NCBI GenBank assembly: GCA_016928355.1
Contig: JAFGKW010000006.1
Span: forward strand, 1-64,000
Source: Methanomicrobiaceae archaeon
GTDB lineage: Archaea; Halobacteriota; Methanomicrobia; Methanomicrobiales; Methanomicrobiaceae
Direction: 5' to 3'
Length of the DNA stretch: 64,000 nucleotides
Below, piece by piece: positions 1 to 64,000 of this stretch. The stretch's first letter is position 1. The number at the start of each line of letters is the position of its first letter. A program made the position numbers and the translations under genes. A model generated the notes under the pieces. The model saw only the letters and a list, made by a program, of their open reading frames with translations, searched no databases and was not told the DNA's origin.

Positions 1-3
1 AGG

Positions 4-486
4 GTGGAAGAGGCTGAAAAGCTGAAGAGGCCTGATATGGCGTCCCTGAAGAAGGCGGTAGAAAAGTCAAAGAAGCCGCTGAAGAAGATCATACCGATAA
101 CTGTCATAACGATGATTATTTTCTGGCTGATGACCTTAATGCGCCTCCTGGATTACCTGAATATAATATTCGATCCTGTTTTGAACCTCATCGGCCTTCC
201 CGGCGAGGCATCGGCTGCACTCCTTGCCCAGTTCATGCACTTCTCCGCAGGCTACACCGTCGTCGGCTCGATGGTCGATACCGGTGTGCTCACATTCGGG
301 CAGGCGCTTGTAACCCTGATTCTCGGCAGCATGATCATAATCACGATGATATACCTGAAGTACTCGGTTCCGCTCTATCTCGCTCTCTTCGGGAAGGACG
401 GGATACGGGTTGCAGTGATTGCCTATGCGGCAAGCATGACTGCAAAAGTGATCTGTATCGGAATTGTGATGGCGGTCTTTTTTTAA
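4..486 (+). CDS. Nucleoside-recognition (GATE-type) domain membrane protein, possibly 5'-partial
   Basis: A 160-residue hydrophobic protein with about four membrane segments after a Lys-rich N-terminus. The pattern around GLPGEASAALLAQFMHFSAG resembles the nucleoside-recognition/GATE domain that methanogens often encode as two small adjacent genes. Reading is open to the first base and the first possible start is GTG at 4, so the protein may begin upstream of the window. The substrate is not deducible. The coding end runs into T7 followed by A7, which could act as a U-tract terminator. Confidence 0.6.
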   Translation: MEEAEKLKRPDMASLKKAVEKSKKPLKKIIPITVITMIIFWLMTLMRLLDYLNIIFDPVLNLIGLPGEASAALLAQFMHFSAGYTVVGSMVDTGVLTFGQALVTLILGSMIIITMIYLKYSVPLYLALFGKDGIRVAVIAYAASMTAKVICIGIVMAVFF

Positions 487-492
487 AAAAAG
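476..492 (+). terminator. T-tract at the gene end
   Basis: A run of seven T overlaps the stop codon of the first gene and is followed directly by seven A. Archaeal RNA polymerase can terminate on U-tracts, and on the opposite strand the A-run reads as T, so the site could serve both the first gene and the convergent pilin gene. Confidence 0.4.
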
Positions 493-529
493 GTGTTTGG
501 ATCTGGTTAAATTCTGATTTTGCGGGATT

Positions 530-1102
530 TCAGGGTGTAATGGTAACTTCTGTCTTTGCAATCGTTCTTCCCGAATCGTCGACAAGCTCAATCCAGAACG
601 TCTTTCCTATGTTGGCTGTACTGTCGAAGGCATAGGTGCTGGTCGCTCCGGGCTGAAGGAAATTTTTCGTATGGTATGGCGGTTCAATGTAATGCGTGTC
701 TCCGGGATTGAAGGATTTACTTCCTGTAAGTCCACCCTGCCTGAGCCATGCCGCCTCTCCAAGTTCACCGTCGCCGTCAAGATCCTTTGTGAGGTCAGTC
801 TTTACCCCGGTAATCGACGATTTATTGACTGTCCATACCATATGTTCGGCGTTTCCGAATGTTTTTGTCGGGTATACGAGCATACTTGTTGATATTGTGG
901 CAAGAGCATCTCCTCCAAGGTGATCTATATCAATTCCATACTGCTGGCTGTAGGTTGCTTTTATCTGGGCACTTCGCATGGTTTCTGTATTCCCCCCCAT
1001 TCCACCTGCAAATGCGCTGACAACAGCTGCGATGATAATAGTCACTACAAGCATCAGCATTACACCAACGACGGGTGATACTGCAGATTCATTGTTTTTC
1101 AT
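530..1102 (-). CDS. Archaeal type IV pilin (Pilin_N family), downstream copy
   Basis: A 190-residue protein with the archaeal pilin N-terminus: a short charged leader, then AVSPVVGVMLMLVVTIIIAA, a hydrophobic helix that forms the pilus core after prepilin-peptidase (PibD/EppA class) cleavage. The rest is a polar, Gly/Thr-rich extracellular domain with no recognisable fold. The start is supported by GGAGG about nine bases upstream, lying at the 3' end of the preceding pilin gene four bases away. It is almost certainly co-transcribed with that gene. The two share the N-terminal 30 residues but little beyond, as in minor/major pilin pairs. Confidence 0.85.
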   Translation of the reverse strand: MKNNESAVSPVVGVMLMLVVTIIIAAVVSAFAGGMGGNTETMRSAQIKATYSQQYGIDIDHLGGDALATISTSMLVYPTKTFGNAEHMVWTVNKSSITGVKTDLTKDLDGDGELGEAAWLRQGGLTGSKSFNPGDTHYIEPPYHTKNFLQPGATSTYAFDSTANIGKTFWIELVDDSGRTIAKTEVTITP

Positions 1103-1106
1103 GTCT

Positions 1107-1808
1107 TTATCCCTCCACCACTACGTCTTCGTCATAGATTACAGTTCCAGACGGAATGTGCGTCAGCTTTACCCTGACCTTGTCACCGGGCATGAGTTTG
1201 TACCATTCGTCGCCAAGTATAGCCATCATGGCATCGGTATCCTGGTTGGCGAGGTCAAAGTCGGTGCCTGCCGTATATTCGTATCTCGTGTCAGGGGAAA
1301 CACCATATCCTCCGTAGGCCTCATTCCAGCCGTATGCGCCATTGTGTGCCTTTGTACCTGTCATGAACGTGTAGTTACCATAGTACTGGTTGACATAGAA
1401 TCCACCACTGGATTTCCAGTCCCCGACTCCTGGCCCAAATCCGATGGGTGCGCAGTATAAATCCTTGGGTGTCCCTGATGCATTATCATATGCCACGTTT
1501 GGTGCGTCCATCGGGCCGGTAATGGTCATTCCGCCTGATGTTCCGTCCGAAGCTGTCCACGATGTCGTAAGTTTAAGGTCTCTTGTTTGAATGCCCTCGT
1601 CCGTTCCGAGGCATATCAGGTCAAAACTGCTTCCTCCCCAGCTTCCGTCATTGGATATGGCGGCCCTGAAACTCGCCGAAGGCGCCTTCTCCTGTGTCGA
1701 AGCCATGCTCCCGGCAAATGCGCTGACAACTGCCGCGATGATGATCGTCACTACAAGCATCAGCATAACGCCAACGACTGGCGAAACAGCTTCATTTTCT
1801 CTTTTCAT
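1107..1808 (-). CDS. Archaeal type IV pilin (Pilin_N family), upstream copy
   Basis: A 233-residue protein starting MKRENEAVSPVVGVMLMLVV, the same class III signal and hydrophobic helix as its neighbour at 530-1102. The mature domain is long, rich in Gly, Tyr, Trp and Asn, and ends in a beta-rich stretch; no catalytic motif is visible. GGAG about eight bases upstream supports the ATG. First gene of a two-gene operon read from an AT-rich promoter region. Likely an adhesion or surface pilin; no secretion ATPase or platform gene is in the window, so assembly genes must lie elsewhere. Confidence 0.85.
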   Translation of the reverse strand: MKRENEAVSPVVGVMLMLVVTIIIAAVVSAFAGSMASTQEKAPSASFRAAISNDGSWGGSSFDLICLGTDEGIQTRDLKLTTSWTASDGTSGGMTITGPMDAPNVAYDNASGTPKDLYCAPIGFGPGVGDWKSSGGFYVNQYYGNYTFMTGTKAHNGAYGWNEAYGGYGVSPDTRYEYTAGTDFDLANQDTDAMMAILGDEWYKLMPGDKVRVKLTHIPSGTVIYDEDVVVEG

Positions 1809-2037
1809 ACATCAATCTCCAAAATTACTTTTCGGGCTTTTTGTAATAAGCCGTAAGACAAAATTGAGAATTAATAAAATAAATCTTTTGTTATTTGTTA
1901 CTGAATAAACATTTTTATTAATTTTTTAAAACTTACTATGATAAATTAAAGATTAGTAATATTTATTTATTAATTTTAGAGAAATATGTATTTTATGTAA
2001 TACTTTTAAAAATATTTTTATGAACGAGAGGTAAAAT
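1809..2037. promoter_or_regulatory. AT-rich divergent promoter region (pilins / metal ABC importer)
   Basis: 229 bases of very AT-rich DNA between divergent operons. It holds several TATA-like stretches, a small inverted repeat GTATT-N6-AATAC near 1988-2003, and GAGAGGT a few bases before the ATG at 2038. It probably holds both promoters; I cannot assign transcription starts. Confidence 0.5.
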
Positions 2038-3600
2038 ATGATTATGAATCTGCGCCGCATGCCGGTAATGGCACTATTGCTGGTTTTCCTGATAGTTTTT
2101 CCAGTTTCAGGTGCATTTCAGAACGGAATGCCTGTTCATACTGTATATCCTTCCGGGGATGGGAATGTATATGAATACAAAATTGTTGTGAGCAACGCCG
2201 GCCAGATAGCAGGTTATTTTATCGAGACCTTTCCTTCCGGTATAAAGCTGATATCATCATCTCTTCCTCCGGAGAGCATCAGGGCGGAAGAGAATAATGT
2301 ATATATCGCACTTGCCGGCGGGGATTCATTTGACTTTACAATAAGAACGAATGAGAATCTGGAGGATGATGTAACTGTAGAATGGAAAGACCTGGTCGGC
2401 GATGAATCCGGCATTTTCTATTATTCTCCCGGAAAATCCGTAATCCCTTCCGGAACACTCCCTCTTGACAGCAACAACAATGGTATTATTGAATATTCCG
2501 AGCTTTCCTTTGGGATTATCACATCACTTGATAGAGATAAAGGCGCACCGTCTGAAAGGGATCTCAGGGACGCTGCATGGATCTGGTACTACCATGACGG
2601 GAGGCCATGGACGGTCACCGACTCCACGGGAGAAGAGACCATCATGTACAGGCCGATACGCAATGCCGTCGTATTGAATGCAGATATCCTCGAGACCATG
2701 AGGTCGCTTGGAGTATCTCCGGATATGATATCCGGTGTCCCGGATAGTGTTATTGAGGACCCCGGTTTCTTCCCCGAATACAATGATAAAGCGAATATCG
2801 GAAGTGTCTGGGAGACGGACTACGAGAAGATAATCTCGCTCTCACCTGATGCCGTCTTCCTGTATGCAGGTTTCATGAGCACAAAATGCGATGAAATCCA
2901 GGCACGGCTTCAGGAATCCGATCCGTCCATACGGGTATTCAGGTTTGACTGCTACGATCCGGAGAATTATGCTGTGGAGACTTCCCTGCTTGCGGATCTT
3001 CTCGACCGGAGAGAGAGAGGAGATGAGTTTCTCTCTTTCTATGAAGAGAGCATGAAACTCGTCAGAGAGAGAACTTCCGGAATTGCAGCTCAGGATAAAA
3101 CCAGCATATATTTTGAGAGCTGGGATGAATTCAAGTCCTGCGCAAACGGTTCCGGCTATAATGAAAAAATCAAAATTGCCGGTGGAAAGAACGTTTTCGA
3201 AGCCGCAACACCAGCATATCCACTTGTTGATCCCGAGTCGGTCTTCTCTGCCAGCCCGGAGGTCATAGTCAAGTTGATTGGTGCAGGCTCGTATAAGTTC
3301 GGGGGTTATGCCGGCGATGGAGCTGAACAGTCAAAGGCCCTCTACGATCTCCTTGAATCAAGGACGGGATGGCAGGATATCGATGCCGTAAAGAACGGGC
3401 GCCTGCATATCATGCACAACGATATCTTCGGCGGACCCGGCCACTTTATCGGGATAATGTACATAACAAAATGGCTATATCCTGGCGAATTTTCGGACAT
3501 GGAGCCCGAAGAGGTTCACAGGGAGTACCTTGAGGTATACCAGGGGCTTGAATTTGAGGACTTTTCAGGCTCGGTCTTCGTGTATCCGGGGATGGCGTAA
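2038..3600 (+). CDS. ABC transporter substrate-binding protein (TroA/BtuF-like fold) for a metal or metal complex
   Basis: A 520-residue exported protein. Residues 1-26 form a signal peptide. Residues about 30-135 form a beta-rich domain not usual for this family. Residues 144-155 (DSNNNGIIEYSE) look like an EF-hand/dockerin-type calcium loop. Residues about 200-500 form the two-lobed binding domain, with a typical EKIISLSPDAVFLY stretch. About 150 residues longer than ordinary BtuF/FhuD proteins because of the N-terminal extension. GAGAGGT upstream supports the start. Followed four bases later by the permease. Ligand not deducible; the CobN-like gene in the same operon points to a metal-tetrapyrrole, cobalt or iron complex. 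Confidence 0.85.
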   Translation: MIMNLRRMPVMALLLVFLIVFPVSGAFQNGMPVHTVYPSGDGNVYEYKIVVSNAGQIAGYFIETFPSGIKLISSSLPPESIRAEENNVYIALAGGDSFDFTIRTNENLEDDVTVEWKDLVGDESGIFYYSPGKSVIPSGTLPLDSNNNGIIEYSELSFGIITSLDRDKGAPSERDLRDAAWIWYYHDGRPWTVTDSTGEETIMYRPIRNAVVLNADILETMRSLGVSPDMISGVPDSVIEDPGFFPEYNDKANIGSVWETDYEKIISLSPDAVFLYAGFMSTKCDEIQARLQESDPSIRVFRFDCYDPENYAVETSLLADLLDRRERGDEFLSFYEESMKLVRERTSGIAAQDKTSIYFESWDEFKSCANGSGYNEKIKIAGGKNVFEAATPAYPLVDPESVFSASPEVIVKLIGAGSYKFGGYAGDGAEQSKALYDLLESRTGWQDIDAVKNGRLHIMHNDIFGGPGHFIGIMYITKWLYPGEFSDMEPEEVHREYLEVYQGLEFEDFSGSVFVYPGMA

Positions 3601-3603
3601 ATA

Positions 3604-4686
3604 ATGGCATCGGGACTGGAGAGTTTCAGGGCCGAATATGAGCTTGTAAGGAAAAAGAAACTCTTTTTCCTGCTGGGAATTATCATAATTATCGTTTTGC
3701 TAACTGGCTGGGGGGTTACTGTCGGCACCTCGGAGATATCTGTTTTCGAATCATACAGGGCGATAATTGACGGTTTTTATGGCAGGCTTGCTTCATTCTT
3801 ATCCGGTGAGGATTACTCCTCAACCGGCCAGGCAGATATAATCCTCTGGGATTTCAGGCTCCATCGCATACTCTTTGCGATTGCCGCCGGTTTCGGCCTT
3901 GCTGTTTCAGGAGTGGTAATGCAGGGAATACTGAGAAACCCGCTCGCAAGCCCTTTTACGCTGGGTATTGCCTCGGCTGCATCATGCGGTGCGTCGGTTG
4001 CAATAGTCCTCGGGGCAGGTGTTGTTGCAATAACAGGCAGCCTGCTTATAATATCGAACGCCTTCATCTTCGCGATGGCCGCCTCCTTTGCGATATACGG
4101 GATGGCAAGAAGGAAGGGGATGCAGTCATCCTCGATGATTCTCGCCGGAATTGCTGTTATGTATCTCTTCTCGGCTGTAACATCGCTTCTCCAGTACTTT
4201 GGCACGACCGACCAGGCAGCAGAGGTTGTCTACTGGATGTTCGGCTCTCTCAGCAGGACGACATGGACGGAGCTTGGCATAGTAACGCTTGTACTGATTG
4301 CTGTCGTCCCGTGGCTGATCTGGAAATCGTGGGATCTAAACGCCCTTTCAGAAGGGGACGAGATCGCAAAGAGTCTTGGAATTCCTGTTGAGAGGAGGAT
4401 GACGGTATTCATGATCGTATCATCGCTTCTCACAGCAGCAATAATCGCATTTACAGGAACCATCGGATTCATCGGGCTTGTCGGGCCGCATATTGCAAGA
4501 ATGGCAACCGGAAGCGATCACAGGATACTTATCATCGCATCCGGTTTGATCGGAGCCGCTATTCTTCTTATGGCGGACATTACAGGCAGGGTGCTTCTGT
4601 ATCCCTCTACCATACCTGTCGGAATAATGACTGCATTCATCGGCGTCCCGTTCTTTCTCTACCTGTTCATGAAGAGGAGTGACTAA
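3604..4686 (+). CDS. FecCD/BtuC-family ABC permease
   Basis: A 360-residue integral membrane protein with about ten hydrophobic segments and the FecCD hallmarks: an early GVVMQGILRNPLASPFTLGI motif and a late GFIGLVGPHIAR coupling motif. It forms the homodimeric channel of an importer for iron-siderophore, cobalamin or related complexes. It lies four bases after the binding protein and its stop precedes the ATPase start by one base, so the three are translationally coupled. Confidence 0.93.
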   Translation: MASGLESFRAEYELVRKKKLFFLLGIIIIIVLLTGWGVTVGTSEISVFESYRAIIDGFYGRLASFLSGEDYSSTGQADIILWDFRLHRILFAIAAGFGLAVSGVVMQGILRNPLASPFTLGIASAASCGASVAIVLGAGVVAITGSLLIISNAFIFAMAASFAIYGMARRKGMQSSSMILAGIAVMYLFSAVTSLLQYFGTTDQAAEVVYWMFGSLSRTTWTELGIVTLVLIAVVPWLIWKSWDLNALSEGDEIAKSLGIPVERRMTVFMIVSSLLTAAIIAFTGTIGFIGLVGPHIARMATGSDHRILIIASGLIGAAILLMADITGRVLLYPSTIPVGIMTAFIGVPFFLYLFMKRSD

Positions 4687-4687
4687 A

Positions 4688-5470
4688 ATGACCGCAGCAG
4701 TAAAGGTAAGGGATCTCTCTTTTTCATACAGCACCGTCCCGGTGTTTTCAGGTGTCAGTTTCGAGACGGGGGAGGGACGTGTCACCGGAATAGCCGGCCC
4801 CAACGGCTCGGGAAAGACTACCCTTATAAAGTGTATAAACGGCATCCTGACTCCCCGGGGAGATGTATCGATCTTTGGTACAGGTGTCCGGGAGATGGAC
4901 ATGACAGATATCGCGAAGGTGGTTGCATATGTCCCACAGGTGATATCGGGCGGGTCGGGTGCAAGTGTATTCGACACCGTCCTGATGGGAAGAAAGCCGC
5001 ATATCGGCTGGCGGGTCAGGGAGGAAGATCACGAGAAGGCATACGCTGCTATGGAGTTGGTCGGTGTGGACAAATTTGCGTTTCGGGGGTTAAACGAGCT
5101 GTCAGGTGGAGAGAGGCAGAGAGTCATGATTGCAAGGGCGATTGCACAGGAGACGCCTATAATGCTTATGGACGAGCCGACAAGCAGCCTCGATGTCCGC
5201 CACCAGATGAATGTTATGGAGATCGTCAGGGATCTCTCGGATAGAAGGAATGCTTCGGTCATAATCTCGGTTCATGACTTAAATCTCGCCTCAAGGTACT
5301 GCGATGATATACTCATCATGAACGATGGTAATGTCTGCGGATTCGGACCCCCGTCATCCCTCCTGAATGAATCGATGATGAGGTCGGTTTACGGGATTGA
5401 GGCACATATCAGCAATGAACTTGAACACCCCTATATCGTTCCGCTCAGGGCGGTTGGGGAAGAGGATTAA
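4688..5470 (+). CDS. FecE/BtuD-like ABC transporter ATP-binding protein
   Basis: About 260 residues with every ABC element: Walker A GPNGSGKTT, signature LSGGERQRV, Walker B IMLMDEPTSSLD and the switch histidine in VHDLN. Powers the adjacent FecCD-type permease. A GTG at 4679 is in frame, but AGGAGTGA at 4675-4682 sits about five bases before the ATG at 4688, which is the better start. Sixteen bases separate its stop from the CobN-like gene, so the latter belongs to the same operon. Confidence 0.93.
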   Translation: MTAAVKVRDLSFSYSTVPVFSGVSFETGEGRVTGIAGPNGSGKTTLIKCINGILTPRGDVSIFGTGVREMDMTDIAKVVAYVPQVISGGSGASVFDTVLMGRKPHIGWRVREEDHEKAYAAMELVGVDKFAFRGLNELSGGERQRVMIARAIAQETPIMLMDEPTSSLDVRHQMNVMEIVRDLSDRRNASVIISVHDLNLASRYCDDILIMNDGNVCGFGPPSSLLNESMMRSVYGIEAHISNELEHPYIVPLRAVGEED

Positions 5471-5485
5471 ACGGAGAATAATTAA

Positions 5486-8400
5486 ATGGTCAGGATATCA
5501 GTGGTTGCATGGGGGAGCGAGATATCGCTTATCTCAAAGGCAGCCGAATTTCACGGGTTCAAGGCCGGATTTACACAGGCGGCCGAACTCAGGGATAGCA
5601 GCGAAAAAGTAACCGAATGCATCGATTCATTCTCCGGTGCGGATTTGATTCTTCTTCACCCGTCGCATGATCCCTACTGGGATGACCTTATCGCAGGAAT
5701 TCCTGAAGGAACACCGGTGATCTGCTATGGATATTCCGATGCATTCATGTCGGTCTCAAATGTCCCGATGAGAATCTCATCGGCTGTAAGCACTTACTTC
5801 CTCTATGGCGGGGAGGAGAATATTCGCAACATGCTCGCCTTCTGCGCAGCGGAGGTTCTCGGCCTAGATTATGCCTATGAACCACCGGTAGAGGTCGCCT
5901 GGGAAGGGGTATACCACCCGGACTCGGAATGCTATTTCGAAACTCCGGAGGATTATTTCTCCTGGAAAAAGAGGAGTCATACCAACCTTGTCGGGATAAT
6001 TTTTACGCGAACACAGTGGGTCTGCGGCGATCTTTTTGTTGCGGATGCACTTATCAGGCGAATAGAGAAGTTTGCCGATGTAATCCCCGTATTCTGTCTT
6101 GGTGCATCGGACAAGGATATCGGCTCCCTTTCGGGTAAGGAGATTATAAAGAAGTTTTTCAGTGAGATACCCGATGCGATAATCGATGTCCGCTCATTTA
6201 TTCACGGGAGCGAGAGGGAAATGTTCACCCGGGCGCTGAAGGCACAGAATGTCCCGGTATTTCACCCGCTGACCCTCTATCATAAAACCGAGGATGAATG
6301 GCGGCTTTCTGTATCCGGTATGGACGGCTCAGAGCTCGGGTGGACAGTAGCCCTGCCGGAGTTCCAGGGAATGCTTGAGATGATCCCCCTTGGGTTTGAG
6401 GATCGCAGCCTCCCGGGGAGATCGGATATATTCTGCCATACGTGTTCTGCTGAGAGGCTGGATAAGATTGCACGACGTATTGAACGCTGGATAAGGCTCA
6501 GGAGGAAGGGACCTTCAGAAAGGAAGATAGCGTTTATCCTCCACAACAAGCCCTGCTCATCGGTCGAAGGCGGCGTCGGATCGGGTGCCCATCTTGACAC
6601 CCTCGAGAGCGTTGCAAGGGTGCTCGCAGCACTAAAAGATGAGGGATATGATATTACACCACCGGCATCGGGAGAAGAGCTTATCGGGACTATAATGGAG
6701 AGAAAAGCCGTATCCGAGTTCAGGTGGACTTCGATAGAGGAGATCGTTGATAAGGGAGGCGCCCTTGCACGGGTCACCCCAGGGGAGTATAATGAATGGT
6801 TTTCGACACTCCCGGAAAAGGCACGTATCAAGGTCTGCGGATCATGGGGAAACCCGCCTGGAGAGGAGATAGACGGTGTCCCGCCTGCAATGATCTGGGA
6901 CGGAAAGATCGTTGTAACCGGCGTGGAATACGGGAACGCGGTCGTATGTGTCCAGCCAAAGAGAGGTTGTGCCGGTTCGAGGTGCGACGGGAAGGTCTGC
7001 AGGATACTTCATGATCCGGATACTCCTCCCACACACCAGTATCTTGCAACCTATCATTATCTCGATTCGGTATTCGGGGCGGACGCAATCGTTCATGTCG
7101 GAACCCATGGGAATCTCGAGTTTCTGCCCGGAAAAAGCGCCGCACTCTCGGGTGCCTGCTTCCCTGACATCGCGATAGGGGATATGCCGCATTTCTATAT
7201 CTATAATTCCGACAACCCCCCCGAGGGAACGACGGCCAAGAGGCGGGCCTATGCTACGATAATCGATCATATGCAGGCAGTAATGACTGAAAGCGGGCTT
7301 TACGGGGATCTGAAAGACCTTGAGGACCAGATAGCTGAGTACAGGAAGACAAAGGGTACGGACAGGGCACGGGCTCACGCACTGACACACACCATCCCCG
7401 AACTCCTCGAGTCGACAGGGCTTTCAGGGGCCGCCGGGATGGCCGGCATTGATCATCACGATGAGGATGCATTCGACAGGGTGATCGAAAATGCCCACAG
7501 GCTGATAACCGAAATCTACGAGACGAGAATTCCCGACGGGATGCATATCTTTGGTGAGGTTCCCGGTGGCAACCGCAGGGTTGAGATGATACACTCTATC
7601 ATGAGGTACGACGGGGAGATCGAGGGTCTGTATGAGGACTTATGCGGGGACAGCGAAGATGAAGGAACAGATCGTCTGAGAAACTCCGATTCGTTTGCAA
7701 AGGAGTTCATCGGTATATCCATTGAGGAGGGGAATCCCTCTTCTCTGTTTCCGGATGACTCTGCGGTAGCGGAAGGATTGCGGCGAATTGAGGCCGCCGC
7801 CGAATCGGCCAGGGACATCAACCAGCGTATAGAGGACTCAAAGGAGATCGAAGCGCTCCTGAACGGCTTTTCAGGAGGATATATTGAACCGGGCCCCTCC
7901 GGGCTTGTTACACGCGGCAACCCTGAGATACTCCCGACAGGAAGAAATTTCTATTCGCTCGATCCCGGCAGGGTTCCGACGAAGGCCGCCTGGAGGATAG
8001 GGAGCCGCCTGGCAGAGGAGGTTCTCCGTAAATACGTTGAGGAGAATGGAGATATACCTGAGAACATCGCTTTCTACTGGCTATCATCCGATATTATGTG
8101 GGCCGACGGGGAAGTCCTCTCCCAGATGTTCGCCCTGATTGGCGTGAAACCCGTCTGGAAGGCAGGGAGGGTCAAATCGTTTGATATAATCCCGCCCGGG
8201 GATCTCGGGAGGCCCAGGATTGATATCACCATCCGCCTGAGCGGTATCCTGAGAGACAACTTCTACAACTGCGTCGAACTGATAGATGAGGCTCTTGAGG
8301 CCGTATCAGCGCTCGATGAAGACCCGGAGATGAATTTTGTCAGGAAGCACAGCATTGAAAACGGGAGTACTGAGCGGATATTCGGTGCAAGGCCGGGGAC

Positions 8401-9178
8401 ATATGGAAATGGCGTGAACCTTGCCCTCTATGCTTCGGCATGGGAGAAGGAGGAGGACCTTGCAGACGTATACGTCGAATGGAACAGCTACTCATATGGT
8501 AAGGGGCGTTTCGGGGAGCAGGCGAAGGAGAATCTGAAATCACAGCTCTCAAAGGTAGATCTCACATTCAACGCGACTATGACAGATGAGTATGACCTTC
8601 TCGGCTGCTGCTGTTATTTCGGCTCCCATGGGGGACTCACGGTTGCGGCAAGGACGCTCTCGCAGAAGGATGTCCCTGTATATTATGGAGATACAAGAGG
8701 GAAGGACTCTGTTTCTGTCAGGACCCTTGCTGATGAGATCAGGAGGGTCGTGCAGACAAAACTTCTCAACCCGAAGTGGATCGAGGGGATGAAGCGTCAT
8801 GGTTATAAAGGTGCATCAGACATCTCCAAGAGGGTCACCCACGTCTACGGGTGGGAAGCGACGACTGGGGAGGTCGACGATCGCATATTCGATGATATTG
8901 CGAAGACTTTCATTCTGGACGATGAGATGAGGGAGTTCTTCAGCGAGAAGAATCCGTGGGCCCTTGAGGAGATGGGCAGGAGGCTTCTTGAGGCGAATGC
9001 CAGGGGGCTCTGGAATACCGACGACTCTCTTCTTGAGGACTTAAAGAACGCCTATCTTGAGATCGAGGGCGATATCGAGGATACCATCTCCGGGACATCG
9101 GGGAATATCCAGGGCGGTTCGGTTGATGTCTATAAATTATCAGAACTTGCAAAAGAGGGGCATAATGCAAGGAGGTGA
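5486..9178 (+). CDS. cobN: CobN-like cobaltochelatase / Mg-chelatase H family protein
   Basis: 1230 residues, the normal length of CobN/ChlH large chelatase subunits, with family motifs including HVGTHGNLEFLPGK, GGNRRVEMIHSI and NFYNCVELIDEALEA. In aerobic cobalamin synthesis CobN works with the CobS/CobT ATPase to insert cobalt into a corrin; methanogens use early-cobalt insertion instead, so the substrate of CobN homologs here is unclear. It is the last gene of an operon with a FecCD-type importer, a link suggesting handling of an imported metal-tetrapyrrole or metal loading. No small AAA subunit (CobS, ChlI/D) is encoded nearby. Family assignment is secure; exact reaction is not. Confidence 0.85.
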   Translation: MVRISVVAWGSEISLISKAAEFHGFKAGFTQAAELRDSSEKVTECIDSFSGADLILLHPSHDPYWDDLIAGIPEGTPVICYGYSDAFMSVSNVPMRISSAVSTYFLYGGEENIRNMLAFCAAEVLGLDYAYEPPVEVAWEGVYHPDSECYFETPEDYFSWKKRSHTNLVGIIFTRTQWVCGDLFVADALIRRIEKFADVIPVFCLGASDKDIGSLSGKEIIKKFFSEIPDAIIDVRSFIHGSEREMFTRALKAQNVPVFHPLTLYHKTEDEWRLSVSGMDGSELGWTVALPEFQGMLEMIPLGFEDRSLPGRSDIFCHTCSAERLDKIARRIERWIRLRRKGPSERKIAFILHNKPCSSVEGGVGSGAHLDTLESVARVLAALKDEGYDITPPASGEELIGTIMERKAVSEFRWTSIEEIVDKGGALARVTPGEYNEWFSTLPEKARIKVCGSWGNPPGEEIDGVPPAMIWDGKIVVTGVEYGNAVVCVQPKRGCAGSRCDGKVCRILHDPDTPPTHQYLATYHYLDSVFGADAIVHVGTHGNLEFLPGKSAALSGACFPDIAIGDMPHFYIYNSDNPPEGTTAKRRAYATIIDHMQAVMTESGLYGDLKDLEDQIAEYRKTKGTDRARAHALTHTIPELLESTGLSGAAGMAGIDHHDEDAFDRVIENAHRLITEIYETRIPDGMHIFGEVPGGNRRVEMIHSIMRYDGEIEGLYEDLCGDSEDEGTDRLRNSDSFAKEFIGISIEEGNPSSLFPDDSAVAEGLRRIEAAAESARDINQRIEDSKEIEALLNGFSGGYIEPGPSGLVTRGNPEILPTGRNFYSLDPGRVPTKAAWRIGSRLAEEVLRKYVEENGDIPENIAFYWLSSDIMWADGEVLSQMFALIGVKPVWKAGRVKSFDIIPPGDLGRPRIDITIRLSGILRDNFYNCVELIDEALEAVSALDEDPEMNFVRKHSIENGSTERIFGARPGTYGNGVNLALYASAWEKEEDLADVYVEWNSYSYGKGRFGEQAKENLKSQLSKVDLTFNATMTDEYDLLGCCCYFGSHGGLTVAARTLSQKDVPVYYGDTRGKDSVSVRTLADEIRRVVQTKLLNPKWIEGMKRHGYKGASDISKRVTHVYGWEATTGEVDDRIFDDIAKTFILDDEMREFFSEKNPWALEEMGRRLLEANARGLWNTDDSLLEDLKNAYLEIEGDIEDTISGTSGNIQGGSVDVYKLSELAKEGHNARR

Positions 9179-9211
9179 TCGCCTCCTTGCGGTAACCGGG
9201 TTATCAACTGT

Positions 9212-9625
9212 TCACTCAATTTTTATCAGCCAGAAATCGTTTTTCTGCCTGTAAGTCCCTTCGGATTTAAGCTCCCCGCAGAGAACTGCCGTTTCATCGT
9301 TTGAAAGCCTCGAGACATCGACCGCCGGGCGGGAGGACCGGTCGTCTTCTACCATCATATTGTACCAGACTGTAATCGTCTCTCCTCCGGACGTCAGGTG
9401 GAAGCAGGTGCAGTCGAGCATGCCAAGATCGCTGACAGTCCCTTTCACGTATACCGGGGTGTCGTACTCCGGATTTGCAAGAAGTTCACCGACGGTGGCG
9501 CCTTCGGCATGGGGGAATTCATCACCGGAGGATGTGCAGCCCGGTACAAGGAGCATTAAAGCCAGGATCAGAATGCAGGCAGCTCTTTTTGCCATATGCG
9601 GGAGGGAATTGTTGAAATATTTCAT
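9212..9625 (-). CDS. Small lipoprotein, possible OB-fold
   Basis: 137 residues with an N-terminal hydrophobic stretch ending in the lipobox LVPGC, so anchored by a lipid outside the membrane. The mature part contains a VYVKGTVSDLG stretch, a CTCF motif and alternating beta-strands, resembling secreted OB-fold proteins. A second in-frame ATG eleven codons in (9595) gives a more typical signal peptide (MAKRAACILILALMLL); neither start has a clear Shine-Dalgarno. Convergent with the cobN operon. No specific function recognised. Confidence 0.65.
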   Translation of the reverse strand: MKYFNNSLPHMAKRAACILILALMLLVPGCTSSGDEFPHAEGATVGELLANPEYDTPVYVKGTVSDLGMLDCTCFHLTSGGETITVWYNMMVEDDRSSRPAVDVSRLSNDETAVLCGELKSEGTYRQKNDFWLIKIE

Positions 9626-9734
9626 AAAAACGTTGTTTGGCTCCCATTGCTATTATATCAGGCACATGTTTTTGGATACTTTTGGTAGTAATCCCGGAGA
9701 ATAAATATAAAAACAGCGGGAATGATTTTATTTT

Positions 9735-10310
9735 ATGGGAGATTTTGGCAAAATTTCATTATTGGCAGGGATTATTCTGGCAGTTTTTCTTTTATCGGCA
9801 GGATGCACATCTTCGTTCAATGACCAGAGAGCAGACACAGCAACCGCTGCAGCCGTTCAGGATGCCGGAGCAGCGGCGGCGGAAACGCAGGTTTCTGAGG
9901 CAAAGAACGATCTTGAGGTTATTGAGGAGCAGCTCAGTGAAATAGCAGGAGTATGGGCCGTATCTGAAGTAAGATGCAGTGGAAACAGCTGTACTGCAGA
10001 TGTAAGCAACGAGAACGGGAATACAGCGGTCATAAAGGTCTATGTCTATTCGTCCACCGATTCGGCCCAAAAAAAGTTCGATGATGAGAAGAATGAGTAT
10101 GTCGGTTTTACGATGATTACCCCCAATATCCCGCATGCTGACGACACATTCGCCTGGAAAGAGAAGACCGAGTCGAGGGGAGGTGCGATATCTGCAAATG
10201 TTGTTGCAATCGTTGATGTGACGATACCAGGCGGACTGTCGATCGCCGGAAGGGAATCCGGGATCGTTGAGGCTGAGGATCTTTTGAAGCAGGTTGCCGT
10301 GGTGCTTTGA
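9735..10310 (+). CDS. Lipoprotein of unknown function
   Basis: 191 residues. Residues 1-23 form a signal sequence with lipobox LSAGC; then an Ala-rich, probably helical stretch about 35-75 and a compact C-terminal alpha/beta domain containing CSGNSC, whose two cysteines could form a disulfide. I do not recognise the family. Monocistronic, between the divergent OB-like lipoprotein and a hairpin-rich repeat. Confidence 0.6.
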   Translation: MGDFGKISLLAGIILAVFLLSAGCTSSFNDQRADTATAAAVQDAGAAAAETQVSEAKNDLEVIEEQLSEIAGVWAVSEVRCSGNSCTADVSNENGNTAVIKVYVYSSTDSAQKKFDDEKNEYVGFTMITPNIPHADDTFAWKEKTESRGGAISANVVAIVDVTIPGGLSIAGRESGIVEAEDLLKQVAVVL

Positions 10311-10741
10311 AATTTTCTTTTTAGTAATTGAAGGGCATAAGCCCCTTACGGGGCAGCCCGCTGCTTAATTATTTTAACATTTAAAGGGAGGGGGGATTTC
10401 CCCCTCCCTGTAACCCACCCCCTGATGGCGATAGGTCGCAGACGGGGATGGGCGGGCATCCCCGCCAGCTCCGGACAGTTCTTCAGGAGCGACCTTTGGT
10501 CACTGGTTAATTGTTCTCATTTTTTCTCTCCCGGCCGCAAGGCCGGGCTTATCGCGATAGCGCAAAGCCCTGAGGTCAGGGCGTGTTCGCGAAGCGAACT
10601 TGCGCAAGGGTTGCCTAACAGAGGGCGTTCGTCCTTTCGAAACCCCGGAAGCCCTTCGGTCATCATTTTGTAAGTAATAGTCTTTAAAAAAGGAATCAAA
10701 TCAACTCTGGAATTGCCAAAAGAAAAAAATCTGAAAAATAT
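10311..10741. repeat. Hairpin-rich modular intergenic repeat, copy 1 (central module inverted)
   Basis: 430 bases between the convergent lipoprotein and mch genes. Module A, GAAGGGCATAAGCC, starts at 10330. An inverted module C follows at 10385-10466: a 10-bp perfect stem AGGGAGGGGG/CCCCCTCCCT (10385-10409), then the reverse complement of TGCGACCTATCGCC. After that come CCCGGCC-GCAA-GGCCGGG (10530-10547), TATCGCGATA (10550-10559), a GCCCTGA/TCAGGGC stem near 10566-10581 and module B GTTCGCGAAGCGAAC (10584-10598). Related copies lie at 16775-16910 and 52816-53044. An 82-codon reading frame through this DNA lacks coding character. Confidence 0.8.
10530..10547. other. Perfect 7-bp hairpin with GCAA tetraloop
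   Basis: CCCGGCC-GCAA-GGCCGGG is a very stable GNRA-tetraloop hairpin if transcribed, lying within repeat copy 1. It follows a T-rich stretch (TTTTTCTCTC). It could be part of a structured RNA. Confidence 0.6.
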
Positions 10742-11689
10742 TTAGAGAAGTCCGAAGGATTTGAGTGTCACTTCGGGGTTGATTGCACCAATGCGGTAGA
10801 CTTCTCCTTCTGTGAGTTCATTGATGACGACCTCTGCGGGTGAGAAGAGATTTGTGTCGATCTGGTAGAAGTCGAAGTTTGCCTTCTTGAATGTGTCGTA
10901 GAACGGCTCTCCGTATGATGATGATTTGTTGGACGGGATCTTGTCGAGATAGTCTTTGATCTCGGGTGCTCTCATTGTGAGGTAAATCTGGCCGTGGTAG
11001 ATGGTTGCATCGTTCGTGCATCCCATCGCTCTTGTGGAGTCCTTCTTTACCGGGGGAATAGGTGCTGTTCCCATCGCGGACTCGACCTTCTTCGTGTCGA
11101 AACCGAGCTCGTTGAGCTTGTATATTGCAGTCTCTACACAGCGTCCGGCGACCTGGATCGAACCGACGATGGAGGCTGTCGGTGCGACTACTGCACATAC
11201 GTTTGCAACATCGACGCCGCACTTCTCTGCAATGTGCTCCATTACCTCACCGTTTGGCAGGGTGTCGGACTCGAGACAGATGACCGCGTAGTCGCTCTCG
11301 TCCTCGTATTCGATTACCTCGTATGTGTGCCTGGGCATGAGCGAGAGTGCACGTGCCGGGCCGCTGCCCATCGCGAAGAAGTTTCCGACCTTGACCGTCC
11401 ATCCGGCTTTCTGTGCGCCGAGACAGGATATCGCCGGGAAGTCTGTGTTTACATCAATGAACGGCATCGGGATATCATTTATTTTGCCATTCCTAAACGT
11501 AATCTCCGAGAGGCCTCCCATACAGATTTCAGTAAAGCGTTTTCCTGCCTGGTATCCGCCTATCGCACTTACTCCACAATCGACAAAGCGTGCGCCGTTG
11601 TCGAGCTGGTGGAATTCAACATTATAATCTTCCGGAAATTCCGCAAGGTCCTCGAACAGATCGAGAGCAATTTCATTAACACTTATCAT
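10742..11689 (-). CDS. mch: Methenyltetrahydromethanopterin cyclohydrolase
   Basis: Catalyses reversible hydrolysis of N5,N10-methenyl-H4MPT to N5-formyl-H4MPT in the C1 pathway of methanogenesis, in the cytoplasm. The 315-residue product has normal family length and matches Mch throughout, including GARFVDCGVSAIGGYQAG, FAMGSGPARAL and a PPVKKDSTRAMGCTNDA stretch. A longer frame opens at 11713, but AGGAGGA lies inside that extension about six bases before the ATG at 11689 (MISVNEIALD), so the shorter start is chosen. A TATA-like AAAAAATATTATA sits in the 70-base gap to orc1/cdc6. The 3' end faces repeat copy 1. Confidence 0.95.
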   Translation of the reverse strand: MISVNEIALDLFEDLAEFPEDYNVEFHQLDNGARFVDCGVSAIGGYQAGKRFTEICMGGLSEITFRNGKINDIPMPFIDVNTDFPAISCLGAQKAGWTVKVGNFFAMGSGPARALSLMPRHTYEVIEYEDESDYAVICLESDTLPNGEVMEHIAEKCGVDVANVCAVVAPTASIVGSIQVAGRCVETAIYKLNELGFDTKKVESAMGTAPIPPVKKDSTRAMGCTNDATIYHGQIYLTMRAPEIKDYLDKIPSNKSSSYGEPFYDTFKKANFDFYQIDTNLFSPAEVVINELTEGEVYRIGAINPEVTLKSFGLL

Positions 11690-11760
11690 GAATAATCCTC
11701 CTGATTCTAACATTGAATCAGCAAAAGTTATAATATTTTTTAAATGATTCTGGGGCCCTA

Positions 11761-12894
11761 TCAGTCGAGAATTTCCAATACGCGGTCAGGATCGTATCTT
11801 AAGGTGATTAACCTTGTCCGGCCCCTTCCTTCCCTGTAATTCAGGTTTAAAAGCCTCATCGCATCCAGCTTTTTAACGATCTCGTAGTATCTCGTATAAC
11901 CCATCTTCCGGCTCTCTTTGATAAGTTCAAATACAGAGCCTGCAGAGAGCTCTTTTTTGCCTATGCTGTTTTTTGCAATGATTTTCAGGACTTCTTTCTC
12001 TTCATCCCTGAGGGTCTTTGCGGTGTGCGAGAGATGCAGGTATTTTGATATTTCATATGCGCGGCAGATATCGTCTCTTTCAAGGCTTCTCCTCGCATCG
12101 TTTTCTGCATATAGCGTCGCTCTCTTGAGGAGATCTATCCCCACTCTGAGATCCCCAAGGTTTGCAGTCTGTTCGACGACGAGATCGAGCATCGGTTCGC
12201 TGATTACGTTTGGATAGAGTCCCTGCATCACCCTCTGGTTGAGGATCTCCTTAATCTCGTCTTCACCGTAGGGGGGAAAGTATATGTCAGTCGGCCTGAA
12301 CACCGATGACACCCTACTGTCGACCTCCCTCATGAGATCGACGCCCATATCCGAGATGATGGTAATCACACCGACTCTCACTCCCTCATAGGACTCATGG
12401 GCACGGAGAAGAGTATAGAGAACCTTGTTGATCTCGTTTTCATACAGCAGGTAGTTTGCATCGTCGAGGCAGACGAGGAGCACCGCATCCCTGTCGAGTA
12501 TGAGTTTGCAGACCGAATCGAATAGAGTCTTAAACGACGTCCCGGAGGCCGGCGGCTGCTGGCCGGATAGTTTCCTGTATATTCTTGAAAAAATGGCGAA
12601 CTTGGTATTTTCAATCTGGCAGTTCACGTGCACGGGGATCAGTTTCTGCGTCGCTCCCTCTATCTCTGAGAAGAGCTTTTTGATTGTGGTGGTCTTTCCC
12701 GTGCCCGGAAGCCCCCTGCATATGGTATTGAGGGGCCTTGCACCCTTCATGCCCGGCTTTACCTGGAATGCGAGCTCCCTCATCTGGGTATCGCGAAAAT
12801 TAAACTGCTCGGGGATGAAGTCTATCTCGAATACCTCAGGGTCCCGAAACAGCGTCTCCTCCCACATAAGCAGGTTCTTCTTCATATTAGACAT
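11761..12894 (-). CDS. cdc6: Orc1/Cdc6-type replication initiator (AAA+ ATPase)
   Basis: 377 residues with the Orc1/Cdc6 layout: AAA+ module with Walker A GLPGTGKTT (about residue 61), Walker B LLVCLDDANYL, sensor region and Arg-rich lid, then a C-terminal winged helix ending RTRLITLRYDPDRVLEILD. Binds origin recognition boxes and loads MCM. Archaeal origins often lie beside this gene, but the flanks (11714-11760, 12895-12963) are short and I found no origin-box-like repeats there. Members of this family can also be secondary paralogs. Confidence 0.92.
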   Translation of the reverse strand: MSNMKKNLLMWEETLFRDPEVFEIDFIPEQFNFRDTQMRELAFQVKPGMKGARPLNTICRGLPGTGKTTTIKKLFSEIEGATQKLIPVHVNCQIENTKFAIFSRIYRKLSGQQPPASGTSFKTLFDSVCKLILDRDAVLLVCLDDANYLLYENEINKVLYTLLRAHESYEGVRVGVITIISDMGVDLMREVDSRVSSVFRPTDIYFPPYGEDEIKEILNQRVMQGLYPNVISEPMLDLVVEQTANLGDLRVGIDLLKRATLYAENDARRSLERDDICRAYEISKYLHLSHTAKTLRDEEKEVLKIIAKNSIGKKELSAGSVFELIKESRKMGYTRYYEIVKKLDAMRLLNLNYREGRGRTRLITLRYDPDRVLEILD

Positions 12895-12963
12895 TTTAAT
12901 CTTAGACCTATTAATTCATGCCTTCAGGCGGTGTGAAAGAGTATATGTCAGGATTATCCATCC

Positions 12964-13488
12964 TTATTTCTGCATGTCGTCAAGACATTTTTTGCAGAGC
13001 GAGCGGCCCATAAATATCTGCGACAACTGCTCCTCGGCCTTTGAGATTGGCATACCGCACGCCGAGCATGTAAAGCCTGTGGCTTCCGGGATCTTCTTCT
13101 CCGGAGCTTTCTCCTTTTCGGGTTCACCGGCTTTTACTTCAGGTCCGGCAGGAGCCGGAGTAGCCTCAGGCTCAACCGTGGTCTGCGGAATTGCGGGCGG
13201 GAGATCCGCCTTTGGCTCCCTGAAATCCGTTTTTATATGCCCGCCGGGGCTCTCGAGCACCCTTCTCCTGTAACTGTCGATCCTCTTCTTAGTCTCGGGA
13301 TCATTTCTCCCGAGCCTTGAGAGAACGATATCGAGGTACTCCATAAGCTCCCCTGCATCCTCACCGTCTTTTACCTCTCCGTCGACCTCGACCTTCAGGT
13401 TCTCGTAATTCTCAAGGTTTACCGTAATCCCGATTGAAAGTTTCCTGTTTCCGCTCATGTATATACCCGTATTGAATTGTTCAGCCAT
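12964..13488 (-). CDS. Conserved protein with C-terminal four-cysteine zinc ribbon
   Basis: 174 residues. Residues about 10-85 form a charged alpha/beta region; 90-135 are a Pro/Glu/Lys linker; the end holds CSACGMPI...CKKCLDDM, a CxxC-CxxC zinc ribbon. An internal ATG at 13458 (MSGNRKLSIG) is an equally good start; neither has a strong Shine-Dalgarno. Lies 69 bases upstream of orc1/cdc6 in the same direction, so the two could be co-transcribed. Family not recognised; the zinc ribbon suggests nucleic acid or protein binding. Confidence 0.6.
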   Translation of the reverse strand: MAEQFNTGIYMSGNRKLSIGITVNLENYENLKVEVDGEVKDGEDAGELMEYLDIVLSRLGRNDPETKKRIDSYRRRVLESPGGHIKTDFREPKADLPPAIPQTTVEPEATPAPAGPEVKAGEPEKEKAPEKKIPEATGFTCSACGMPISKAEEQLSQIFMGRSLCKKCLDDMQK

Positions 13489-13648
13489 TCCGGTAATTCA
13501 ATGATCTGTATTATTGTGTCCAGGGACAAAAGAGTATTCAGGTTTTGCCGGGCGGCCCTCCGCGGCAGATGATGAAAGTTACCCCCACTGACCGCCCGGA
13601 ATGATGAAGCAGGGATCTGATGCCGCTATCAGTTTGTTATTAATTCTT

Positions 13649-14815
13649 TTATTCCGCCTGTCCAAGGAGGAGCTTCATGAACATATCGCCTTCGACAAGC
13701 CCGAAACCGCCGTTTTCAGCCGCTTCATTTTCTGAATAGCATGAACACTTATCCCTTCCTCTTCCGACGATGATGAACGGGACGGGACTGGATGTATGAG
13801 TCTTCAGCCTTATTGGTGTCGGGTGATCCGGGAGTATTCCTATAATCGCATCCGTGTTTTCAAGAATCATGCCTATGGCTTCGTCGAGGCGCTCGATTGC
13901 CCGGACCTTCTCCTCAACGCTTCCAAGATGCCCTGCTTCGTCGGGGGCCTCTACATGCATGTAAACGAAATCGAGCCTCTCCAGTGCTTCGAGTGCGTAC
14001 TTCGCTTTTGCCATGTAGTCCGTATCAAGGAATCCTGTCGCACCGGGAACTGTTATGACCTCCATTCCTGCAAGCATTGCAATCCCGTTCAGGAGATCGA
14101 CGGCAGAGATCATTCCTCCCGAGACCCCGTACTTCTCTTTAAAGCTCTCAAGAGCAGGTTTTTTACCGCCGCTCCATGGCCATATTCCAGTCGCAGGCTT
14201 ATCACCGCCGGTGATCCGCTGGAGGTTCACCGGATGCTCTTCGAAGGCCCTGGCGGAAACTGCCATCGCATCGATAAGGATGTCGCCGTCATAGCCGTCC
14301 GGCATGAAGGAGGCAATCTCCTTTCCGACGATATCATGTGGTGGTGTCGTTACCGCACCTCTTCCTCCCTTCAGCACGAGAAGGTTTCTGTACCCGACAC
14401 CGGGGTAGGCCTTCAGGTTTCCAGGAAGAGCGCCGTTTAAGAAGCCGATAAGCTCAGCTCCCTCTTCTCCTGAGATATGACCTGCTGAGAAGTCATCCAT
14501 CACTCCATTCTTAATCGTCACAAGGTTGCAACGGTAGGCGATCTCGTCGTCTGCAATATCTATGCCCATACTAACCGCTTCGAGGGGCCCTCTCCCGGTA
14601 TAGCAGTCGACCGGACTGTAACCGAGGACAGAGAGGTTTGCAACATCACTTCCGGGTTCAAATCCGTCCGGAACAGTCCTGAGCATTCCACAGGCACCGT
14701 TGAATGCGGCCCAGTCCATATATGGCGTATTCGCGTACTCAATCGGGGTCTTTCCGCCGAGCTCTTCAAGAGGCTCGTCTGCCATTCCGTCGCCGAGAAT
14801 TATTATTGCCTTCAT
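13649..14815 (-). CDS. apgM: Cofactor-independent phosphoglycerate mutase, archaeal type
   Basis: Interconverts 2- and 3-phosphoglycerate in glycolysis/gluconeogenesis. 388 residues, usual length for ApgM of the alkaline phosphatase superfamily. Visible signatures: N-terminal IILGDGMADEPLEELGGKTP with the metal-binding Asp, GSDVANLSVLGY carrying the nucleophilic Ser region, HVEAPDEAGH and a late DHPTPI metal-binding motif. Its first bases overlap the end of the sugar-epimerase gene by four bases, so it is translated from the same mRNA. Confidence 0.93.
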   Translation of the reverse strand: MKAIIILGDGMADEPLEELGGKTPIEYANTPYMDWAAFNGACGMLRTVPDGFEPGSDVANLSVLGYSPVDCYTGRGPLEAVSMGIDIADDEIAYRCNLVTIKNGVMDDFSAGHISGEEGAELIGFLNGALPGNLKAYPGVGYRNLLVLKGGRGAVTTPPHDIVGKEIASFMPDGYDGDILIDAMAVSARAFEEHPVNLQRITGGDKPATGIWPWSGGKKPALESFKEKYGVSGGMISAVDLLNGIAMLAGMEVITVPGATGFLDTDYMAKAKYALEALERLDFVYMHVEAPDEAGHLGSVEEKVRAIERLDEAIGMILENTDAIIGILPDHPTPIRLKTHTSSPVPFIIVGRGRDKCSCYSENEAAENGGFGLVEGDMFMKLLLGQAE

Positions 14816-15756
14816 GTATCTCTTATCTCCTCAAGTAGTGTCTTTACGGCAGATCTTACCGATTCGGCCGATCCTGTGACGGGTTTCCAACCAAGATTTT
14901 TTAGCTTTTCCACCGAAAGCTGCATCTTCGGAACGTCGCCCACCCAGCCGCGATCACCGCCGGTATAGGTGAATTTAACGCCTGAGAGGCCCATCTCCTC
15001 AACAACAATCTCCGCGATGGCGGTTACATCGATCCAGTCCTCGGAGCCTATATTGAAGTAATTGAAAGGTTCACCCGAGTTTTCGACCGCGAAGAGGACA
15101 GCCTCCACGCATGCACCGACCGAGAAATAGGATTTGATCTGCTTTCCGTCGCCGAGGATCTCGAGTTCGCCGGGTTTGTCCATCAGCTTGTGGACGAAAT
15201 CCCAGATGACTCCGTGGCCGCTCCTCTCGCCAATGATGTTAGCAAACCTGAAGACCCATGACTTCATCCCGTAGGTGTAAGAGTAGCCTGCGATCATCGC
15301 TTCGCATGCAAGTTTCGATGCGGCGTATATCGAGATTGGTATCAGCGGGCTGTAGTCCTCCGGAGTGGGGATAACGTCCGCCTCGCCGTATACGGTTGAA
15401 GTAGAGGTAAATACAAACTCTTTTACCCCGTGTTCGCGCATGGCCTCAAGGACCCTCTCCGTGGCAAGGATATTGTTGTCATATACCTTCCCCGGGGAGA
15501 TTGCACTTGCCCTGACGTCAGGATCTGCGGCGATATGGAATATCCTGTCAGCTCCGCTGAACCGGCCCTGCCAGCCCTCTCCGAGCAGGTCGGCCTGTAA
15601 AAATTCGATCTTTCCGCTCTCAATATGGGGTATTATATTTGCAGTCGCACCTGCACTGAGGTTATCTATTACAAGCACCCTGTCCCCTTTCTCAACAAGG
15701 GCGTCGACGATATGGGACCCGATGAAACCGGCTCCTCCCGTGACTACTGAAAACAT
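14812..15756 (-). CDS. NAD-dependent sugar-nucleotide epimerase/dehydratase (GalE-like)
   Basis: 314-residue short-chain dehydrogenase of the extended family. N-terminal GGAGFIGSHIVDAL binds NAD, an SIYAASKLACEAM stretch carries the YxxxK catalytic pair, and FTSTSTVYGEAD carries the catalytic Ser/Thr. Probably a UDP-glucose/GlcNAc 4-epimerase supplying sugars for surface glycans, in keeping with the glycosylation genes at 29-35.6 kb; GalE-like proteins are hard to tell apart by eye. First gene of a two-gene operon with apgM. Confidence 0.85.
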   Translation of the reverse strand: MFSVVTGGAGFIGSHIVDALVEKGDRVLVIDNLSAGATANIIPHIESGKIEFLQADLLGEGWQGRFSGADRIFHIAADPDVRASAISPGKVYDNNILATERVLEAMREHGVKEFVFTSTSTVYGEADVIPTPEDYSPLIPISIYAASKLACEAMIAGYSYTYGMKSWVFRFANIIGERSGHGVIWDFVHKLMDKPGELEILGDGKQIKSYFSVGACVEAVLFAVENSGEPFNYFNIGSEDWIDVTAIAEIVVEEMGLSGVKFTYTGGDRGWVGDVPKMQLSVEKLKNLGWKPVTGSAESVRSAVKTLLEEIRDT

Positions 15757-15883
15757 CCGATCAATAATTATGCGGGGGTAATGGTTTTAGTTTTGGGTTG
15801 CAGGGTTCTTAGGGTAAAAGGGACCATAATCAGTTTTACAACGCATCGGCGGTTTTAATATCCTGCAACGGGCACTTTATTAT

Positions 15884-16759
15884 GTGATACCCCGGAACAC
15901 GTTTTTTGAATATGCACTAATCTATACCAGGGGGCTTTTAATGGGCATATGCGACATCATCCCGGGAGTCTCCGGCGGGACGATGGCGCTTATCACCGGA
16001 ATATACGAGAGGCTCGTCAGGGCTATCGGCAATATCGGCCCCGGGCCTGCAAAGTGCCTTCTTAAAGGTGATGTGGAATCGGCAAAGAAAGAGTTTGAGA
16101 ATTTCGATCCTCTCTTCCTTGTGGTGCTTGTCGCTGGAATCGGAACCTCTTTTATCGCTATGTCGAGGGTTATACTGGTGCTTCTCGACGAATATGCGAT
16201 TCAGACATTTTCGTTCTTCTTCGGACTGATAGTCGCATCGGCAGTTGTATTGTTCCTGATTATCGAGAAGGACTCGAGGAACATCCGGGCGGCGATCTTT
16301 CTTGTAATTGGTGTTGCGGCCGGATTTCTAATCGCCGGTTTAAATCCCGCCTCACTCGGCCACTCGCTCCCTGTGCTCTTCCTCTCGGGAATGGCGGCGC
16401 TCTGCGCCATGATCCTTCCCGGGATATCAGGCTCATACATCATGCTCGTACTCGGCCAGTACGAGTATATGCTCAATGTGATCAAATCCTTCTCGATATT
16501 CGAGATTATAACATACGCCGCGGGAGGAATAATCGGGCTGCTCCTCTTCTCGCGTCTCCTCAAGTATCTCCTAAAGACGCATCACACCGCAATGATCGCC
16601 TTTCTCACCGGACTTATGCTCGGTTCGGTCCGGCTGCTCTTCGACAAAATAAATGCCGCGGGCGGGACGATCGGTTCGGCGTGGGTCTACCTTCTTGCAG
16701 GCATAATCGTAATTGTTGCGATGGAATATGCAAACCGGCGATTTTCGAAGGGAACATGA
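15884..16759 (+). CDS. DUF368 membrane protein, PopT-type polyprenyl-phosphate carrier
   Basis: 291 residues, seven to eight hydrophobic segments, with the DUF368 signature GICDIIPGVSGGTMALITGI near residue 22 and a second inverted motif MILPGISGSYIMLVLGQY near 170, an internal duplication typical of the family. Bacterial DUF368 proteins (PopT) return undecaprenyl phosphate across the membrane; here the lipid would be dolichyl or polyprenyl phosphate used for N-glycosylation. The start is a GTG with no Shine-Dalgarno; TTTTAATA lies about 30 bases upstream, compatible with a leaderless mRNA. Confidence 0.85.
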   Translation: MIPRNTFFEYALIYTRGLLMGICDIIPGVSGGTMALITGIYERLVRAIGNIGPGPAKCLLKGDVESAKKEFENFDPLFLVVLVAGIGTSFIAMSRVILVLLDEYAIQTFSFFFGLIVASAVVLFLIIEKDSRNIRAAIFLVIGVAAGFLIAGLNPASLGHSLPVLFLSGMAALCAMILPGISGSYIMLVLGQYEYMLNVIKSFSIFEIITYAAGGIIGLLLFSRLLKYLLKTHHTAMIAFLTGLMLGSVRLLFDKINAAGGTIGSAWVYLLAGIIVIVAMEYANRRFSKGT

Positions 16760-16774
16760 AATTTCAGGTATTTT

Positions 16775-16910
16775 GAAGGGCATAAGCCCATGACGAGGCA
16801 GCCCTCTGCTTAATTCGCTACGCGAATTTGCGCAATGGTGATAGCCCGGATGCGACTTATCGCCATCAGGGGGAGGATAAGAGGGAGGGGAAGAAATCCC
16901 CCTCCCTCTT
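16775..16910. repeat. Hairpin-rich modular intergenic repeat, copy 2
   Basis: Modules in order: A, GAAGGGCATAAGCCC (16775); B, TTCGCTACGCGAA followed by TTGCGCAA; C, TGCGACTTATCGCC (about 16851) plus a CAGGGGGAGG run and a 12-bp perfect stem AAGAGGGAGGGG/CCCCTCCCTCTT (16879-16910). Lies between convergent DUF368 and CPBP genes. Module order and sequence match copy 3. Confidence 0.8.
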
Positions 16911-16938
16911 AATTTAGGATTTCATGAGGCCAAAATAG

Positions 16939-18120
16939 TTATATCACGCTAAACCCGAGAAGGAGACCCAGAAAGAGCACGAAGTCGTATGTCGTATGAG
17001 TTATTGCGCAGACCGTCGTGCTGTAACGCCCCCTGATCAGCCCGAAGACGAGTCCTGCGATGAATACCGATATTATTCCATCCCAGTTGTACTGGAAGGC
17101 ATGGAGGGATGCGAAGAGGATCGCCGGGATGATTATCCCGAACCTCGGCTGGAGAACCCCTCTTATAGAGATCTCCTCCCCGAACCCGGCGCATACCGAT
17201 GCGATGACAATCCCGGGAAGGGTCATGTAGGGGACGAGGAACTGCTCGAACGCCCCCGAGTCCGTGAGAGGCCATCCCATCGCGGTCCAGATGACGGCAA
17301 TAACCTCGTCCACCGCGTAGAAAACCGCTACAAGGATTAATGCAAATCCCACCGCGATAACTATCTCCTTTGTACCCGGGCGGGTCAGGCCGAGCCTGTG
17401 CAGGGTCTCTCCCAGGTTCCTCTTCGTAAACAGGCCGGCGATTGCAAAAGATGCAAGTATGGTCCAAAAGAGCGTATATAGGTCCACTGCAACAGCAGCT
17501 TCAAGGAAAGTTCCGTCTGAATTAATCATCTCAGTAAATGTTTCGGAGAGATATGGGGGGACTCCTGTGACGGTCACTGGGACCAGGGGGATTATTGTTA
17601 TTGCGAAGATCGTTACAAGAGCAACGATGTGCAGCCGGCTGAACGGGTCGAAGTCGAGTTTCGATGCAAGATAAACACGGACTCCCCTCAAAAGCGGAAC
17701 AAGGGATATCAGCGCAGATCCCGCACAAGCTAAAAAAAGGAGCAGAATCGTGATGATCTCTCTGCTATCAATACCTGATTCAAAGACGCCCGGGTCGATC
17801 TCTTCTGAGAATATTATATCTGGAGGTAACAACGAGACAAGGCCAAAGAAGAACGAGACGGATGCCGTTACCAGTATTATTCCTACAAGGAGGAGATATA
17901 TGGGATATTTCAGGCTCTCCCTGTCTTTGAGCATCGAAAACCGTGCAATTACCGCCAGGATGACGAACGGTGCAATAGTTGCAGATGAACCGAGGAAGAT
18001 GCCCGGCTGCGTATTTTCTCCTATAAAAAATGCGATAATGGGAGAGAGGCCGAAGATGAGAAGAATGGTAAGGATTCCCCAGAAATTTTTAATATCCGTC
18101 ATCGGTGAATAATCGCTCAT
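16939..18120 (-). CDS. CPBP-family intramembrane metalloprotease
   Basis: 393 residues, about ten membrane segments. The C-terminal third has the three CPBP (Rce1/Abi) motifs: GEEISIRG with the paired Glu and Arg, FASLHAFQYNW with a metal-ligand His, and HTTYDF. The N-terminal half adds five extra membrane helices. Family members cleave prenylated or membrane proteins or act in immunity/maturation; no substrate can be named here. Monocistronic. Confidence 0.85.
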   Translation of the reverse strand: MSDYSPMTDIKNFWGILTILLIFGLSPIIAFFIGENTQPGIFLGSSATIAPFVILAVIARFSMLKDRESLKYPIYLLLVGIILVTASVSFFFGLVSLLPPDIIFSEEIDPGVFESGIDSREIITILLLFLACAGSALISLVPLLRGVRVYLASKLDFDPFSRLHIVALVTIFAITIIPLVPVTVTGVPPYLSETFTEMINSDGTFLEAAVAVDLYTLFWTILASFAIAGLFTKRNLGETLHRLGLTRPGTKEIVIAVGFALILVAVFYAVDEVIAVIWTAMGWPLTDSGAFEQFLVPYMTLPGIVIASVCAGFGEEISIRGVLQPRFGIIIPAILFASLHAFQYNWDGIISVFIAGLVFGLIRGRYSTTVCAITHTTYDFVLFLGLLLGFSVI

Positions 18121-18266
18121 TTACCCGGTTATATTCGGGCTTCTCAGCGATAAATTATTTTAACCTCCGGGTTAGAGAAGGGAAGAGCCTCATGGCCAGC
18201 AAAGAAGTGTAAACCGTTTTTTGCTATGGATGCCAAATATCTCATGACAGGAGAGCATCTTCGATC

Positions 18267-19142
18267 ATGTATATAGGAATAGATCACGGGACAACGGCCA
18301 TCAGGTTTGCCTGCGAAACCGGACATTTCAAAATATCCCGGCAGGATGCAAGGGAATTTCAGTTCAGCGATCTCGGGAGGCTCTGCCCGGTTGATGAGAT
18401 TGACGGAATCTCCGTCTGCTACTCGATGGGTGACGGAATATCGAAGATTACTGCAATTGATAAGGTGGAGAACAGGGGAGTGATCTCCCGCAAAGGTGCC
18501 GGAGAGCATATCGGCGGCGGAACGAAGGTCTATGACGAGATTGCAGGGTCGGGCGTTCCTGCAATTGTAATCCCCGGTATCCACCGCGGTTCACCGACAG
18601 ACCCGAGATTCAAGGCATATTCTCACCAGACCAGCCCCGAGAAGATAGGCATCGCTTACCAGGTATTCCTCGATCACGGCGGGGATTTCGTTGTGGCCGA
18701 TGTGAGCTCGAATACTGTGACCATGCTTGTCACCGGCGGAAAGATTGTCGGTGCGTTCGACGCATGCATCTTCTCCCCCGGCACAAAACACGGGGCGCTC
18801 GATGTAGATGCAATACGAAAGATTGACGATGGCGAATGGTCCGCAAATGAGGCATTCCTCCATGCAGGTATCGGGGAGTCCCTCCCCGAGGATGTAAGAA
18901 AGAGTGCCCTTGCGATGTTCACCGCGATGGAGTGTGCCTCGATGAAGCTTTTGAACAGGGAGGCAAAGGTTGCTCTTGCGGGTACGATGGCGCCGGAGAT
19001 AGCACCTGAAGTAGAGGTCCTCCTCCGGGAGAAGGTCTTCGTCTATGACGAATGGTGCGCCTCGACCGGCCTCTGGAAGATTGCACGGGACGTCTTTGAA
19101 AAGAGGGAAGGCGTTCTGGGTCTGGGTTTGGATCTCTTTTAA
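18267..19142 (+). CDS. Probable methanogenesis marker protein 12 (ASKHA-fold ATPase-like)
   Basis: 291 residues beginning MYIGIDHGTTAIRFACETG, the phosphate-1 loop of the actin/hexokinase/Hsp70 fold; a second phosphate-like motif is FVVADVSSNTVTMLV. Length and N-terminus agree with my memory of the methanogen-specific marker 12 family, whose role is unknown; proposals centre on methyl-CoM reductase maturation or cofactor assembly. The start is the only ATG fitting the P-loop; an AGGAGAG run lies some 15 bases upstream. Divergent from the CPBP gene, otherwise alone. Confidence 0.7.
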   Translation: MYIGIDHGTTAIRFACETGHFKISRQDAREFQFSDLGRLCPVDEIDGISVCYSMGDGISKITAIDKVENRGVISRKGAGEHIGGGTKVYDEIAGSGVPAIVIPGIHRGSPTDPRFKAYSHQTSPEKIGIAYQVFLDHGGDFVVADVSSNTVTMLVTGGKIVGAFDACIFSPGTKHGALDVDAIRKIDDGEWSANEAFLHAGIGESLPEDVRKSALAMFTAMECASMKLLNREAKVALAGTMAPEIAPEVEVLLREKVFVYDEWCASTGLWKIARDVFEKREGVLGLGLDLF

Positions 19143-19255
19143 TATATATTTCCAATAGATTCCATATTTTATTTGCAGTATCTATTTATCCGACCCTGCA
19201 AACTTCAATCCTGTATGATTATATTAAAGACGGATTGCGTTTTTGAGGTGCTGTT

Positions 19256-21079
19256 ATGACGGAATATCTTCCTGAAGATGCAATTCTGAATGATTCTCTT
19301 AATAATACTATATCCACGGGTGATTCCGGCGGCGAAGAGGTGGCGAATATGGGCGGAATTGGACTTTCAGTTCTGTATGAAAATCCGGTTCCTATGATTA
19401 TATTTAATACCGGTGGATGGATTGTAGACTTCAATCGTTCCTTCTCCGAATTCTCCGGCTATGACGAAGAAAAACTTAGAAATATGGGGATTGGTGATAT
19501 CAGGGCCGTCAGCCGTGAAGGTGATGAATTTTCCGAGTGTCTGGAGACCGGACGCAGGGTTCGCTCATTTGAGGATATAGATCTTCCTTCGGGGAGGAAA
19601 TACGCAGATGTGAGGCTTACCCCGCTCAGGGACAGGAGCGGGAGTATAGAATCTGTTCTGGGTGTCTATATAGACAAATCGAAGATCGTCGCCCGGAACA
19701 AGTACATGTCGAAGTGTATCGCAAAGACCGTATCTAATCTCTCTCTTCTTGCAGAAGGTAATACTAATTTTGATACTGAAGTTCCCTCTCCCGGTGAGCA
19801 TACGGAAAAGATCAGTGAGGATTTCCTGAAGATAAACGAACAACTCGGGCTCGCAAAGGAAGCGATAGAATCAATGATCAGTGAGTCTGAACGCCTATCC
19901 GAGGCTGGAATAAACGGAAACCTCTATTACAGGGCTGATGTATCAAAGTTCAGGGGTAGTTTTGCAACTGTAATAAACGGGTTCAACGAGACTCTTGATG
20001 CGGTTGTCTACCCGGTCCGTGAGACGGTCAGGATCGTAAATGCATTTGCTAAGAAGGATTTCTCAAGGCGCTTTAGTGAAGAGATCATTGTGGGAGGGGA
20101 CTTTGCCGGTCTAAAGACAGCACTGAACGGGACCGGAATGGAAATCGGGGAATCTTTATCTGAGATTCGTGATTCTGTCCGCCATCTTGAGGAGTATGTC
20201 AGGGAAACATCCGGGAATGTTGGGCAGGTTGCCGGTGCAACCGAGAAGGTGGCGATTAAAAACCGTGAGTCTGCAGAAAACTCCGAAAAACAGCTTGAAG
20301 CAGTGGAAAATGTCGGGAGGGAGATCGAAGATCTATCTGCATCCGTGGAGGAGATTGCCTCTAATGCAACAGAGGTCCGGAATGTTGCAGAGAAGGTTAT
20401 TGAAACCGGGGATGAGGCCAGGAATCTCGGAAGTGAGGCCGATTCAAAGATGAATTCTGTCGAAAAGCTTTCGCTCGAGAGTGTTGAGAATATCAGCAGG
20501 TTAAATGATAGGATGGTGGAGATCAACGATATGGTGAAACTGATCTCCGAGATCTCGAGCCAGACAAACCTTCTTGCGCTAAATGCGGCAATAGAAGCCG
20601 CTCGTGCCGGTGAACACGGCAGGGGATTTGCGGTGGTCGCACAGGAGGTCAAGAATCTTGCAGGTGAATCGAAGGATGCCACATCGAGGATCGCACGTCT
20701 TATAGAGGATATAAAGGCCGAAAGCGACGTCACGACGAAGTCAATGCAGACATCCTACAAGGAGATATCGGAGGCGATTGTCAGCGTCGAGAAGACGATC
20801 GAGTCCCTGAATGGAATAGTGAATCTCGCCGGGGAGGCTTCTATGGGTGTAATTGAGATAGCAAAGGCTTCGGAAATGCAGGCCACCGCGACCGCCTCGG
20901 TCATGAGCTCGATGGAGGAGACGACCCGCATCAACAGGGAGAATATGGAGAGGATTATCCTGGTGGCCTCCCTCAGCGAAGATGTCTCCGCATCCATCGA
21001 GGAGATTGGACTGGGGGCTTCGGAGCTCTCGGAGATGGCGCTAAGCCTTAAGAATGTTTTGGAGGGTTATAAGTTCTAA
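19256..21079 (+). CDS. Cytoplasmic methyl-accepting chemotaxis protein with PAS sensor
   Basis: 607 residues without a membrane segment. Residues about 40-145 form a PAS domain ([20 protein letters not shown]...GYDEEKL). About 160-300 resemble tandem HAMP-like helices. The C-terminal half is a long MCP coiled coil whose hairpin tip is [20 protein letters not shown] plus [20 protein letters not shown]. It would sense an internal signal and control CheA. GAGGTG five bases upstream supports the ATG. No che or archaellum genes are in the window. Its stop abuts the stop of the convergent sensor kinase with no gap. Confidence 0.92.
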
Positions 21080-22813
21080 TCACTCCCCCGGAATCTCAAA
21101 GGAGTACCACGTTCCCGTATCTGTATTCACCGTCATCGTCCCCTTGAGCTGGTCCTCGACAAGCCTCTTTACAAGCTTCAGTCCAAGTGACCCCGGCCTT
21201 CTCCGGTCATAGTCGTCCGGAAGGCCAATCCCGTCGTCCCAGACATCAAGAATAAGCCTGCCCCTATCTTCCCTGAATTTTATCCCGATTTTGCCCGTTT
21301 CCCGCCCTTCAAAGGCGTATTTCAGTGAATTCGAGACGATCTCGTTTATTATCAGGCTTAACGGGATTACGATATCGATTGGGAGGCTCCGTTTCTCGAT
21401 GTATAGATCCAGTTCGACTTTACATTTCTCGGGACATGAGAGGGACTGCATTATATTCACCGCAAGTGTCGAGAAATGCTCCTTAGAGTTTATGAATGAG
21501 AGATCCTCGGATCTGTATAGAGTATCATGCACCGACGAGAGTGTTCGTATCCTGTTCTCGCACATCAGGAGCGCCTGCTTTGCGGATTCGTCATCGATAT
21601 TCCTCGACTGAAGCTGTATTATTCCAGAAATTATCTGGAGATTGTTCTTGACCCTGTGGTGCACCTCATGAAGGAGGACGGTCTTTTCATTGAGAGCCCC
21701 CACTATACGGTCAATCATGTTCGTGATGCTTTTCTCGAGTTGTGCGAACTCCTTTACGCCCGACGAACGGATTTCGTGATTGAAATCTCCTCCTGCGATG
21801 GCATCGACATCTTCGACAATCTCTCCCACCGGCTTTGTGATGGCCTTAGTCATAAGAATTAGCAAAATAAAGAAGAGGGCTACAAATATCATGTAGACTC
21901 CAAGCTGGAAGCATATTACAGAGTTGATCTGGTCTTCAAGCATTTTTTCATCGTAAGTGAACGCAACTGCGAGGCTCATATCCGCCCCTTTTTCAGGATT
22001 TGAGAGGTCAACATACCGTATAACCGTCGCCTCTCCGGTATCTTTGTCCCTGATGATATAGTCGGTCTTCTTATCGATGACTTCTCTTTTGACAAGCTCC
22101 TTCATCTCAGGATCTGACACTTTGTTGTTCCCGATGATGTTTCCGAGAATTTCGTAGAGATGCACGGATTTCAGGTATGGATTTAAGGGTTGCAGCTCCT
22201 CGACGGTATTTCCGTACTTGAGCAGAAACCTCGCATCCTCTTTTGTTAAGGAATATGAAAGCTCGAGCAGGTATTTGTGATCCGGCGTCGGGTAGTAGGC
22301 ATATTTCTGGATATTTTCAACATCCCGGATCCCCTTTGAAACCCTGTCTCCCACATATGCGTCCCCTTCGCGGGTTTCGTTCAGGAATTTTGTAAAGGCA
22401 CCTGAATTGGAGAAGTCCAGCCCCCGGTCGAGCTCCTTTGTGGTATAGGCGACCACGTTATTCTGATCGATTATATAGAGATCATACCTTTCACCTATAG
22501 TCTCTTTTAGCGATTCGAGATCCATTTCAGCCGGATCGCCTCCCGATTCTTCATAGGCCTCCAGAAATATTGCAAATGCTCTCTTCATCTCTTCGTCGAG
22601 GCTCATATCGTATATCCTCAGGCCCTGGTCTACGGTCTCGACTGCATTTATTATACTCTGTTCCGTATTCTCCTGTAAAAAAACGTAGTTTGTCCTGTAA
22701 TCGTTGGAAACATCTATTGTACTCAGATAAAAAAGCCCTGAAATCAGGGGAACAGTTATGATTACGATAAAGATCAGCAGGTGATAATAGAATGAATAAT
22801 GCTTTCTTGCTAT
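21080..22813 (-). CDS. Membrane sensor histidine kinase (HisKA_2 type); start codon apparently lost
   Basis: From the first ATG (22606) the frame gives 508 residues: extracytoplasmic sensor, membrane helix, HAMP, HisKA_2 dimerisation helix HEVHHRVKNNLQIISG with the phosphorylated His, and HATPase (NEIVSNSLKYAFEG, DDGIGLP). The frame stays open upstream to a stop at 22838-22840 and encodes an N-terminal membrane helix (SFYYHLLIFIVIITVPLISG) matching that of the paralog at 22900-24804. No ATG, GTG or TTG exists there; GGGGGCGAT lies a few bases before an ATA at 22813. Either a non-standard start is used or the true start mutated and a shortened protein is made from 22606. Confidence 0.75.
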   Translation of the reverse strand: MARKHYSFYYHLLIFIVIITVPLISGLFYLSTIDVSNDYRTNYVFLQENTEQSIINAVETVDQGLRIYDMSLDEEMKRAFAIFLEAYEESGGDPAEMDLESLKETIGERYDLYIIDQNNVVAYTTKELDRGLDFSNSGAFTKFLNETREGDAYVGDRVSKGIRDVENIQKYAYYPTPDHKYLLELSYSLTKEDARFLLKYGNTVEELQPLNPYLKSVHLYEILGNIIGNNKVSDPEMKELVKREVIDKKTDYIIRDKDTGEATVIRYVDLSNPEKGADMSLAVAFTYDEKMLEDQINSVICFQLGVYMIFVALFFILLILMTKAITKPVGEIVEDVDAIAGGDFNHEIRSSGVKEFAQLEKSITNMIDRIVGALNEKTVLLHEVHHRVKNNLQIISGIIQLQSRNIDDESAKQALLMCENRIRTLSSVHDTLYRSEDLSFINSKEHFSTLAVNIMQSLSCPEKCKVELDLYIEKRSLPIDIVIPLSLIINEIVSNSLKYAFEGRETGKIGIKFREDRGRLILDVWDDGIGLPDDYDRRRPGSLGLKLVKRLVEDQLKGTMTVNTDTGTWYSFEIPGE

Positions 22814-22899
22814 CTGATCGCCCCCGTTCAGTTTAAGTCAATTAGTTTGAAAGCAGTTACTGGTATAAAGCTTTTTTTATTTACATCTACTTCTCCTGA

Positions 22900-24804
22900 T
22901 TATGCCTTTTTAAGGGTGATGCAGATCATCAGACCCTTCTCCGGGTGGCCTTCGACCGCATCAAGAGCCTCGACACTACCCCCGTACCGGTCGACTACAA
23001 GGGTCTTTACGATATAGAGCCCGAGACCGTTTCCGCTTGTATTTCTTCCGGAGATGTTCTTCACACTCCTGTTGAAGCATTCATCCTTCATCTCATCACT
23101 GATTCCCGGCCCGTTATCGGTTATGCATACCCTGACATTTCCGTCCGATTCAGTGACAGATATCCTTACTTCACACTCTGGTCCGGCGTGTCTGTAGCAG
23201 TTCCCGATTATATTTATGAAAACCTCTTCCAGGAGGGGATCTGCAATTACATTCAGGCCGGTTCCCTCATAATAAGCCTTTACTGGGAATAGCAATGTTG
23301 AATGCCTGAGGATTTCATCGAGGTCAACCAGGTGGAGTTTTACCGAATCGGTGTTCTTCATCGTCCTGACAATGGATATGTTCTTGATGGTCCCGGCGTT
23401 CTGCCGGACTGCAATGATGACCTTATTTATCAGATCTTTATCATCTTCTCCCGCCGTATCTGCCAGAATCTCGGCATAACCGAGTGCGGCCATATTTGAA
23501 TTGTTTATATCATGCGTGATTACGTCAAGATAGAAGTTGGCCTCTTCTGTCTTCTCCTGTGCTTCTTTTGTCCTGGAGGCTACTTTCTCCTCAAGCTCCT
23601 CATTATGTTTTTTTATGAGCTCCTCGGATTCCTGAACCCTGTTTATGGTATCCCTGAGGCGTCCGACCATGTTGGAGATGCTTTTCTCAAGCTGTATAAA
23701 TTCCCTGCCAACCTTCCCTACGCGGATCTTATGTTCAAGATTGCCTGCTGCAATCGCATCGACATCCTCTACAAGGTTCTTTACAGGTCTTGAAACTCCG
23801 ATGCAGAAGAGGGCGAGGATCACTATAAGAAGCACTGACAGCCCTATGGTTGTAAGGGTCTTCATGTACCAGGCAGACATTATATTTTCATCGAGCATAG
23901 CCGTCGAGTACGTGAAGGCTATTGCAAGGCTCGTATCTGATGCTATACCATCTTCATTAAGGTTGACAAATCTGTAATCTGTAAGTGTTCCGTTTACAGA
24001 ATCCTCAACAATCACGTCCTGCTTTGCCCTGATGATATCCTTTATTATGAACTCTCTCAGTTCCGTGTCCGGATCTTCCGGGTTCCCGATGGTGTAGCCG
24101 AATATGTCATACAGCTTCACTGACGTGAGGTAGGGATTCATTCCTTTCAGCTCTTCAACCGTTCTTCCGTATTTAAGGATCTCACGGGTGCTGTTTTCAC
24201 CGATATCATATGAAAGTTCAAGGATGTATTTATGGTCCGGAGAGGGGTAGTATGCGTATTTTCGTATGGTATTAACCTCTCTTATGCCTTTTACCACCCT
24301 GTCACCCGAATAGGAATCACCTTTGCGGACATCGTCAAGATATCCGGAAAATTCTTTGAGGTAGGAGAAGTCGAGACCGAGATCGATATCCACCGTAGAA
24401 TAAATCACCGTGTGGTTTTTGTCTATTATATATAGATTGTATCTTTCCCCGAGTTCTTCTTTGAGTTCTTCGAGTTCAATATCTGATGGGTCGCCGCCGG
24501 ACTCATTATAGGCCCTGAGGAATGGTTTAAATCCCCTTTTCATCTCGTTGTCGAGCCCTTCGTCATAAATTTTCAGGCCTTTGTCGACAACCGTGATTGT
24601 CCCAATTATACTCTGTTCCGTATTGGTCCTGAGTATCTCAAAGTTATAGTGGTATTCGTTAGAGATGTTTGCGTAATTGTCATACATGACGCCGGCCATT
24701 ATCGGGGCTACTATCAGTATGGATATTATCAGCAGGTATTGCAGAAATGAGAAATTTTCAGGAAACCTTTTTTTTAGAGACATTAGCGCCCGCCCTTGTA
24801 ACAT
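22900..24804 (-). CDS. Membrane sensor histidine kinase
   Basis: 634 residues: N-terminal membrane helix (FLQYLLIISILIVAPIMAG), extracytoplasmic Cache-like sensor about 45-320, second helix (LTTIGLSVLLIVILALF), HAMP (SRPVKNLVEDVDAIAAGN), a coiled coil about 390-425, an H-box like FYLDVITHDINNSN, and HATPase with DNGPGI and GNGLGLYIVK. Sensor region closely resembles the downstream kinase, so the pair arose by duplication with different kinase cores. MSLKKRF at 24783 is an alternative start. No response regulator adjoins, so the partner is unlinked. Confidence 0.9.
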   Translation of the reverse strand: MLQGRALMSLKKRFPENFSFLQYLLIISILIVAPIMAGVMYDNYANISNEYHYNFEILRTNTEQSIIGTITVVDKGLKIYDEGLDNEMKRGFKPFLRAYNESGGDPSDIELEELKEELGERYNLYIIDKNHTVIYSTVDIDLGLDFSYLKEFSGYLDDVRKGDSYSGDRVVKGIREVNTIRKYAYYPSPDHKYILELSYDIGENSTREILKYGRTVEELKGMNPYLTSVKLYDIFGYTIGNPEDPDTELREFIIKDIIRAKQDVIVEDSVNGTLTDYRFVNLNEDGIASDTSLAIAFTYSTAMLDENIMSAWYMKTLTTIGLSVLLIVILALFCIGVSRPVKNLVEDVDAIAAGNLEHKIRVGKVGREFIQLEKSISNMVGRLRDTINRVQESEELIKKHNEELEEKVASRTKEAQEKTEEANFYLDVITHDINNSNMAALGYAEILADTAGEDDKDLINKVIIAVRQNAGTIKNISIVRTMKNTDSVKLHLVDLDEILRHSTLLFPVKAYYEGTGLNVIADPLLEEVFINIIGNCYRHAGPECEVRISVTESDGNVRVCITDNGPGISDEMKDECFNRSVKNISGRNTSGNGLGLYIVKTLVVDRYGGSVEALDAVEGHPEKGLMICITLKKA

Positions 24805-24828
24805 ACTATACTAATTTGCAGATAGTAT
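24803..24828. promoter_or_regulatory. Inverted repeat ATACTAT-N12-ATAGTAT
   Basis: Seven-base arms at 24803-24809 and 24822-24828 overlap the upstream ATG of the sensor kinase and lie just before its second ATG. AT-rich, could be promoter element or operator; nothing links it to a named regulator. Confidence 0.3.
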
Positions 24829-24959
24829 AAGGGTTGTGTTTTTTATTTGATTATTTTAAAGGGCATTTAGTTTTGTTTTCAGCAAAAAAGGCTCAAAAAA
24901 CAGTTTATTAAGGAAGTTAACTACTAAAAAAGAATCTTGTGGGGTTTATATTGGGGGTT

Positions 24960-26618
24960 TTACATCATGGGCATGCCGCCCATTCCACCCATGCCGCCGC
25001 CCATTGCAGCCATCTCTTCAGGGCTTGGGGCACCGCCGCCGCCCATCTTGGATGCTGCGATGACGTCGTCGATTCTGAGGATCATTATTGCAGCCTCTGC
25101 TGCGGATGCGATTGCCTGGGTCTTTACACGCAGTGGCTCGACTACGCCTGCTTCAAGCATATCCTCTGCCTTTGCATCGAATACATTGAGACCTGCGGTC
25201 TTCTTTCCGTTCTCGTGCTCTGAGCGGAGTTCGACAAGCATGTCTATCGGGTCGAGACCTGCGTTCTCGGCAAGTGTCCTCGGGATTATCTCAAGAGCGG
25301 CTGCGAATGCCTCGATTGCAAGCTGTGAGCGTCCTTCCTGTGATGCTGCATATTCACGGAGCCTGAGCGAGAGTTCGACTTCAGGTGATCCGCCACCTGC
25401 AACAAACTTCTTGTCCTCTACTGCAACTCCGACTACGCGGAGAGCGTCTTCGAGTGCACGGTCAAGCTCGTCTACAACGTGCTCTGTACCGCCGCGGACA
25501 ATGAGTGTGCATGCCTTCGGGTTGTCGCATCCTGTAACGAAGATCATCTCCTCGCCGCCGACCTTCTTCTCCTCAACAAGGCCTGCTTTTCCGAGTTCTG
25601 CTGCATCGATCGCATCGATTGATGAGATGACGGTTGCGCCTGTTGCGCGTGAGAGTTTTGTTAAGTCCGACTTCTTCACACGGCGTACTGCAAGGATTCC
25701 TGCCTTTGCAAGGTAGTGCTGTGCGATGTCGTCAATTCCTTTCTGACAGACGAGAACGTTTGCGCCTGATGCGACGATCTTCTCAACGATCGTCTTGATC
25801 ATCTTCTCTTCCTCGTCGAGGAACATCTGGAGCTGGTCCGGTGATGTGATGGAGATCTCAGCATCGACTTCGGTCTTCTTGAACTCGACAGGTGCATTCA
25901 GTAAAAGGATCTTTGCGCCTTCGACCTTCTTCGGCATGCCGGGGTGGACACGCTCCTTGTCGATTACGACTCCCTCGATGATCTCTGAGCCCTCAATTGT
26001 GCCGCCGACCTTCTTCTCGATCTTTATGAAGTCGGTGTCGACTGTTCCGTCCTCGTCGGCAATCATCGTGATTGCCTTGACAACGAGCTCTGTGAGCTTC
26101 TCCTTTGCGGCTTCGGCTCCCTTTCCTGTCATTGCAGTGTCTGCAATCTTTGTGAGCATTGCAATGTCTGTGGGCTTGACTTCGATTGCAATCTCTTTGA
26201 GAAGTTCCTGCGCCTTGTCTGCAGCAAGCCTGTAACCATGTGCGATTACTGTGGGGTGGACGTCCTGTTCGAGGAGATCCTCTGCACGCTTAAGCAGTTC
26301 GCCTGCGACCACGACGGCGGTTGTTGTTCCGTCTCCGACCTCGTCGTCCTGGGTCTTTGCGACCTCTACCATCATCTTTGCGGCCGGGTGCTCGATATCC
26401 ATCTCCTTTAGGATGGTAACACCGTCGTTTGTGATTACAACGTCACCGATGGTGTCGACGAGCATCTTGTCCATGCCCTTTGGTCCGAGTGTTGTTCTTA
26501 CTGCACTTGCTACTGCTTTTGCAGCTGCGATGTTTCCGCTCTGGGCATCGCGTCCGCGTGTACGCTGACTTCCTTCTTTAAGGATAAAGATAGGCTGTCC
26601 TCCAAGATTTGCTACCAT
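24960..26618 (-). CDS. thsA: Thermosome subunit (group II chaperonin)
   Basis: 552 residues, full-length group II chaperonin forming the two-ring ATP-dependent folding chamber. Visible: N-terminal [13 protein letters not shown], the ATP-binding [15 protein letters not shown], a later [18 protein letters not shown] and a C-terminal Gly-Met-rich tail ([13 protein letters not shown]) that projects into the cavity. GGAG about eight bases upstream of the ATG and a TTTATATAG TATA box near 26665 mark the promoter. Which of the usual two to three thermosome paralogs this is cannot be said. Confidence 0.97.
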
Positions 26619-26674
26619 ATTACTATACTCCTATATTATGTCTTAAAAATGTGGTTAGTGGTTCTATATAAATA

Positions 26675-27595
26675 TTATTGTTCTTCGATCAGCTCGATAA
26701 ACTCCGATCCCCTTGTGAGATCCGAAAGTACATCTTCACCGATGATAAGTGTTTTTCCGATACGTTTTTTCTTTTTGTAGTCGGTAAGAATGCATACCGC
26801 CCCTGATTCGGTTATTTCGGAAATATTGCCGATTAGCCCTGCATGTCTGATGGTCCTGCTGGTGGTACCGTATCCGGTGAGGATTGTCTTCTCCTCGAAG
26901 ACCGCGAGCGCATTGAAGGGCGCCCTGCACATAGTGTGAGACTCGATGCCAATCCTCCTGAAATCCGGCGGGGAGTTGTCTTCAGGTTCCTTTGAATCGG
27001 GCCTGGTCTTCAAATCGGAGGCTTTTTTTAGGATATCTATCGCCTCGACGATTGCGGCGTCGAAGAGCTCTTCGAGCCTGATTGCAATATCTAGTGTCGT
27101 ACTCATCCCGCTCTCGTACTTTGAAATTGTCCTCCTTGAGACTCCGAGAGCCGATGCGAGGTCACCGAGAGAGAGGTTTCTCCGTTCCCGGAGCTCCCTG
27201 AGTTTTCCGCCATTGATGTTGACATAGAGTCCGCCCGGTTGTGCGAATACGAGAGGGGGAACGTCATCGACCAGAAAGTCATATAGGGTCTTTGAGTTTG
27301 TCGCGATGATCCCGTGGCGGATGTAAACGGCACCTCTCTCGAGCTCTGATTCGCGTGCCTTGTCCCCGACAATGAAGGGTGTCGCATCAAGGTGCTGTGC
27401 AATAAGCGCCAGATCGTGCGCACTCTCCTCACCGACGCTGTCGATGTGGGGTACGACTTTGATGACAAGCAGTTTGGCGTCTTTGCGTGCAATTATATCG
27501 AAGCTCCTGGGTCTGATTCCGCATCGCTCTGATACCTGATAACCTGCCATTATCAGCACGCTGATTACAGTCTGCACAATTCTTTCCTGGGACAT
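26675..27595 (-). CDS. Archaeal HTH-type transcriptional regulator (Cro/CI-like HTH)
   Basis: 306 residues. The N-terminal 110 residues are an alpha/beta domain resembling the nuclease-like fold often found in this conserved euryarchaeal family; residues about 130-185 are a Cro/CI HTH (LGDLASALGVSRRTISKYES); the C-terminal part is uncharacterised. Conserved across methanogens as a putative HTH regulator; target unknown. Sits 56 bases upstream of the thermosome gene in the same direction, but the thermosome has its own TATA box. Confidence 0.85.
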   Translation of the reverse strand: MSQERIVQTVISVLIMAGYQVSERCGIRPRSFDIIARKDAKLLVIKVVPHIDSVGEESAHDLALIAQHLDATPFIVGDKARESELERGAVYIRHGIIATNSKTLYDFLVDDVPPLVFAQPGGLYVNINGGKLRELRERRNLSLGDLASALGVSRRTISKYESGMSTTLDIAIRLEELFDAAIVEAIDILKKASDLKTRPDSKEPEDNSPPDFRRIGIESHTMCRAPFNALAVFEEKTILTGYGTTSRTIRHAGLIGNISEITESGAVCILTDYKKKKRIGKTLIIGEDVLSDLTRGSEFIELIEEQ

Positions 27596-27720
27596 GGCAC
27601 CTATCCAGTTATAATTAATCTTCTTATGTTAAAGTGATCTATATTAAACCTGTACCTTTTCTAATTTATAGAAAAAGAACTTTGGATGGTGACACGGCCG
27701 GCCGGATCCGGCCTGATCTG

Positions 27721-28941
27721 ATGCTTATTGGAATAGATGATACCGACTCCCATGAAGGAATGTGCACGACATATCTCGGGGCTCTCCTCGCGGCGAGGCT
27801 CCGTGACGCGGGCTTTTTAGTCACATCTATGACTCTTGCCAGGCTCAATCCCAATGCAAGATACAAGACGAGGGGAAATGCGGCGGTATGTATCGAAACC
27901 GATGCGGGCGAGAAGGGATTTGAGATCGCCTGCGGCCTTGTCGGCGAACTTGCGGATCTTTCCTGCGATAATACTAACCCTGGTGTCGCGATGTCTGAAT
28001 CTCCCCTTCCATCATGGTTCTACAAAAAGGCTGTCACCGGTTTTCTCACAATCGAAGAGGCGTTTGTATTTCTCGACGAAAACGGCGCCGTGTACCGGGG
28101 GTGGAAGAATAAAAGAGGCCTTATTGGAGCAGCCGCTGCACTCTCTGCATCATTCGGGGATACGACATACGAGCTCCTCGCCTACCGGCACCACGAAGAT
28201 AAGGGCGAAAGGGATGTTGACCGCGAAAGCATCTTTTTAGCCGAAAAGATGACGTATCCCCATACCTGGGACTCGGTCGATCCTGAAAACCGTGTCGTCG
28301 TCTGCGTCCCGCACACCCCTGATCCCGTAATCTATGGTATCAGGGGAGAATCCCCTGAGTGGGTTGAGAAGGCCGCATCATACATCATATCCGAAGAGCC
28401 GTTTATAACAGCGCTCTACAGGACGAATCAGGGAACCGATGCACACCTGATCGATGCAAGGATCGGCGATATGAAGGAAGATCGTTCCTACCGGACGAAA
28501 GGGATCGTCTCTTCCAATCCCGCAACCGGCGAAGGCGGACATGTCTCATTCAACCTATTGGACGAACAGGGTGCATCTGTTCGCTGTATGGCCTACGAAC
28601 CGGTCAAGGGATTCAGGGACATCGTCAGGGCCCTCATACCCGGTGACATTGTCACAGTCTGCGGGAGCTTTAAGGGGGGAAGCATCAACCTCGAAAAGAT
28701 TGAGGTGGTCTCTCTTGCAGAAAAGACGGAGGTGCACCCGCCGGTCTGCACCTGCGGAAAAAGGATGACCAGTGCAGGCAGCGGCAAGGGCTACAAGTGC
28801 AGGAGATGCGGCGAAAAGTCCGGAGAACACGGGATTATCCTTGTGGAGAGGACGATATCCACCGGCCGCTATGAGGTTCCGCCGGTTGCCCGGAGGCATC
28901 TCTCAAAGCCGCTTGTCAGGGATGGCCTTTTTGATTCCTGA
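27721..28941 (+). CDS. tiaS: tRNA(Ile2) 2-agmatinylcytidine synthetase
   Basis: Attaches agmatine to C34 of tRNA-Ile2 so that it reads AUA rather than AUG; essential in archaea. From the ATG at 27721 the protein is 406 residues and opens MLIGIDDTDSHEGMCTTYLG, the conserved N-terminal kinase-like motif of TiaS. An OB-fold (VRCMAYEPVKGFRDIVRALI) and a C-terminal zinc ribbon (CTCGKRM...CRRCGEK) complete the family layout. A longer frame starting at 27634 adds 29 residues without family similarity and is rejected. Confidence 0.93.
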   Translation: MLIGIDDTDSHEGMCTTYLGALLAARLRDAGFLVTSMTLARLNPNARYKTRGNAAVCIETDAGEKGFEIACGLVGELADLSCDNTNPGVAMSESPLPSWFYKKAVTGFLTIEEAFVFLDENGAVYRGWKNKRGLIGAAAALSASFGDTTYELLAYRHHEDKGERDVDRESIFLAEKMTYPHTWDSVDPENRVVVCVPHTPDPVIYGIRGESPEWVEKAASYIISEEPFITALYRTNQGTDAHLIDARIGDMKEDRSYRTKGIVSSNPATGEGGHVSFNLLDEQGASVRCMAYEPVKGFRDIVRALIPGDIVTVCGSFKGGSINLEKIEVVSLAEKTEVHPPVCTCGKRMTSAGSGKGYKCRRCGEKSGEHGIILVERTISTGRYEVPPVARRHLSKPLVRDGLFDS

Positions 28942-28978
28942 GACTGAAACCTTTTAGTAATAATCCCGGAGACCTTCG

Positions 28979-30121
28979 ATGAAAATACTTCTCGTATCAA
29001 CACAGGACTATATACACCACCCCGTCCCCTCCCGCCACCACTATATATTCGAGTACCTTGCAGAGAGGCACGAGGTCTATGTGCCCCATTTTCACGTGAG
29101 CGAAGGGCCGGAGAGGGAGACCCGTCTGAAGGTCTTTGAGGCGACGAAATACTATACGAAGAATCCCGTAATCCACTATACGCTCAACGCACCTCATCAC
29201 TACAAAGTAATGGAGAAGATAATCCGCGAAGAGGGAATAGACGTCGTCGTTGCCGGAAACGTCCTTGCCGGAACTGCGGTAATAAAGGCTGCAAAGAATC
29301 ATGGTGTTCCGGTCCTCTTCGACTTAAAGGACTGGTTCCCCGACTCGGCGGCGATATACTACAAAAACCGCCTCCTTAAGGAACTGATCCACAAAGTTGT
29401 CTATGAGATTACCAGGTTCAATCTCAAAAACAGCGATTATATCACGACCGTCTCCCCTGCACTCGTCGACATGATCAGTGAATGCGGTTTTGAGAGCATA
29501 TCGATTCCCAATGGTGTCAATACCGATTATTTCAAACCGATGGACAGGGCCGTCGGAAGGAATATTACCGGCATTCCCGAAGATGACTTTGTCATAGGTT
29601 TTCTCGGGACGATCGAGAGGCGTTTTGAGCTTGATAAGGTTATAGAATGCCTCCCCGGACTGAAAGAGTACAACCCGAAGACAAAGCTTCTCATAGTCGG
29701 CGGCTCGCTCTTCACCGATTATCTCGATGAACTGAAGGAGCTCGTTGTATTAATGGATCTTGAAGACAGTGTTGTCTTTACAGGACTTGTTGAGTACAAA
29801 GAGCTCCCGAAGTACATCTCCGCGATGGACGTATGCACGATTCCCCTGTCAACCTCCGAATGGTACGGGATCTCGATGTCGAACAAGTTCTTCGAGTATT
29901 CCGCCTGCGGAAAACCGGTGCTTATCAAACCTGCACCGGGGATAATGGCTCTCGGCTGGGACAATACCTTTGTCTACACGAATTACGAAGAATTCGTTGA
30001 CAGGATAAAGTTTGTAATGGACAACCCACAGGAGTATCACCCTGATGTCGAACCCTACAGCTGGAAGAGAAGAGCGGATGATATTGAAAAGATACTTTAT
30101 GAACTGACGGAAAAGAAGTAA
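28979..30121 (+). CDS. GT4-family glycosyltransferase
   Basis: 380 residues, two Rossmann lobes of the GT-B fold. N-terminus MKILLVSTQDYIHHPVPSRH; C-terminal lobe with FLGTIERRFELDKVIECL and a donor-binding stretch ending NKFFEYSACGKPVL, matching the Glu-rich nucleotide-sugar motif of family 4. Transfers a sugar from an NDP donor, probably onto a lipid-linked glycan, judging from the adjacent nucleotide-sugar genes and AglB. GGAG seven bases before the ATG. Convergent with the Gfo/Idh gene. Confidence 0.88.
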   Translation: MKILLVSTQDYIHHPVPSRHHYIFEYLAERHEVYVPHFHVSEGPERETRLKVFEATKYYTKNPVIHYTLNAPHHYKVMEKIIREEGIDVVVAGNVLAGTAVIKAAKNHGVPVLFDLKDWFPDSAAIYYKNRLLKELIHKVVYEITRFNLKNSDYITTVSPALVDMISECGFESISIPNGVNTDYFKPMDRAVGRNITGIPEDDFVIGFLGTIERRFELDKVIECLPGLKEYNPKTKLLIVGGSLFTDYLDELKELVVLMDLEDSVVFTGLVEYKELPKYISAMDVCTIPLSTSEWYGISMSNKFFEYSACGKPVLIKPAPGIMALGWDNTFVYTNYEEFVDRIKFVMDNPQEYHPDVEPYSWKRRADDIEKILYELTEKK

Positions 30122-30129
30122 TTTTTTAA

Positions 30130-31122
30130 TTAATCAGGCCTGAAGCACTCGTTGTTCAGGCATTTTTCGACCATCTCAACAGCCCTCATTCCCGAGTACA
30201 TATCTGCAAGGGGCTGATTCCGTGTGCCTATACATGATACAAAGTCCATGAGCTCGGCCTTCAGCGGCTCGGCCTTTTCGATCTTTACGATCTCAACCTC
30301 GCCGTCCACAAGAACCGGATCGTTGTGGCTGCCGAGATCCCCCGTGATTTTGCCGTTGAATACCTCGATCTCATCATGCTTCATGTAATCGACGCGGACG
30401 GATTTTTCACTCCCGATTATGGTAAATACCCTCATCTTCTTGTCAAATGGGGACATCCAGCTCTCGACTGCGTAGCCTGATATATTGTCATCAAACTCCA
30501 TGAGGATATCGGCAAACTCCTCGATTCCCGGCTGCAGGAAGGTGCCTTTCGTTATCCTGGCGTTCCTCGGGTATTTAACACCCAGAAGATAGCAGTAGAG
30601 GTCGAGTTCGTGGACACCGAGTGCGTACATTACGCCCATATCCTTTCTCGGTGATGCAAATGCCATGCGGTTTGTGAACATGTAGTAGATCCTGCCCAGT
30701 TCGCCCGAATCTATCATCCTCTTTACTTTCTGTATCCCGGGGTGGTACCTGAAGATATGACCTACACCGATTATCCGGTTCTCACTCTCAGCAATCTTTA
30801 CGATGTCCCGGGCCTCTGCGGAGTTCATTGTCAGGGGTTTTTCCACAAATATGTCTTTTCCGGCGTAAAGGGCCTCTTTCCCTATGGGATAGTGGGTGTT
30901 TGAAGGGGTTACGATATCTATTGCATGTATCTCCAGGTCATCCAGGAGTTCCTGGTAGCTGTCCGTATATCCCACGCCCTCTCCGGCAAGTTCCTTCGCC
31001 CTTTCGATATCGATGTCGCAGAAGACCAGTTTGTCGATTACGCCCTCTTTTAGCATCTCCTTCCAGTTTCTGGCATGGTTCTTCCCCCAGTACCCGGTTC
31101 CAACAAGTCCGATTCCTGTCAT
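30130..31122 (-). CDS. Gfo/Idh/MocA-family oxidoreductase (WlbA-like sugar-nucleotide 3-dehydrogenase)
   Basis: 330 residues. N-terminal Rossmann motif GTGYWGKNHARNW binds NAD(P), FVEKPLTMNSAEA is the conserved EKP motif and a C-terminal beta-sheet domain follows (MGVMYALGVHELDLYCYLLG). In the adjacent gene set it would oxidise C3 of UDP-GlcNAc(A), providing the ketone for the DegT aminotransferase. Last gene of the three-gene minus-strand operon after the acetyltransferase and aminotransferase. Confidence 0.85.
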   Translation of the reverse strand: MTGIGLVGTGYWGKNHARNWKEMLKEGVIDKLVFCDIDIERAKELAGEGVGYTDSYQELLDDLEIHAIDIVTPSNTHYPIGKEALYAGKDIFVEKPLTMNSAEARDIVKIAESENRIIGVGHIFRYHPGIQKVKRMIDSGELGRIYYMFTNRMAFASPRKDMGVMYALGVHELDLYCYLLGVKYPRNARITKGTFLQPGIEEFADILMEFDDNISGYAVESWMSPFDKKMRVFTIIGSEKSVRVDYMKHDEIEVFNGKITGDLGSHNDPVLVDGEVEIVKIEKAEPLKAELMDFVSCIGTRNQPLADMYSGMRAVEMVEKCLNNECFRPD

Positions 31123-31140
31123 ATTATCACTATATCAAGA

Positions 31141-32235
31141 TTATACGAAATATTCAGTAATATTTTCAGCAATATACTCTCTATCCGCCGCACTTAAATG
31201 CGGGTGGACCGGTATGGAGAGGATCTCCCCGGCGATGCCTTCTGTTACCGGGAGCGCTGCCCCTTCTGCATAAGGCACCATCACCGGCTGCATGTGCACA
31301 GGTATGGGGTAGTGTATCCCGGTTGAAATCCCCTTCTTCGCGAGATGCTCCTGGAGTTTCTCCCTCTCCTTTACCCTGATTACATACTGGTGGTACACCG
31401 CTTTCGCCCACGCTTCTTCTTTCGGGATTACTATTCCGTCAATATCCATTTTCGAGGAGAAATACGCTGCGTTATCCCTTCTCTTCTCGTTCCATTCCGG
31501 CAGGTGGCGAAGCTGAATCCGTCCGATTGCCGCATGGATCTCGCTCAGCCTCAGGTTAAGTCCGGGGAGTTCATGGAAGTACTTGCTCCCGTCCCTTCTT
31601 CCCTGGTCCCTTATGGCCGCCGCCGTCTCCGCGACCTCCTGGTCTCTTACAGTAATCGCACCGCCGTCTCCTGCAACAGTCATGTTCTTTGAGGGGAAGA
31701 AGCTGAATGCGGCGATATCTCCAATAGAACCTGTTTTTTTTCCCCTGTATTCAGCTCCGTGGCTCTGGCAGGCGTCCTCGATGACATAGAGGCTCTTCTC
31801 CTCTGCGATCTCGCAGATTTCATCCATCTCGCAGGGGTGGCCGTAGATATGAACCGGGATTACGGCCCTTGTATCTTTACTGATCTTTGATCTCAGGTCG
31901 TCTGTATCTATCGTATAGTTTTCCGGGCTGATATCTGCAAAGACCGGCCTTGCACCCGCAAAAAGGACTGCATTTGCCGTTGCGATGAACGTATGCGAGG
32001 GAACGATCACCTCGTCGCCCGGACCGATATCAAGCGCCTTTAACGCGAGGATCAGTGCATTTGTTCCCGAGTTCACCATTATGGCATTCTTGCTGCCGCA
32101 GAAATCCGCGAACTCATCTTCGAATTTGCTGTTCTCCTCGCCCTTTATGTATTTTCCGCTGTCAAGTATTGAAGCGGTCTTTTCCTTTATCTCGTCGTCC
32201 GAGTACATCTCGGCCATATTGATCTTATTCATCAT
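31141..32235 (-). CDS. DegT/DnrJ/EryC1/StrS aminotransferase (sugar nucleotide, WlbE-like)
   Basis: PLP enzyme of about 365 residues: NSGTNALILALKAL at the phosphate site, ACQSHGAEYRG with the cofactor-stacking region, and FSFFPSKNMTVAGDGGAITV with the Schiff-base Lys. Likely transaminates a 3-keto-UDP-sugar. A longer frame runs to 32373 through the neighbouring gene, but GGGAGG just before tandem ATGs at 32235/32232 sets the start. It begins inside the last codons of the acetyltransferase gene, so translation is coupled. Confidence 0.9.
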   Translation of the reverse strand: MMNKINMAEMYSDDEIKEKTASILDSGKYIKGEENSKFEDEFADFCGSKNAIMVNSGTNALILALKALDIGPGDEVIVPSHTFIATANAVLFAGARPVFADISPENYTIDTDDLRSKISKDTRAVIPVHIYGHPCEMDEICEIAEEKSLYVIEDACQSHGAEYRGKKTGSIGDIAAFSFFPSKNMTVAGDGGAITVRDQEVAETAAAIRDQGRRDGSKYFHELPGLNLRLSEIHAAIGRIQLRHLPEWNEKRRDNAAYFSSKMDIDGIVIPKEEAWAKAVYHQYVIRVKEREKLQEHLAKKGISTGIHYPIPVHMQPVMVPYAEGAALPVTEGIAGEILSIPVHPHLSAADREYIAENITEYFV

Positions 32236-32851
32236 TATCCTCCCAGTCGTAGGGCCTCTTCCTGAGACCGCTGACGCAGGTAAGCTCTCCTTTTTCTTTT
32301 TTAATCTGTGCGGGATTTCCGTATGCAACGCAGTTGTCGGGAACGGATTTTGTAACAACAGATCCGAACCCAATTACGGCGCCTGCTCCTATCCTGACAT
32401 GCGGCCCTATTGTGACATTTCCGCCGATTCTGGCACCTTTTCCGATTACAACACCTTTTGCACATTCAGAAAAACATGGACAGGGAGGGTGGAGTGTATT
32501 GAGGATCGTAACCGACGGTCCGATCCACGCGCCCTCTTCAATTACGACGAACTCGGGGATAAAGCAGTTTGAGTGGATCCTGACCCCGTCTCCGATGACA
32601 TTTTCCTTCTCGACAATCGAGTGAGTGCCTATGCTCACGTTGTCGCCGATTATGTTGTTCTCCCTTATCATTACGCCATGCCCGGTCTGGAAACCGCTGC
32701 CGATCCTGTTTCCCCTGTATATCACCGAGTGTGACCTGATCCTGCAGTTTTCACCGATTTCAAGCTTTTTTTCAAGCGCGGCGGGGTCCTTCCCGAGGAT
32801 GACATATTCCCCGATCTCCGGGTTATCTCCGATTTCAACAAAAGGGTCCAT
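32225..32851 (-). CDS. Left-handed beta-helix acyltransferase (WlbD/WbbJ-type N-acetyltransferase)
   Basis: 208 residues made almost wholly of hexapeptide repeats ([LIV]Gxxxx), for example ARIGGNVTIGPHVRIGAGAV and IGDNVSIGTHSIVEKENVIG, forming a trimeric beta-helix that uses acetyl-CoA. Expected to acetylate the 3-amino group made by the neighbouring aminotransferase, giving a 2,3-diacetamido sugar typical of methanogen N-glycans. First gene of the operon, divergent from aglB with 122 bases between. Confidence 0.88.
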   Translation of the reverse strand: MDPFVEIGDNPEIGEYVILGKDPAALEKKLEIGENCRIRSHSVIYRGNRIGSGFQTGHGVMIRENNIIGDNVSIGTHSIVEKENVIGDGVRIHSNCFIPEFVVIEEGAWIGPSVTILNTLHPPCPCFSECAKGVVIGKGARIGGNVTIGPHVRIGAGAVIGFGSVVTKSVPDNCVAYGNPAQIKKEKGELTCVSGLRKRPYDWEDNDE

Positions 32852-32973
32852 CTTTCAGTATAATTATCCTGTTATTATTGCATTCATTTTTTGCTGTACT
32901 GCATTTACATTAAACTTATCAGGACAATAATATAATAGCCTTTGATTGAGATAATTCTTAAGCAGGAGATAAT

Positions 32974-35550
32974 ATGGACTTCCAGTCTTCAATGAATAAA
33001 CGAAATCTGATAATACTGGTTTTAATCATCTTTTTTGCTATCTTCGCATTCTGGATGAGAATGATTCCTGCAGAGGGACTTGCAGGTTCAGCCGGTGTGG
33101 ATCTTCTTGGAAACGATCCCTGGTACAATCTCCGCGAGATTGAGGTGATGCTGGACAACTCCCTCGAGTACCCGTGGTTTGATCCGATGACCTACTATCC
33201 GCACGGTACAGATAACTTCTGGGGGCCGCTCTTCCCGTTCCTGGCCTCTGTTCTGTGTATTCTTGCAGGTGCGTCCACAAGGCCGGAGATAATGTACGTC
33301 TCTTCATGTGTTCCGCCGCTCATGGCGGCTGCAATGGTTCCTGTCACATTTTTCGTTGCCGAGAGGGCATATAACTGGAAAGCGGGAATTGTTGCGGCCT
33401 TTATGATATCCTTCATATCGGGTCAGTATTATTACAGGTCGCTCTTTGCCTTCGTCGATCACCATATAGCAGAGGTCCTCTTCAGCACCTTGTTCTGTAT
33501 GGTCTATATCGTCTATCTGGTATATGTACACAAGAACCCTGTTGATTTTACCGATAAGGAATCACTGAAGATTCCGGCGCTGATCGCGGTTGCTGCGGGA
33601 GTTGCCTATACCCTGGGTCTTTACGTGATGCCGACTATGGCTCTCTTCGCCCTTATTGTTGCTATCTTTACAGGACTGATGTTCATTTTAAACAGTCACA
33701 GGAAAATCTCTTCGGAGTATCTTGTTCTTATAAATACCATAGCATTCCTCGTTGCAATCGTCGGAATGTTCCTGCTCGGGTTCCATCATTCGGGAACAGA
33801 GCTTACGAGATATTCGATGGGCCATGTCTATGCCTATCTTGCCCTTATAATTGCAACAATAATCCTCTACGCAATGAGGCGGGCCCTTAAGGACAAGTCC
33901 TGGACTTTCTATTTCGCAGCGGTGGTTGCATTCGGAATCGCAGCGCTTGCATTTATGATCGTTGCAATGCCGGACTTCTACAGCACCTTCATATCCGGAC
34001 TTCTGGCATTCTTCGGCTACTCGACACAGCTTACCACAATCGAGGAGGCCCGGGCATGGAGCTTCCTGCAGGCATGGCAGTCGTTTAATGTCGCAATCCT
34101 TCTGATGATACTGGGTCTGGTCACGGCAGTATATGAATATGTAAAAGAGAAGAGGGACACCTTCATATTCATACTCGTCTGGTCGCTTCTCATCATTTAT
34201 TCTACGACTATCCAGGTCCGTTACGAGTATTATCTCGCTGCAAATATCGCCATACTGGCTGGTATATTTACCGCATGCACGATTGGCTACGGGCAGGCTG
34301 AGATAGACAGGCTTCTCTTAAAATTAAAATCAGAACCCGAAAAACCTCCTGAAGAGGAAACTGAAAAGAAGGGGAAGGGTAAAAAACACCAGAAGAAGAC
34401 TCCTCCGAAAAAGCAGCACATCAATTCCGGGAAGCTGATTCCACTTGCAGCAGCTGTGATTCTTGTTGGGGCAGGTGCGTTTGCGATGATACCTGTCGAT
34501 ATCAATACCTCCGAGGCAATGAAGTACGGTGGAATGACCTACGACTGGAGAGAGGCTCTCGAATGGTTTGGTGAAAATTCCCCCGATACCGGAATAGATT
34601 ATTATGAAGTCTATTACAGGGATGAATATACGAATCCTTCCGAATCATACGGTGTCATGTCGTGGTGGGATTACGGTCACTGGATAACCTTCATCTCCAA
34701 GAGACCGCCAAATGCAAATCCGTTCCAGGAAGGTGTTGCAGGACCGAATGGTGCGGCTGCATATTTCATCCAGCAGGATGAGAGTAAATCAAATAATATC
34801 CTCGACAACCTCGGTACACGCTATGTGATCACCGACGCAGAGATGGATACTGCAAAGTTCTGGGCGATGGCTACATGGTACAATCCCGAGGTCCAGCAGG
34901 CGCCGTACATCCAGCAGTTCATCAATTTAAAAGAGGACAATTCATACGATCTTGTTCCTTTATATACGCAGGAATATTTCCTGACTATGGTCTCGAGGCT
35001 GCACAACTTCGACGGTTCTATGGTAGATCCAACGGAGGTCTATTATATTGAGTATGTTGACGGAGCAGCATACGGCTCTCCTTATCCAATTTTATCGGGA
35101 TATGAACTTCTTAGTCCTGTAGAGGCGGAAGCAAGGGCTGCAGCCTTCAACGCGGCGGCAGGGTCCGGAAAGGGAGCTGCGGTCATAAGCCCGGACGTCC
35201 TGACACCCGATTCAAAAGTCCCGGCTCTTCAGCACTATCGCCTGGTTCACGAATCACCGACAAACCTTCTTGCAGCAAACATCCAGGACCTGAGGTATGT
35301 AAAGGTCTTTGAATATGTCCCCGGGGCAGTAATCAGCGGAGAGGGTACTATAGAGATTGATCTTGAGACAAACAATGAGAGGAAGTTCACGTACAGGCAG
35401 GAGAGTATTGACGGCCAGTTTATCGTGCCGTATTCAACAACAGGTGCAAACGGCGACATAGCACCGCTTGGTGAATATAAGATAGCTGAAACCGGTCAGA
35501 CGTTTACCGTATCGGAAGATGCTGTAATGAATGGTCTTACAGTCAACTAA
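32974..35550 (+). CDS. aglB: Dolichyl-phosphooligosaccharide-protein glycotransferase (STT3 family)
   Basis: 858 residues. Transfers the lipid-linked glycan to Asn in N-X-S/T sequons outside the membrane. About thirteen membrane helices; the first external loop has GNDPWYNLREIE with the catalytic Asp, and near residue 563 is SWWDYGHW, the WWDYG signature. Between the last helices (about 450-487) lies an unusual Lys/Glu/Pro-rich segment (KKGKGKKHQKKTPPKKQ). AGGAGAT before the ATG confirms the start. Products of the divergent operon presumably build its donor; pilins and PKD/PEGA proteins nearby are plausible acceptors. Confidence 0.95.
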   Translation: MDFQSSMNKRNLIILVLIIFFAIFAFWMRMIPAEGLAGSAGVDLLGNDPWYNLREIEVMLDNSLEYPWFDPMTYYPHGTDNFWGPLFPFLASVLCILAGASTRPEIMYVSSCVPPLMAAAMVPVTFFVAERAYNWKAGIVAAFMISFISGQYYYRSLFAFVDHHIAEVLFSTLFCMVYIVYLVYVHKNPVDFTDKESLKIPALIAVAAGVAYTLGLYVMPTMALFALIVAIFTGLMFILNSHRKISSEYLVLINTIAFLVAIVGMFLLGFHHSGTELTRYSMGHVYAYLALIIATIILYAMRRALKDKSWTFYFAAVVAFGIAALAFMIVAMPDFYSTFISGLLAFFGYSTQLTTIEEARAWSFLQAWQSFNVAILLMILGLVTAVYEYVKEKRDTFIFILVWSLLIIYSTTIQVRYEYYLAANIAILAGIFTACTIGYGQAEIDRLLLKLKSEPEKPPEEETEKKGKGKKHQKKTPPKKQHINSGKLIPLAAAVILVGAGAFAMIPVDINTSEAMKYGGMTYDWREALEWFGENSPDTGIDYYEVYYRDEYTNPSESYGVMSWWDYGHWITFISKRPPNANPFQEGVAGPNGAAAYFIQQDESKSNNILDNLGTRYVITDAEMDTAKFWAMATWYNPEVQQAPYIQQFINLKEDNSYDLVPLYTQEYFLTMVSRLHNFDGSMVDPTEVYYIEYVDGAAYGSPYPILSGYELLSPVEAEARAAAFNAAAGSGKGAAVISPDVLTPDSKVPALQHYRLVHESPTNLLAANIQDLRYVKVFEYVPGAVISGEGTIEIDLETNNERKFTYRQESIDGQFIVPYSTTGANGDIAPLGEYKIAETGQTFTVSEDAVMNGLTVN

Positions 35551-35589
35551 AACTCTTTTTTTATAGATTTTTTCGGATTTTGAAGAAGG

Positions 35590-35611
35590 GGAGGGGGAGG
35601 ATTCCCCCTCC
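35590..35611. terminator. 9-bp G/C hairpin between convergent aglB and PKD genes
   Basis: Perfect stem GGAGGGGGA/TCCCCCTCC with a GGAT loop, preceded by T-runs after aglB (CTTTTTTTATAG, TTTTTTCGG). Same design as the terminal hairpin of the modular repeats at 10385, 16879 and 53021, but without their other modules. Probably a bidirectional terminator or mRNA 3'-end stabiliser. Confidence 0.55.
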
Positions 35612-35637
35612 ATCTATCAAATATCAAAAAGTAATAT

Positions 35638-36963
35638 TCAGCTCATCCCGAAGAGGCCCTTTAAGAGAATTATCCATTCCTTATAGAGCCCGTGGAATCT
35701 CACCGTTTCGCTCCTGAAGAACTCTGTACCGGGGATCCCGAAGATCTTCGTTCCGTTCTGCACAACTGCCGGAACGGTCAGGTCAGGTGTTTCCGTCTCT
35801 GTTATCACATATGTCGGCTGGGCTGTGGTTGCCGTGGGAGTTGCTGTTGTGGCTGTCGCCGTCACAGGATTTTCGACTTTAATGTAATCAGTCTTTGAAA
35901 GTGTATAGGTCTCACCACCGTTGTCGGTTACGATTAGGGTTACGTCATACTCCCCGAGGAAATTGTAGGTGTGAACCGGGTTCGCGTCGTCTGAGGTACT
36001 CCCGTCTCCAAAATCCCAGTGATATGAATCTATTGTAAGGTCAGAAGGTGTCGTGCTTGTGAATTTGACGCTGAGCGGGTTGTCTCCGGTTGTCACGTTT
36101 CCGGTAAATGATGCTGTAAGCCCGCTTGTGACCTGAATGTATCCTGTTTCTGTGATAGTATTGTATTTAAAATTAGGAGATGAGTGGGCGGTAACGGTGA
36201 GTGAGACTGTATAATTTCCCGTCTTGGGAAAGACATTTTCGGGATTCTGGAGAGTTGACGTATTACCATCGCCGAAATTCCACGACCATGCGGTTATATT
36301 CCCGTAGGAGACTGTTGACTGGTCGGTAAACTTCACACCGAGGGGGACATCCCCTGATGTTACGTTCGATGTGAAGAGTGCTGTTGGGGTCGGATATATT
36401 ACAGATATTGATTTTTCTGTTGAATTTGAGGCTTCTCCACGGTTTACAGTTAGTGTGACCGTATAGGTATTTGGTGATGCAAATGTATGTGATACAGTCG
36501 ACTGTGTTGAATCGGTAGATGTACCATCTCCAAAATCCCATGTGAAGTCATGTGTTCCCGCTGTGATGTCGGTGAATGTAACGGTCAGGGGAGCCCCTCC
36601 ACTGGTGGCCGATGCGGTGAAGCAGGGTGTAAGCACGGGTTCTTCCAGTGCAACAAGATCTTCAGCCATGTCGTCCGGCTGATCGCTGAAAGTCGTTGTC
36701 AGTCTTACAGTGTAAGAATTAACAGAGGAGTATGTATGCGAAGGTGACTGTCCTGATGCCGTGCTTCCATCCCCGAAGTCCCAGCTCCATGAGGTGACGT
36801 TTGGGAGTCCTACCGCTCCTGTAAAATAGACGGTCAGGTAATCCGCATTTGTTCCCTGCTCCCATGTAAATGACGTAGTATTTGCAGCCGAGGCTGGAAG
36901 CACCATGATGGCGCAGACAGCCAGAATTGATACTATGAATATCCCAGATCGCATTTTTATCAT
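35638..36963 (-). CDS. Secreted protein with four PKD domains
   Basis: About 441 residues: signal peptide ending LPASAA, four PKD beta-sandwich repeats each with a W(D/N)FGDG core (SWDFGDGST, TWDFGDGTS, SWNFGDGNT, HWDFGDGST), a Thr-rich linker (about 370-400) and a C-terminal hydrophobic stretch (IILLKGLFGMS). Cell-surface adhesion or S-layer-associated protein; many N-X-T/S sequons suggest glycosylation. GGAGGT lies seven bases before the ATG at 36963, preferred over an in-frame GTG at 36972. Starts two bases before the stop region of the upstream Yip1-type gene, so one operon. Confidence 0.85.
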   Translation of the reverse strand: MIKMRSGIFIVSILAVCAIMVLPASAANTTSFTWEQGTNADYLTVYFTGAVGLPNVTSWSWDFGDGSTASGQSPSHTYSSVNSYTVRLTTTFSDQPDDMAEDLVALEEPVLTPCFTASATSGGAPLTVTFTDITAGTHDFTWDFGDGTSTDSTQSTVSHTFASPNTYTVTLTVNRGEASNSTEKSISVIYPTPTALFTSNVTSGDVPLGVKFTDQSTVSYGNITAWSWNFGDGNTSTLQNPENVFPKTGNYTVSLTVTAHSSPNFKYNTITETGYIQVTSGLTASFTGNVTTGDNPLSVKFTSTTPSDLTIDSYHWDFGDGSTSDDANPVHTYNFLGEYDVTLIVTDNGGETYTLSKTDYIKVENPVTATATTATPTATTAQPTYVITETETPDLTVPAVVQNGTKIFGIPGTEFFRSETVRFHGLYKEWIILLKGLFGMS

Positions 36964-36964
36964 A

Positions 36965-38749
36965 TCAGGCACCTCCGAATATCTTAAATCCTGTCTCCCC
37001 TTCCCCGATGAAGAACAGGAACAGCATTAATATGATTATAACCGGTACAGCCGCAGCCATTGCGGCCTTCCCGCCGTCCAGGTTGTATGTCTCCCTGGCA
37101 CCTGTGAACTGGAGGTAAAAGGCCCATAGGGGTGCGATAAGCAGCCCGAACAACGGTATTAATCCGGCAACGGCAAAGGGGCACAACGAGTATGCTGCAA
37201 TCCTGATGTCATCCAGGATGTCCTCTCCGTTTCCTGTGATAAGGAGTCCGATATGCAGCAGAACGCCGTTGAAGACTGCATAAATTATTCCGAGTATAAT
37301 AATCTCGATGACGAAGAAGATCATCGAACCCGTCTCCTTCAGCGAGGTTATCACCGGATATGTTGCGGCATCGAGCGACCCTGCATATAACTGGAATATA
37401 ATTCCGGTCGCAAACCCGAAGACTGCCAGTGCGATTAAAAGAACCGAAAGGGCCTCAAGAGGGTCCTGGCCCTTTGTCATCCTGAAGGTATCTGCCGGCG
37501 CCCTGATAAATCCTATGAGCCTTCCTGCAACCGACTCGTCAGGCGAATAGGATGAGCCTCCGCTTCCAAGCCCCAGGGGGTCGCGTGATGCCTTTCTGCT
37601 GACTTTCTTCTTTGAAGGTTTTCTCCGTCTCGGCGTTCTGGCCATTTTTGTCCTGCGTACAGGCTTTTTGGGCGGCATTGCAGGAAAGAGATCGTCGGCG
37701 CCATGGTCGGCATCGATTATCCCTCCGCCTGTAGATCCTATAGTCTGGCCTCCACCATAACCAACTGCCACGCTGCCTCCGGCCGGTGCTCCGCATGAAA
37801 GGCAGAACTTCGCACCTGTGGGAATCTGCCCCCCGCACTCAGGGCAGAACCTGTTATCCGGCGGTCTGGCTGAAAATCCCGCATCCATTCCTGATGGGGG
37901 AGCATTTACCTGTGGCTGACGTGGGGCCGGCTGTGGAGTCTGTGATCCAAGGCCGGGAATATGGGTAATGCTTCCACCGGTTGAGATAATGTCCCTTATT
38001 GCCCCCGCCCATGTATCTCTCTCCTGCCATCTGTTCCCTTTGTGCCAGTGTGAGAAGGTAAGCCTCATCGTTCTCATCTCGCCGTTGGGGGACTCGACAT
38101 TAAGTGCAATTACGGGCTCACTCTGTTCGTTTTGTGCAGTATCTACATTTCTGACCGATTTAATGGAGATTGATGCAGGCTTGTTCGGGTGATTGGGATC
38201 TGTAAGTGAAAGATTATTTTTAGTCAGTTTTATTGTGAATTCCTGGGATTTGACATATATATTATGAGCCTGGAGGAGGACCCCGCCGGGTCCGGTCGCG
38301 CCTGTCGTCGCGGGCCTTTCATGTGGCAGGGGGATTCCTCCCCCCATGGGGGAAACCGGCTGGGAAGACGGGGGAGCCTGGGGTATCGAGGCAGGGACAT
38401 ACTCTGAGATCAGCCCTTCGAGCTCTTTTTTCAGATAATCACTCTCCATATCCCGCATTCCGGAAAAGTCCTGGAGAAATGTAAGTGTCATCTTCTTTTG
38501 CGAACCGTCAGGCGCCCTTATAGAGAGAATCAGGGTTGGTTCATCTGATATTTTCTGACCACTTTTTATCGAGCTGATTACAGGAATCGGAACGTCTATC
38601 GGTGAGGATAGCCTTGTATTGTCCTCGGCGAGGAATAACCTCCTGTTAGTCAGATATAATCTGAATTCTATAGACTTAATCTCTATATTTGGGATTTCGA
38701 AAATTATTCTTTCATTTTTTCCTAATATCGGGGCAGGCGTTGCAATCAC
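36965..38749 (-). CDS. Membrane protein: two PH/GRAM-like domains, zinc ribbon, basic linker, Yip1-like C-terminus
   Basis: 594 residues with an uncommon architecture. Residues 1-115 and about 155-260 are two related beta-rich domains (FRLYLTNRRLFLAED; FTIKLTKNNLSLTD). About 300-325 is a zinc ribbon, CPECGGQIPTGAKFCLSCGA. About 355-390 is strongly basic (RRTKMARTPRRRKPSKKK). About 420-590 holds five membrane helices resembling Yip1/DUF1282 proteins. The basic stretch should lie on the cytoplasmic face. Role unknown; may sense or organise membrane lipid. Operon with the PKD gene. Confidence 0.7.
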   Translation of the reverse strand: MIATPAPILGKNERIIFEIPNIEIKSIEFRLYLTNRRLFLAEDNTRLSSPIDVPIPVISSIKSGQKISDEPTLILSIRAPDGSQKKMTLTFLQDFSGMRDMESDYLKKELEGLISEYVPASIPQAPPSSQPVSPMGGGIPLPHERPATTGATGPGGVLLQAHNIYVKSQEFTIKLTKNNLSLTDPNHPNKPASISIKSVRNVDTAQNEQSEPVIALNVESPNGEMRTMRLTFSHWHKGNRWQERDTWAGAIRDIISTGGSITHIPGLGSQTPQPAPRQPQVNAPPSGMDAGFSARPPDNRFCPECGGQIPTGAKFCLSCGAPAGGSVAVGYGGGQTIGSTGGGIIDADHGADDLFPAMPPKKPVRRTKMARTPRRRKPSKKKVSRKASRDPLGLGSGGSSYSPDESVAGRLIGFIRAPADTFRMTKGQDPLEALSVLLIALAVFGFATGIIFQLYAGSLDAATYPVITSLKETGSMIFFVIEIIILGIIYAVFNGVLLHIGLLITGNGEDILDDIRIAAYSLCPFAVAGLIPLFGLLIAPLWAFYLQFTGARETYNLDGGKAAMAAAVPVIIILMLFLFFIGEGETGFKIFGGA

Positions 38750-38869
38750 CTATATTTTTATTTTGAAATATTTGAGCTATATATAGAAATGATTTGCCCA
38801 TGAACAGCATCTTGCACCGGGTCGTAATTTCCTGAAAAGAGTTAAACGCATTACAGCCAATCTTTTTTT

Positions 38870-40204
38870 ATGAAAAATATTGTGAACAGCAGGACTACAA
38901 CTGTATTGATATTTGTCATTGCGCTGTTTCTCTGCCACACTGCATCCGCCACGGGGGGGGACGTTGGCTGGTATGAGATCCACTGCAATGTTGACGGTGC
39001 GAGTGTCTATTTTGACGGAGTATATAAGGGACAGATCCACAGCGGAGTGTTATCTGTCGGGGTATATACCACCGCAACTCCTTACAGCTCTGTATCTGTA
39101 CAGAAGGATGGTTATTATACTGCAACTGCTCAGCTTCCGACAACACCTGCGGCAGGGGAGACAGCAAACGTATACGTGACATTGAATCCCGTAGCCTCTC
39201 CAACACAGTCGGAATATGGTTCAATATATGTATCGAGCAGCCCTTCAGGTGCAAGGATTCACTTAAATGACCAGTACCAGGGACTCTCACCGATAACCCT
39301 GAGCGGCCTTCGCCCGGGTTCGTATTCGATCGATGCTGAGATGGATGGTTATGAGACAGCAGAGACTACGGTTACTGTATCCGCCGGAACAACCCGGAAC
39401 GTCTATCTTACGCTTGTATCACCAGGGTCAGTATCAGTTGAATCAAACCCGACGGATGCATATGTATATGTCAACGGAGCAATGGTCGGCAAGACCCCTT
39501 ATGTGGTAACCGGCCTTTCGAGCGGAGACCATGAATTCATGGTGACGAAGAACGGCTATTACAACTGGAAGAAGACGATTACTGTTCTGGAGGGGCAGCA
39601 GAGATCGATATATGCAACCCTTCAGCCCATTGAAAATACTCAGGGAATACTTGTAACATCCGAGCCTTCGGGTGCGAAGATATATCTCGATGGCGTATAC
39701 CAGGGAGAGACAATGTCCGGTCAGGCTTACCCGATAACAGATGTATCGACCGGAATACACTCCCTGATTCTTGAACTTGACGGTTACCCCGATTACAAAA
39801 CAAGTGTATCGATCGTAGAGGGCGGATCTCCGGTGGAGATTAATGCGGTTATGGGGGAGAGTCCTGCAGTGACAACAGGATCGATCCATATCACTTCAAC
39901 TCCTTCCGGAGCAACCATCTATCTTGACGATATCTATGAGGGGGCAATAACTCCCTACACGCTATCCGGTGTCTCTGCCGGTGAGCATACAGTGACCCTG
40001 AGGCTTGAAGGTTACAGTGACGGGATCTCTAAAGTCACCGTGACCGGGGGAGAGGTTGAACAGCTCTCGATCGGTCTTGCCCCGGGATCTTCATCCGGAG
40101 GAACCGTTCAGCCGACATCAACCCCGCTGCCGGGTTTTGTGGCACTTACCGCTCTTGTTGCACTTGCCGCAGCTTTTATTTTCTTTGTATCAAAAAGAGA
40201 ATAA
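38870..40204 (+). CDS. PEGA-repeat surface protein with PGF-CTERM-like sorting tail
   Basis: 444 residues: signal peptide (to about residue 26), five PEGA repeats (for example SSPSGARIHLNDQYQGLSPI, SEPSGAKIYLDGVYQGE, STPSGATIYLDDIYEG), a Ser/Thr/Pro linker, and the tail LPGFVALTALVALAAAFIFF followed by SKRE. That tail (PGF, one hydrophobic helix, basic end) matches PGF-CTERM proteins, which archaeosortase processes and attaches to lipid. Probably an S-layer-associated surface protein. No archaeosortase gene in the window. Confidence 0.85.
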   Translation: MKNIVNSRTTTVLIFVIALFLCHTASATGGDVGWYEIHCNVDGASVYFDGVYKGQIHSGVLSVGVYTTATPYSSVSVQKDGYYTATAQLPTTPAAGETANVYVTLNPVASPTQSEYGSIYVSSSPSGARIHLNDQYQGLSPITLSGLRPGSYSIDAEMDGYETAETTVTVSAGTTRNVYLTLVSPGSVSVESNPTDAYVYVNGAMVGKTPYVVTGLSSGDHEFMVTKNGYYNWKKTITVLEGQQRSIYATLQPIENTQGILVTSEPSGAKIYLDGVYQGETMSGQAYPITDVSTGIHSLILELDGYPDYKTSVSIVEGGSPVEINAVMGESPAVTTGSIHITSTPSGATIYLDDIYEGAITPYTLSGVSAGEHTVTLRLEGYSDGISKVTVTGGEVEQLSIGLAPGSSSGGTVQPTSTPLPGFVALTALVALAAAFIFFVSKRE

Positions 40205-40210
40205 TTTTTT

Positions 40211-41413
40211 TTAATATTCAATATCATTGACTTTACTGTTGTATATGTATCTCCGGACACCTTCTACATCGTAGGGGTGTTCGATGATGTAATTATATAC
40301 CTCGATATTCCTGTTCAGGATATCCTCGTACTCGTAGTACTGATCAACGAGTGCCTTGTAATCGAGATAGTCCATCTCCCAGTCATGCCGGGATTCGTAG
40401 GTTTTTGTATTGAGATCTGATTCAAGTTCCTTGATCTCTGAATAAAGTCTGTCCAGTTCGGAGTCAAGGAAAATGATCCTGTCTGTTATCTTGTTCAGGC
40501 TCTCTGTGATATACGAAATATAATTGTATCTTTCAAAGCTATTTTTTCCGTCTCCTACAGGAACAACGACGGCGTATGCATCCTCATAATATTCGGGGTA
40601 CTGTCCTATGAAACTGAGAGCGGTTGATTCAATAAATACGTATTTTCTACCGTCTTCGGATTTAAACTGCCTGAAGAAAGTGTCACCTGCTGTGATAATC
40701 CGTATTCCTGCGGTTGCATGCCTGTATTCGGGGAAGATTATCAGTGCGGTATCATAATCCTCGCGGGCAAGCATTCCGATAAGCAGCATACTCTTCTCGT
40801 CGCAATCGCCTTCCATATCATAGACGACCTCGACCGGGAATCTCGGGTGTCCGGCATCCGGGTCGTAGGGGATCTGCTGGACGAATGTAACCATAAATTC
40901 AAGGTATTCCTCATCGGAAAATCCCTCTGCGATCTTTATATGCCTGATCTTTTTCAGAATATCGTCGTAGAAAGTGTCTATCGGTTCACCCTCGAAAAAA
41001 GACCTGTAATATGCGGATACCTTGTCGGTCTCGTTCCAGAGGGTTCCGGGAGTTATGGCCTTGTCTGCATTCTTTGCACCGTAATAAACCGAGAGGTTCA
41101 CGGGCAGAACCAGTTCGTATTCGGATTTTTCGAATTTGACACTGAAAGTCCGGTCATCATAGTGGTCACCGGAAATCTCTGCCGGGATTATTTCGGGGAG
41201 TTTTATCTCCGTGGATGCATCTTCAGCTGAAGAGACTGCACCCGTATCGCTCTGAACTGAGGTATTATCAGGGAAATAATTGTCAGTCCTAAAGTCATTA
41301 TTCGAGATGCAGCCGCAGGTGGATGTAACAATGCAGAGTATTACAATAAGTGAAAACAACAGAGGTCTGTAGGTACTCAGTTTATCAGGACACATTGGTA
41401 GAAGTTTCTTCAT
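40211..41413 (-). CDS. Transglutaminase-like lipoprotein
   Basis: 400 residues. A hydrophobic signal ends in CGC (lipobox-like TSTCGC), so the mature protein is probably lipid-anchored. Residues about 170-290 resemble a transglutaminase/papain-like core, with nucleophile region MEGDCDEKSMLLIGML, a His in YRHATAGI and a later Glu/Asp segment. The C-terminal 100 residues are a charged coiled coil rich in Tyr and Glu. Could be a cell-surface peptidase or structural protein; family assignment rests on the Cys-His pattern only. Convergent with the PEGA gene. Confidence 0.65.
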   Translation of the reverse strand: MKKLLPMCPDKLSTYRPLLFSLIVILCIVTSTCGCISNNDFRTDNYFPDNTSVQSDTGAVSSAEDASTEIKLPEIIPAEISGDHYDDRTFSVKFEKSEYELVLPVNLSVYYGAKNADKAITPGTLWNETDKVSAYYRSFFEGEPIDTFYDDILKKIRHIKIAEGFSDEEYLEFMVTFVQQIPYDPDAGHPRFPVEVVYDMEGDCDEKSMLLIGMLAREDYDTALIIFPEYRHATAGIRIITAGDTFFRQFKSEDGRKYVFIESTALSFIGQYPEYYEDAYAVVVPVGDGKNSFERYNYISYITESLNKITDRIIFLDSELDRLYSEIKELESDLNTKTYESRHDWEMDYLDYKALVDQYYEYEDILNRNIEVYNYIIEHPYDVEGVRRYIYNSKVNDIEY

Positions 41414-41498
41414 TGTAAAATATCTTTTTTCATTTAAATCAAAAACCCGATATACTCCTTCTTTTCAATTGAAATAAATACGTAATGCAGGTTCTAAG

Positions 41499-42926
41499 AT
41501 GACAGACCCCGGCTCTTTCAGGATGAAAATCATCCTCTTCACAATCTCCCTCGGCGCCTTTATGGGCTCGCTCGACGTTACTATCGTAAATATCTCCCTC
41601 CCGACGATCGCAGAGAGCTTTGGGCTTTCCACTGGAGCTGTCAGCTGGATAGTTCTCGTCTATCTCATCGTGCTGACGGGCTTTCTGCTCGCCTTTGGGA
41701 GGCTTGCGGATAACAGGGGCTACCGGAAGGTGTTTGTGGCGGGCTTTGCTATCTTTACAATTGGATCGTTCCTCTGCGGCATTGTTCCTCTTATCCTTGA
41801 CAGCTTCATGTCACTGGTAGTCTTCAGGGTGGTGCAGGCAGTGGGGGCGTCTATGACCGGTGCTCTTGCTGCGGGAATGGTCGCCATATATCTTCCGCCC
41901 GAAAGAAGGGGAAAAGGGCTTGCATTCATCACGGTCATGGCATCTCTCGGGATTGCGGCAGGACCCTTCCTTGGAGGAATTCTTACGCAGTTTCTCGGGT
42001 GGCACTGGATATTCCTTGTAAATGTTCCGGTCGGAATACTTGCAGTTTTCCTCTCTCTCAGGTATCTTCCCCTGGACAGGGATTTGAGGAAGGACGCCGT
42101 ATTTGACAAATCCGGTGCATTCATGATATTCCTGGCTCTCTTCTTTATAATATTTGCAATGAACAGGGGAATGGAATTCGGCTGGTCTTCGCCTGTAATC
42201 CTGGGCTCTTTTACCGCCTGTATCATCTTCTTTACCGCGTTCGTATTTCATGAAAGAAGGCACCCCGATCCCCTGCTGAATCTCTCACTGTTTAAAAACC
42301 TGAACTTCTCCTTTGCAAACGCCGGGGGCTTTATAGTAATGCTCGTATTCACGGGTGCCACCTTCCTGTTTCCGTTCTATCTTGAGATAATCCGGGGTTT
42401 TTCCACATCGGTCGCCGGATTTGTACTCATTGTGCCTTCAGTTGCAATGGTTGCAGGAGGCCCTATTGGAGGTATGATTTCAGATAAAAAGGGATCAAGG
42501 GGAATATGCATCGTATCGGCATTTATTGCAGGAATTTCATTTCTTATGTTTGCAATGCTTGCGGAGTTTGCCCAGATATGGTATCTCCTCACCGCACTTG
42601 CGCTGATGGGGCTTTCTACAGGGATGTTTATTCCTGCAAACAGCAGTCTAATCTTTTTTCACACACCCAAATTCGAAACAGGCACTGTTTCAGGTGTCAT
42701 GATGACAGTCAGGGATGCAGGCGCCTCGGTGGGTGTTGCAGTGTTTGAAACGGTATTTGCCCTTGCCGTGTATGAACAGATCAGCGCTTCCGGCGCCGAT
42801 ATAAAAACGGTCATCCAGGCTGGAAGCGGCATAATAGAATCCGGTTTTACCTGGGCCTTTATAGCCGGGGTTTTATTCTGTTCGGTGGCGGTTATTACTT
42901 CATTTTATTCAATGGATGTGAAATAG
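41499..42926 (+). CDS. MFS drug/metabolite efflux transporter (DHA2, 14-helix)
   Basis: 475 residues with about fourteen hydrophobic segments. Family landmarks: MGSLDVTIVNISLPTI in helix 1, GRLADNRGYRKVF at the cytoplasmic 2-3 loop, and RVVQAVGASMTGAL plus GPFLGGILTQFLGW (motif C) in helices 4-5. Proton-coupled exporter of the EmrB/QacA group; substrate unknown. Monocistronic, followed by the iron-uptake pair. Confidence 0.92.
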   Translation: MTDPGSFRMKIILFTISLGAFMGSLDVTIVNISLPTIAESFGLSTGAVSWIVLVYLIVLTGFLLAFGRLADNRGYRKVFVAGFAIFTIGSFLCGIVPLILDSFMSLVVFRVVQAVGASMTGALAAGMVAIYLPPERRGKGLAFITVMASLGIAAGPFLGGILTQFLGWHWIFLVNVPVGILAVFLSLRYLPLDRDLRKDAVFDKSGAFMIFLALFFIIFAMNRGMEFGWSSPVILGSFTACIIFFTAFVFHERRHPDPLLNLSLFKNLNFSFANAGGFIVMLVFTGATFLFPFYLEIIRGFSTSVAGFVLIVPSVAMVAGGPIGGMISDKKGSRGICIVSAFIAGISFLMFAMLAEFAQIWYLLTALALMGLSTGMFIPANSSLIFFHTPKFETGTVSGVMMTVRDAGASVGVAVFETVFALAVYEQISASGADIKTVIQAGSGIIESGFTWAFIAGVLFCSVAVITSFYSMDVK

Positions 42927-43028
42927 ACGGGACATTGATGGCATAAACACTCTGCCGGGATGGGACGGGAAGTTTTTTGGTTTTTTGGAAAAATCCGAAA
43001 AATACTAATACTTTTGTAATCAGAGTGC

Positions 43029-43045
43029 AAATCTTTTTTAGATTT
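43029..43045. promoter_or_regulatory. Perfect palindrome AAATCT-N5-AGATTT at the dtxR-like start
   Basis: Six-base arms at 43029-43034 and 43040-43045, centred on TTTTT and ending at the base before the ATG at 43046. A likely operator for autoregulation by the encoded DtxR-type protein; a TATA-like AAAATACTAATAC lies about 20 bases upstream. No Shine-Dalgarno, so the mRNA may be nearly leaderless. Confidence 0.5.
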
Positions 43046-43726
43046 ATGGATCAGTCTGACCGTGAGGATTACCTGGAAGCGGTAATAATGCATTCTGCGG
43101 AGGGGCGCGGAGCTGAGACTCTAAATTTCCTCTCCGGGTTAATGGATAGAGATGCAGATCAAATCGGGGCGGATCTTCGTGTTCTTGAAAAAGAGGGTGA
43201 TCTCGTTATCGAAGAGGGCGGATCGATCAGCCTGACCGAAGAGGGCAGATCCACCGGTGAGTCTGTACTGAAAAAGCACAGGATCCTTGAATGTTTCTTT
43301 ACCGAAATGCTCGGGATGGACCCGGATACGGCTTCAAAGGAGGCATGCGAGATCGAGCATGCAGCCTCCGAGGCTACTGTAAATAAAATAGGAAACCTGC
43401 TGTCGGGAAGCGGCGTCCGGTGCAGGGGAAGACGTCATGGTCCCGGATTTGTGGAGACACACTTCCCGAAAAAAGAGTGCCGTTTTGACGTTATCGATGA
43501 TTTTTCCGAAGGAGATATACTGAAAGTCGTAGGGATGAGGCACGGTCCCGGCGGGGGAAGAAGGCTCATTGATTTGGGTATCATTCCCGGTGAAGAAATA
43601 AGGATTGTCAGGAGGCTCCCAGGGAGATCCGTTCTCGTATCGGTCAAAGGCAGCGAGGTTGCCATAAGCCCTGAGATTGCAGGAAGAGTAGTGGTTGAAA
43701 AATTACCTGATACGGACAGCCTATGA
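43046..43726 (+). CDS. DtxR-family metal-dependent regulator fused to a FeoA (SH3-like) domain
   Basis: 226 residues from the ATG at 43046 (MDQSDREDYLEAVI). Residues 1-65 are a winged helix, 70-125 the DtxR dimerisation/metal region (KKHRILECFFTEMLG with His and Cys/Glu ligands, CEIEHAASEATV), and 150-225 a FeoA-type SH3 domain (LKVVGMRHGPGGGRRLIDLG). Expected to repress iron uptake when ferrous iron is plentiful. An in-frame start at 42977 would add 23 residues not typical of the family. Overlaps feoB by four bases, so it probably regulates its own operon and perhaps supplies FeoA function. Confidence 0.88.
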   Translation: MDQSDREDYLEAVIMHSAEGRGAETLNFLSGLMDRDADQIGADLRVLEKEGDLVIEEGGSISLTEEGRSTGESVLKKHRILECFFTEMLGMDPDTASKEACEIEHAASEATVNKIGNLLSGSGVRCRGRRHGPGFVETHFPKKECRFDVIDDFSEGDILKVVGMRHGPGGGRRLIDLGIIPGEEIRIVRRLPGRSVLVSVKGSEVAISPEIAGRVVVEKLPDTDSL

Positions 43727-45585
43727 AGTTTGCCCTGATTGGAAACCCCAACGTCGGGAAATCGCTGATATTCAACCAGCTGACAGGCATAGGAGTCGAG
43801 ATATCAAACTTTCCGGGAACCACAGTCGACATGCTCTCCGGAAATGTATGTTACCAGAAGGAGAGACTCGAACTCATTGACTTCCCAGGAATATATTCTC
43901 TTGAGGGAAGCACCGAGGAGGAGGAACAGGTAAGGGCATACCTCCGGAAAAACGACATTGATGCTCTTATTGTAGTTCTGGATGCGACAAAACTTGAGAG
44001 AAATCTCTATCTCCTGATTCAGGCGGCCGAATACAAAATACCCCTGATAAATGTCGTAAATATCGCAGACGAGGCTGAAAAATCAGGCATTATAATAGAT
44101 TATGAAAAGCTCTCGTCGATTCTCGGCTGTAAGGTCATCCCGACCGTTGCAGTGGCGGGTAAGAATATCGACCGGATAATACCTGCAGCGATGCAGGATG
44201 CCGTCGTCATCGATCCGGGTGTACCTTATGGAAAACACATCGAGGCCGGGGTGAGGAGCCTTGTAAAGATTACGGGCTGCAGCAGAATGGATGCACTACT
44301 CGCCCTCCAGGGAATCGGAGAGGATAAGGATCTCATGGAGGCTGCAGAGACCATAGCTTCCGAGATTGAAGAAGATCACCAGATGTCGCCGCACCAGATA
44401 ATCGCCACCAACAGGCACAATGAGGCTGACAGAATTGCGTCAGAGGTTATTGAGAGCGACGGGGCCGGGTCGAAGAGATTATCATTTGATATCGACAGCC
44501 TCCTGACACGGGTTATTCCCGGTGTTCCCATACTTGCGGCCGTTCTCTTTTTCACACTGCTTGCAGTCTTTATTATTGGTTCATTCCTTGAAGAGACGAT
44601 CGTCGGGCTTTTTGAGGTATATATAATTGAGCCGATGTATTCCCTTGGCCTTTCACCTTTCTGGGAGAAGATGGCATTTTCATTCCTTATTGCAGTAGAG
44701 GCCGGGCTTGGAATTGCCTTCCCGTTCGTATTCACATTCTATATTCTTGTATCGATACTCGAGGATTCCGGATATATGACGAGGGGGGCCTTCCTTGCTG
44801 ACAGGGCGATGCACAGGATTGGTATGCACGGGCAGGCGCTGATCCCGATGATCCTTGGATTCGGGTGCAATGTTCCGGCAATAATGAGTATCAGGCAGCT
44901 CTCGAAGAGGGAGAGGATAATCGCATCATTCCTGATCACGATGGTCCCGTGTTCTGCAAGAACCGTGATAATTGCAGGTATCGTGGCGGTTTTCATAGGG
45001 ATTACCGCCGCCTTTTCGATATATCTTCTTGTATTCGTTCTCATCATTCTGACAGGCCTTGTCCTGACACGCTTTGCCCCCGGGGAGAGATACGGGATGA
45101 TTCTCGAGATGGCTCCCCTCAGGAAACCCCGGGCAGACCAGACACTCAAAAGGGCATGGCTCCATATGAAGGAGTTCCTCTTTATCGCAATGCCTCTCCT
45201 GCTTGTGAGCAGCGTATTTCTAGGGATGCTCGATTATTATGGAATTCTTGCAGAGTTCCAGAGGCTCTTCGCACCTTTCATGGAGCAGGTGCTCGGTCTT
45301 CCCGATTACGCCTCAACAGCTCTTATATTCGGAATTTTCAGGAAGGAGATGGCTTTTGAGACACTTGCAGTGCTTGCAGGAACAGCCGATCTCGGGGCTG
45401 TTATGGCCGCATCCCAGCTGTATATATTTGCGGTTGTGAGCGTTCTCTTCGTTCCCTGCATATCGACAATTGCAGTATTGTACAGGGAGATGGGGCTTAA
45501 GATCGCTGCAATGGTCTCTCTTTATACTCTTTCACTTGGTATGATCTTTGGTGCGCTTTTAAATGCAATCTTCAAAATATTGTAG
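43723..45585 (+). CDS. feoB: Ferrous iron transport protein B
   Basis: 620 residues. N-terminal G-protein domain: G1 GNPNVGKS, G2 region FPGTTVD, G3 DFPGIYSLEG, and a G4 NVVNIADEAE in place of the usual NxxD. Then membrane domain with two Gate motifs: GYMTRGAFLADRAMHRIGMH, MILGFGCNVPAIMSIR and MVPCSARTVIIAG. Imports Fe2+ driven by GTP. Slightly shorter than bacterial FeoB (about 770), usual for archaea. Translationally coupled to the DtxR-FeoA gene, and followed by a hairpin terminator. Confidence 0.95.
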   Translation: MKFALIGNPNVGKSLIFNQLTGIGVEISNFPGTTVDMLSGNVCYQKERLELIDFPGIYSLEGSTEEEEQVRAYLRKNDIDALIVVLDATKLERNLYLLIQAAEYKIPLINVVNIADEAEKSGIIIDYEKLSSILGCKVIPTVAVAGKNIDRIIPAAMQDAVVIDPGVPYGKHIEAGVRSLVKITGCSRMDALLALQGIGEDKDLMEAAETIASEIEEDHQMSPHQIIATNRHNEADRIASEVIESDGAGSKRLSFDIDSLLTRVIPGVPILAAVLFFTLLAVFIIGSFLEETIVGLFEVYIIEPMYSLGLSPFWEKMAFSFLIAVEAGLGIAFPFVFTFYILVSILEDSGYMTRGAFLADRAMHRIGMHGQALIPMILGFGCNVPAIMSIRQLSKRERIIASFLITMVPCSARTVIIAGIVAVFIGITAAFSIYLLVFVLIILTGLVLTRFAPGERYGMILEMAPLRKPRADQTLKRAWLHMKEFLFIAMPLLLVSSVFLGMLDYYGILAEFQRLFAPFMEQVLGLPDYASTALIFGIFRKEMAFETLAVLAGTADLGAVMAASQLYIFAVVSVLFVPCISTIAVLYREMGLKIAAMVSLYTLSLGMIFGALLNAIFKIL

Positions 45586-45599
45586 ATGACCCGTTAATG

Positions 45600-45635
45600 C
45601 TGCAGGAGAATGCCCTGCAGTGCGTCTTTTTTTCC
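45600..45635 (+). terminator. Hairpin plus T7 terminator after feoB
   Basis: CTGCAGG (45600-45606), a seven-base loop, CCTGCAG (45614-45620), then a T-tract ending at about 45633. Lies 15 bases after the feoB stop and separates the iron operon from the hydrogenase protease gene. Confidence 0.75.
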
Positions 45636-45671
45636 GTCAGGTATATTGATTATTGAGAGAATTTGTTAATA

Positions 45672-46148
45672 ATGGAAGAAAGGGTGGCAGAGGGAAGAAA
45701 AGTAAAGGTAATCGGTTGTGGCAATATCCTGATGGGGAATGATTCTGCAGGCCTTCGAGTAATAGAAATCCTTGAAGAGTCCAATCCCTCCTTTGAATTA
45801 ATTGATGGAGGTACGGGGGGACTCGGGCTTCTTCCGCTGATGGAAGGTGCAGATCTTGTAATTATCGTGGATGCAATGATAGGTATTGGGGAGAAACCCG
45901 GAGATATTAGAATATTTAATAAAACTCCTCCTTACAGACCGTCCAAAATGTCATTCCAGGATGTCGGTGTTGCCGAGGTCATAGATATTGCAGGAGAACT
46001 GCTTCCGGATGTTGAAGTCGTTGCAATAGGGATTGAGGCCGGGGAGATAAAGGAATATAGTGATAAGGTCGATCCTGAGGTCATGGAGGGTGTTCAAAAG
46101 GCAGCTTTGCAAATCATTGATCTGGTGGCGGGAAGCTCTCAAGCCTGA
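45672..46148 (+). CDS. [NiFe] hydrogenase maturation protease (HycI/HyaD family)
   Basis: 158 residues from the ATG at 45672 (a TTG at 45663 is also in frame). N-terminal VIGCGNILMGNDSAGLRVIE contains the family GxGNxLxxDD-like nickel-sensing Asp (here ND), IDGGTGGLGLLPLMEGADLV and IVDAMIGIGEKPGDI with the second Asp. It removes the C-terminal tail of a hydrogenase large subunit after nickel insertion. The large subunit at 50292-51671 ends with a 19-residue tail after its DPCxxCxxH motif and is the obvious client. Separated from the operon by a 113-base AT-rich gap. Confidence 0.88.
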   Translation: MEERVAEGRKVKVIGCGNILMGNDSAGLRVIEILEESNPSFELIDGGTGGLGLLPLMEGADLVIIVDAMIGIGEKPGDIRIFNKTPPYRPSKMSFQDVGVAEVIDIAGELLPDVEVVAIGIEAGEIKEYSDKVDPEVMEGVQKAALQIIDLVAGSSQA

Positions 46149-46261
46149 AAAATTATTTCAATTTAGGGGCTTTTTTGCCAATTCTATTTTTTATTTCCGG
46201 ATTTTTTTAGAAAAAGTTAAATGGTAAAATTATTATTTCATCCAACCCTCATAGATCTATT
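46149..46261 (+). promoter_or_regulatory. Probable promoter of the hydrogenase/MinD/roadblock operon
   Basis: AT-rich 113-base gap with T-runs at the start (possible terminator of the protease gene, TTTTTTAG near 46203-46210) and a TATA-like AAAAGTTAAATGG about 45 bases before the ATG at 46262. No Shine-Dalgarno precedes that ATG. Confidence 0.4.
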
Positions 46262-46831
46262 ATGCAACTGCCCAGAGGCAGATTTGATCGGTTTATCCGT
46301 GATGAAACTGTATCGGGGATTATAAGGGAATTGGGGGAGACTGGGTACTCCGGCAGTTGTTCCGGGATCTTCGGAGAATCAGCTGCAGAACTGATTTTTG
46401 AAAACGGAAGGATCATCCTTGCCGAATCTTCCGGAGATAAAGGCGTAGATACCCTTAGCACTCTCCATTCCAATCCCGGCGGGAAAGTCGCCGCAGAACT
46501 GTCGGTTTACGATCAGGCACAGCTTAAGCTGGCCAGAGAGTTCAATCCGAAATGCATTGTCCTAAAGGAGGCCTTTGAATCCCTGTTTTCAGGCGGGCAG
46601 GCAGAAGAGAAGCCTGCCGTTCAGAACAGCACAAAGGCCGTGGACAATGAATCCGGGCCTGAAACCGTTGAGAAAACTCCGGAAAAAGAGGATGACGAGA
46701 TCTTTCTCGATGAATCTGAGATCGATTCTATTGCCCAAAATTTCCGTTCAGGTGCCAAAGATCTTCTTAAGAAAATAAATCTTGACCACCTGGTGGTTGA
46801 AGATAAATCCGGGGAGGACAATAATGATTAA
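46262..46831 (+). CDS. Protein with PATAN/DUF2226-like N-terminal domain; first gene of the hydrogenase operon
   Basis: 189 residues. Residues 1-110 form an alpha/beta domain (GYSGSCSGIFGESAAELIFE then NGRIILAESS) like small-GTPase-associated PATAN/DUF4388/DUF2226 domains, and similar in pattern to the N-terminus of the last gene (52042-52734). Residues 110-150 are an acidic linker, and the end is a helix (AQNFRSGAKDLLKKINLDHL). Such domains usually partner with roadblock proteins and P-loop switches; both follow here. Overlaps the next gene by eight bases. Family naming is tentative. Confidence 0.6.
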   Translation: MQLPRGRFDRFIRDETVSGIIRELGETGYSGSCSGIFGESAAELIFENGRIILAESSGDKGVDTLSTLHSNPGGKVAAELSVYDQAQLKLAREFNPKCIVLKEAFESLFSGGQAEEKPAVQNSTKAVDNESGPETVEKTPEKEDDEIFLDESEIDSIAQNFRSGAKDLLKKINLDHLVVEDKSGEDNND

Positions 46832-47483
46832 TATTGACATTGATCCAGTAGCATACGTTTTATTGTTCGTTACTTTGATGACAATTGTTCTGCTGGTCAT
46901 CCTGGTATTCATTATCAGGCAGCAGATGTATATGAAAAGGCTTTATGAGAGAGTCGGGCCGGAAATGGTGGCAGTTAAGCATTCCCCGCCCCCTTCACCG
47001 CCCTCTGCCGAAATACCTGCACCTCCTTCAGGAGAGGATCTTTCTTCTTATGATGCAGAGGCAATTGCCGCAGAGGCTGCGGCAAAACTCAGAGAAGAGG
47101 TTCTCATCAAGGAGAAGGAAGACGAGAGGCGGAGGCTTGAAGAGGAGAGAGGAAAAGACCCTGCCGAGTATTATCAGTCCGATTCGATCAGGGACAATCT
47201 TCTTGCACTTTTTGAGCGTTATAAGCTGAATTCATTTACAATGTCGACCTCGGACGGACTGGTAATCAGTTCGACCGACCCGAATCCCGAAGAGGAGGCG
47301 GCAAAGTACAGCTACCTGTATCAGCAGGAAAAACAGCCCGATGTGCCGAATATCAGACTGATCGGGGTTCCTTACAAGGGAGGGACTGTGGTCGGCATAG
47401 TTAAGGCAGACGATGAGCTTTCTGAAAAAGAACTTGAATTTATCGAACGCGATATCAACTTTATATTGAGAAAAACAGTTTGA
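46824..47483 (+). CDS. Membrane-anchored roadblock/LC7-like protein
   Basis: 219 residues from ATG 46824, chosen because GGGGAGG lies six bases upstream; a start at 46782 is rejected. Residues about 8-30 form one membrane helix (YVLLFVTLMTIVLLVILVFI), then a Pro-rich stretch (PPPSPPSAEIPAPP), an Ala/Glu/Arg coiled coil about 75-115 (KEKEDERRRLEEER) and a roadblock-like domain 120-219 (LERYKLNSFTMSTSDGLVIS with F at the first position). It should tether the complex to the membrane, with the roadblock domain in the cytoplasm. Confidence 0.75.
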   Translation: MINIDIDPVAYVLLFVTLMTIVLLVILVFIIRQQMYMKRLYERVGPEMVAVKHSPPPSPPSAEIPAPPSGEDLSSYDAEAIAAEAAAKLREEVLIKEKEDERRRLEEERGKDPAEYYQSDSIRDNLLALFERYKLNSFTMSTSDGLVISSTDPNPEEEAAKYSYLYQQEKQPDVPNIRLIGVPYKGGTVVGIVKADDELSEKELEFIERDINFILRKTV

Positions 47484-47517
47484 TTGATGGATTGATCAGA
47501 TAGGGGTAAAGTAAATT

Positions 47518-48312
47518 ATGACTATAGTGTTTACCATTGCATCCGGCAAGGGGGGGACCGGGAAGACGACAGTTACGTCAAATCTCGGGTCTATGCTGGC
47601 ATATTATAAAAAAAGGACATTCATTCTCGATGCTGATATGGGTATGGCCAATCTGGGTCTGGTCCTGGGCCTGGAGAAGATGCCCGTATCTCTTCATGAG
47701 GTGCTCGCCGGAAAGGCAAATGTCCATGATGCTATTTACGAAGGGCCGTTTGGTGTAAATGTAATTCCAAGCGGACTTTCGCTTGAGGGATTCAAAGATG
47801 CCAATCCGGACAGGCTTAAGGATGTCATGACCGAGATTGTGGATGAATGCGATATACTTATAATCGATGCTCCGGCAGGCATTAACCATGACGGGATAGT
47901 CCCGCTTGCCGTGGCTGATGAGGTCATACTCGTTGTGAATCCTGATATATCCTCAATAGTGGATGCCCTGAAGACTAAGATGCTTACAGAAATGATTGGA
48001 GGAACGGTTAGAGGTGCGATCCTCAATCGTGTAAGCAGCGTGGACGATGCCATGACCAAAGAGCAGATCGAAAAGATGCTCGGAGTAAAAGTCATCGGCA
48101 TGGTCCCGGAGGATGCAAATATAAGAAGGGCTTCGGCTGCCAGGGCACCGGTCGTAGTAAAGTTTCCCTCTTCTCATGCTGCAAAGGCATTCCGGAAGAT
48201 TGCAAGAGATATTGCCGGTGTACAGGCAAATGAAGAGGATATGGCTGTCGAAACCGTGAAGAAGGAAGGCTTTGTCGAGCGTCTTGCACGAGCTCTTTTC
48301 CCGGGGAGTTGA
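47518..48312 (+). CDS. MinD/ParA-family ATPase with amphipathic C-terminal helix
   Basis: 264 residues. Deviant Walker A GKGGTGKTT with the signature Lys, switch I DADMGMANLGLVLGL, switch II ILIIDAPAGI. After residue 240 is VKKEGFVERLARALFPGS, resembling the membrane-targeting amphipathic helix of MinD. Such ATPases dimerise on membranes with ATP and position or load partners. Lying between a membrane roadblock protein and hydrogenase genes, it probably localises or controls the hydrogenase rather than cell division; a metal-cluster-loading role (Mrp-like) is less likely as the CxxC motif is missing. Confidence 0.9.
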   Translation: MTIVFTIASGKGGTGKTTVTSNLGSMLAYYKKRTFILDADMGMANLGLVLGLEKMPVSLHEVLAGKANVHDAIYEGPFGVNVIPSGLSLEGFKDANPDRLKDVMTEIVDECDILIIDAPAGINHDGIVPLAVADEVILVVNPDISSIVDALKTKMLTEMIGGTVRGAILNRVSSVDDAMTKEQIEKMLGVKVIGMVPEDANIRRASAARAPVVVKFPSSHAAKAFRKIARDIAGVQANEEDMAVETVKKEGFVERLARALFPGS

Positions 48313-48318
48313 GAGAAG

Positions 48319-48516
48319 ATGGAAAGTAATGACTTGATAATTCTCGGCCTGTTGGTCCTGAACGTTTTATTCCTGGTAGTTATCGTTCTGATGAAGGTTC
48401 GTATCAACATGCTGTCACGAGAGATGAAAGAACTGAAAGGAAGGATGGAATTTTCCAACAGTGACATTGACCTGCTTGCGGACGCAATCCGTGATCTTGG
48501 CAGTACCAGGTTCTAG
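48319..48516 (+). CDS. Small single-span membrane protein
   Basis: 65 residues: a membrane helix at 7-26 (LIILGLLVLNVLFLVVIVLM) and a C-terminal helical stretch (MLSREMKELKGRMEFSNSD). Starts six bases after the MinD-like gene with GAGAAG upstream of the ATG. No family recognised. Its position suggests a second membrane anchor or regulator in the hydrogenase operon. Confidence 0.65.
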   Translation: MESNDLIILGLLVLNVLFLVVIVLMKVRINMLSREMKELKGRMEFSNSDIDLLADAIRDLGSTRF

Positions 48517-48554
48517 GTCTACAGGATTTAAAATCAGGGGTTTTTGGTGAAATA

Positions 48555-48800
48555 ATGATTCAGATTACAGTCGATGAGGATTCCTGCGTGGGATGCGGTC
48601 TTTGTGTAAAAGACTGTCCTATGAAGGTATTCGAATTAAAAGACGGACGCAGTGTTCCTTTAAGGCCGGAGGACTGCATGGGGTGCCTCTCATGTCATGA
48701 GATATGTCCGGCACAGGCACTTGAACATCGAGGAATATATCCGGCAAAGAGACATTATGTCGATATACGGGTATGCGAGATGCTGAACAGGGTGATCTAA
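48555..48800 (+). CDS. 2[4Fe-4S] ferredoxin
   Basis: 81 residues, with CVGCGLCVKDCP and CMGCLSCHEICP, two complete CxxCxxCxxxCP motifs, each binding a [4Fe-4S] cluster. A short C-terminal extension ends MLNRVI. The likely electron link between the hydrogenase small subunit and an unidentified partner. Its stop overlaps the start of the V4R gene by one base (TAATG). Confidence 0.93.
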   Translation: MIQITVDEDSCVGCGLCVKDCPMKVFELKDGRSVPLRPEDCMGCLSCHEICPAQALEHRGIYPAKRHYVDIRVCEMLNRVI

Positions 48801-49363
48801 TGACTGCAAGTTATGTCGACGAACTGCATGAAAAGTTCAGCACAGACATCAGTTACAAATCCGAGGATGTCCCGCTGAACTGCGTTCCTCCGGCAAAGGA
48901 GATCGAAGCGACGCTCCACGGGGTTATGAAGCTCAACGGGCTTGTAATACGGTCTCTTGAAGAGATCGCCGGAAGAGGTGCGAATGCAGTTACGTTCAGG
49001 GCCGGCAAGAAGTTCGGTCACGAGGTTGCGAAGTACTTCCAGAAGAGGGATGATATTGAGGATGCACTCCATGAATTGTCCGATCTCCTGATGGGACAGT
49101 ACTCCTTTGAGATATGGAAACCGGCCGGCAGCGATACTTTTGTCATTGAAGAGGGTGGTGATAAGTTCATCTACCTTGTATTCCATGACTGCATCGTCCG
49201 CCAGACACTCCGGAGAAACGGCCAGGAGCAGGCGGGTCCGCTCTGCCAGACTCTCTGCGGCTATGTCGTCGGTGCAATTGAAGAGATCACCGGAAAGCGT
49301 GCGAAGCTTGAAATTAAGCATACAGGGCCTAATGCCTGCCTGAAGAAACTTATATTGAAGTGA
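48800..49363 (+). CDS. V4R-domain-like (4-vinyl reductase / hydrocarbon-binding) protein
   Basis: 187 residues from ATG 48800, supported by AGGGTGA upstream. The middle and end follow the V4R pattern: FRAGKKFGHEVAKYF, then RQTLRRNGQEQAGPLCQTLC and GYVVGAIEEITGKRAKLEIK, with Cys residues at PLCQTLC and NAC that could bind metal or a cluster. V4R domains bind small molecules and occur in regulators and in photosynthetic maturation proteins. Between a ferredoxin and hydrogenase genes it may sense a ligand or assist assembly. Family call is by pattern, not search. Confidence 0.6.
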   Translation: MTASYVDELHEKFSTDISYKSEDVPLNCVPPAKEIEATLHGVMKLNGLVIRSLEEIAGRGANAVTFRAGKKFGHEVAKYFQKRDDIEDALHELSDLLMGQYSFEIWKPAGSDTFVIEEGGDKFIYLVFHDCIVRQTLRRNGQEQAGPLCQTLCGYVVGAIEEITGKRAKLEIKHTGPNACLKKLILK

Positions 49364-49377
49364 GGAGGTCCTGAGGT

Positions 49378-50295
49378 ATGAAAATAGCAATAGAGGAACT
49401 TGCCGGGTGCTCCGGCTGTACAATAGCTGTTCTGGACCTGCATGAGATGCTTCTTGATGTGGTTGAAAAGGCGGACATTGTCTATTCTCCCGTAATTATG
49501 GATGTGAAAGAGCCTCCTGAGGGGATAGATATTGCATTCGTCACGGGAGCTGTCAGAAACGAAGAGAACCAGGAGCGCCTTGAAATGATCAGGAAGAGAT
49601 CGAAGGTTCTTGTGGCTCTTGGAACCTGTGCATGCTATGGAGGCGTCTCGGGTCTTTCGATGCTGAGCAGCAATGAAGAACTCTTCAATAAGGTATACAG
49701 GGACGGGGCAACTGTTAAGGAAGACGGCAAGATCCCTTCACAGGTCCCGCCTTTTACCTACCGGGCCTTTGCAGTGGGTGACCTTGTAAAGATGGACTAT
49801 TACATCACCGGATGCCCACCCAAGGAGAAGTTCTTAAGGGAGATAATTCCCGCCCTTGTCGCAGGCGACAACATTGAACTCTCGAGAAAGTCTGTATGCT
49901 CTGAATGCGACAGGAAGATGGGTTCTGTCGAGGGATGGAAGCTAAAGCGCCGTTATGAAGGTGTTCCTGACAGGGAACACTGCCTGTTGGGCCAGGGATA
50001 CCTGTGCCTCGGGCCTGTAACATTCGGGAGATGCGGTGCGACATGCCCGAAGAACAATGTTCCGTGTCATGGCTGCAACGGCCCTTCACTCGATATTCTG
50101 AGGGAGCCCTGTCGTGATCTCTACAATATGATGGTCAGGAGGATAGCTGATCTTACCGACCACAAGGAAAAGGATATAGAAGCCGAACTTTACGATGTGG
50201 CTCACACGATGTACCCGTTCACAATCGGCAGTCTGATTATGGAAGACAAGGAGAATTCAAAGATACGTGATCTTGTTAAGGAGAGGAGCGGATGA
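49378..50295 (+). CDS. [NiFe] hydrogenase small subunit (MvhG/FrhG-like, group 3)
   Basis: 305 residues. Cluster ligands: ELAGCSGCTI at the proximal site, GTCACYGG, ITGCPP, then CSECDRKM and a Cys-rich stretch HCLLGQGYLC...CGATCPKNNVPCHGC that fits medial and distal [4Fe-4S] clusters. No Tat signal, so cytoplasmic. Most like the gamma/small subunits of F420-nonreducing (Mvh) and F420-reducing (Frh) hydrogenases. No mvhD or frhB lies beside it. GAGGAGG upstream of the ATG; overlaps the large subunit by four bases. Confidence 0.92.
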   Translation: MKIAIEELAGCSGCTIAVLDLHEMLLDVVEKADIVYSPVIMDVKEPPEGIDIAFVTGAVRNEENQERLEMIRKRSKVLVALGTCACYGGVSGLSMLSSNEELFNKVYRDGATVKEDGKIPSQVPPFTYRAFAVGDLVKMDYYITGCPPKEKFLREIIPALVAGDNIELSRKSVCSECDRKMGSVEGWKLKRRYEGVPDREHCLLGQGYLCLGPVTFGRCGATCPKNNVPCHGCNGPSLDILREPCRDLYNMMVRRIADLTDHKEKDIEAELYDVAHTMYPFTIGSLIMEDKENSKIRDLVKERSG

Positions 50296-51671
50296 AAGAG
50301 ATTACAATCAACCCGGTTACCAGGATCGAGGGACACGCAAGGGTAAAGATCAACCTCAATGATTCAGGCAATGTCGATTCCGCTCATTTTGAGGTCGTTG
50401 AGCTGAGAGGATTTGAGAAGTTTATGCTCGGTGCGGCCGTAGAGGAGGCTCCGAGGATAACTCCGCGTATATGTGGTATATGCCCGACATCACACCACCT
50501 TGCTTCAGCAAAGGCATGTGACGAGATATTCGGTGCGGCCCCTCCGTCTACGGGTAAGATGCTGCGTGAACTCCTGATGACCGGACAGTACATACATTCC
50601 CACTCTCTCCATTTCTTCATGCTTGCTGCACCCGATTTCCTTATTGGTCATGATGCTCCTGCAGCAGAGAGGAATGTTCTTGGACTGGTCAAAAAAGCCC
50701 CTGATATTGCCAAAAAGGCAATCGAGGTCAGGAAGTTCGGTCAGAGGCTGACAGAGGCTATCGGTGGAAAGCCTATCCATCCGTCAACGTGCATACCCGG
50801 AGGGGTTTCACATCCGCTTCCGGATGCAAAGAGACAGGAACTCCTGGAGATGAGTAAAAGCTCCCTTGAGATAGCCAAAGAGGGATGGAATATTGCGAAG
50901 ACAATGATGGATCAGACCGATCTTTCATTCGGTGCAGTCGATACTGCATTCATGGGAATGTCTGAGAACGGAAGGTTTTCACCTTACGAAGGTGCTGTAA
51001 GCATACTCGGGAAGGACGGAAGCAGCCTTTCGGAATTTTCGGGTGAAGGTTATCTTAATCATATAGAGGAGTATTCCGAGGACTGGTCATATCTGAAGTT
51101 CTCAAGGCTGAAGAGCGGTGAATTTTACCGTGTTGGACCTCTTGCAAGGCTTAACGTCGTAAAGGAGATGGGGACTCCGGAGGCCGACGCGGCACTTGCA
51201 GAATACAGGAGCATCTTTGGGGACTTTACACAGACGACACTCGCATTCAATATGGCAAGATATATCGAATTTCTGGCTTGCTGTGAGAAGGCAGTCGGGA
51301 TTCTTTCAGATCCGTCGGTCTCTGGTCCGGATGTAAGAACACCTGTCTCAGGTATCGCTAAATCCCGTGGGGTGGGGATAGTTGAGGCCCCCCGCGGAAC
51401 ACTTATCCATGATTATTCTGTCGATGAGAACGGATTCATCACCGACTGCAATCTTATAGTTGCAACATGCCAGAACAATTATGGTATGGATCGCGGTGTC
51501 GAGGATGTTGCCCGAAAAGTGGTTGTCAACGGCGAACTCTCACCCAGCGCCTCAAACCAGATCGAGATGGTGATAAGAGCCTATGATCCGTGTATCTCCT
51601 GTGCGACACATGCTATCGGGCAGATGCCACTGGATATCGAGCTTATCAGAGGAAAGAGAAAGGAAAAATAA
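50292..51671 (+). CDS. [NiFe] hydrogenase large subunit (MvhA/FrhA-like, group 3)
   Basis: 459 residues carrying both nickel motifs: RICGICPTSHHLASAKACDE near the N-terminus and DPCISCATH near the C-terminus. The four Cys bind the Ni-Fe(CN)2CO site. A 19-residue tail after the His (AIGQMPLDIELIRGKRKEK) is the expected target of the maturation protease at 45672. Catalyses H2 oxidation or production together with the small subunit. Twenty bases later comes a roadblock gene; all are on one strand with tight spacing. Confidence 0.94.
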   Translation: MKEITINPVTRIEGHARVKINLNDSGNVDSAHFEVVELRGFEKFMLGAAVEEAPRITPRICGICPTSHHLASAKACDEIFGAAPPSTGKMLRELLMTGQYIHSHSLHFFMLAAPDFLIGHDAPAAERNVLGLVKKAPDIAKKAIEVRKFGQRLTEAIGGKPIHPSTCIPGGVSHPLPDAKRQELLEMSKSSLEIAKEGWNIAKTMMDQTDLSFGAVDTAFMGMSENGRFSPYEGAVSILGKDGSSLSEFSGEGYLNHIEEYSEDWSYLKFSRLKSGEFYRVGPLARLNVVKEMGTPEADAALAEYRSIFGDFTQTTLAFNMARYIEFLACCEKAVGILSDPSVSGPDVRTPVSGIAKSRGVGIVEAPRGTLIHDYSVDENGFITDCNLIVATCQNNYGMDRGVEDVARKVVVNGELSPSASNQIEMVIRAYDPCISCATHAIGQMPLDIELIRGKRKEK

Positions 51672-51691
51672 AAATTAGAAAGGAGACTTGA

Positions 51692-52045
51692 TTGAAAATG
51701 CTGAAACAGATTCTTACTGAATTTATCAAACTTGATGGTGTTACTGCCGCAGTTGTCGCGGGGCGTGACGGGTTTGTTATCGAGAGTGCGGTGTCCGGGG
51801 ATATTGACATCGATGCCCTTGGTGCAATGGCTTCTACCGGTCTTGGAACCTCCGAGGCAATGAGCAGGGAGCTTGGAAAGGAGGAGATGAACCAGATCAT
51901 CATCGAACTCGAGGAGGGGCCGATCCTGATCTCCCCTCTCTCCGAGGATGAACTTATCGCAATTGTTGCCCAGAAGGATGTAAATGTGGGTAGGATCAGG
52001 TACGAACTTAAGAAAAACCGTGAAAGGATAATTGCAGCCTTATGA
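51692..52045 (+). CDS. Roadblock/LC7 domain protein
   Basis: 117 residues, a single roadblock domain (IKLDGVTAAVVAGRDGFVIE...LEEGPILISPLSEDELIAIV). AGGAG at 51680 is seven bases before a TTG at 51692, better placed than the ATG at 51698. Roadblock proteins dimerise and act on P-loop switches; in prokaryotes they accompany MglA-type GTPases, but here only the MinD-like ATPase is available. Overlaps the next gene (ATGA). Confidence 0.88.
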   Translation: MKMLKQILTEFIKLDGVTAAVVAGRDGFVIESAVSGDIDIDALGAMASTGLGTSEAMSRELGKEEMNQIIIELEEGPILISPLSEDELIAIVAQKDVNVGRIRYELKKNRERIIAAL

Positions 52046-52734
52046 ACGCTTCATTACCGGCCGGTGAGCGTGTCGCCTCTATGCAGGTTTCACTGGATAA
52101 ACTATTTGAGTTCAGTCCGGGTTTCACAGGCTGTGTCGTAATCGAACTCGATAATACGAACGGCTTTGTTCTTGTTGACGGCGGCAGGCCCGTTGCGGCA
52201 GCCTATGCTGCAGGAAACCTGAGACTGTCCGGAAGGCCGGCCTACGATACTATACTTAACAAGGAGTCTCTGACCTGCGTTCTGAATAAATATACAGGGG
52301 ATGAACTGGACGAAGCAAAGATATTAGTTCAGGAATCTTTTGGATTCGATATTGATGAGAGTTCAGGAGATCAGGAAGAGGAAGGATCCTCAGATGATGT
52401 CCTCTCCCCACAGACGCTTGAAAATGTTCTGAAGCAGCCGGGAGTAAAGGCAGTATCTGTCTTTTTCGAGGGATTTGCTCTCCAGTCTGCCGGAGATGCT
52501 GACTTCGAACAGGTTGCTGCATTATCCGAGGATTTTGTCCGGGCTGCAAACCAGATAACCGCTGATCTTGATATGGAGACCGCAACCCAGCTAATTCTTG
52601 AGACGCCTCAGGGAAAAATGATAATATCCCCCGTGGGCGATCTTTTCATATGTGTAGTTGCAGAGAATGACTCCCAGCTGGGACTTATCAGGCTTGCAAT
52701 ACAGACCATAAAGCACGATCTCGGCGAAGCCTGA
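52042..52734 (+). CDS. PATAN-like domain plus roadblock domain protein, last gene of the hydrogenase operon
   Basis: 230 residues. Residues about 12-100 match the pattern of the first gene's N-terminal domain (FTGCVVIELDNTNGFVLVDG then GRPVAAAYAAG). Residues 105-125 are an acidic Ser/Glu/Asp linker. Residues 126-230 form a roadblock domain (LKQPGVKAVSVFFEGFALQS...LETPQGKMIISPVGDLFICV). Starts on the preceding stop (ATGA), so co-translated. The third roadblock copy of the operon and probably a heterodimer partner of the other two. Confidence 0.75.
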   Translation: MNASLPAGERVASMQVSLDKLFEFSPGFTGCVVIELDNTNGFVLVDGGRPVAAAYAAGNLRLSGRPAYDTILNKESLTCVLNKYTGDELDEAKILVQESFGFDIDESSGDQEEEGSSDDVLSPQTLENVLKQPGVKAVSVFFEGFALQSAGDADFEQVAALSEDFVRAANQITADLDMETATQLILETPQGKMIISPVGDLFICVVAENDSQLGLIRLAIQTIKHDLGEA

Positions 52735-53167
52735 ACCTGTAGGCCCTGCCGGTTAGATAAAAATCAGGTCTTCTTTTTTTTGGATATTATTGGAATTGTT
52801 CTTTTATCTGTTATTGAAAGGGCATAAGCCCCTGACGAGCAGCCCGGTGCTAAATTCGCTACGCGAATCTATGCAATAATGATAGCCTGGACTGGACGCC
52901 ACCCATCTGGGTAGCCTCGACCAAGATTTCTTAAACTTTTCATATTGATGTTTTGTTTGGAGCAAAAGGGGATGCTCGCCCACCCCCTTTGCGACCTATC
53001 GCCGTTAGGGGGAGGGTAATAGGGAGGGGTTTCCCCCCTCCCTCATTTACAATCAGACAGACCCCCCCCCAAAAAAAATAATTCACTAACCTTATATTCC
53101 AAAAATCCCAATATCAGCAATCGGACTGGGATTTGATCCTTTCCCTGAATATTCTGGTGAAATAGTT
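52735..53167. repeat. Hairpin-rich modular intergenic repeat, copy 3, plus C9A8 homopolymers
   Basis: 433 bases without a gene. A T-tract after CTTCTTTTTTTTGG (about 52770) may end the hydrogenase operon. Repeat copy 3 covers 52816-53044: module A GAAAGGGCATAAGCC, module B TTCGCTACGCGAA (52856-52868), an added stretch with a CACCCATCTGGGTAGCC hairpin (about 52901-52915), then module C TGCGACCTATCGCC (52990) and a stem AGGGAGGGG/CCCCTCCCT (53021-53043). C9 followed by A8 lies at 53062-53078, upstream of the Cache gene. Confidence 0.8.
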
Positions 53168-54865
53168 ATGAAAAAATATCTGGTTACAGTTGTTATGATT
53201 GTCCTGGCAGTTCTTGCTGCATTTTCGGGGTGTACAGGCACCTCCGGGACAGATGATACACAAAAAACGGTGATTGATACACAGAAAGCTGAAATGGCAT
53301 CTGTTGCAGAAACACTGAGTTTGTTGATTAATGATGGTCTCGGGGAGATTGATATCGGCCTCTCCGGAAACGCTGAAGTTATCTCCTCATCCGGCCTAAC
53401 AGGCGGTGCGGCTGAAAAAGCCCTGTCTGAGAACCTCTTAAATTACCCGTGGGCAATATCCTCACTTGTTATCACAAAAGAAGGGGTTGTTGTGACGGCA
53501 GTGCCCAAAAATTACGAGGAGATTGTCGGGACGGATCTTAGCTGGCAGTCACAGGTTCAGAAGGCCAACATAGAACAGAAACCCATCGTCAGCGATCTCT
53601 TCACAATGGCCGAAGGGTTTGCCGGAATTTCACAGAGTTATCCTGTATTTTCTTCATCCGGAGATTATCTTGGGTATACTGATATGACCTACAAACCCGA
53701 TATATTCCTCAGCAGGCAGATAAAGCCGGTTATAGAAGACACTTCATATGAGGTCTGGGTTGCCCAGATAGATGGAACACTCATCTATGATACAAAGTCT
53801 GAAGAGATCGGCAATAATCTCCTTACAGATCCGATGTACAGTGATTCCGCCCTGCAGGAAGTGTTAACCCGTATTCTGGCAGAGCAGTCCGGTACAGGTG
53901 AATATACCTTCTCGGACAAGACATGGAGCCACAATGTTACAAAGACCGCTGTCTGGAGAACTGCCGGGATCAATGATGCGGAATGGAGAGTCGTAGTCAC
54001 ATATTCAGGTGACGGGAGCGGAGACAAAACAACAGTTGCACCAACACCTGTTACGGATTCAACAGATACACGATATGAAAACCTTAAGTCCTTTGTCGGC
54101 GAAGCCGTCACTTATGCGAAGGTTCATGGTAAAGAATCCGCATTGGAAGAGTTCAATAACGTGGACGGGTCGTTTATCAACGGTGAACTCTATATCTTTG
54201 CATACGAAACAGACGGAACCGTAATAGCGCTTCCCTACCAGCAGGAACTGCTTGGAACCTTGAGGGCCGGAATTCCTGATTCAAACAGTGTTGAATTTAT
54301 CGATGCAGCGATTGATGCCGCAAAGGCTGGTGGTGGTTCGATCTACTATATCTACCCGAATCCTGAAGATGACTTCAAAGAGGAGTTAAAACTCTCGTAT
54401 GTAGAGCCAGTCGATGATGGATGGTTCGTCGGAGCAGGTATCTATCTCCCTGAAATTCCGGCAGAATTCAATGATGGAGAGAAGGATGAACTTGTAAAGC
54501 GGGTGAAGAATGCACGTGATTATGCACAGGTGAATGGACTACTGGAGGCAGTTGCGGCTTTCAACGATCCGGAAGGCAGTTTCGCAGATGGCGGGAATTA
54601 TATCTTTGCATACGATTATAACGGAACCACCCTCGCACTTCCGTTCCAGCCTGAATATATCGGCACAAACAGGCTCGGGTTTTCCGATACATACGGCGTT
54701 AAAATCCTTCAGTGGGAGATATCCGTTGCAAAGTGCGACGGGGGATTTGTGTATGTGCATTACTTCGATCCCGATACGGCTGATGCCCGCCTTAAAATGT
54801 GCTATGTAACACCGGTCGATGGCGAATGGTTTGTAGGGTCCGGGATCTATACTGAGAGTTTGTAA
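53168..54865 (+). CDS. Cache-domain lipoprotein with two tandem C-terminal Cache-2-like repeats
   Basis: 565 residues. Lipobox FSGC at about residue 20-23 gives an external lipid-anchored protein. Residues about 35-285 form a double-Cache/PDC sensor (YPWAISSLVITKEGVVVTAV, DMTYKPDIFLSRQ). Residues about 305-430 and 440-565 are two copies of one domain, each with YIFAYETDGT/YIFAYDYNGT, ALP(Y/F)Q and DGWFVGAGIY/GEWFVGSGIY. No output domain, so a ligand-binding protein that may pass a signal to a separate receptor, or an uptake/scavenging protein. GGTGA seven bases upstream supports the start. Confidence 0.8.
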   Translation: MKKYLVTVVMIVLAVLAAFSGCTGTSGTDDTQKTVIDTQKAEMASVAETLSLLINDGLGEIDIGLSGNAEVISSSGLTGGAAEKALSENLLNYPWAISSLVITKEGVVVTAVPKNYEEIVGTDLSWQSQVQKANIEQKPIVSDLFTMAEGFAGISQSYPVFSSSGDYLGYTDMTYKPDIFLSRQIKPVIEDTSYEVWVAQIDGTLIYDTKSEEIGNNLLTDPMYSDSALQEVLTRILAEQSGTGEYTFSDKTWSHNVTKTAVWRTAGINDAEWRVVVTYSGDGSGDKTTVAPTPVTDSTDTRYENLKSFVGEAVTYAKVHGKESALEEFNNVDGSFINGELYIFAYETDGTVIALPYQQELLGTLRAGIPDSNSVEFIDAAIDAAKAGGGSIYYIYPNPEDDFKEELKLSYVEPVDDGWFVGAGIYLPEIPAEFNDGEKDELVKRVKNARDYAQVNGLLEAVAAFNDPEGSFADGGNYIFAYDYNGTTLALPFQPEYIGTNRLGFSDTYGVKILQWEISVAKCDGGFVYVHYFDPDTADARLKMCYVTPVDGEWFVGSGIYTESL

Positions 54866-54898
54866 ACCGGGAAAAAAGGAATAATTTTTTAAATCCGG

Positions 54899-55759
54899 TT
54901 AAATATGAATCTTAAAATTTTTAACTCCCGGCTTCATATCGAGTGAGACATCGAAATTCCTGACAGAATGCGTAAGTGCACCCATGCTTATGATATCTAT
55001 GTCGAGAACTGCATATGATTCCAGGCTGTTCGCGTTTACTCCGCCGGATACTTCTATTATGACCCTATCCCTGAGGCCTGCATTCTTTATCAGCATGGAA
55101 GCCTCAGAGACCTGTCCGGGCTCCATGTTATCGAGCATTATAATATCGGCACCGGCTTTTGCAGCGATGAGTGCCTCTGCTGGAGTTTCAGTCTCGATCT
55201 CGATCTTTTTGTATGCAGAATAATCCCTGGCTTTTCTGATCGCCTCTGCAGCACTGCACAATACAAGATGATTATCCTTTATCAGGAATGCATCGGAGAG
55301 ATCGAACCTGTGCGGGTCGCCGCCTCCGGCTGTAATTGCCTTCTTATCTATCGCCCTTGCACCCGGAGCTGTCTTTCTTGTCCCTGCAACTCTTACTCCG
55401 GAATTGAGTGAGTGTATCTTCCTGATCACCCTATTGGTCTTTGTTGCAATTCCGCTCATCCTACCTATGAGATTTAGTGCGGTTCTCTCGGCGAGAAGGA
55501 TTGCCCTTGCTTTCCCCCGGATCTCCATGATTTTTCTGCCGGCAGTTACCGTTTCGCCGTCCGAAGCCGTAAGTACAGCCTGTGCACCTGCATAGGCGAA
55601 AATAAATGCAGCTTCTTCAAGGCCGGAGATCACCCCTTCATCCTTCGCATAGATCTCTGCATAGGAGTCTGTATCCGGAATGAGTGCCTCTGATGTTATA
55701 TCTCCTCTTCCGGTATCTTCAAGGAGATAGCCTTTGAGGATTTCCCTGTCGATATGCAT
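54899..55759 (-). CDS. nadC: Nicotinate-nucleotide pyrophosphorylase (carboxylating)
   Basis: Converts quinolinate and PRPP to nicotinate mononucleotide. 286 residues, usual length. Signatures: LLEDTGRGDITSEALIP, GTRKTAPGARAIDKKAITAG with phosphate-binding basic residues, GGGDPHRFDLSDAFLIKDNH and ISMGALTHSV near the end. Last gene of nadX-nadA-nadC; three bases after nadA. Confidence 0.96.
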   Translation of the reverse strand: MHIDREILKGYLLEDTGRGDITSEALIPDTDSYAEIYAKDEGVISGLEEAAFIFAYAGAQAVLTASDGETVTAGRKIMEIRGKARAILLAERTALNLIGRMSGIATKTNRVIRKIHSLNSGVRVAGTRKTAPGARAIDKKAITAGGGDPHRFDLSDAFLIKDNHLVLCSAAEAIRKARDYSAYKKIEIETETPAEALIAAKAGADIIMLDNMEPGQVSEASMLIKNAGLRDRVIIEVSGGVNANSLESYAVLDIDIISMGALTHSVRNFDVSLDMKPGVKNFKIHI

Positions 55760-55762
55760 TAT

Positions 55763-56659
55763 TTAACCCCTGATTTTTATCATTCTCTCAATTGCACCCC
55801 TTGCACGGTTCATGATATCTTCATCAATAATGACCTCATACTCCTCCGACTTAAGTGAATCCCTGAGAATCTGAGGTGTAATCTTCTTCATATCAATGCA
55901 TACCGACTTTTCATAATGGCGAAATTCTTTGTCAGGGAACTCTTTCTTCAGCCTGTATGCCATATCCTTCTCGGTAAATACAGCCCATTTATCAGCTTCG
56001 TGTGCAATCTTTAGCATTCCGCCGGTGGATGCCACAAAATCGGATGCATCCCTGATCTTTTTCTCGCATTCCGGATGGCATACGATACAGTATTCCTTCT
56101 TTTTGGCTTCTTCCGCATCGCTAATCTCAAAGACCGCATGAACCGGGCAGTGTCCGTCCGGGGGAACGGGAATTATCTTCTTCTCAGGCACCTGCTCCTG
56201 CACCCATGAGCCGAGGTTTGAGTCCGGACCGAAGATTATCTCTGTCTCTGTCAGTGATCTGACAACACCTGCGGCATTTGCAGAGGTGCATGCGACATCC
56301 GCCTCGGCTTTGCATTCGGCTGATGAGTTTACATAGACCACTACAGCCGCACCCGGGTGTTTTTTCCTTGCCTCGCGTATCATCTCAGGCGTCAGCTGGT
56401 CGGCAAGCGGACATCCGGCATCCTTTACCGGCATAATCACCTTTTTTCCAGGGTTGAGTATCTTTGCCGTTTCTGCCATGAACTCAACACCGCAGAAGAC
56501 GATTATATCCTCTGTTGCCTCCTTTGCCTTTATTGCAAGCTCGAGGCTGTCACCGGTTATTCCGGCAAGATCCTGAATCTCCGGGGGCTGATAGTTATGA
56601 GCCAGGATGACTGCGTTCTTCTCTTTCCTGAGTTTCTCAATCTCTTCTCTGATACCCAT
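55763..56659 (-). CDS. nadA: Quinolinate synthase
   Basis: Condenses iminoaspartate with dihydroxyacetone phosphate to quinolinate using a [4Fe-4S] cluster. 298 residues. Motifs: ILAHNYQPPEIQDLAGITGD, VFCGVEFMAETAKILNP with the first Cys, DVACTSANAAG with the second, and IVCHPECEKK with the third. Nineteen bases after nadX, so NadX feeds NadA directly. Confidence 0.96.
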   Translation of the reverse strand: MGIREEIEKLRKEKNAVILAHNYQPPEIQDLAGITGDSLELAIKAKEATEDIIVFCGVEFMAETAKILNPGKKVIMPVKDAGCPLADQLTPEMIREARKKHPGAAVVVYVNSSAECKAEADVACTSANAAGVVRSLTETEIIFGPDSNLGSWVQEQVPEKKIIPVPPDGHCPVHAVFEISDAEEAKKKEYCIVCHPECEKKIRDASDFVASTGGMLKIAHEADKWAVFTEKDMAYRLKKEFPDKEFRHYEKSVCIDMKKITPQILRDSLKSEEYEVIIDEDIMNRARGAIERMIKIRG

Positions 56660-56678
56660 GGGAATCCGTGTTTTTATT

Positions 56679-57437
56679 TTATGTTCCGATCTTTATAGGA
56701 TCTTCGAGGTTTTTCAAAAGCGTTATAATCGAAAGTGCCGCAAGATAGCTTGTCGCAGGATTGTCCGGGCAGGGTTTGTTCTCGATTTTGAGGTTAAAAT
56801 TCCCGAAATCTCCTTCGACTATAATCTCGTGTGTGTTTCTTTTTAGTGCAGGATCGGCCCAGAGTTCAACTTCAACATCATGGCCTGTTGCAAGTTCGAG
56901 GGCTATTGCCACATTGATGTTCTTTGGAAAACGCCTTATGCACTCATCGGCTCTTCCGCTGAATACAAGCATCTTCTTATCCGTCTCTATACCGAGCGAA
57001 CGAGGGTTCTTGGTAGACCTGAGCAGGAGTTTTGATATGTTGGAGATTCTCCCTATCTTCAGGTTGTCGAGCCCCATTATTGCGCCGCTCGGGATGTATA
57101 TACTGCGCCCGGTCTTCTTTGCTGCATCCCTGAGACTGTTTTTCAGTTCAGGATCTGCGAGTGCTCCTACAGAGAGGATTACGATATCCTTTTCGTTGTC
57201 AAGGACTTTCTCCGCAAATTCGTGGACCGCGGCGACAGATGCTGCCTCAACGACGATATCAAGGTCTTCCTGTATGAACTCTTCAAAAGAGGAGAAGGGT
57301 TCTGCTCCTGTAATTTCCGCGATCTCTTCTGCACGTTCGTGCATGAGATCGAAACAGGCCTTTATTTCAAACCCTTCCGTGTCCCTCGCGATGACATGCG
57401 CCACATTTCCGCATCCAAGGAGGCCCACCTTTATCAT
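56679..57437 (-). CDS. nadX: L-aspartate dehydrogenase
   Basis: Oxidises L-aspartate to iminoaspartate with NAD(P)+, replacing oxygen-dependent NadB, as expected for an anaerobe. 252 residues: Rossmann motif GLLGCGNVAHVIARD, IYIPSGAIMGLDNLK with the catalytic region, and NINVAIALELATG. First gene of the NAD operon. A TATA-like TTTTTATTATAGA on the minus strand at 57511-57523 is the probable promoter. Confidence 0.94.
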   Translation of the reverse strand: MIKVGLLGCGNVAHVIARDTEGFEIKACFDLMHERAEEIAEITGAEPFSSFEEFIQEDLDIVVEAASVAAVHEFAEKVLDNEKDIVILSVGALADPELKNSLRDAAKKTGRSIYIPSGAIMGLDNLKIGRISNISKLLLRSTKNPRSLGIETDKKMLVFSGRADECIRRFPKNINVAIALELATGHDVEVELWADPALKRNTHEIIVEGDFGNFNLKIENKPCPDNPATSYLAALSIITLLKNLEDPIKIGT

Positions 57438-57562
57438 TGTTACTTATTGCTGCTTATTTACGGTTAATTGTTGTGATGAGGCTTCGATGGTTTTTGTATC
57501 CACTGGATCTTCTATAATAAAAAGAGGGTTTCAGGGGCATTGCTTGATATCGCCTGCACCAG
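57438..57562 (-). promoter_or_regulatory. nadX promoter region
   Basis: Minus-strand TTTTTATTATAGA at 57511-57523 lies about 75 bases before the nadX ATG and implies a leader of roughly 50 bases. No NrpR-type GGAA-N6-TTCC palindrome was seen. The rest of the stretch has no visible gene. Confidence 0.4.
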
Positions 57563-57610
57563 AATATATATAAACAATGTATGGTGAACTAATATTCAAT
57601 GTGTGGTGAA
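57563..57610 (+). promoter_or_regulatory. Aromatic operon promoter with direct repeats CAATGTRTGGTGAA
   Basis: AATATATATAAAC (57563-57575) is a good TATA box, predicting a start near 57595-57600. Two 14-base direct repeats, CAATGTATGGTGAA (57575-57588) and CAATGTGTGGTGAA (57597-57610), differ at one base and lie 22 bases apart, two helical turns, one touching the TATA box and one on the predicted start site. Likely repressor operators in addition to the downstream leader peptide. Confidence 0.55.
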
Positions 57611-57719
57611 TGTTTTTTCGCCGGTGAATGCTTTTATCTTTGATAGCAACCGCAATGAAATCCGCACATGTGAAAGATCCGCTTCTCCTGTGCAACTGAA
57701 CGGCCCAGCGGGAGCTCTT

Positions 57720-57824
57720 TTGATTTCATCGATATTTTTTGTATTTTTCAGCTCATTTAGCTACGTCTTTAGCTATTTCAGCTATTTCTACAGCTACTAT
57801 TCCAGCTGGCTGCCCCGCACCTGA
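57720..57824 (+). CDS. Aromatic/Ser-rich leader peptide (putative attenuator), 34 codons
   Basis: TTG start at 57720, five bases after GGGAG (57710-57714). Of 34 residues, eight are Phe, six Tyr, one Trp and ten Ser; the core runs SSFSYVFSYFSYFYSYYSSW and ends LPRT before TGA at 57822. The frame extends upstream to GTG codons at 57603/57606 (73 residues), which could serve if the mRNA is leaderless. Aromatic codons immediately before an operon making Phe, Tyr and chorismate are exactly what an attenuation leader would carry. Too biased and short to be an enzyme; 77 bases later the first structural gene begins. Confidence 0.75.
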   Translation: MISSIFFVFFSSFSYVFSYFSYFYSYYSSWLPRT

Positions 57825-57901
57825 AAACAGACTGCTTTGTGAACAACTCCGCAGGCTTTTTGGGTGCTGAACAGGTTATGATAATTTAGAGAGTGATAAT
57901 T
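57825..57901 (+). promoter_or_regulatory. Putative attenuator region between leader peptide and first aro gene
   Basis: Contains an imperfect stem CTGC (57832-57835) with GCAG (57851-57854) directly before a T5 tract (57857-57861), and a competing longer-range pair GCACC (57817-57821, inside the leader ORF) with GGTGC (57863-57867). A ribosome on the leader codons would mask GCACC and change which pair forms. GAGAGTGAT before ATG 57902 is the Shine-Dalgarno of the first gene. Pairings were found by eye; energies not computed. Confidence 0.4.
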
Positions 57902-58696
57902 ATGCGTGGAAAAGAGATCCGTCTTGAAAGGATAATGAAAAGGGACACCGGAACGACGGTCATAGTCCCTATGGACCACGGGGTATCTTCAGGCCCGATT
58001 CCGGGACTGATTGATTTGGACAGGAGTGTCGAACTTGTCGCCCGTGGCGGTGCTAATGCTGTAATCGGGCATATGGGCCTTGCTTTGCATGGCCATCGAA
58101 AAGGAGGGCCCGATATCGGGCTTATACTGCATTTATCGGCGAGCACCGATCTCGGGCCTGATCCCAACAACAAGGTACTTGTGAATTCCGTACAGAATGC
58201 ACTGAAAATGGGTGCCGACGGTGTATCGGTTCATATTAACATCGGCGCTGAATCCGAGGCACGAATGCTGCAGGATCTTGGCTCGATTGCAATCGAGTGC
58301 ATAGAATGGGGTATGCCGCTTCTTGCGATGATGTACCCCCGTGGTAAGAAAATAAACAACGAGAACATGGTAAACTCGATAAAGATCGCGGCAAGAGTTG
58401 CATCCGAACTGGGTGCAGACATTGTAAAAACCGTGTATACCGGCGATCCCGACTCGTTCAGGGAGGTCACCGAGGGGTGTCATGTTCCGGTGGTGATTGC
58501 AGGAGGCTCGAAGTCGGATGACCTGACAACACTGAAACTCATCGAAGGTTCGATGGAGGGCGGTGGTGCTGGTGTATCCATCGGCAGAAATGCATTTCAG
58601 CACAAGCACCCTGATAAATTTGTAAGGGCCGCATCGATGATAGTGCATGAGAGAAAATCTGCCGAAGAGGCGATTGAGATCCTAAAACAGGAATAA
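57902..58696 (+). CDS. Archaeal class I aldolase paralog 1: ADTH synthase or FBP aldolase
   Basis: 264 residues from ATG 57902 (GTGAT four bases upstream; an in-frame GTG at 57893 is rejected). TIM-barrel DeoC/FbaB family: VPMDHGVSSGPIPGLIDL, MMYPRGKK and GADIVKTVYTGDPDSF with the Schiff-base Lys, and a phosphate-binding GGGAGVSIGRNAFQH. In methanogens two such enzymes make the shikimate precursor: one forms 6-deoxy-5-ketofructose-1-phosphate, the other condenses it with aspartate semialdehyde to ADTH. Which reaction this copy performs I cannot decide. Confidence 0.85.
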   Translation: MRGKEIRLERIMKRDTGTTVIVPMDHGVSSGPIPGLIDLDRSVELVARGGANAVIGHMGLALHGHRKGGPDIGLILHLSASTDLGPDPNNKVLVNSVQNALKMGADGVSVHINIGAESEARMLQDLGSIAIECIEWGMPLLAMMYPRGKKINNENMVNSIKIAARVASELGADIVKTVYTGDPDSFREVTEGCHVPVVIAGGSKSDDLTTLKLIEGSMEGGGAGVSIGRNAFQHKHPDKFVRAASMIVHERKSAEEAIEILKQE

Positions 58697-58714
58697 TAGA
58701 AGGGGAGTGTTAGA

Positions 58715-59509
58715 ATGATTGGAAAACAGATACGTCTTGAACGAATCATGAACAGGAACACGGGCAGAACCGTAATAATTCCTATGGACCACGGGTTCAC
58801 ACTCGGCCAGATCGAAGGGCTTGGCAATATGCCGGAGATAATATCCTCGGTTGCCGAGGGCGGTGCGAACGCTATCGTCCTTCACAAGGGAATGGTTAAG
58901 GCAGGTCACAGAAAGCACGGGAAGGATATCGGGCTCATCGTCCATCTGTCAGCTAGTACATCCTTAAATCCCGATCCCAATGACAAGGTCATGGTATGCA
59001 CGGTCGAGGAGGCGATCGCACTTGGAGCGGATGCGGTATCGATACATATCAACCTCGGTGCACCCAACGAGTCGAAGATGATCGGTGATGCCGGGATGGT
59101 ATCCAAGCAGTGTACGAAATGGGGTATTCCGCTCCTGATAATGATCTACCCCCGCGGCGAGGGCATAGATCCAAATTCACTCCAGTCGGTTGGCCACTGT
59201 GTCAGGGTTGCAGAGGAGCTCGGAGCTGACCTGATTAAGACCAACTACACGGGAGACCCTGAGAGCTTTAAAAAGATAACATCGGCCTGCTCGGTCCCGG
59301 TCCTCATCGCCGGCGGTGAAAAGGCGGGCGATCTCCAGACGCTTGAGACTGTCCTTGACTCTGTTGAGGCCGGCGGTGCCGGGGTATGCCTCGGAAGAAA
59401 CTCATTCCAGCGCGAGAACCCTTCGGAATTTATCGGGGCCCTGTACAGGGTTGTCAACGGAGAGGCGACACCACAGGAGGCGATAAACAGAATGGAGAAG
59501 CGATCATGA
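58715..59509 (+). CDS. Archaeal class I aldolase paralog 2: ADTH synthase or FBP aldolase
   Basis: 264 residues, full-length paralog of the preceding gene (shared RLERIM, GGANA, IGLI-HLSAST and YPRG motifs). PMDHGFTLGQIEGLGNM, GADLIKTNYTGDPESF with the catalytic Lys and GGAGVCLGRNSFQRENP. Starts 18 bases after paralog 1 with GGGGAGTG upstream. Its last bases overlap DHQ synthase II (ATGA), the next enzyme of the ADTH route, which favours this copy as the ADTH synthase; this is inference from position. Confidence 0.85.
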   Translation: MIGKQIRLERIMNRNTGRTVIIPMDHGFTLGQIEGLGNMPEIISSVAEGGANAIVLHKGMVKAGHRKHGKDIGLIVHLSASTSLNPDPNDKVMVCTVEEAIALGADAVSIHINLGAPNESKMIGDAGMVSKQCTKWGIPLLIMIYPRGEGIDPNSLQSVGHCVRVAEELGADLIKTNYTGDPESFKKITSACSVPVLIAGGEKAGDLQTLETVLDSVEAGGAGVCLGRNSFQRENPSEFIGALYRVVNGEATPQEAINRMEKRS

Positions 59510-60498
59510 AACTTTTCTGGATCGACCTGAGAGAGTGGGACAAGGATGCCGCAACAACTGCGATCGAGAGTGGTGCGGATGCGATTATATCGGAGAATTC
59601 TGCACCCATAAGGGAACTTGGGTTAATTAAAGTGATATCCCCGGACGGCGATCTTGTCCCTGGAAAGGATGTCTCCGAAGTGGAGATCACAGACAAAAAA
59701 TCCGAAGAAAATGCCGCAGAACTTGGAAAAAAGGGCTACGTCATAGTTTCGACGACCGACTGGACGGTTATCCCTCTCGAAAACCTGGTCGCACAGTCTG
59801 ATCGGATAATCGCAGCGGTGGCTGACGAAAAAGAGGCTGAGACCGCTCTCGGAGTGCTTGAAGGCGGTGTTGCAGGAATACTGCTCAAAAATACTGATCC
59901 GAATGTGATAAAGTCCGTATCCGGGCTCGTGAAGAAATCCGGTGGAAACATCGATCTTTCGGTGTTCACTGTTAAATCGGTCACCTCAGCAGGTATGGGT
60001 GATCGTGTCTGTGTTGATACATGCACAATGATGAAAGACGGTGAAGGGTTGGCTATCGGAAATACTTCATCCGCATTCCTCCTGGTTCATGCAGAGACAC
60101 TTGAAAACCCCTACGTCTCCCCGAGACCGTTCAGGGTGAATGCCGGTGCGGTGCATTCCTATGCACTTGTTGCAGGAGGAAAGACATCCTATCTCTCCGA
60201 GATTTCGGCAGGCGACCGCGTGCTGGTAGTAAACAGCAGAGGCGAAACAGAAGAGGCGACCGTCGGCCGTGTAAAGATAGAGAAGCGACCGCTCCTGCTT
60301 GTAGAGGCCGAACCCGAAGGCGGAGGAGCACCGATCTCTGCAGTACTCCAGAATGCCGAAACTATACGTCTCATTCGCGAGGACGGGAATGCCGTATCCG
60401 TAATCGACTTAAAGCCCGGCGACAGGATTCTCGGGAGGCTGGAGAAGGGCGGAAGGCACTTCGGCCATGCAATCGATGAGACAATCCTTGAGAAATGA
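59506..60498 (+). CDS. 3-dehydroquinate synthase II (archaeal AroB')
   Basis: 331 residues from ATG 59506 (MKLFWIDLREWDKDAA); the longer frame from 59386 runs through the neighbour and is rejected. Oxidatively deaminates and cyclises ADTH to 3-dehydroquinate with NAD+, replacing bacterial DAHP/AroB chemistry. Motifs: GDRVCVDTCTMMKDGEGLAIG, FRVNAGAVHSYALVAGGKTS, YLSEISAGDRVLVVNS. Coupled to the aldolase upstream by ATGA overlap. Confidence 0.94.
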   Translation: MKLFWIDLREWDKDAATTAIESGADAIISENSAPIRELGLIKVISPDGDLVPGKDVSEVEITDKKSEENAAELGKKGYVIVSTTDWTVIPLENLVAQSDRIIAAVADEKEAETALGVLEGGVAGILLKNTDPNVIKSVSGLVKKSGGNIDLSVFTVKSVTSAGMGDRVCVDTCTMMKDGEGLAIGNTSSAFLLVHAETLENPYVSPRPFRVNAGAVHSYALVAGGKTSYLSEISAGDRVLVVNSRGETEEATVGRVKIEKRPLLLVEAEPEGGGAPISAVLQNAETIRLIREDGNAVSVIDLKPGDRILGRLEKGGRHFGHAIDETILEK

Positions 60499-60508
60499 GG
60501 CTTATTTC

Positions 60509-61339
60509 ATGAACAGTATAGGTATCATCGGCGGCAGCGGAGGAATGGGGAGGCTCTTTTCATCCGTATTTTCAAGTGCAGGTTTCGAGGTTCTGGTATC
60601 CGGAAGAAACACCGAACTCTCGAACAGGGACCTTGCAGAGAATTGTGACATCGTGATGATTTCCGTTCCTATAAGGGCGACAGTGGAGGTAATCCGCGGG
60701 ATAGCCCCTCTAATGAGAGATGACCAGGTGCTCTGTGATCTGACCTCGGTCAAGAAGGTACCTGTATCGGAGATGCTCGAATCAGAGGCTTCGGTTATCG
60801 GTTTTCACCCGATGTTCGGGCCGAACCTGCCCGGGATTCGGGGGCAGAATATAGTTGCAACGCCTGCAAGATGTCCGGATGAGACACTCTCATTGTTTAC
60901 ATCTATATTTGCCTCCGAAGGTGCCAGGGTCACTGTAATGACACCGGAAGAGCATGACAGGGTTATGGCCGTTGTACAGGGGCTTGTGCATTTCGCGACC
61001 CTTGCTGTGGCCGATGCTGTCAGGACGAGCGGGACCGATTTAGAGAAGATACTCTCCGTCATGAGCCCGGTATACAGGATCGAGATGGGCCTTATCGGCA
61101 GGATACTTGGTCAGAACCCGGACCTGTACGGCGATATTCTCAGGATGAATCCTGAGGTTATGCCTGTGCTTGAAGGCTTTTCGCAGTCTGTGGAAAGGCT
61201 AAAAAAGTCTGTATCCGCCTGGGAGGATGATGACTTCCAGGCGTTCTTCGCCGGGAACAGGGAATGCTTCGAAGACTATGTAACTCTTGCAACAAGAGAT
61301 ACGGATGCCCTGATAGAGGCACTGGTGAACCTGACATGA
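60509..61339 (+). CDS. tyrA: Prephenate dehydrogenase
   Basis: 276 residues from ATG 60509; TGAGG lies about eight bases upstream. N-terminal GIIGGSGGMGRLFSSVF binds NAD(P); CDLTSVKKVPVSEML and GFHPMFGPNLPGIRGQNIV are the substrate-site motifs; then a helical dimerisation domain. Oxidatively decarboxylates prephenate to 4-hydroxyphenylpyruvate for tyrosine. No fused chorismate mutase; none is recognised in the window. Ends in an ATGA overlap with pheA. Confidence 0.93.
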   Translation: MNSIGIIGGSGGMGRLFSSVFSSAGFEVLVSGRNTELSNRDLAENCDIVMISVPIRATVEVIRGIAPLMRDDQVLCDLTSVKKVPVSEMLESEASVIGFHPMFGPNLPGIRGQNIVATPARCPDETLSLFTSIFASEGARVTVMTPEEHDRVMAVVQGLVHFATLAVADAVRTSGTDLEKILSVMSPVYRIEMGLIGRILGQNPDLYGDILRMNPEVMPVLEGFSQSVERLKKSVSAWEDDDFQAFFAGNRECFEDYVTLATRDTDALIEALVNLT

Positions 61340-62148
61340 GATGTGCAGCTCTTGGTCCCGAGGGAACATTCTCCCATGAGATGGCTCTGAAAGTATGTGG
61401 TGAAGATGTCACTCTCTGCCCGACCATCGGGTCTGTTTTTGCAGAGGTCGCCGCCGGCGGTTGCATGGGAATTGTCCCGGTCGAGAACAGCGAGGCAGGA
61501 GGCGTAGGCGAGACGTTCGATGGTCTCATGAGGACCGACTGCCATATAGCTGCAGAATACTATCTCCCGGTCAGGCATTACTACGCGGCAGCCATACCTG
61601 TGGGGGAGAATCCGTCCTGCATCTATGCACATCCGCAGTCGCATGAACAGTGCAGCCGTTTTATAGATGAACTTGGAGTCCCTGTGGTCCATACGGCGAG
61701 CAATGCGGCAAGTGCTGAATCGGCCGCAGAAAACCCCGGAACAGCGGCGATAACATCAGCCCCTGCGGCGAAAATCCATGGCCTAAGGATCATCCGGGAG
61801 AATGTACAGAACTCGGAAAATAATGTGACGAGATTTGTTGCGATCGTTAAGGGACCGTACCCGAAGGGTTACCTGCCTGAATCTCCGGGTTGTGACAAAT
61901 GCAGTATTCTTATAGATCCACAGGAAGACCGTCCGGGCCTTCTTTACGAGATAATCGGTGTATTTGCTGCATTGGGGATAAATCTCTCACGCATAGAATC
62001 CCGGCCGTCAAAGAGGGGTATAGGAAGCTATGTATTCTTCATTGACTTTGCTATGACTCCCTTTTCCGGGGATGCAGTCCGGCGACTGAAGGACATTGCC
62101 TCTGTAAAGGAGCTGGGGTGCTATACGGGAAGGGTGATATCTGAATGA
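61336..62148 (+). CDS. pheA: Prephenate dehydratase
   Basis: 270 residues from ATG 61336 (MRCAALGPEGTFSHEMALK). Makes phenylpyruvate for phenylalanine. Catalytic domain 1-175 with GIVPVENSEAGGVGETFDGL, HPQSHEQCSRF and the ENNVTRFVAI motif containing the catalytic Thr; C-terminal ACT domain 185-265 (RPGLLYEIIGVFAALGINLS, RIESRPSK) for Phe feedback inhibition. So Phe may act on both enzyme activity and leader-peptide translation. Confidence 0.95.
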   Translation: MRCAALGPEGTFSHEMALKVCGEDVTLCPTIGSVFAEVAAGGCMGIVPVENSEAGGVGETFDGLMRTDCHIAAEYYLPVRHYYAAAIPVGENPSCIYAHPQSHEQCSRFIDELGVPVVHTASNAASAESAAENPGTAAITSAPAAKIHGLRIIRENVQNSENNVTRFVAIVKGPYPKGYLPESPGCDKCSILIDPQEDRPGLLYEIIGVFAALGINLSRIESRPSKRGIGSYVFFIDFAMTPFSGDAVRRLKDIASVKELGCYTGRVISE

Positions 62149-63410
62149 ACGGGATTACAATTAGAGGTTACAGGAACGTGAAACTCTCATTCTCTGCACC
62201 TCCATCGAAGAGTTATACCCACAGGGCACTCTTTTGTGCGGCTCTCGCGGGAGGGATATCTGTTATTGAAAATCCGCTTTTATCCGATGATATCAGTGTA
62301 ACCTGCAGCGCTCTTGAACAGCTGGGCATCCCTGTTGAACAGAGAGAGGAAATTATTGTCGTTGAAGGTTGTGGCGGAGTAATGACCGGTCCCGGAGAGC
62401 TGGAGATCGACTGCAGAGGCTCGGGCACATCGCTTCGCTTCCTTGCCACATTTGCTCTTCTCCATCCCGGCCGTGTTACACTCACCGGAAACGAGCGCAT
62501 GAAGGAGAGGCCGGTAGGAGAGCTTGCTGAAGCTCTGAAGATTCTTGGAGGAGAGATCCGCTTTACAGGCATTCCGGGTTGTCCACCGGTTGAGATCTCC
62601 GGCAGGCTCGCTGGCGGGCGTGTCCTGATCGATGCATCGAAGAGCAGCCAGTTCGTATCATCGATACTCATCCCTTCCCCTTTTGCAGATGAGCCGGTTG
62701 ATATAATCCCGAAGGGACACGTCGCCTCGGAGTCCTATCTTGATATCACACTCGAGGTTATGAAAAGTTTTGGTGCAGATGTCGAAAGGCTCGAAGATAG
62801 TGGTTTTCATGTTAATCCGGGAATCTATATGCCCCGGAAATACAGGGTGGAGGGCGATTACTCCTCAGCATCCTATCTCTTCGCCATCGCTGCAGTATGC
62901 GGCGGGACTGTTACGGTTGACAACATAAATCCGGAATCGGTACAGGGCGACAGGGTATTTCTGGATGCACTGGCGGCTATGGGCTGCAGTGTCTTGAAAA
63001 GAGATGATTTCATCAGCGTTTCCCGCGAAGGATCTCTCTCCGGGACAGATATTGACATGTCCTCATCGCCGGACACTGTCCAGACCCTCGCTGCAGTTGC
63101 GGTATTTGCCGACAGCCCCACCAGAATCTCCGGAGTCTCACATCTCCGTTACAAGGAGAGCGATCGCATCGGTGCGATTGAGCGGATGGTTAAGGGTTGC
63201 GGTTCAGGTTTCGAGTATCTCGATGGGGAGATCATAATTACTCCGGGGAAACTTCACGGGTTTGTACTCGAGCCGGAAGACGACCACAGGACGGCGATGT
63301 CAGGTGCCGTTATCGGGCTTGGTACCGGAGGTGTGACGATTAAAGATCCCGGCTGCGTCCGGAAGTCATACCCGGGATTCTGGGATGATCTAAGGAGGGC
63401 GGGACTTTGA
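62145..63410 (+). CDS. aroA: 3-phosphoshikimate 1-carboxyvinyltransferase (EPSP synthase)
   Basis: 421 residues. Transfers enolpyruvyl from PEP to shikimate-3-phosphate. Motifs: PPSKSYTHRALFCAAL, GSGTSLRFLATFALL, GNERMKERPVGELAEAL, DASKSSQFVSSIL and LRYKESDRIGAIE. Start overlaps the pheA stop (ATGA) and its stop overlaps the shikimate kinase start. Confidence 0.96.
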   Translation: MNGITIRGYRNVKLSFSAPPSKSYTHRALFCAALAGGISVIENPLLSDDISVTCSALEQLGIPVEQREEIIVVEGCGGVMTGPGELEIDCRGSGTSLRFLATFALLHPGRVTLTGNERMKERPVGELAEALKILGGEIRFTGIPGCPPVEISGRLAGGRVLIDASKSSQFVSSILIPSPFADEPVDIIPKGHVASESYLDITLEVMKSFGADVERLEDSGFHVNPGIYMPRKYRVEGDYSSASYLFAIAAVCGGTVTVDNINPESVQGDRVFLDALAAMGCSVLKRDDFISVSREGSLSGTDIDMSSSPDTVQTLAAVAVFADSPTRISGVSHLRYKESDRIGAIERMVKGCGSGFEYLDGEIIITPGKLHGFVLEPEDDHRTAMSGAVIGLGTGGVTIKDPGCVRKSYPGFWDDLRRAGL

Positions 63411-64000
63411 ATAAAAGGATAGTCCTCACAGGATTTCGGGGCTCGGGAAAGACTACAGCCGGAGCGATTCTCTCAGAAAGGACGGACCTTCCCCTTTATG
63501 ATACAGATGCTATCGTCGAGGCCGAGGCCTGCTGTCAGATCCATGAGATATTCTCGCACGATGGTGAGGCTGCGTTCAGGCAAATCGAATCGAAGGTCAT
63601 CAGGGAACTCCCTGCAGAACCATGCATAGTTGCAACGGGCGGAGGTACAGTCCTCAATCCTGAAAATGTCATGAACCTGAGAAAGGGTTCGGTTGTATTC
63701 CTGCTTGATATATCTCCAGAAACAGCCCGGCTGCGTATATCCGGGAGCAGCCGGCCTTCACTGACAGGAAAATCTGTCGGAGATGAAGCCGCAGAACTGA
63801 TATCCCAAAGAATGCCTTATTACAGGATGGCCTCGGACTTCTGCATCGATGCAGGGCTCGCGTCCGAAGAGATCATTGATACGATTACCGGGATCATGAA
63901 TTATGGTCCCTGCAGGTTTGAAGATCGAAAGGCGGCGTCTGAGCTCTTCACCGGTTCCTCTATGCCCGGAGAGATAAAGAAGAAAACCATATCCCGGATC
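63407..64000 (+). CDS. aroK: Shikimate kinase, bacterial (P-loop/AroK) type, 3'-truncated by the window, possibly fused
   Basis: TTG start at 63407 inside the aroA stop, with AAGGAGGG about nine bases upstream. 198 codons visible, still open at the window edge. Walker A GFRGSGKTT, substrate Asp in LYDTDAIVEAE, Arg in AAFRQIES, VATGGGTVLNP, lid SSRPSLTG and RMPYYRMASDFCID. AroK proteins are about 170 residues; here the frame continues (NYGPCRFEDRKAASELFTGS), suggesting a second domain, perhaps shikimate dehydrogenase. Most archaea use a GHMP-type shikimate kinase, so a P-loop type is unusual. Confidence 0.85.
   Translation, partial: MNKRIVLTGFRGSGKTTAGAILSERTDLPLYDTDAIVEAEACCQIHEIFSHDGEAAFRQIESKVIRELPAEPCIVATGGGTVLNPENVMNLRKGSVVFLLDISPETARLRISGSSRPSLTGKSVGDEAAELISQRMPYYRMASDFCIDAGLASEEIIDTITGIMNYGPCRFEDRKAASELFTGSSMPGEIKKKTISRI

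Follow-up and report, generated by a model that had tools for sequence, protein, structure and literature searches.

Which partner exchanges electrons with the hydrogenase encoded at this locus bears on a question standing since 2009, namely the source of the H2 electrons used by heterodisulfide reductase (Hdr) in Methanomicrobiales. The enzyme is annotated as the standard Hdr partner, and its role in energy metabolism is probably an assumption, not a demonstrated fact. If the sole MvhAG of these organisms is independent of MvhD, it is wrongly counted as the Hdr partner in metabolic models and metatranscriptomes, and bifurcation must fall to formate dehydrogenase or to FrhAG. The sequences described below point to a lineage of soluble Mvh-like [NiFe] hydrogenases, here called V-type, that may work without MvhD and with a ferredoxin of its own, a reading given about an even chance of being correct. 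The co-inheritance of this ferredoxin, a V4R-like protein and MvhG, as well as the separate clade formed by the small subunit, are new.

Gene layout of the locus

The window, that is, the whole stretch of 64,000 nucleotides analysed, lies on one contig (C34) of a Methanomicrobiales MAG (1.93 Mb, 60 contigs, 84% complete). The coordinates that a sequence-only reading of this DNA had given are correct, with the genes for the ferredoxin and the two hydrogenase subunits all on the + strand (Table 1), and its statement that neither mvhD nor frhB is adjacent holds at the operon, where neither gene was found. It had also taken the ferredoxin for the only redox partner in the operon, overlooking the 188-aa ORF located between the ferredoxin and small subunit genes; the ferredoxin is therefore not the only possible partner. 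This gene starts with an ATG that overlaps the stop codon of the ferredoxin gene by one base (the mechanical ORF call begins at 48773), and an ATGA overlap joins the mvhG-like and mvhA-like genes, both overlaps being arranged as in an operon. In most Methanoculleus loci, too, a maturation protease gene lies close to the cassette.

Table 1. Genes of the hydrogenase locus and its surroundings, in window coordinates.
Feature	Position	Strand	Remarks
HycI/HyaD-family hydrogenase maturation protease	45663..46148	+	TIGR00072 94 bits; distinct from the frh-operon FrhD
Conserved protein of unknown family	46262..46831	+	Travels with MinD and roadblock genes
Protein combining a hydrophobic N-terminus, a coiled-coil-like central part and a roadblock-like C-terminus (by eye)	46782..47483	+	Conserved beside MinD; no match in Pfam
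MinD/ParA-type ATPase	47518..48312	+	TIGR01969 321 bits
Hypothetical protein, 65 aa, hydrophobic N-terminus	48319..48516	+	In the MinD-ferredoxin interval; shared by genomes of the genus and by some further members of the family
2[4Fe-4S] ferredoxin, 81 aa	48555..48800	+	All 8 ligand cysteines unchanged across 40 orthologs
V4R-like companion protein, 188 aa	48800..49363	+	Predicted fold; same genomes as MvhG
Hydrogenase small subunit, MvhG-like, V-type	49378..50295	+	Three [4Fe-4S] clusters; VhuG 252 bits, FrhG 72 bits
Hydrogenase large subunit, MvhA-like, V-type	50292..51671	+	VhuA 409 bits, FrhA 194 bits; PF00374
Robl1, MglB-like roadblock/LC7 protein	51692..52045	+	PF03259 E 2.6e-15
Robl2, second roadblock protein	52042..52734	+	PF03259 E 2.7e-7, residues 125-207

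An Mvh-type hydrogenase with a divergent small subunit

The hydrogenase is of the Mvh type and not of the Frh type, because the VhuG and VhuA models outscore FrhG and FrhA, although these best scores lie under the equivalog cut-offs of VhuA and VhuG (800 and 450 bits). The clusters of the Mvh/Frh kind proposed earlier for the small subunit are confirmed, with 12 of 12 cysteines for three [4Fe-4S] clusters present and invariant across 40 orthologs, an arrangement like that of 5odc_E. In the large subunit both Ni-binding CxxC motifs are kept, their ligands C61, C64, C434 and C437 being invariant, and the nearest solved chains are 7t2r_D and 5odc_F. The same genome also encodes FrhABG (on contig C55), likewise a group 3 [NiFe] hydrogenase; in contrast to this group 3a enzyme, the cassette has no FrhB in its operon, its small subunit is not FrhG-type, and both subunits score far lower with the FrhG and FrhA models.

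Compared with MvhADG of the HdrABC-MvhADG complex (group 3c; PDB 5odc), the V-type enzyme has the same subunit types, the same 12 cysteine ligands in the small subunit and the same Ni motifs. It differs in the absence of a linked mvhD, in a small-subunit clade of its own, in the C-terminus that follows the distal cluster, and in its constant companions, a 2[4Fe-4S] ferredoxin and a V4R-like protein. In Hdr-linked MvhG from several lineages the last cluster cysteine is followed by a conserved QGAxMISA-like stretch. V-type MvhG proteins have LREPCRDxYN there in Methanomicrobiales and Methanocellaceae, as well as a longer tail, and the two forms show no resemblance beyond that cysteine. The divergent region should lie near the expected electron exit towards MvhD. 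Cys245 is found in 19 of 22 V-type copies and in none of the Hdr-linked ones, whereas the extra Cys86 was dropped as a diagnostic residue because half of the Hdr-linked MvhG proteins carry it too.

The V4R-like companion protein

Eight residues of the 188-aa protein are invariant within Methanomicrobiales (C29, H41, H75, H130, C132, C150, H175 and C181). Four of them (C132, C150, H175 and C181) are also retained where other families have the protein linked to a hydrogenase, apart from a single undetermined residue among the four in one sequence of family f9. The protein likely holds a metal or ligand site. Searches with NCBIfam and with the V4R and MetOD1 models gave no match for it, and PF14196 matches weakly in 9 of 14 orthologs, with a score of 18 bits against a curated cut-off of 28.1. 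An AlphaFold2 model built with 14 orthologs (mean pLDDT 67) retrieved in Foldseek the phenol-sensor domain of MopR/PoxR, TRAPPC3 and H-NOX (E 3e-5, probability 1.0, TM ~0.5), and the predicted model has a V4R/H-NOX/TRAPP-type topology. A related methanogen domain is MetOD1, which has three conserved cysteines and kinship with V4R, H-NOX and ATC-hydrolase, and is fused to methanogen response regulators (PMC5847659). The 188-aa protein resembles the V4R, MetOD1, ATC-hydrolase, H-NOX and TRAPPC3 proteins in its predicted fold and conserved cysteine cluster, but differs from them in being a stand-alone protein tied to a hydrogenase and in scoring under the PF14196 cut-off.

Co-inheritance within Methanomicrobiales

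Ferredoxin, 188-aa protein and MvhG occur with full-length scores in identical sets of genomes, at least 76 of the 232 of the order, a lower bound given that two genomes (G003 and G083) have a partial mvhA where a contig ends. The weakest of the ferredoxin ortholog matches has an E-value of 2.6e-35, the cut-off being 1e-18. Within genus g8, one genome (G119) carries the cassette and a complete one (G120) has none of the three genes and retains mvhD; genera g6 and g7 also include members that have mvhD and not the ferredoxin, 188-aa and MvhG genes. The presence of mvhD in genomes that lost the hydrogenase extends to G110 and others.

Loss of the cassette has left scars at some loci. At L103 a scrap of the ferredoxin gene and the final 60 codons of mvhA remain ahead of Robl1, the stretch from protease to mvhA is gone except for two module genes at L104, and scraps of the ferredoxin gene, the 188-aa gene and mvhG are found on the short contig of L110. 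Robl1, on the other hand, has orthologs in 153 genomes, many of them without the hydrogenase, and the idea that the roadblock protein and the hydrogenase are obligate partners was therefore dropped. From the identical distributions and the scars, and from the differing distribution of the roadblock gene, it follows that the inherited unit consists of the ferredoxin, the 188-aa protein, MvhG and MvhA, and this unit sits beside a roadblock-MinD module. The Methanomicrobiales with the V-type enzyme have no further MvhAG among the matches listed and retain mvhD-hdrABC.

Relatives and paralogs in other families

Profile searching across the phylum (394 genomes) brought up relatives in four further families. 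Methanocellaceae keep the full set (ferredoxin, V4R, MvhG, MvhA, Robl1, Robl2, MinD), family f10 has the order ferredoxin, V4R, MvhG, MvhA, and family f9 has V4R, MvhG, ferredoxin, MvhA with an extra V4R-like gene in front. The V4R-like gene of family f24 lies away from any hydrogenase; a V4R-like match in G331 is not beside the hydrogenase either and, being probably an unrelated relative, was not counted as a cassette member.

A second MvhGA is encoded in four Methanocellaceae and in G234. In two of these Methanocellaceae it adjoins fwd-mvhD-hdrABC, and in G234 it is part of an hdrACB-mvhD-mvhGA operon. The mvhD gene is absent from every V-type neighbourhood examined, whereas the paralogs at four loci (L156, L157, L160 and L161) have it, and the pairing of mvhD with mvhAG that marks group 3c is not seen for the V-type. 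Neither does its small subunit group with the MvhD-linked ones, the tree separating V-type from Hdr-linked MvhG with a support of 100/99.9, in line with the differing C-terminus. The large-subunit tree unites the V-type copies of Methanomicrobiales and Methanocellaceae (99/100) and does not place those of f9 and f10 with the others, although a single V clade is not rejected (p-AU 0.44).

Some of these enzymes have been listed before. For Methanocella paludicola, a 2011 paper gives two Mvh sets, one of them free-standing (MCP_2492-2493) and paired with an unlinked MvhD (MCP_1575), apart from the hdr-linked MCP_2773-2774 (PMC3146512); the complete genome G248 shows this arrangement of a free-standing and an hdr-linked Mvh. 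In Methanoculleus marisnigri, Memar_1007-1008 are adjacent subunits with a protease (Memar_1014) as in the present operon. Both MCP_2492-2493 and Memar_1007-1008 are very probably V-type orthologs, published as ordinary HdrABC-partner Mvh in papers whose available parts do not remark upon the subfamily or its companions.

mvhD, Hdr and other redox genes elsewhere in the genome

The sequence-only reading had suggested looking for mvhD, frhB and hdrA outside the operon. In a search of this MAG (84% complete) no FlpD/MvhD domain was found, HdrA is represented only by a 47%-identical paralog of 442 aa on contig C44, and frhB is present in a complete frhADGB operon on C55. Two fdhAB pairs are encoded on C14, to which the PF04432 copies inspected there belong. 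A complete genome of the same genus (G112) has a fwdA-fwdB-fwdD-mvhD-hdrA-hdrB-hdrC cluster and two mvhD copies, the hdr-mvhD part lying in a 5.1-kb duplication with 94.6% identity. The FlpD/MvhD domain (PF02662) occurs in 179 of the 232 genomes of the order and in 119 of the 135 good ones. Because of these two copies and this wide distribution, and because a methanogen without Hdr is implausible, the joint absence of mvhD and its usual neighbour hdrA is most likely an assembly gap, and the same complete genome rules out that the lineage is characterised by having lost mvhD. Some ORFs of its hdr cluster, at first considered FrhB-like, are more likely FwdF polyferredoxins, judging by their position as in M. 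conradii.

The bare separation of mvhAG from mvhD was already known, having been published for Methanoculleus in 2009: that paper annotates Memar_1007-1008 as F420-non-reducing hydrogenase, with an MvhD (Memar_0622) encoded apart (PMC2686161). Since mvhD normally accompanies hdrABC in this order, as the 2009 paper also indicates, and since mvhDGA, hdrA and hdrBC form three separate units in Methanothermobacter (PMC3087415), non-adjacency to mvhD says little by itself. The question of the acceptor is nevertheless real, because of the separate small-subunit clade, the paralogs linked to mvhD and hdrABC, and the exact co-inheritance of ferredoxin and V4R protein.

The roadblock-MinD-pilus neighbourhood

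Robl1 follows MvhA in all complete Methanomicrobiales loci. In both Methanomicrobiales and Methanocellaceae it adjoins the cassette together with Robl2 and MinD; G234 has related roadblock and MinD genes nearby. MinD is near the cassette in many lineages, and accompanies Robl1 and Robl2 also where the hydrogenase is lacking; in such genomes the roadblock gene occurs with MinD, a PilB-like ATPase and T2SSF. Several genera have the latter two within the same cluster; in family f10 they lie immediately downstream of mvhA.

Proposed role and alternatives

In the preferred MvhD-independent reading, MvhA would react with H2, and electrons would pass the three [4Fe-4S] clusters of MvhG and be exchanged with the cassette ferredoxin at its distal end. 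The ferredoxin would not form a free pool but would serve this hydrogenase as its own partner or subunit, and the V4R-fold protein an obligate third component docking on or gating this exchange, perhaps as a ligand- or redox-responsive adaptor or as an assembly factor. Ferredoxin potentials are about -0.4 to -0.5 V; the reaction should therefore be reversible, running most easily towards H2 at the low H2 that these methanogens encounter, and a redox-balancing or sensing role would thus be as likely as H2 uptake. Of the three acceptors considered earlier (free ferredoxin, Hdr and a membrane carrier), ferredoxin is now the favoured candidate, as a dedicated partner instead of a free pool; Hdr is less likely, and the membrane carrier has no gene in the cassette to support it. 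The cassette, four genes with obvious candidate partners, is a genetically defined unit, and would represent a new use of the V4R fold. None of the published literature found tests the ferredoxin-partner, Hdr-coupling or sensing reading.

A possible, though rather doubtful, alternative is that this is an ordinary Mvh, which binds in trans the MvhD encoded in a distant hdrABC-fwd cluster and feeds HdrABC bifurcation as in Methanothermobacter. The V4R protein and the ferredoxin would then be accessory, involved in assembly or regulation, or, in the case of the ferredoxin, in taking up bifurcated electrons. Both Memar_1007-1008 (with Memar_0622) and MCP_2492-2493 (with MCP_1575) have been paired with an MvhD in publications (PMC2686161, PMC3146512). 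Electrons could still reach MvhD because all 12 cluster ligands match those of the Hdr-complex MvhG, the three-cluster subunit resembling 5odc_E, and the V-type enzyme, as the sole MvhAG seen among the matches listed in these Methanomicrobiales, could have assumed the Hdr role there, mvhD-hdrABC being kept (with fwd genes, as in G112). Canonical Mvh moreover has the mvhB polyferredoxin (PMC3087415), so a ferredoxin in the operon alone leaves Hdr coupling possible. Against this, mvhD is kept where the hydrogenase is lost, and Hdr can receive electrons from formate dehydrogenase (PMC11346949); in Methanocella and G234 the MvhGA linked to mvhD and hdr is the other paralog; the C-terminal region conserved in Hdr-linked small subunits is replaced; and the exact co-inheritance of the V4R protein would go unexplained.

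That the hydrogenase uses an unlinked subunit, either FrhB or a partner of the cytochrome/quinone type, to reduce F420 or a membrane carrier is very improbable. FrhB/FdhB-type proteins are encoded elsewhere in the genome, but the FrhB on C55 belongs to its own frhADGB operon, the copies inspected on C14 to fdhAB, and a membrane anchor gene is never a constant member of the cassette. Unlikely, though less far-fetched, is an H2 or redox sensor, in which hydrogenase, ferredoxin and V4R protein would signal to roadblock and MinD proteins controlling a PilB-type pilus or another polar structure. Such sensing is conceivable because the roadblock-MinD-pilus module usually adjoins the cassette, with PilB-like and T2SSF genes nearby in several genera and in f10, and it would agree with the predicted sensor fold and with the related MetOD1 on methanogen response regulators (PMC5847659). 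The module is, however, also common without the hydrogenase, and the proximity may reflect a shared neighbourhood; within this window no pilus genes were found, and no kinase or GTPase target was identified for the roadblock, MinD and sensor-fold neighbours. If real, the sensing device would be common to Methanomicrobiales, Methanocellaceae and two further families.

Flanking genes

The order of the DtxR-FeoA fusion, FeoB and the hydrogenase region is conserved in some genera (neighbourhoods L083, L088, L089, and L104), and the Cache-domain protein on the other side is conserved in both same-genus genomes.

Features flanking the hydrogenase region in the window
Feature	Position	Location
DtxR-type metal-binding domain fused to FeoA, then FeoB	42977-45585	immediately upstream of the hydrogenase region
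Multiple-Cache-domain sensor protein, secreted or lipoprotein-like, without a transmitter domain	53168-54865	3' of Robl2

A roadblock-roadblock-MinD-PilB-T2SSF cluster, possibly a polarity module for an archaeal pilus, is common across the order, whether the hydrogenase is present or absent (L101, L102, L103, L106-L109, L113, and L114, plus L042, L051, L052, L071, L090, L094, and L095).

Hdr and V4R-like relatives

The genome under study encodes a short HdrA paralog of 442 aa (G000:C44:41212-42462, L098), which is missing both ends of HdrA and shares 47% identity, across its length, with HdrA of the complete same-genus genome G112. The latter carries a tandem duplication of the hdrABC-mvhD block (G112:C1:2470600-2481900, L081-L082), with copies of 5.1 kb at 94.6% identity. 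A gene for an HdrB-like CCG protein lies 5' of the cassette, in divergent orientation, in three Methanocellaceae (L116, L118, and L119); none was seen upstream of the cassette in Methanomicrobiales neighbourhoods. In family f9, which carries the cassette outside Methanomicrobiales, a tandem pair of V4R-like genes precedes mvhG on its 5' side (L122 and L124), one being near the hydrogenase-linked family and the other far more diverged.
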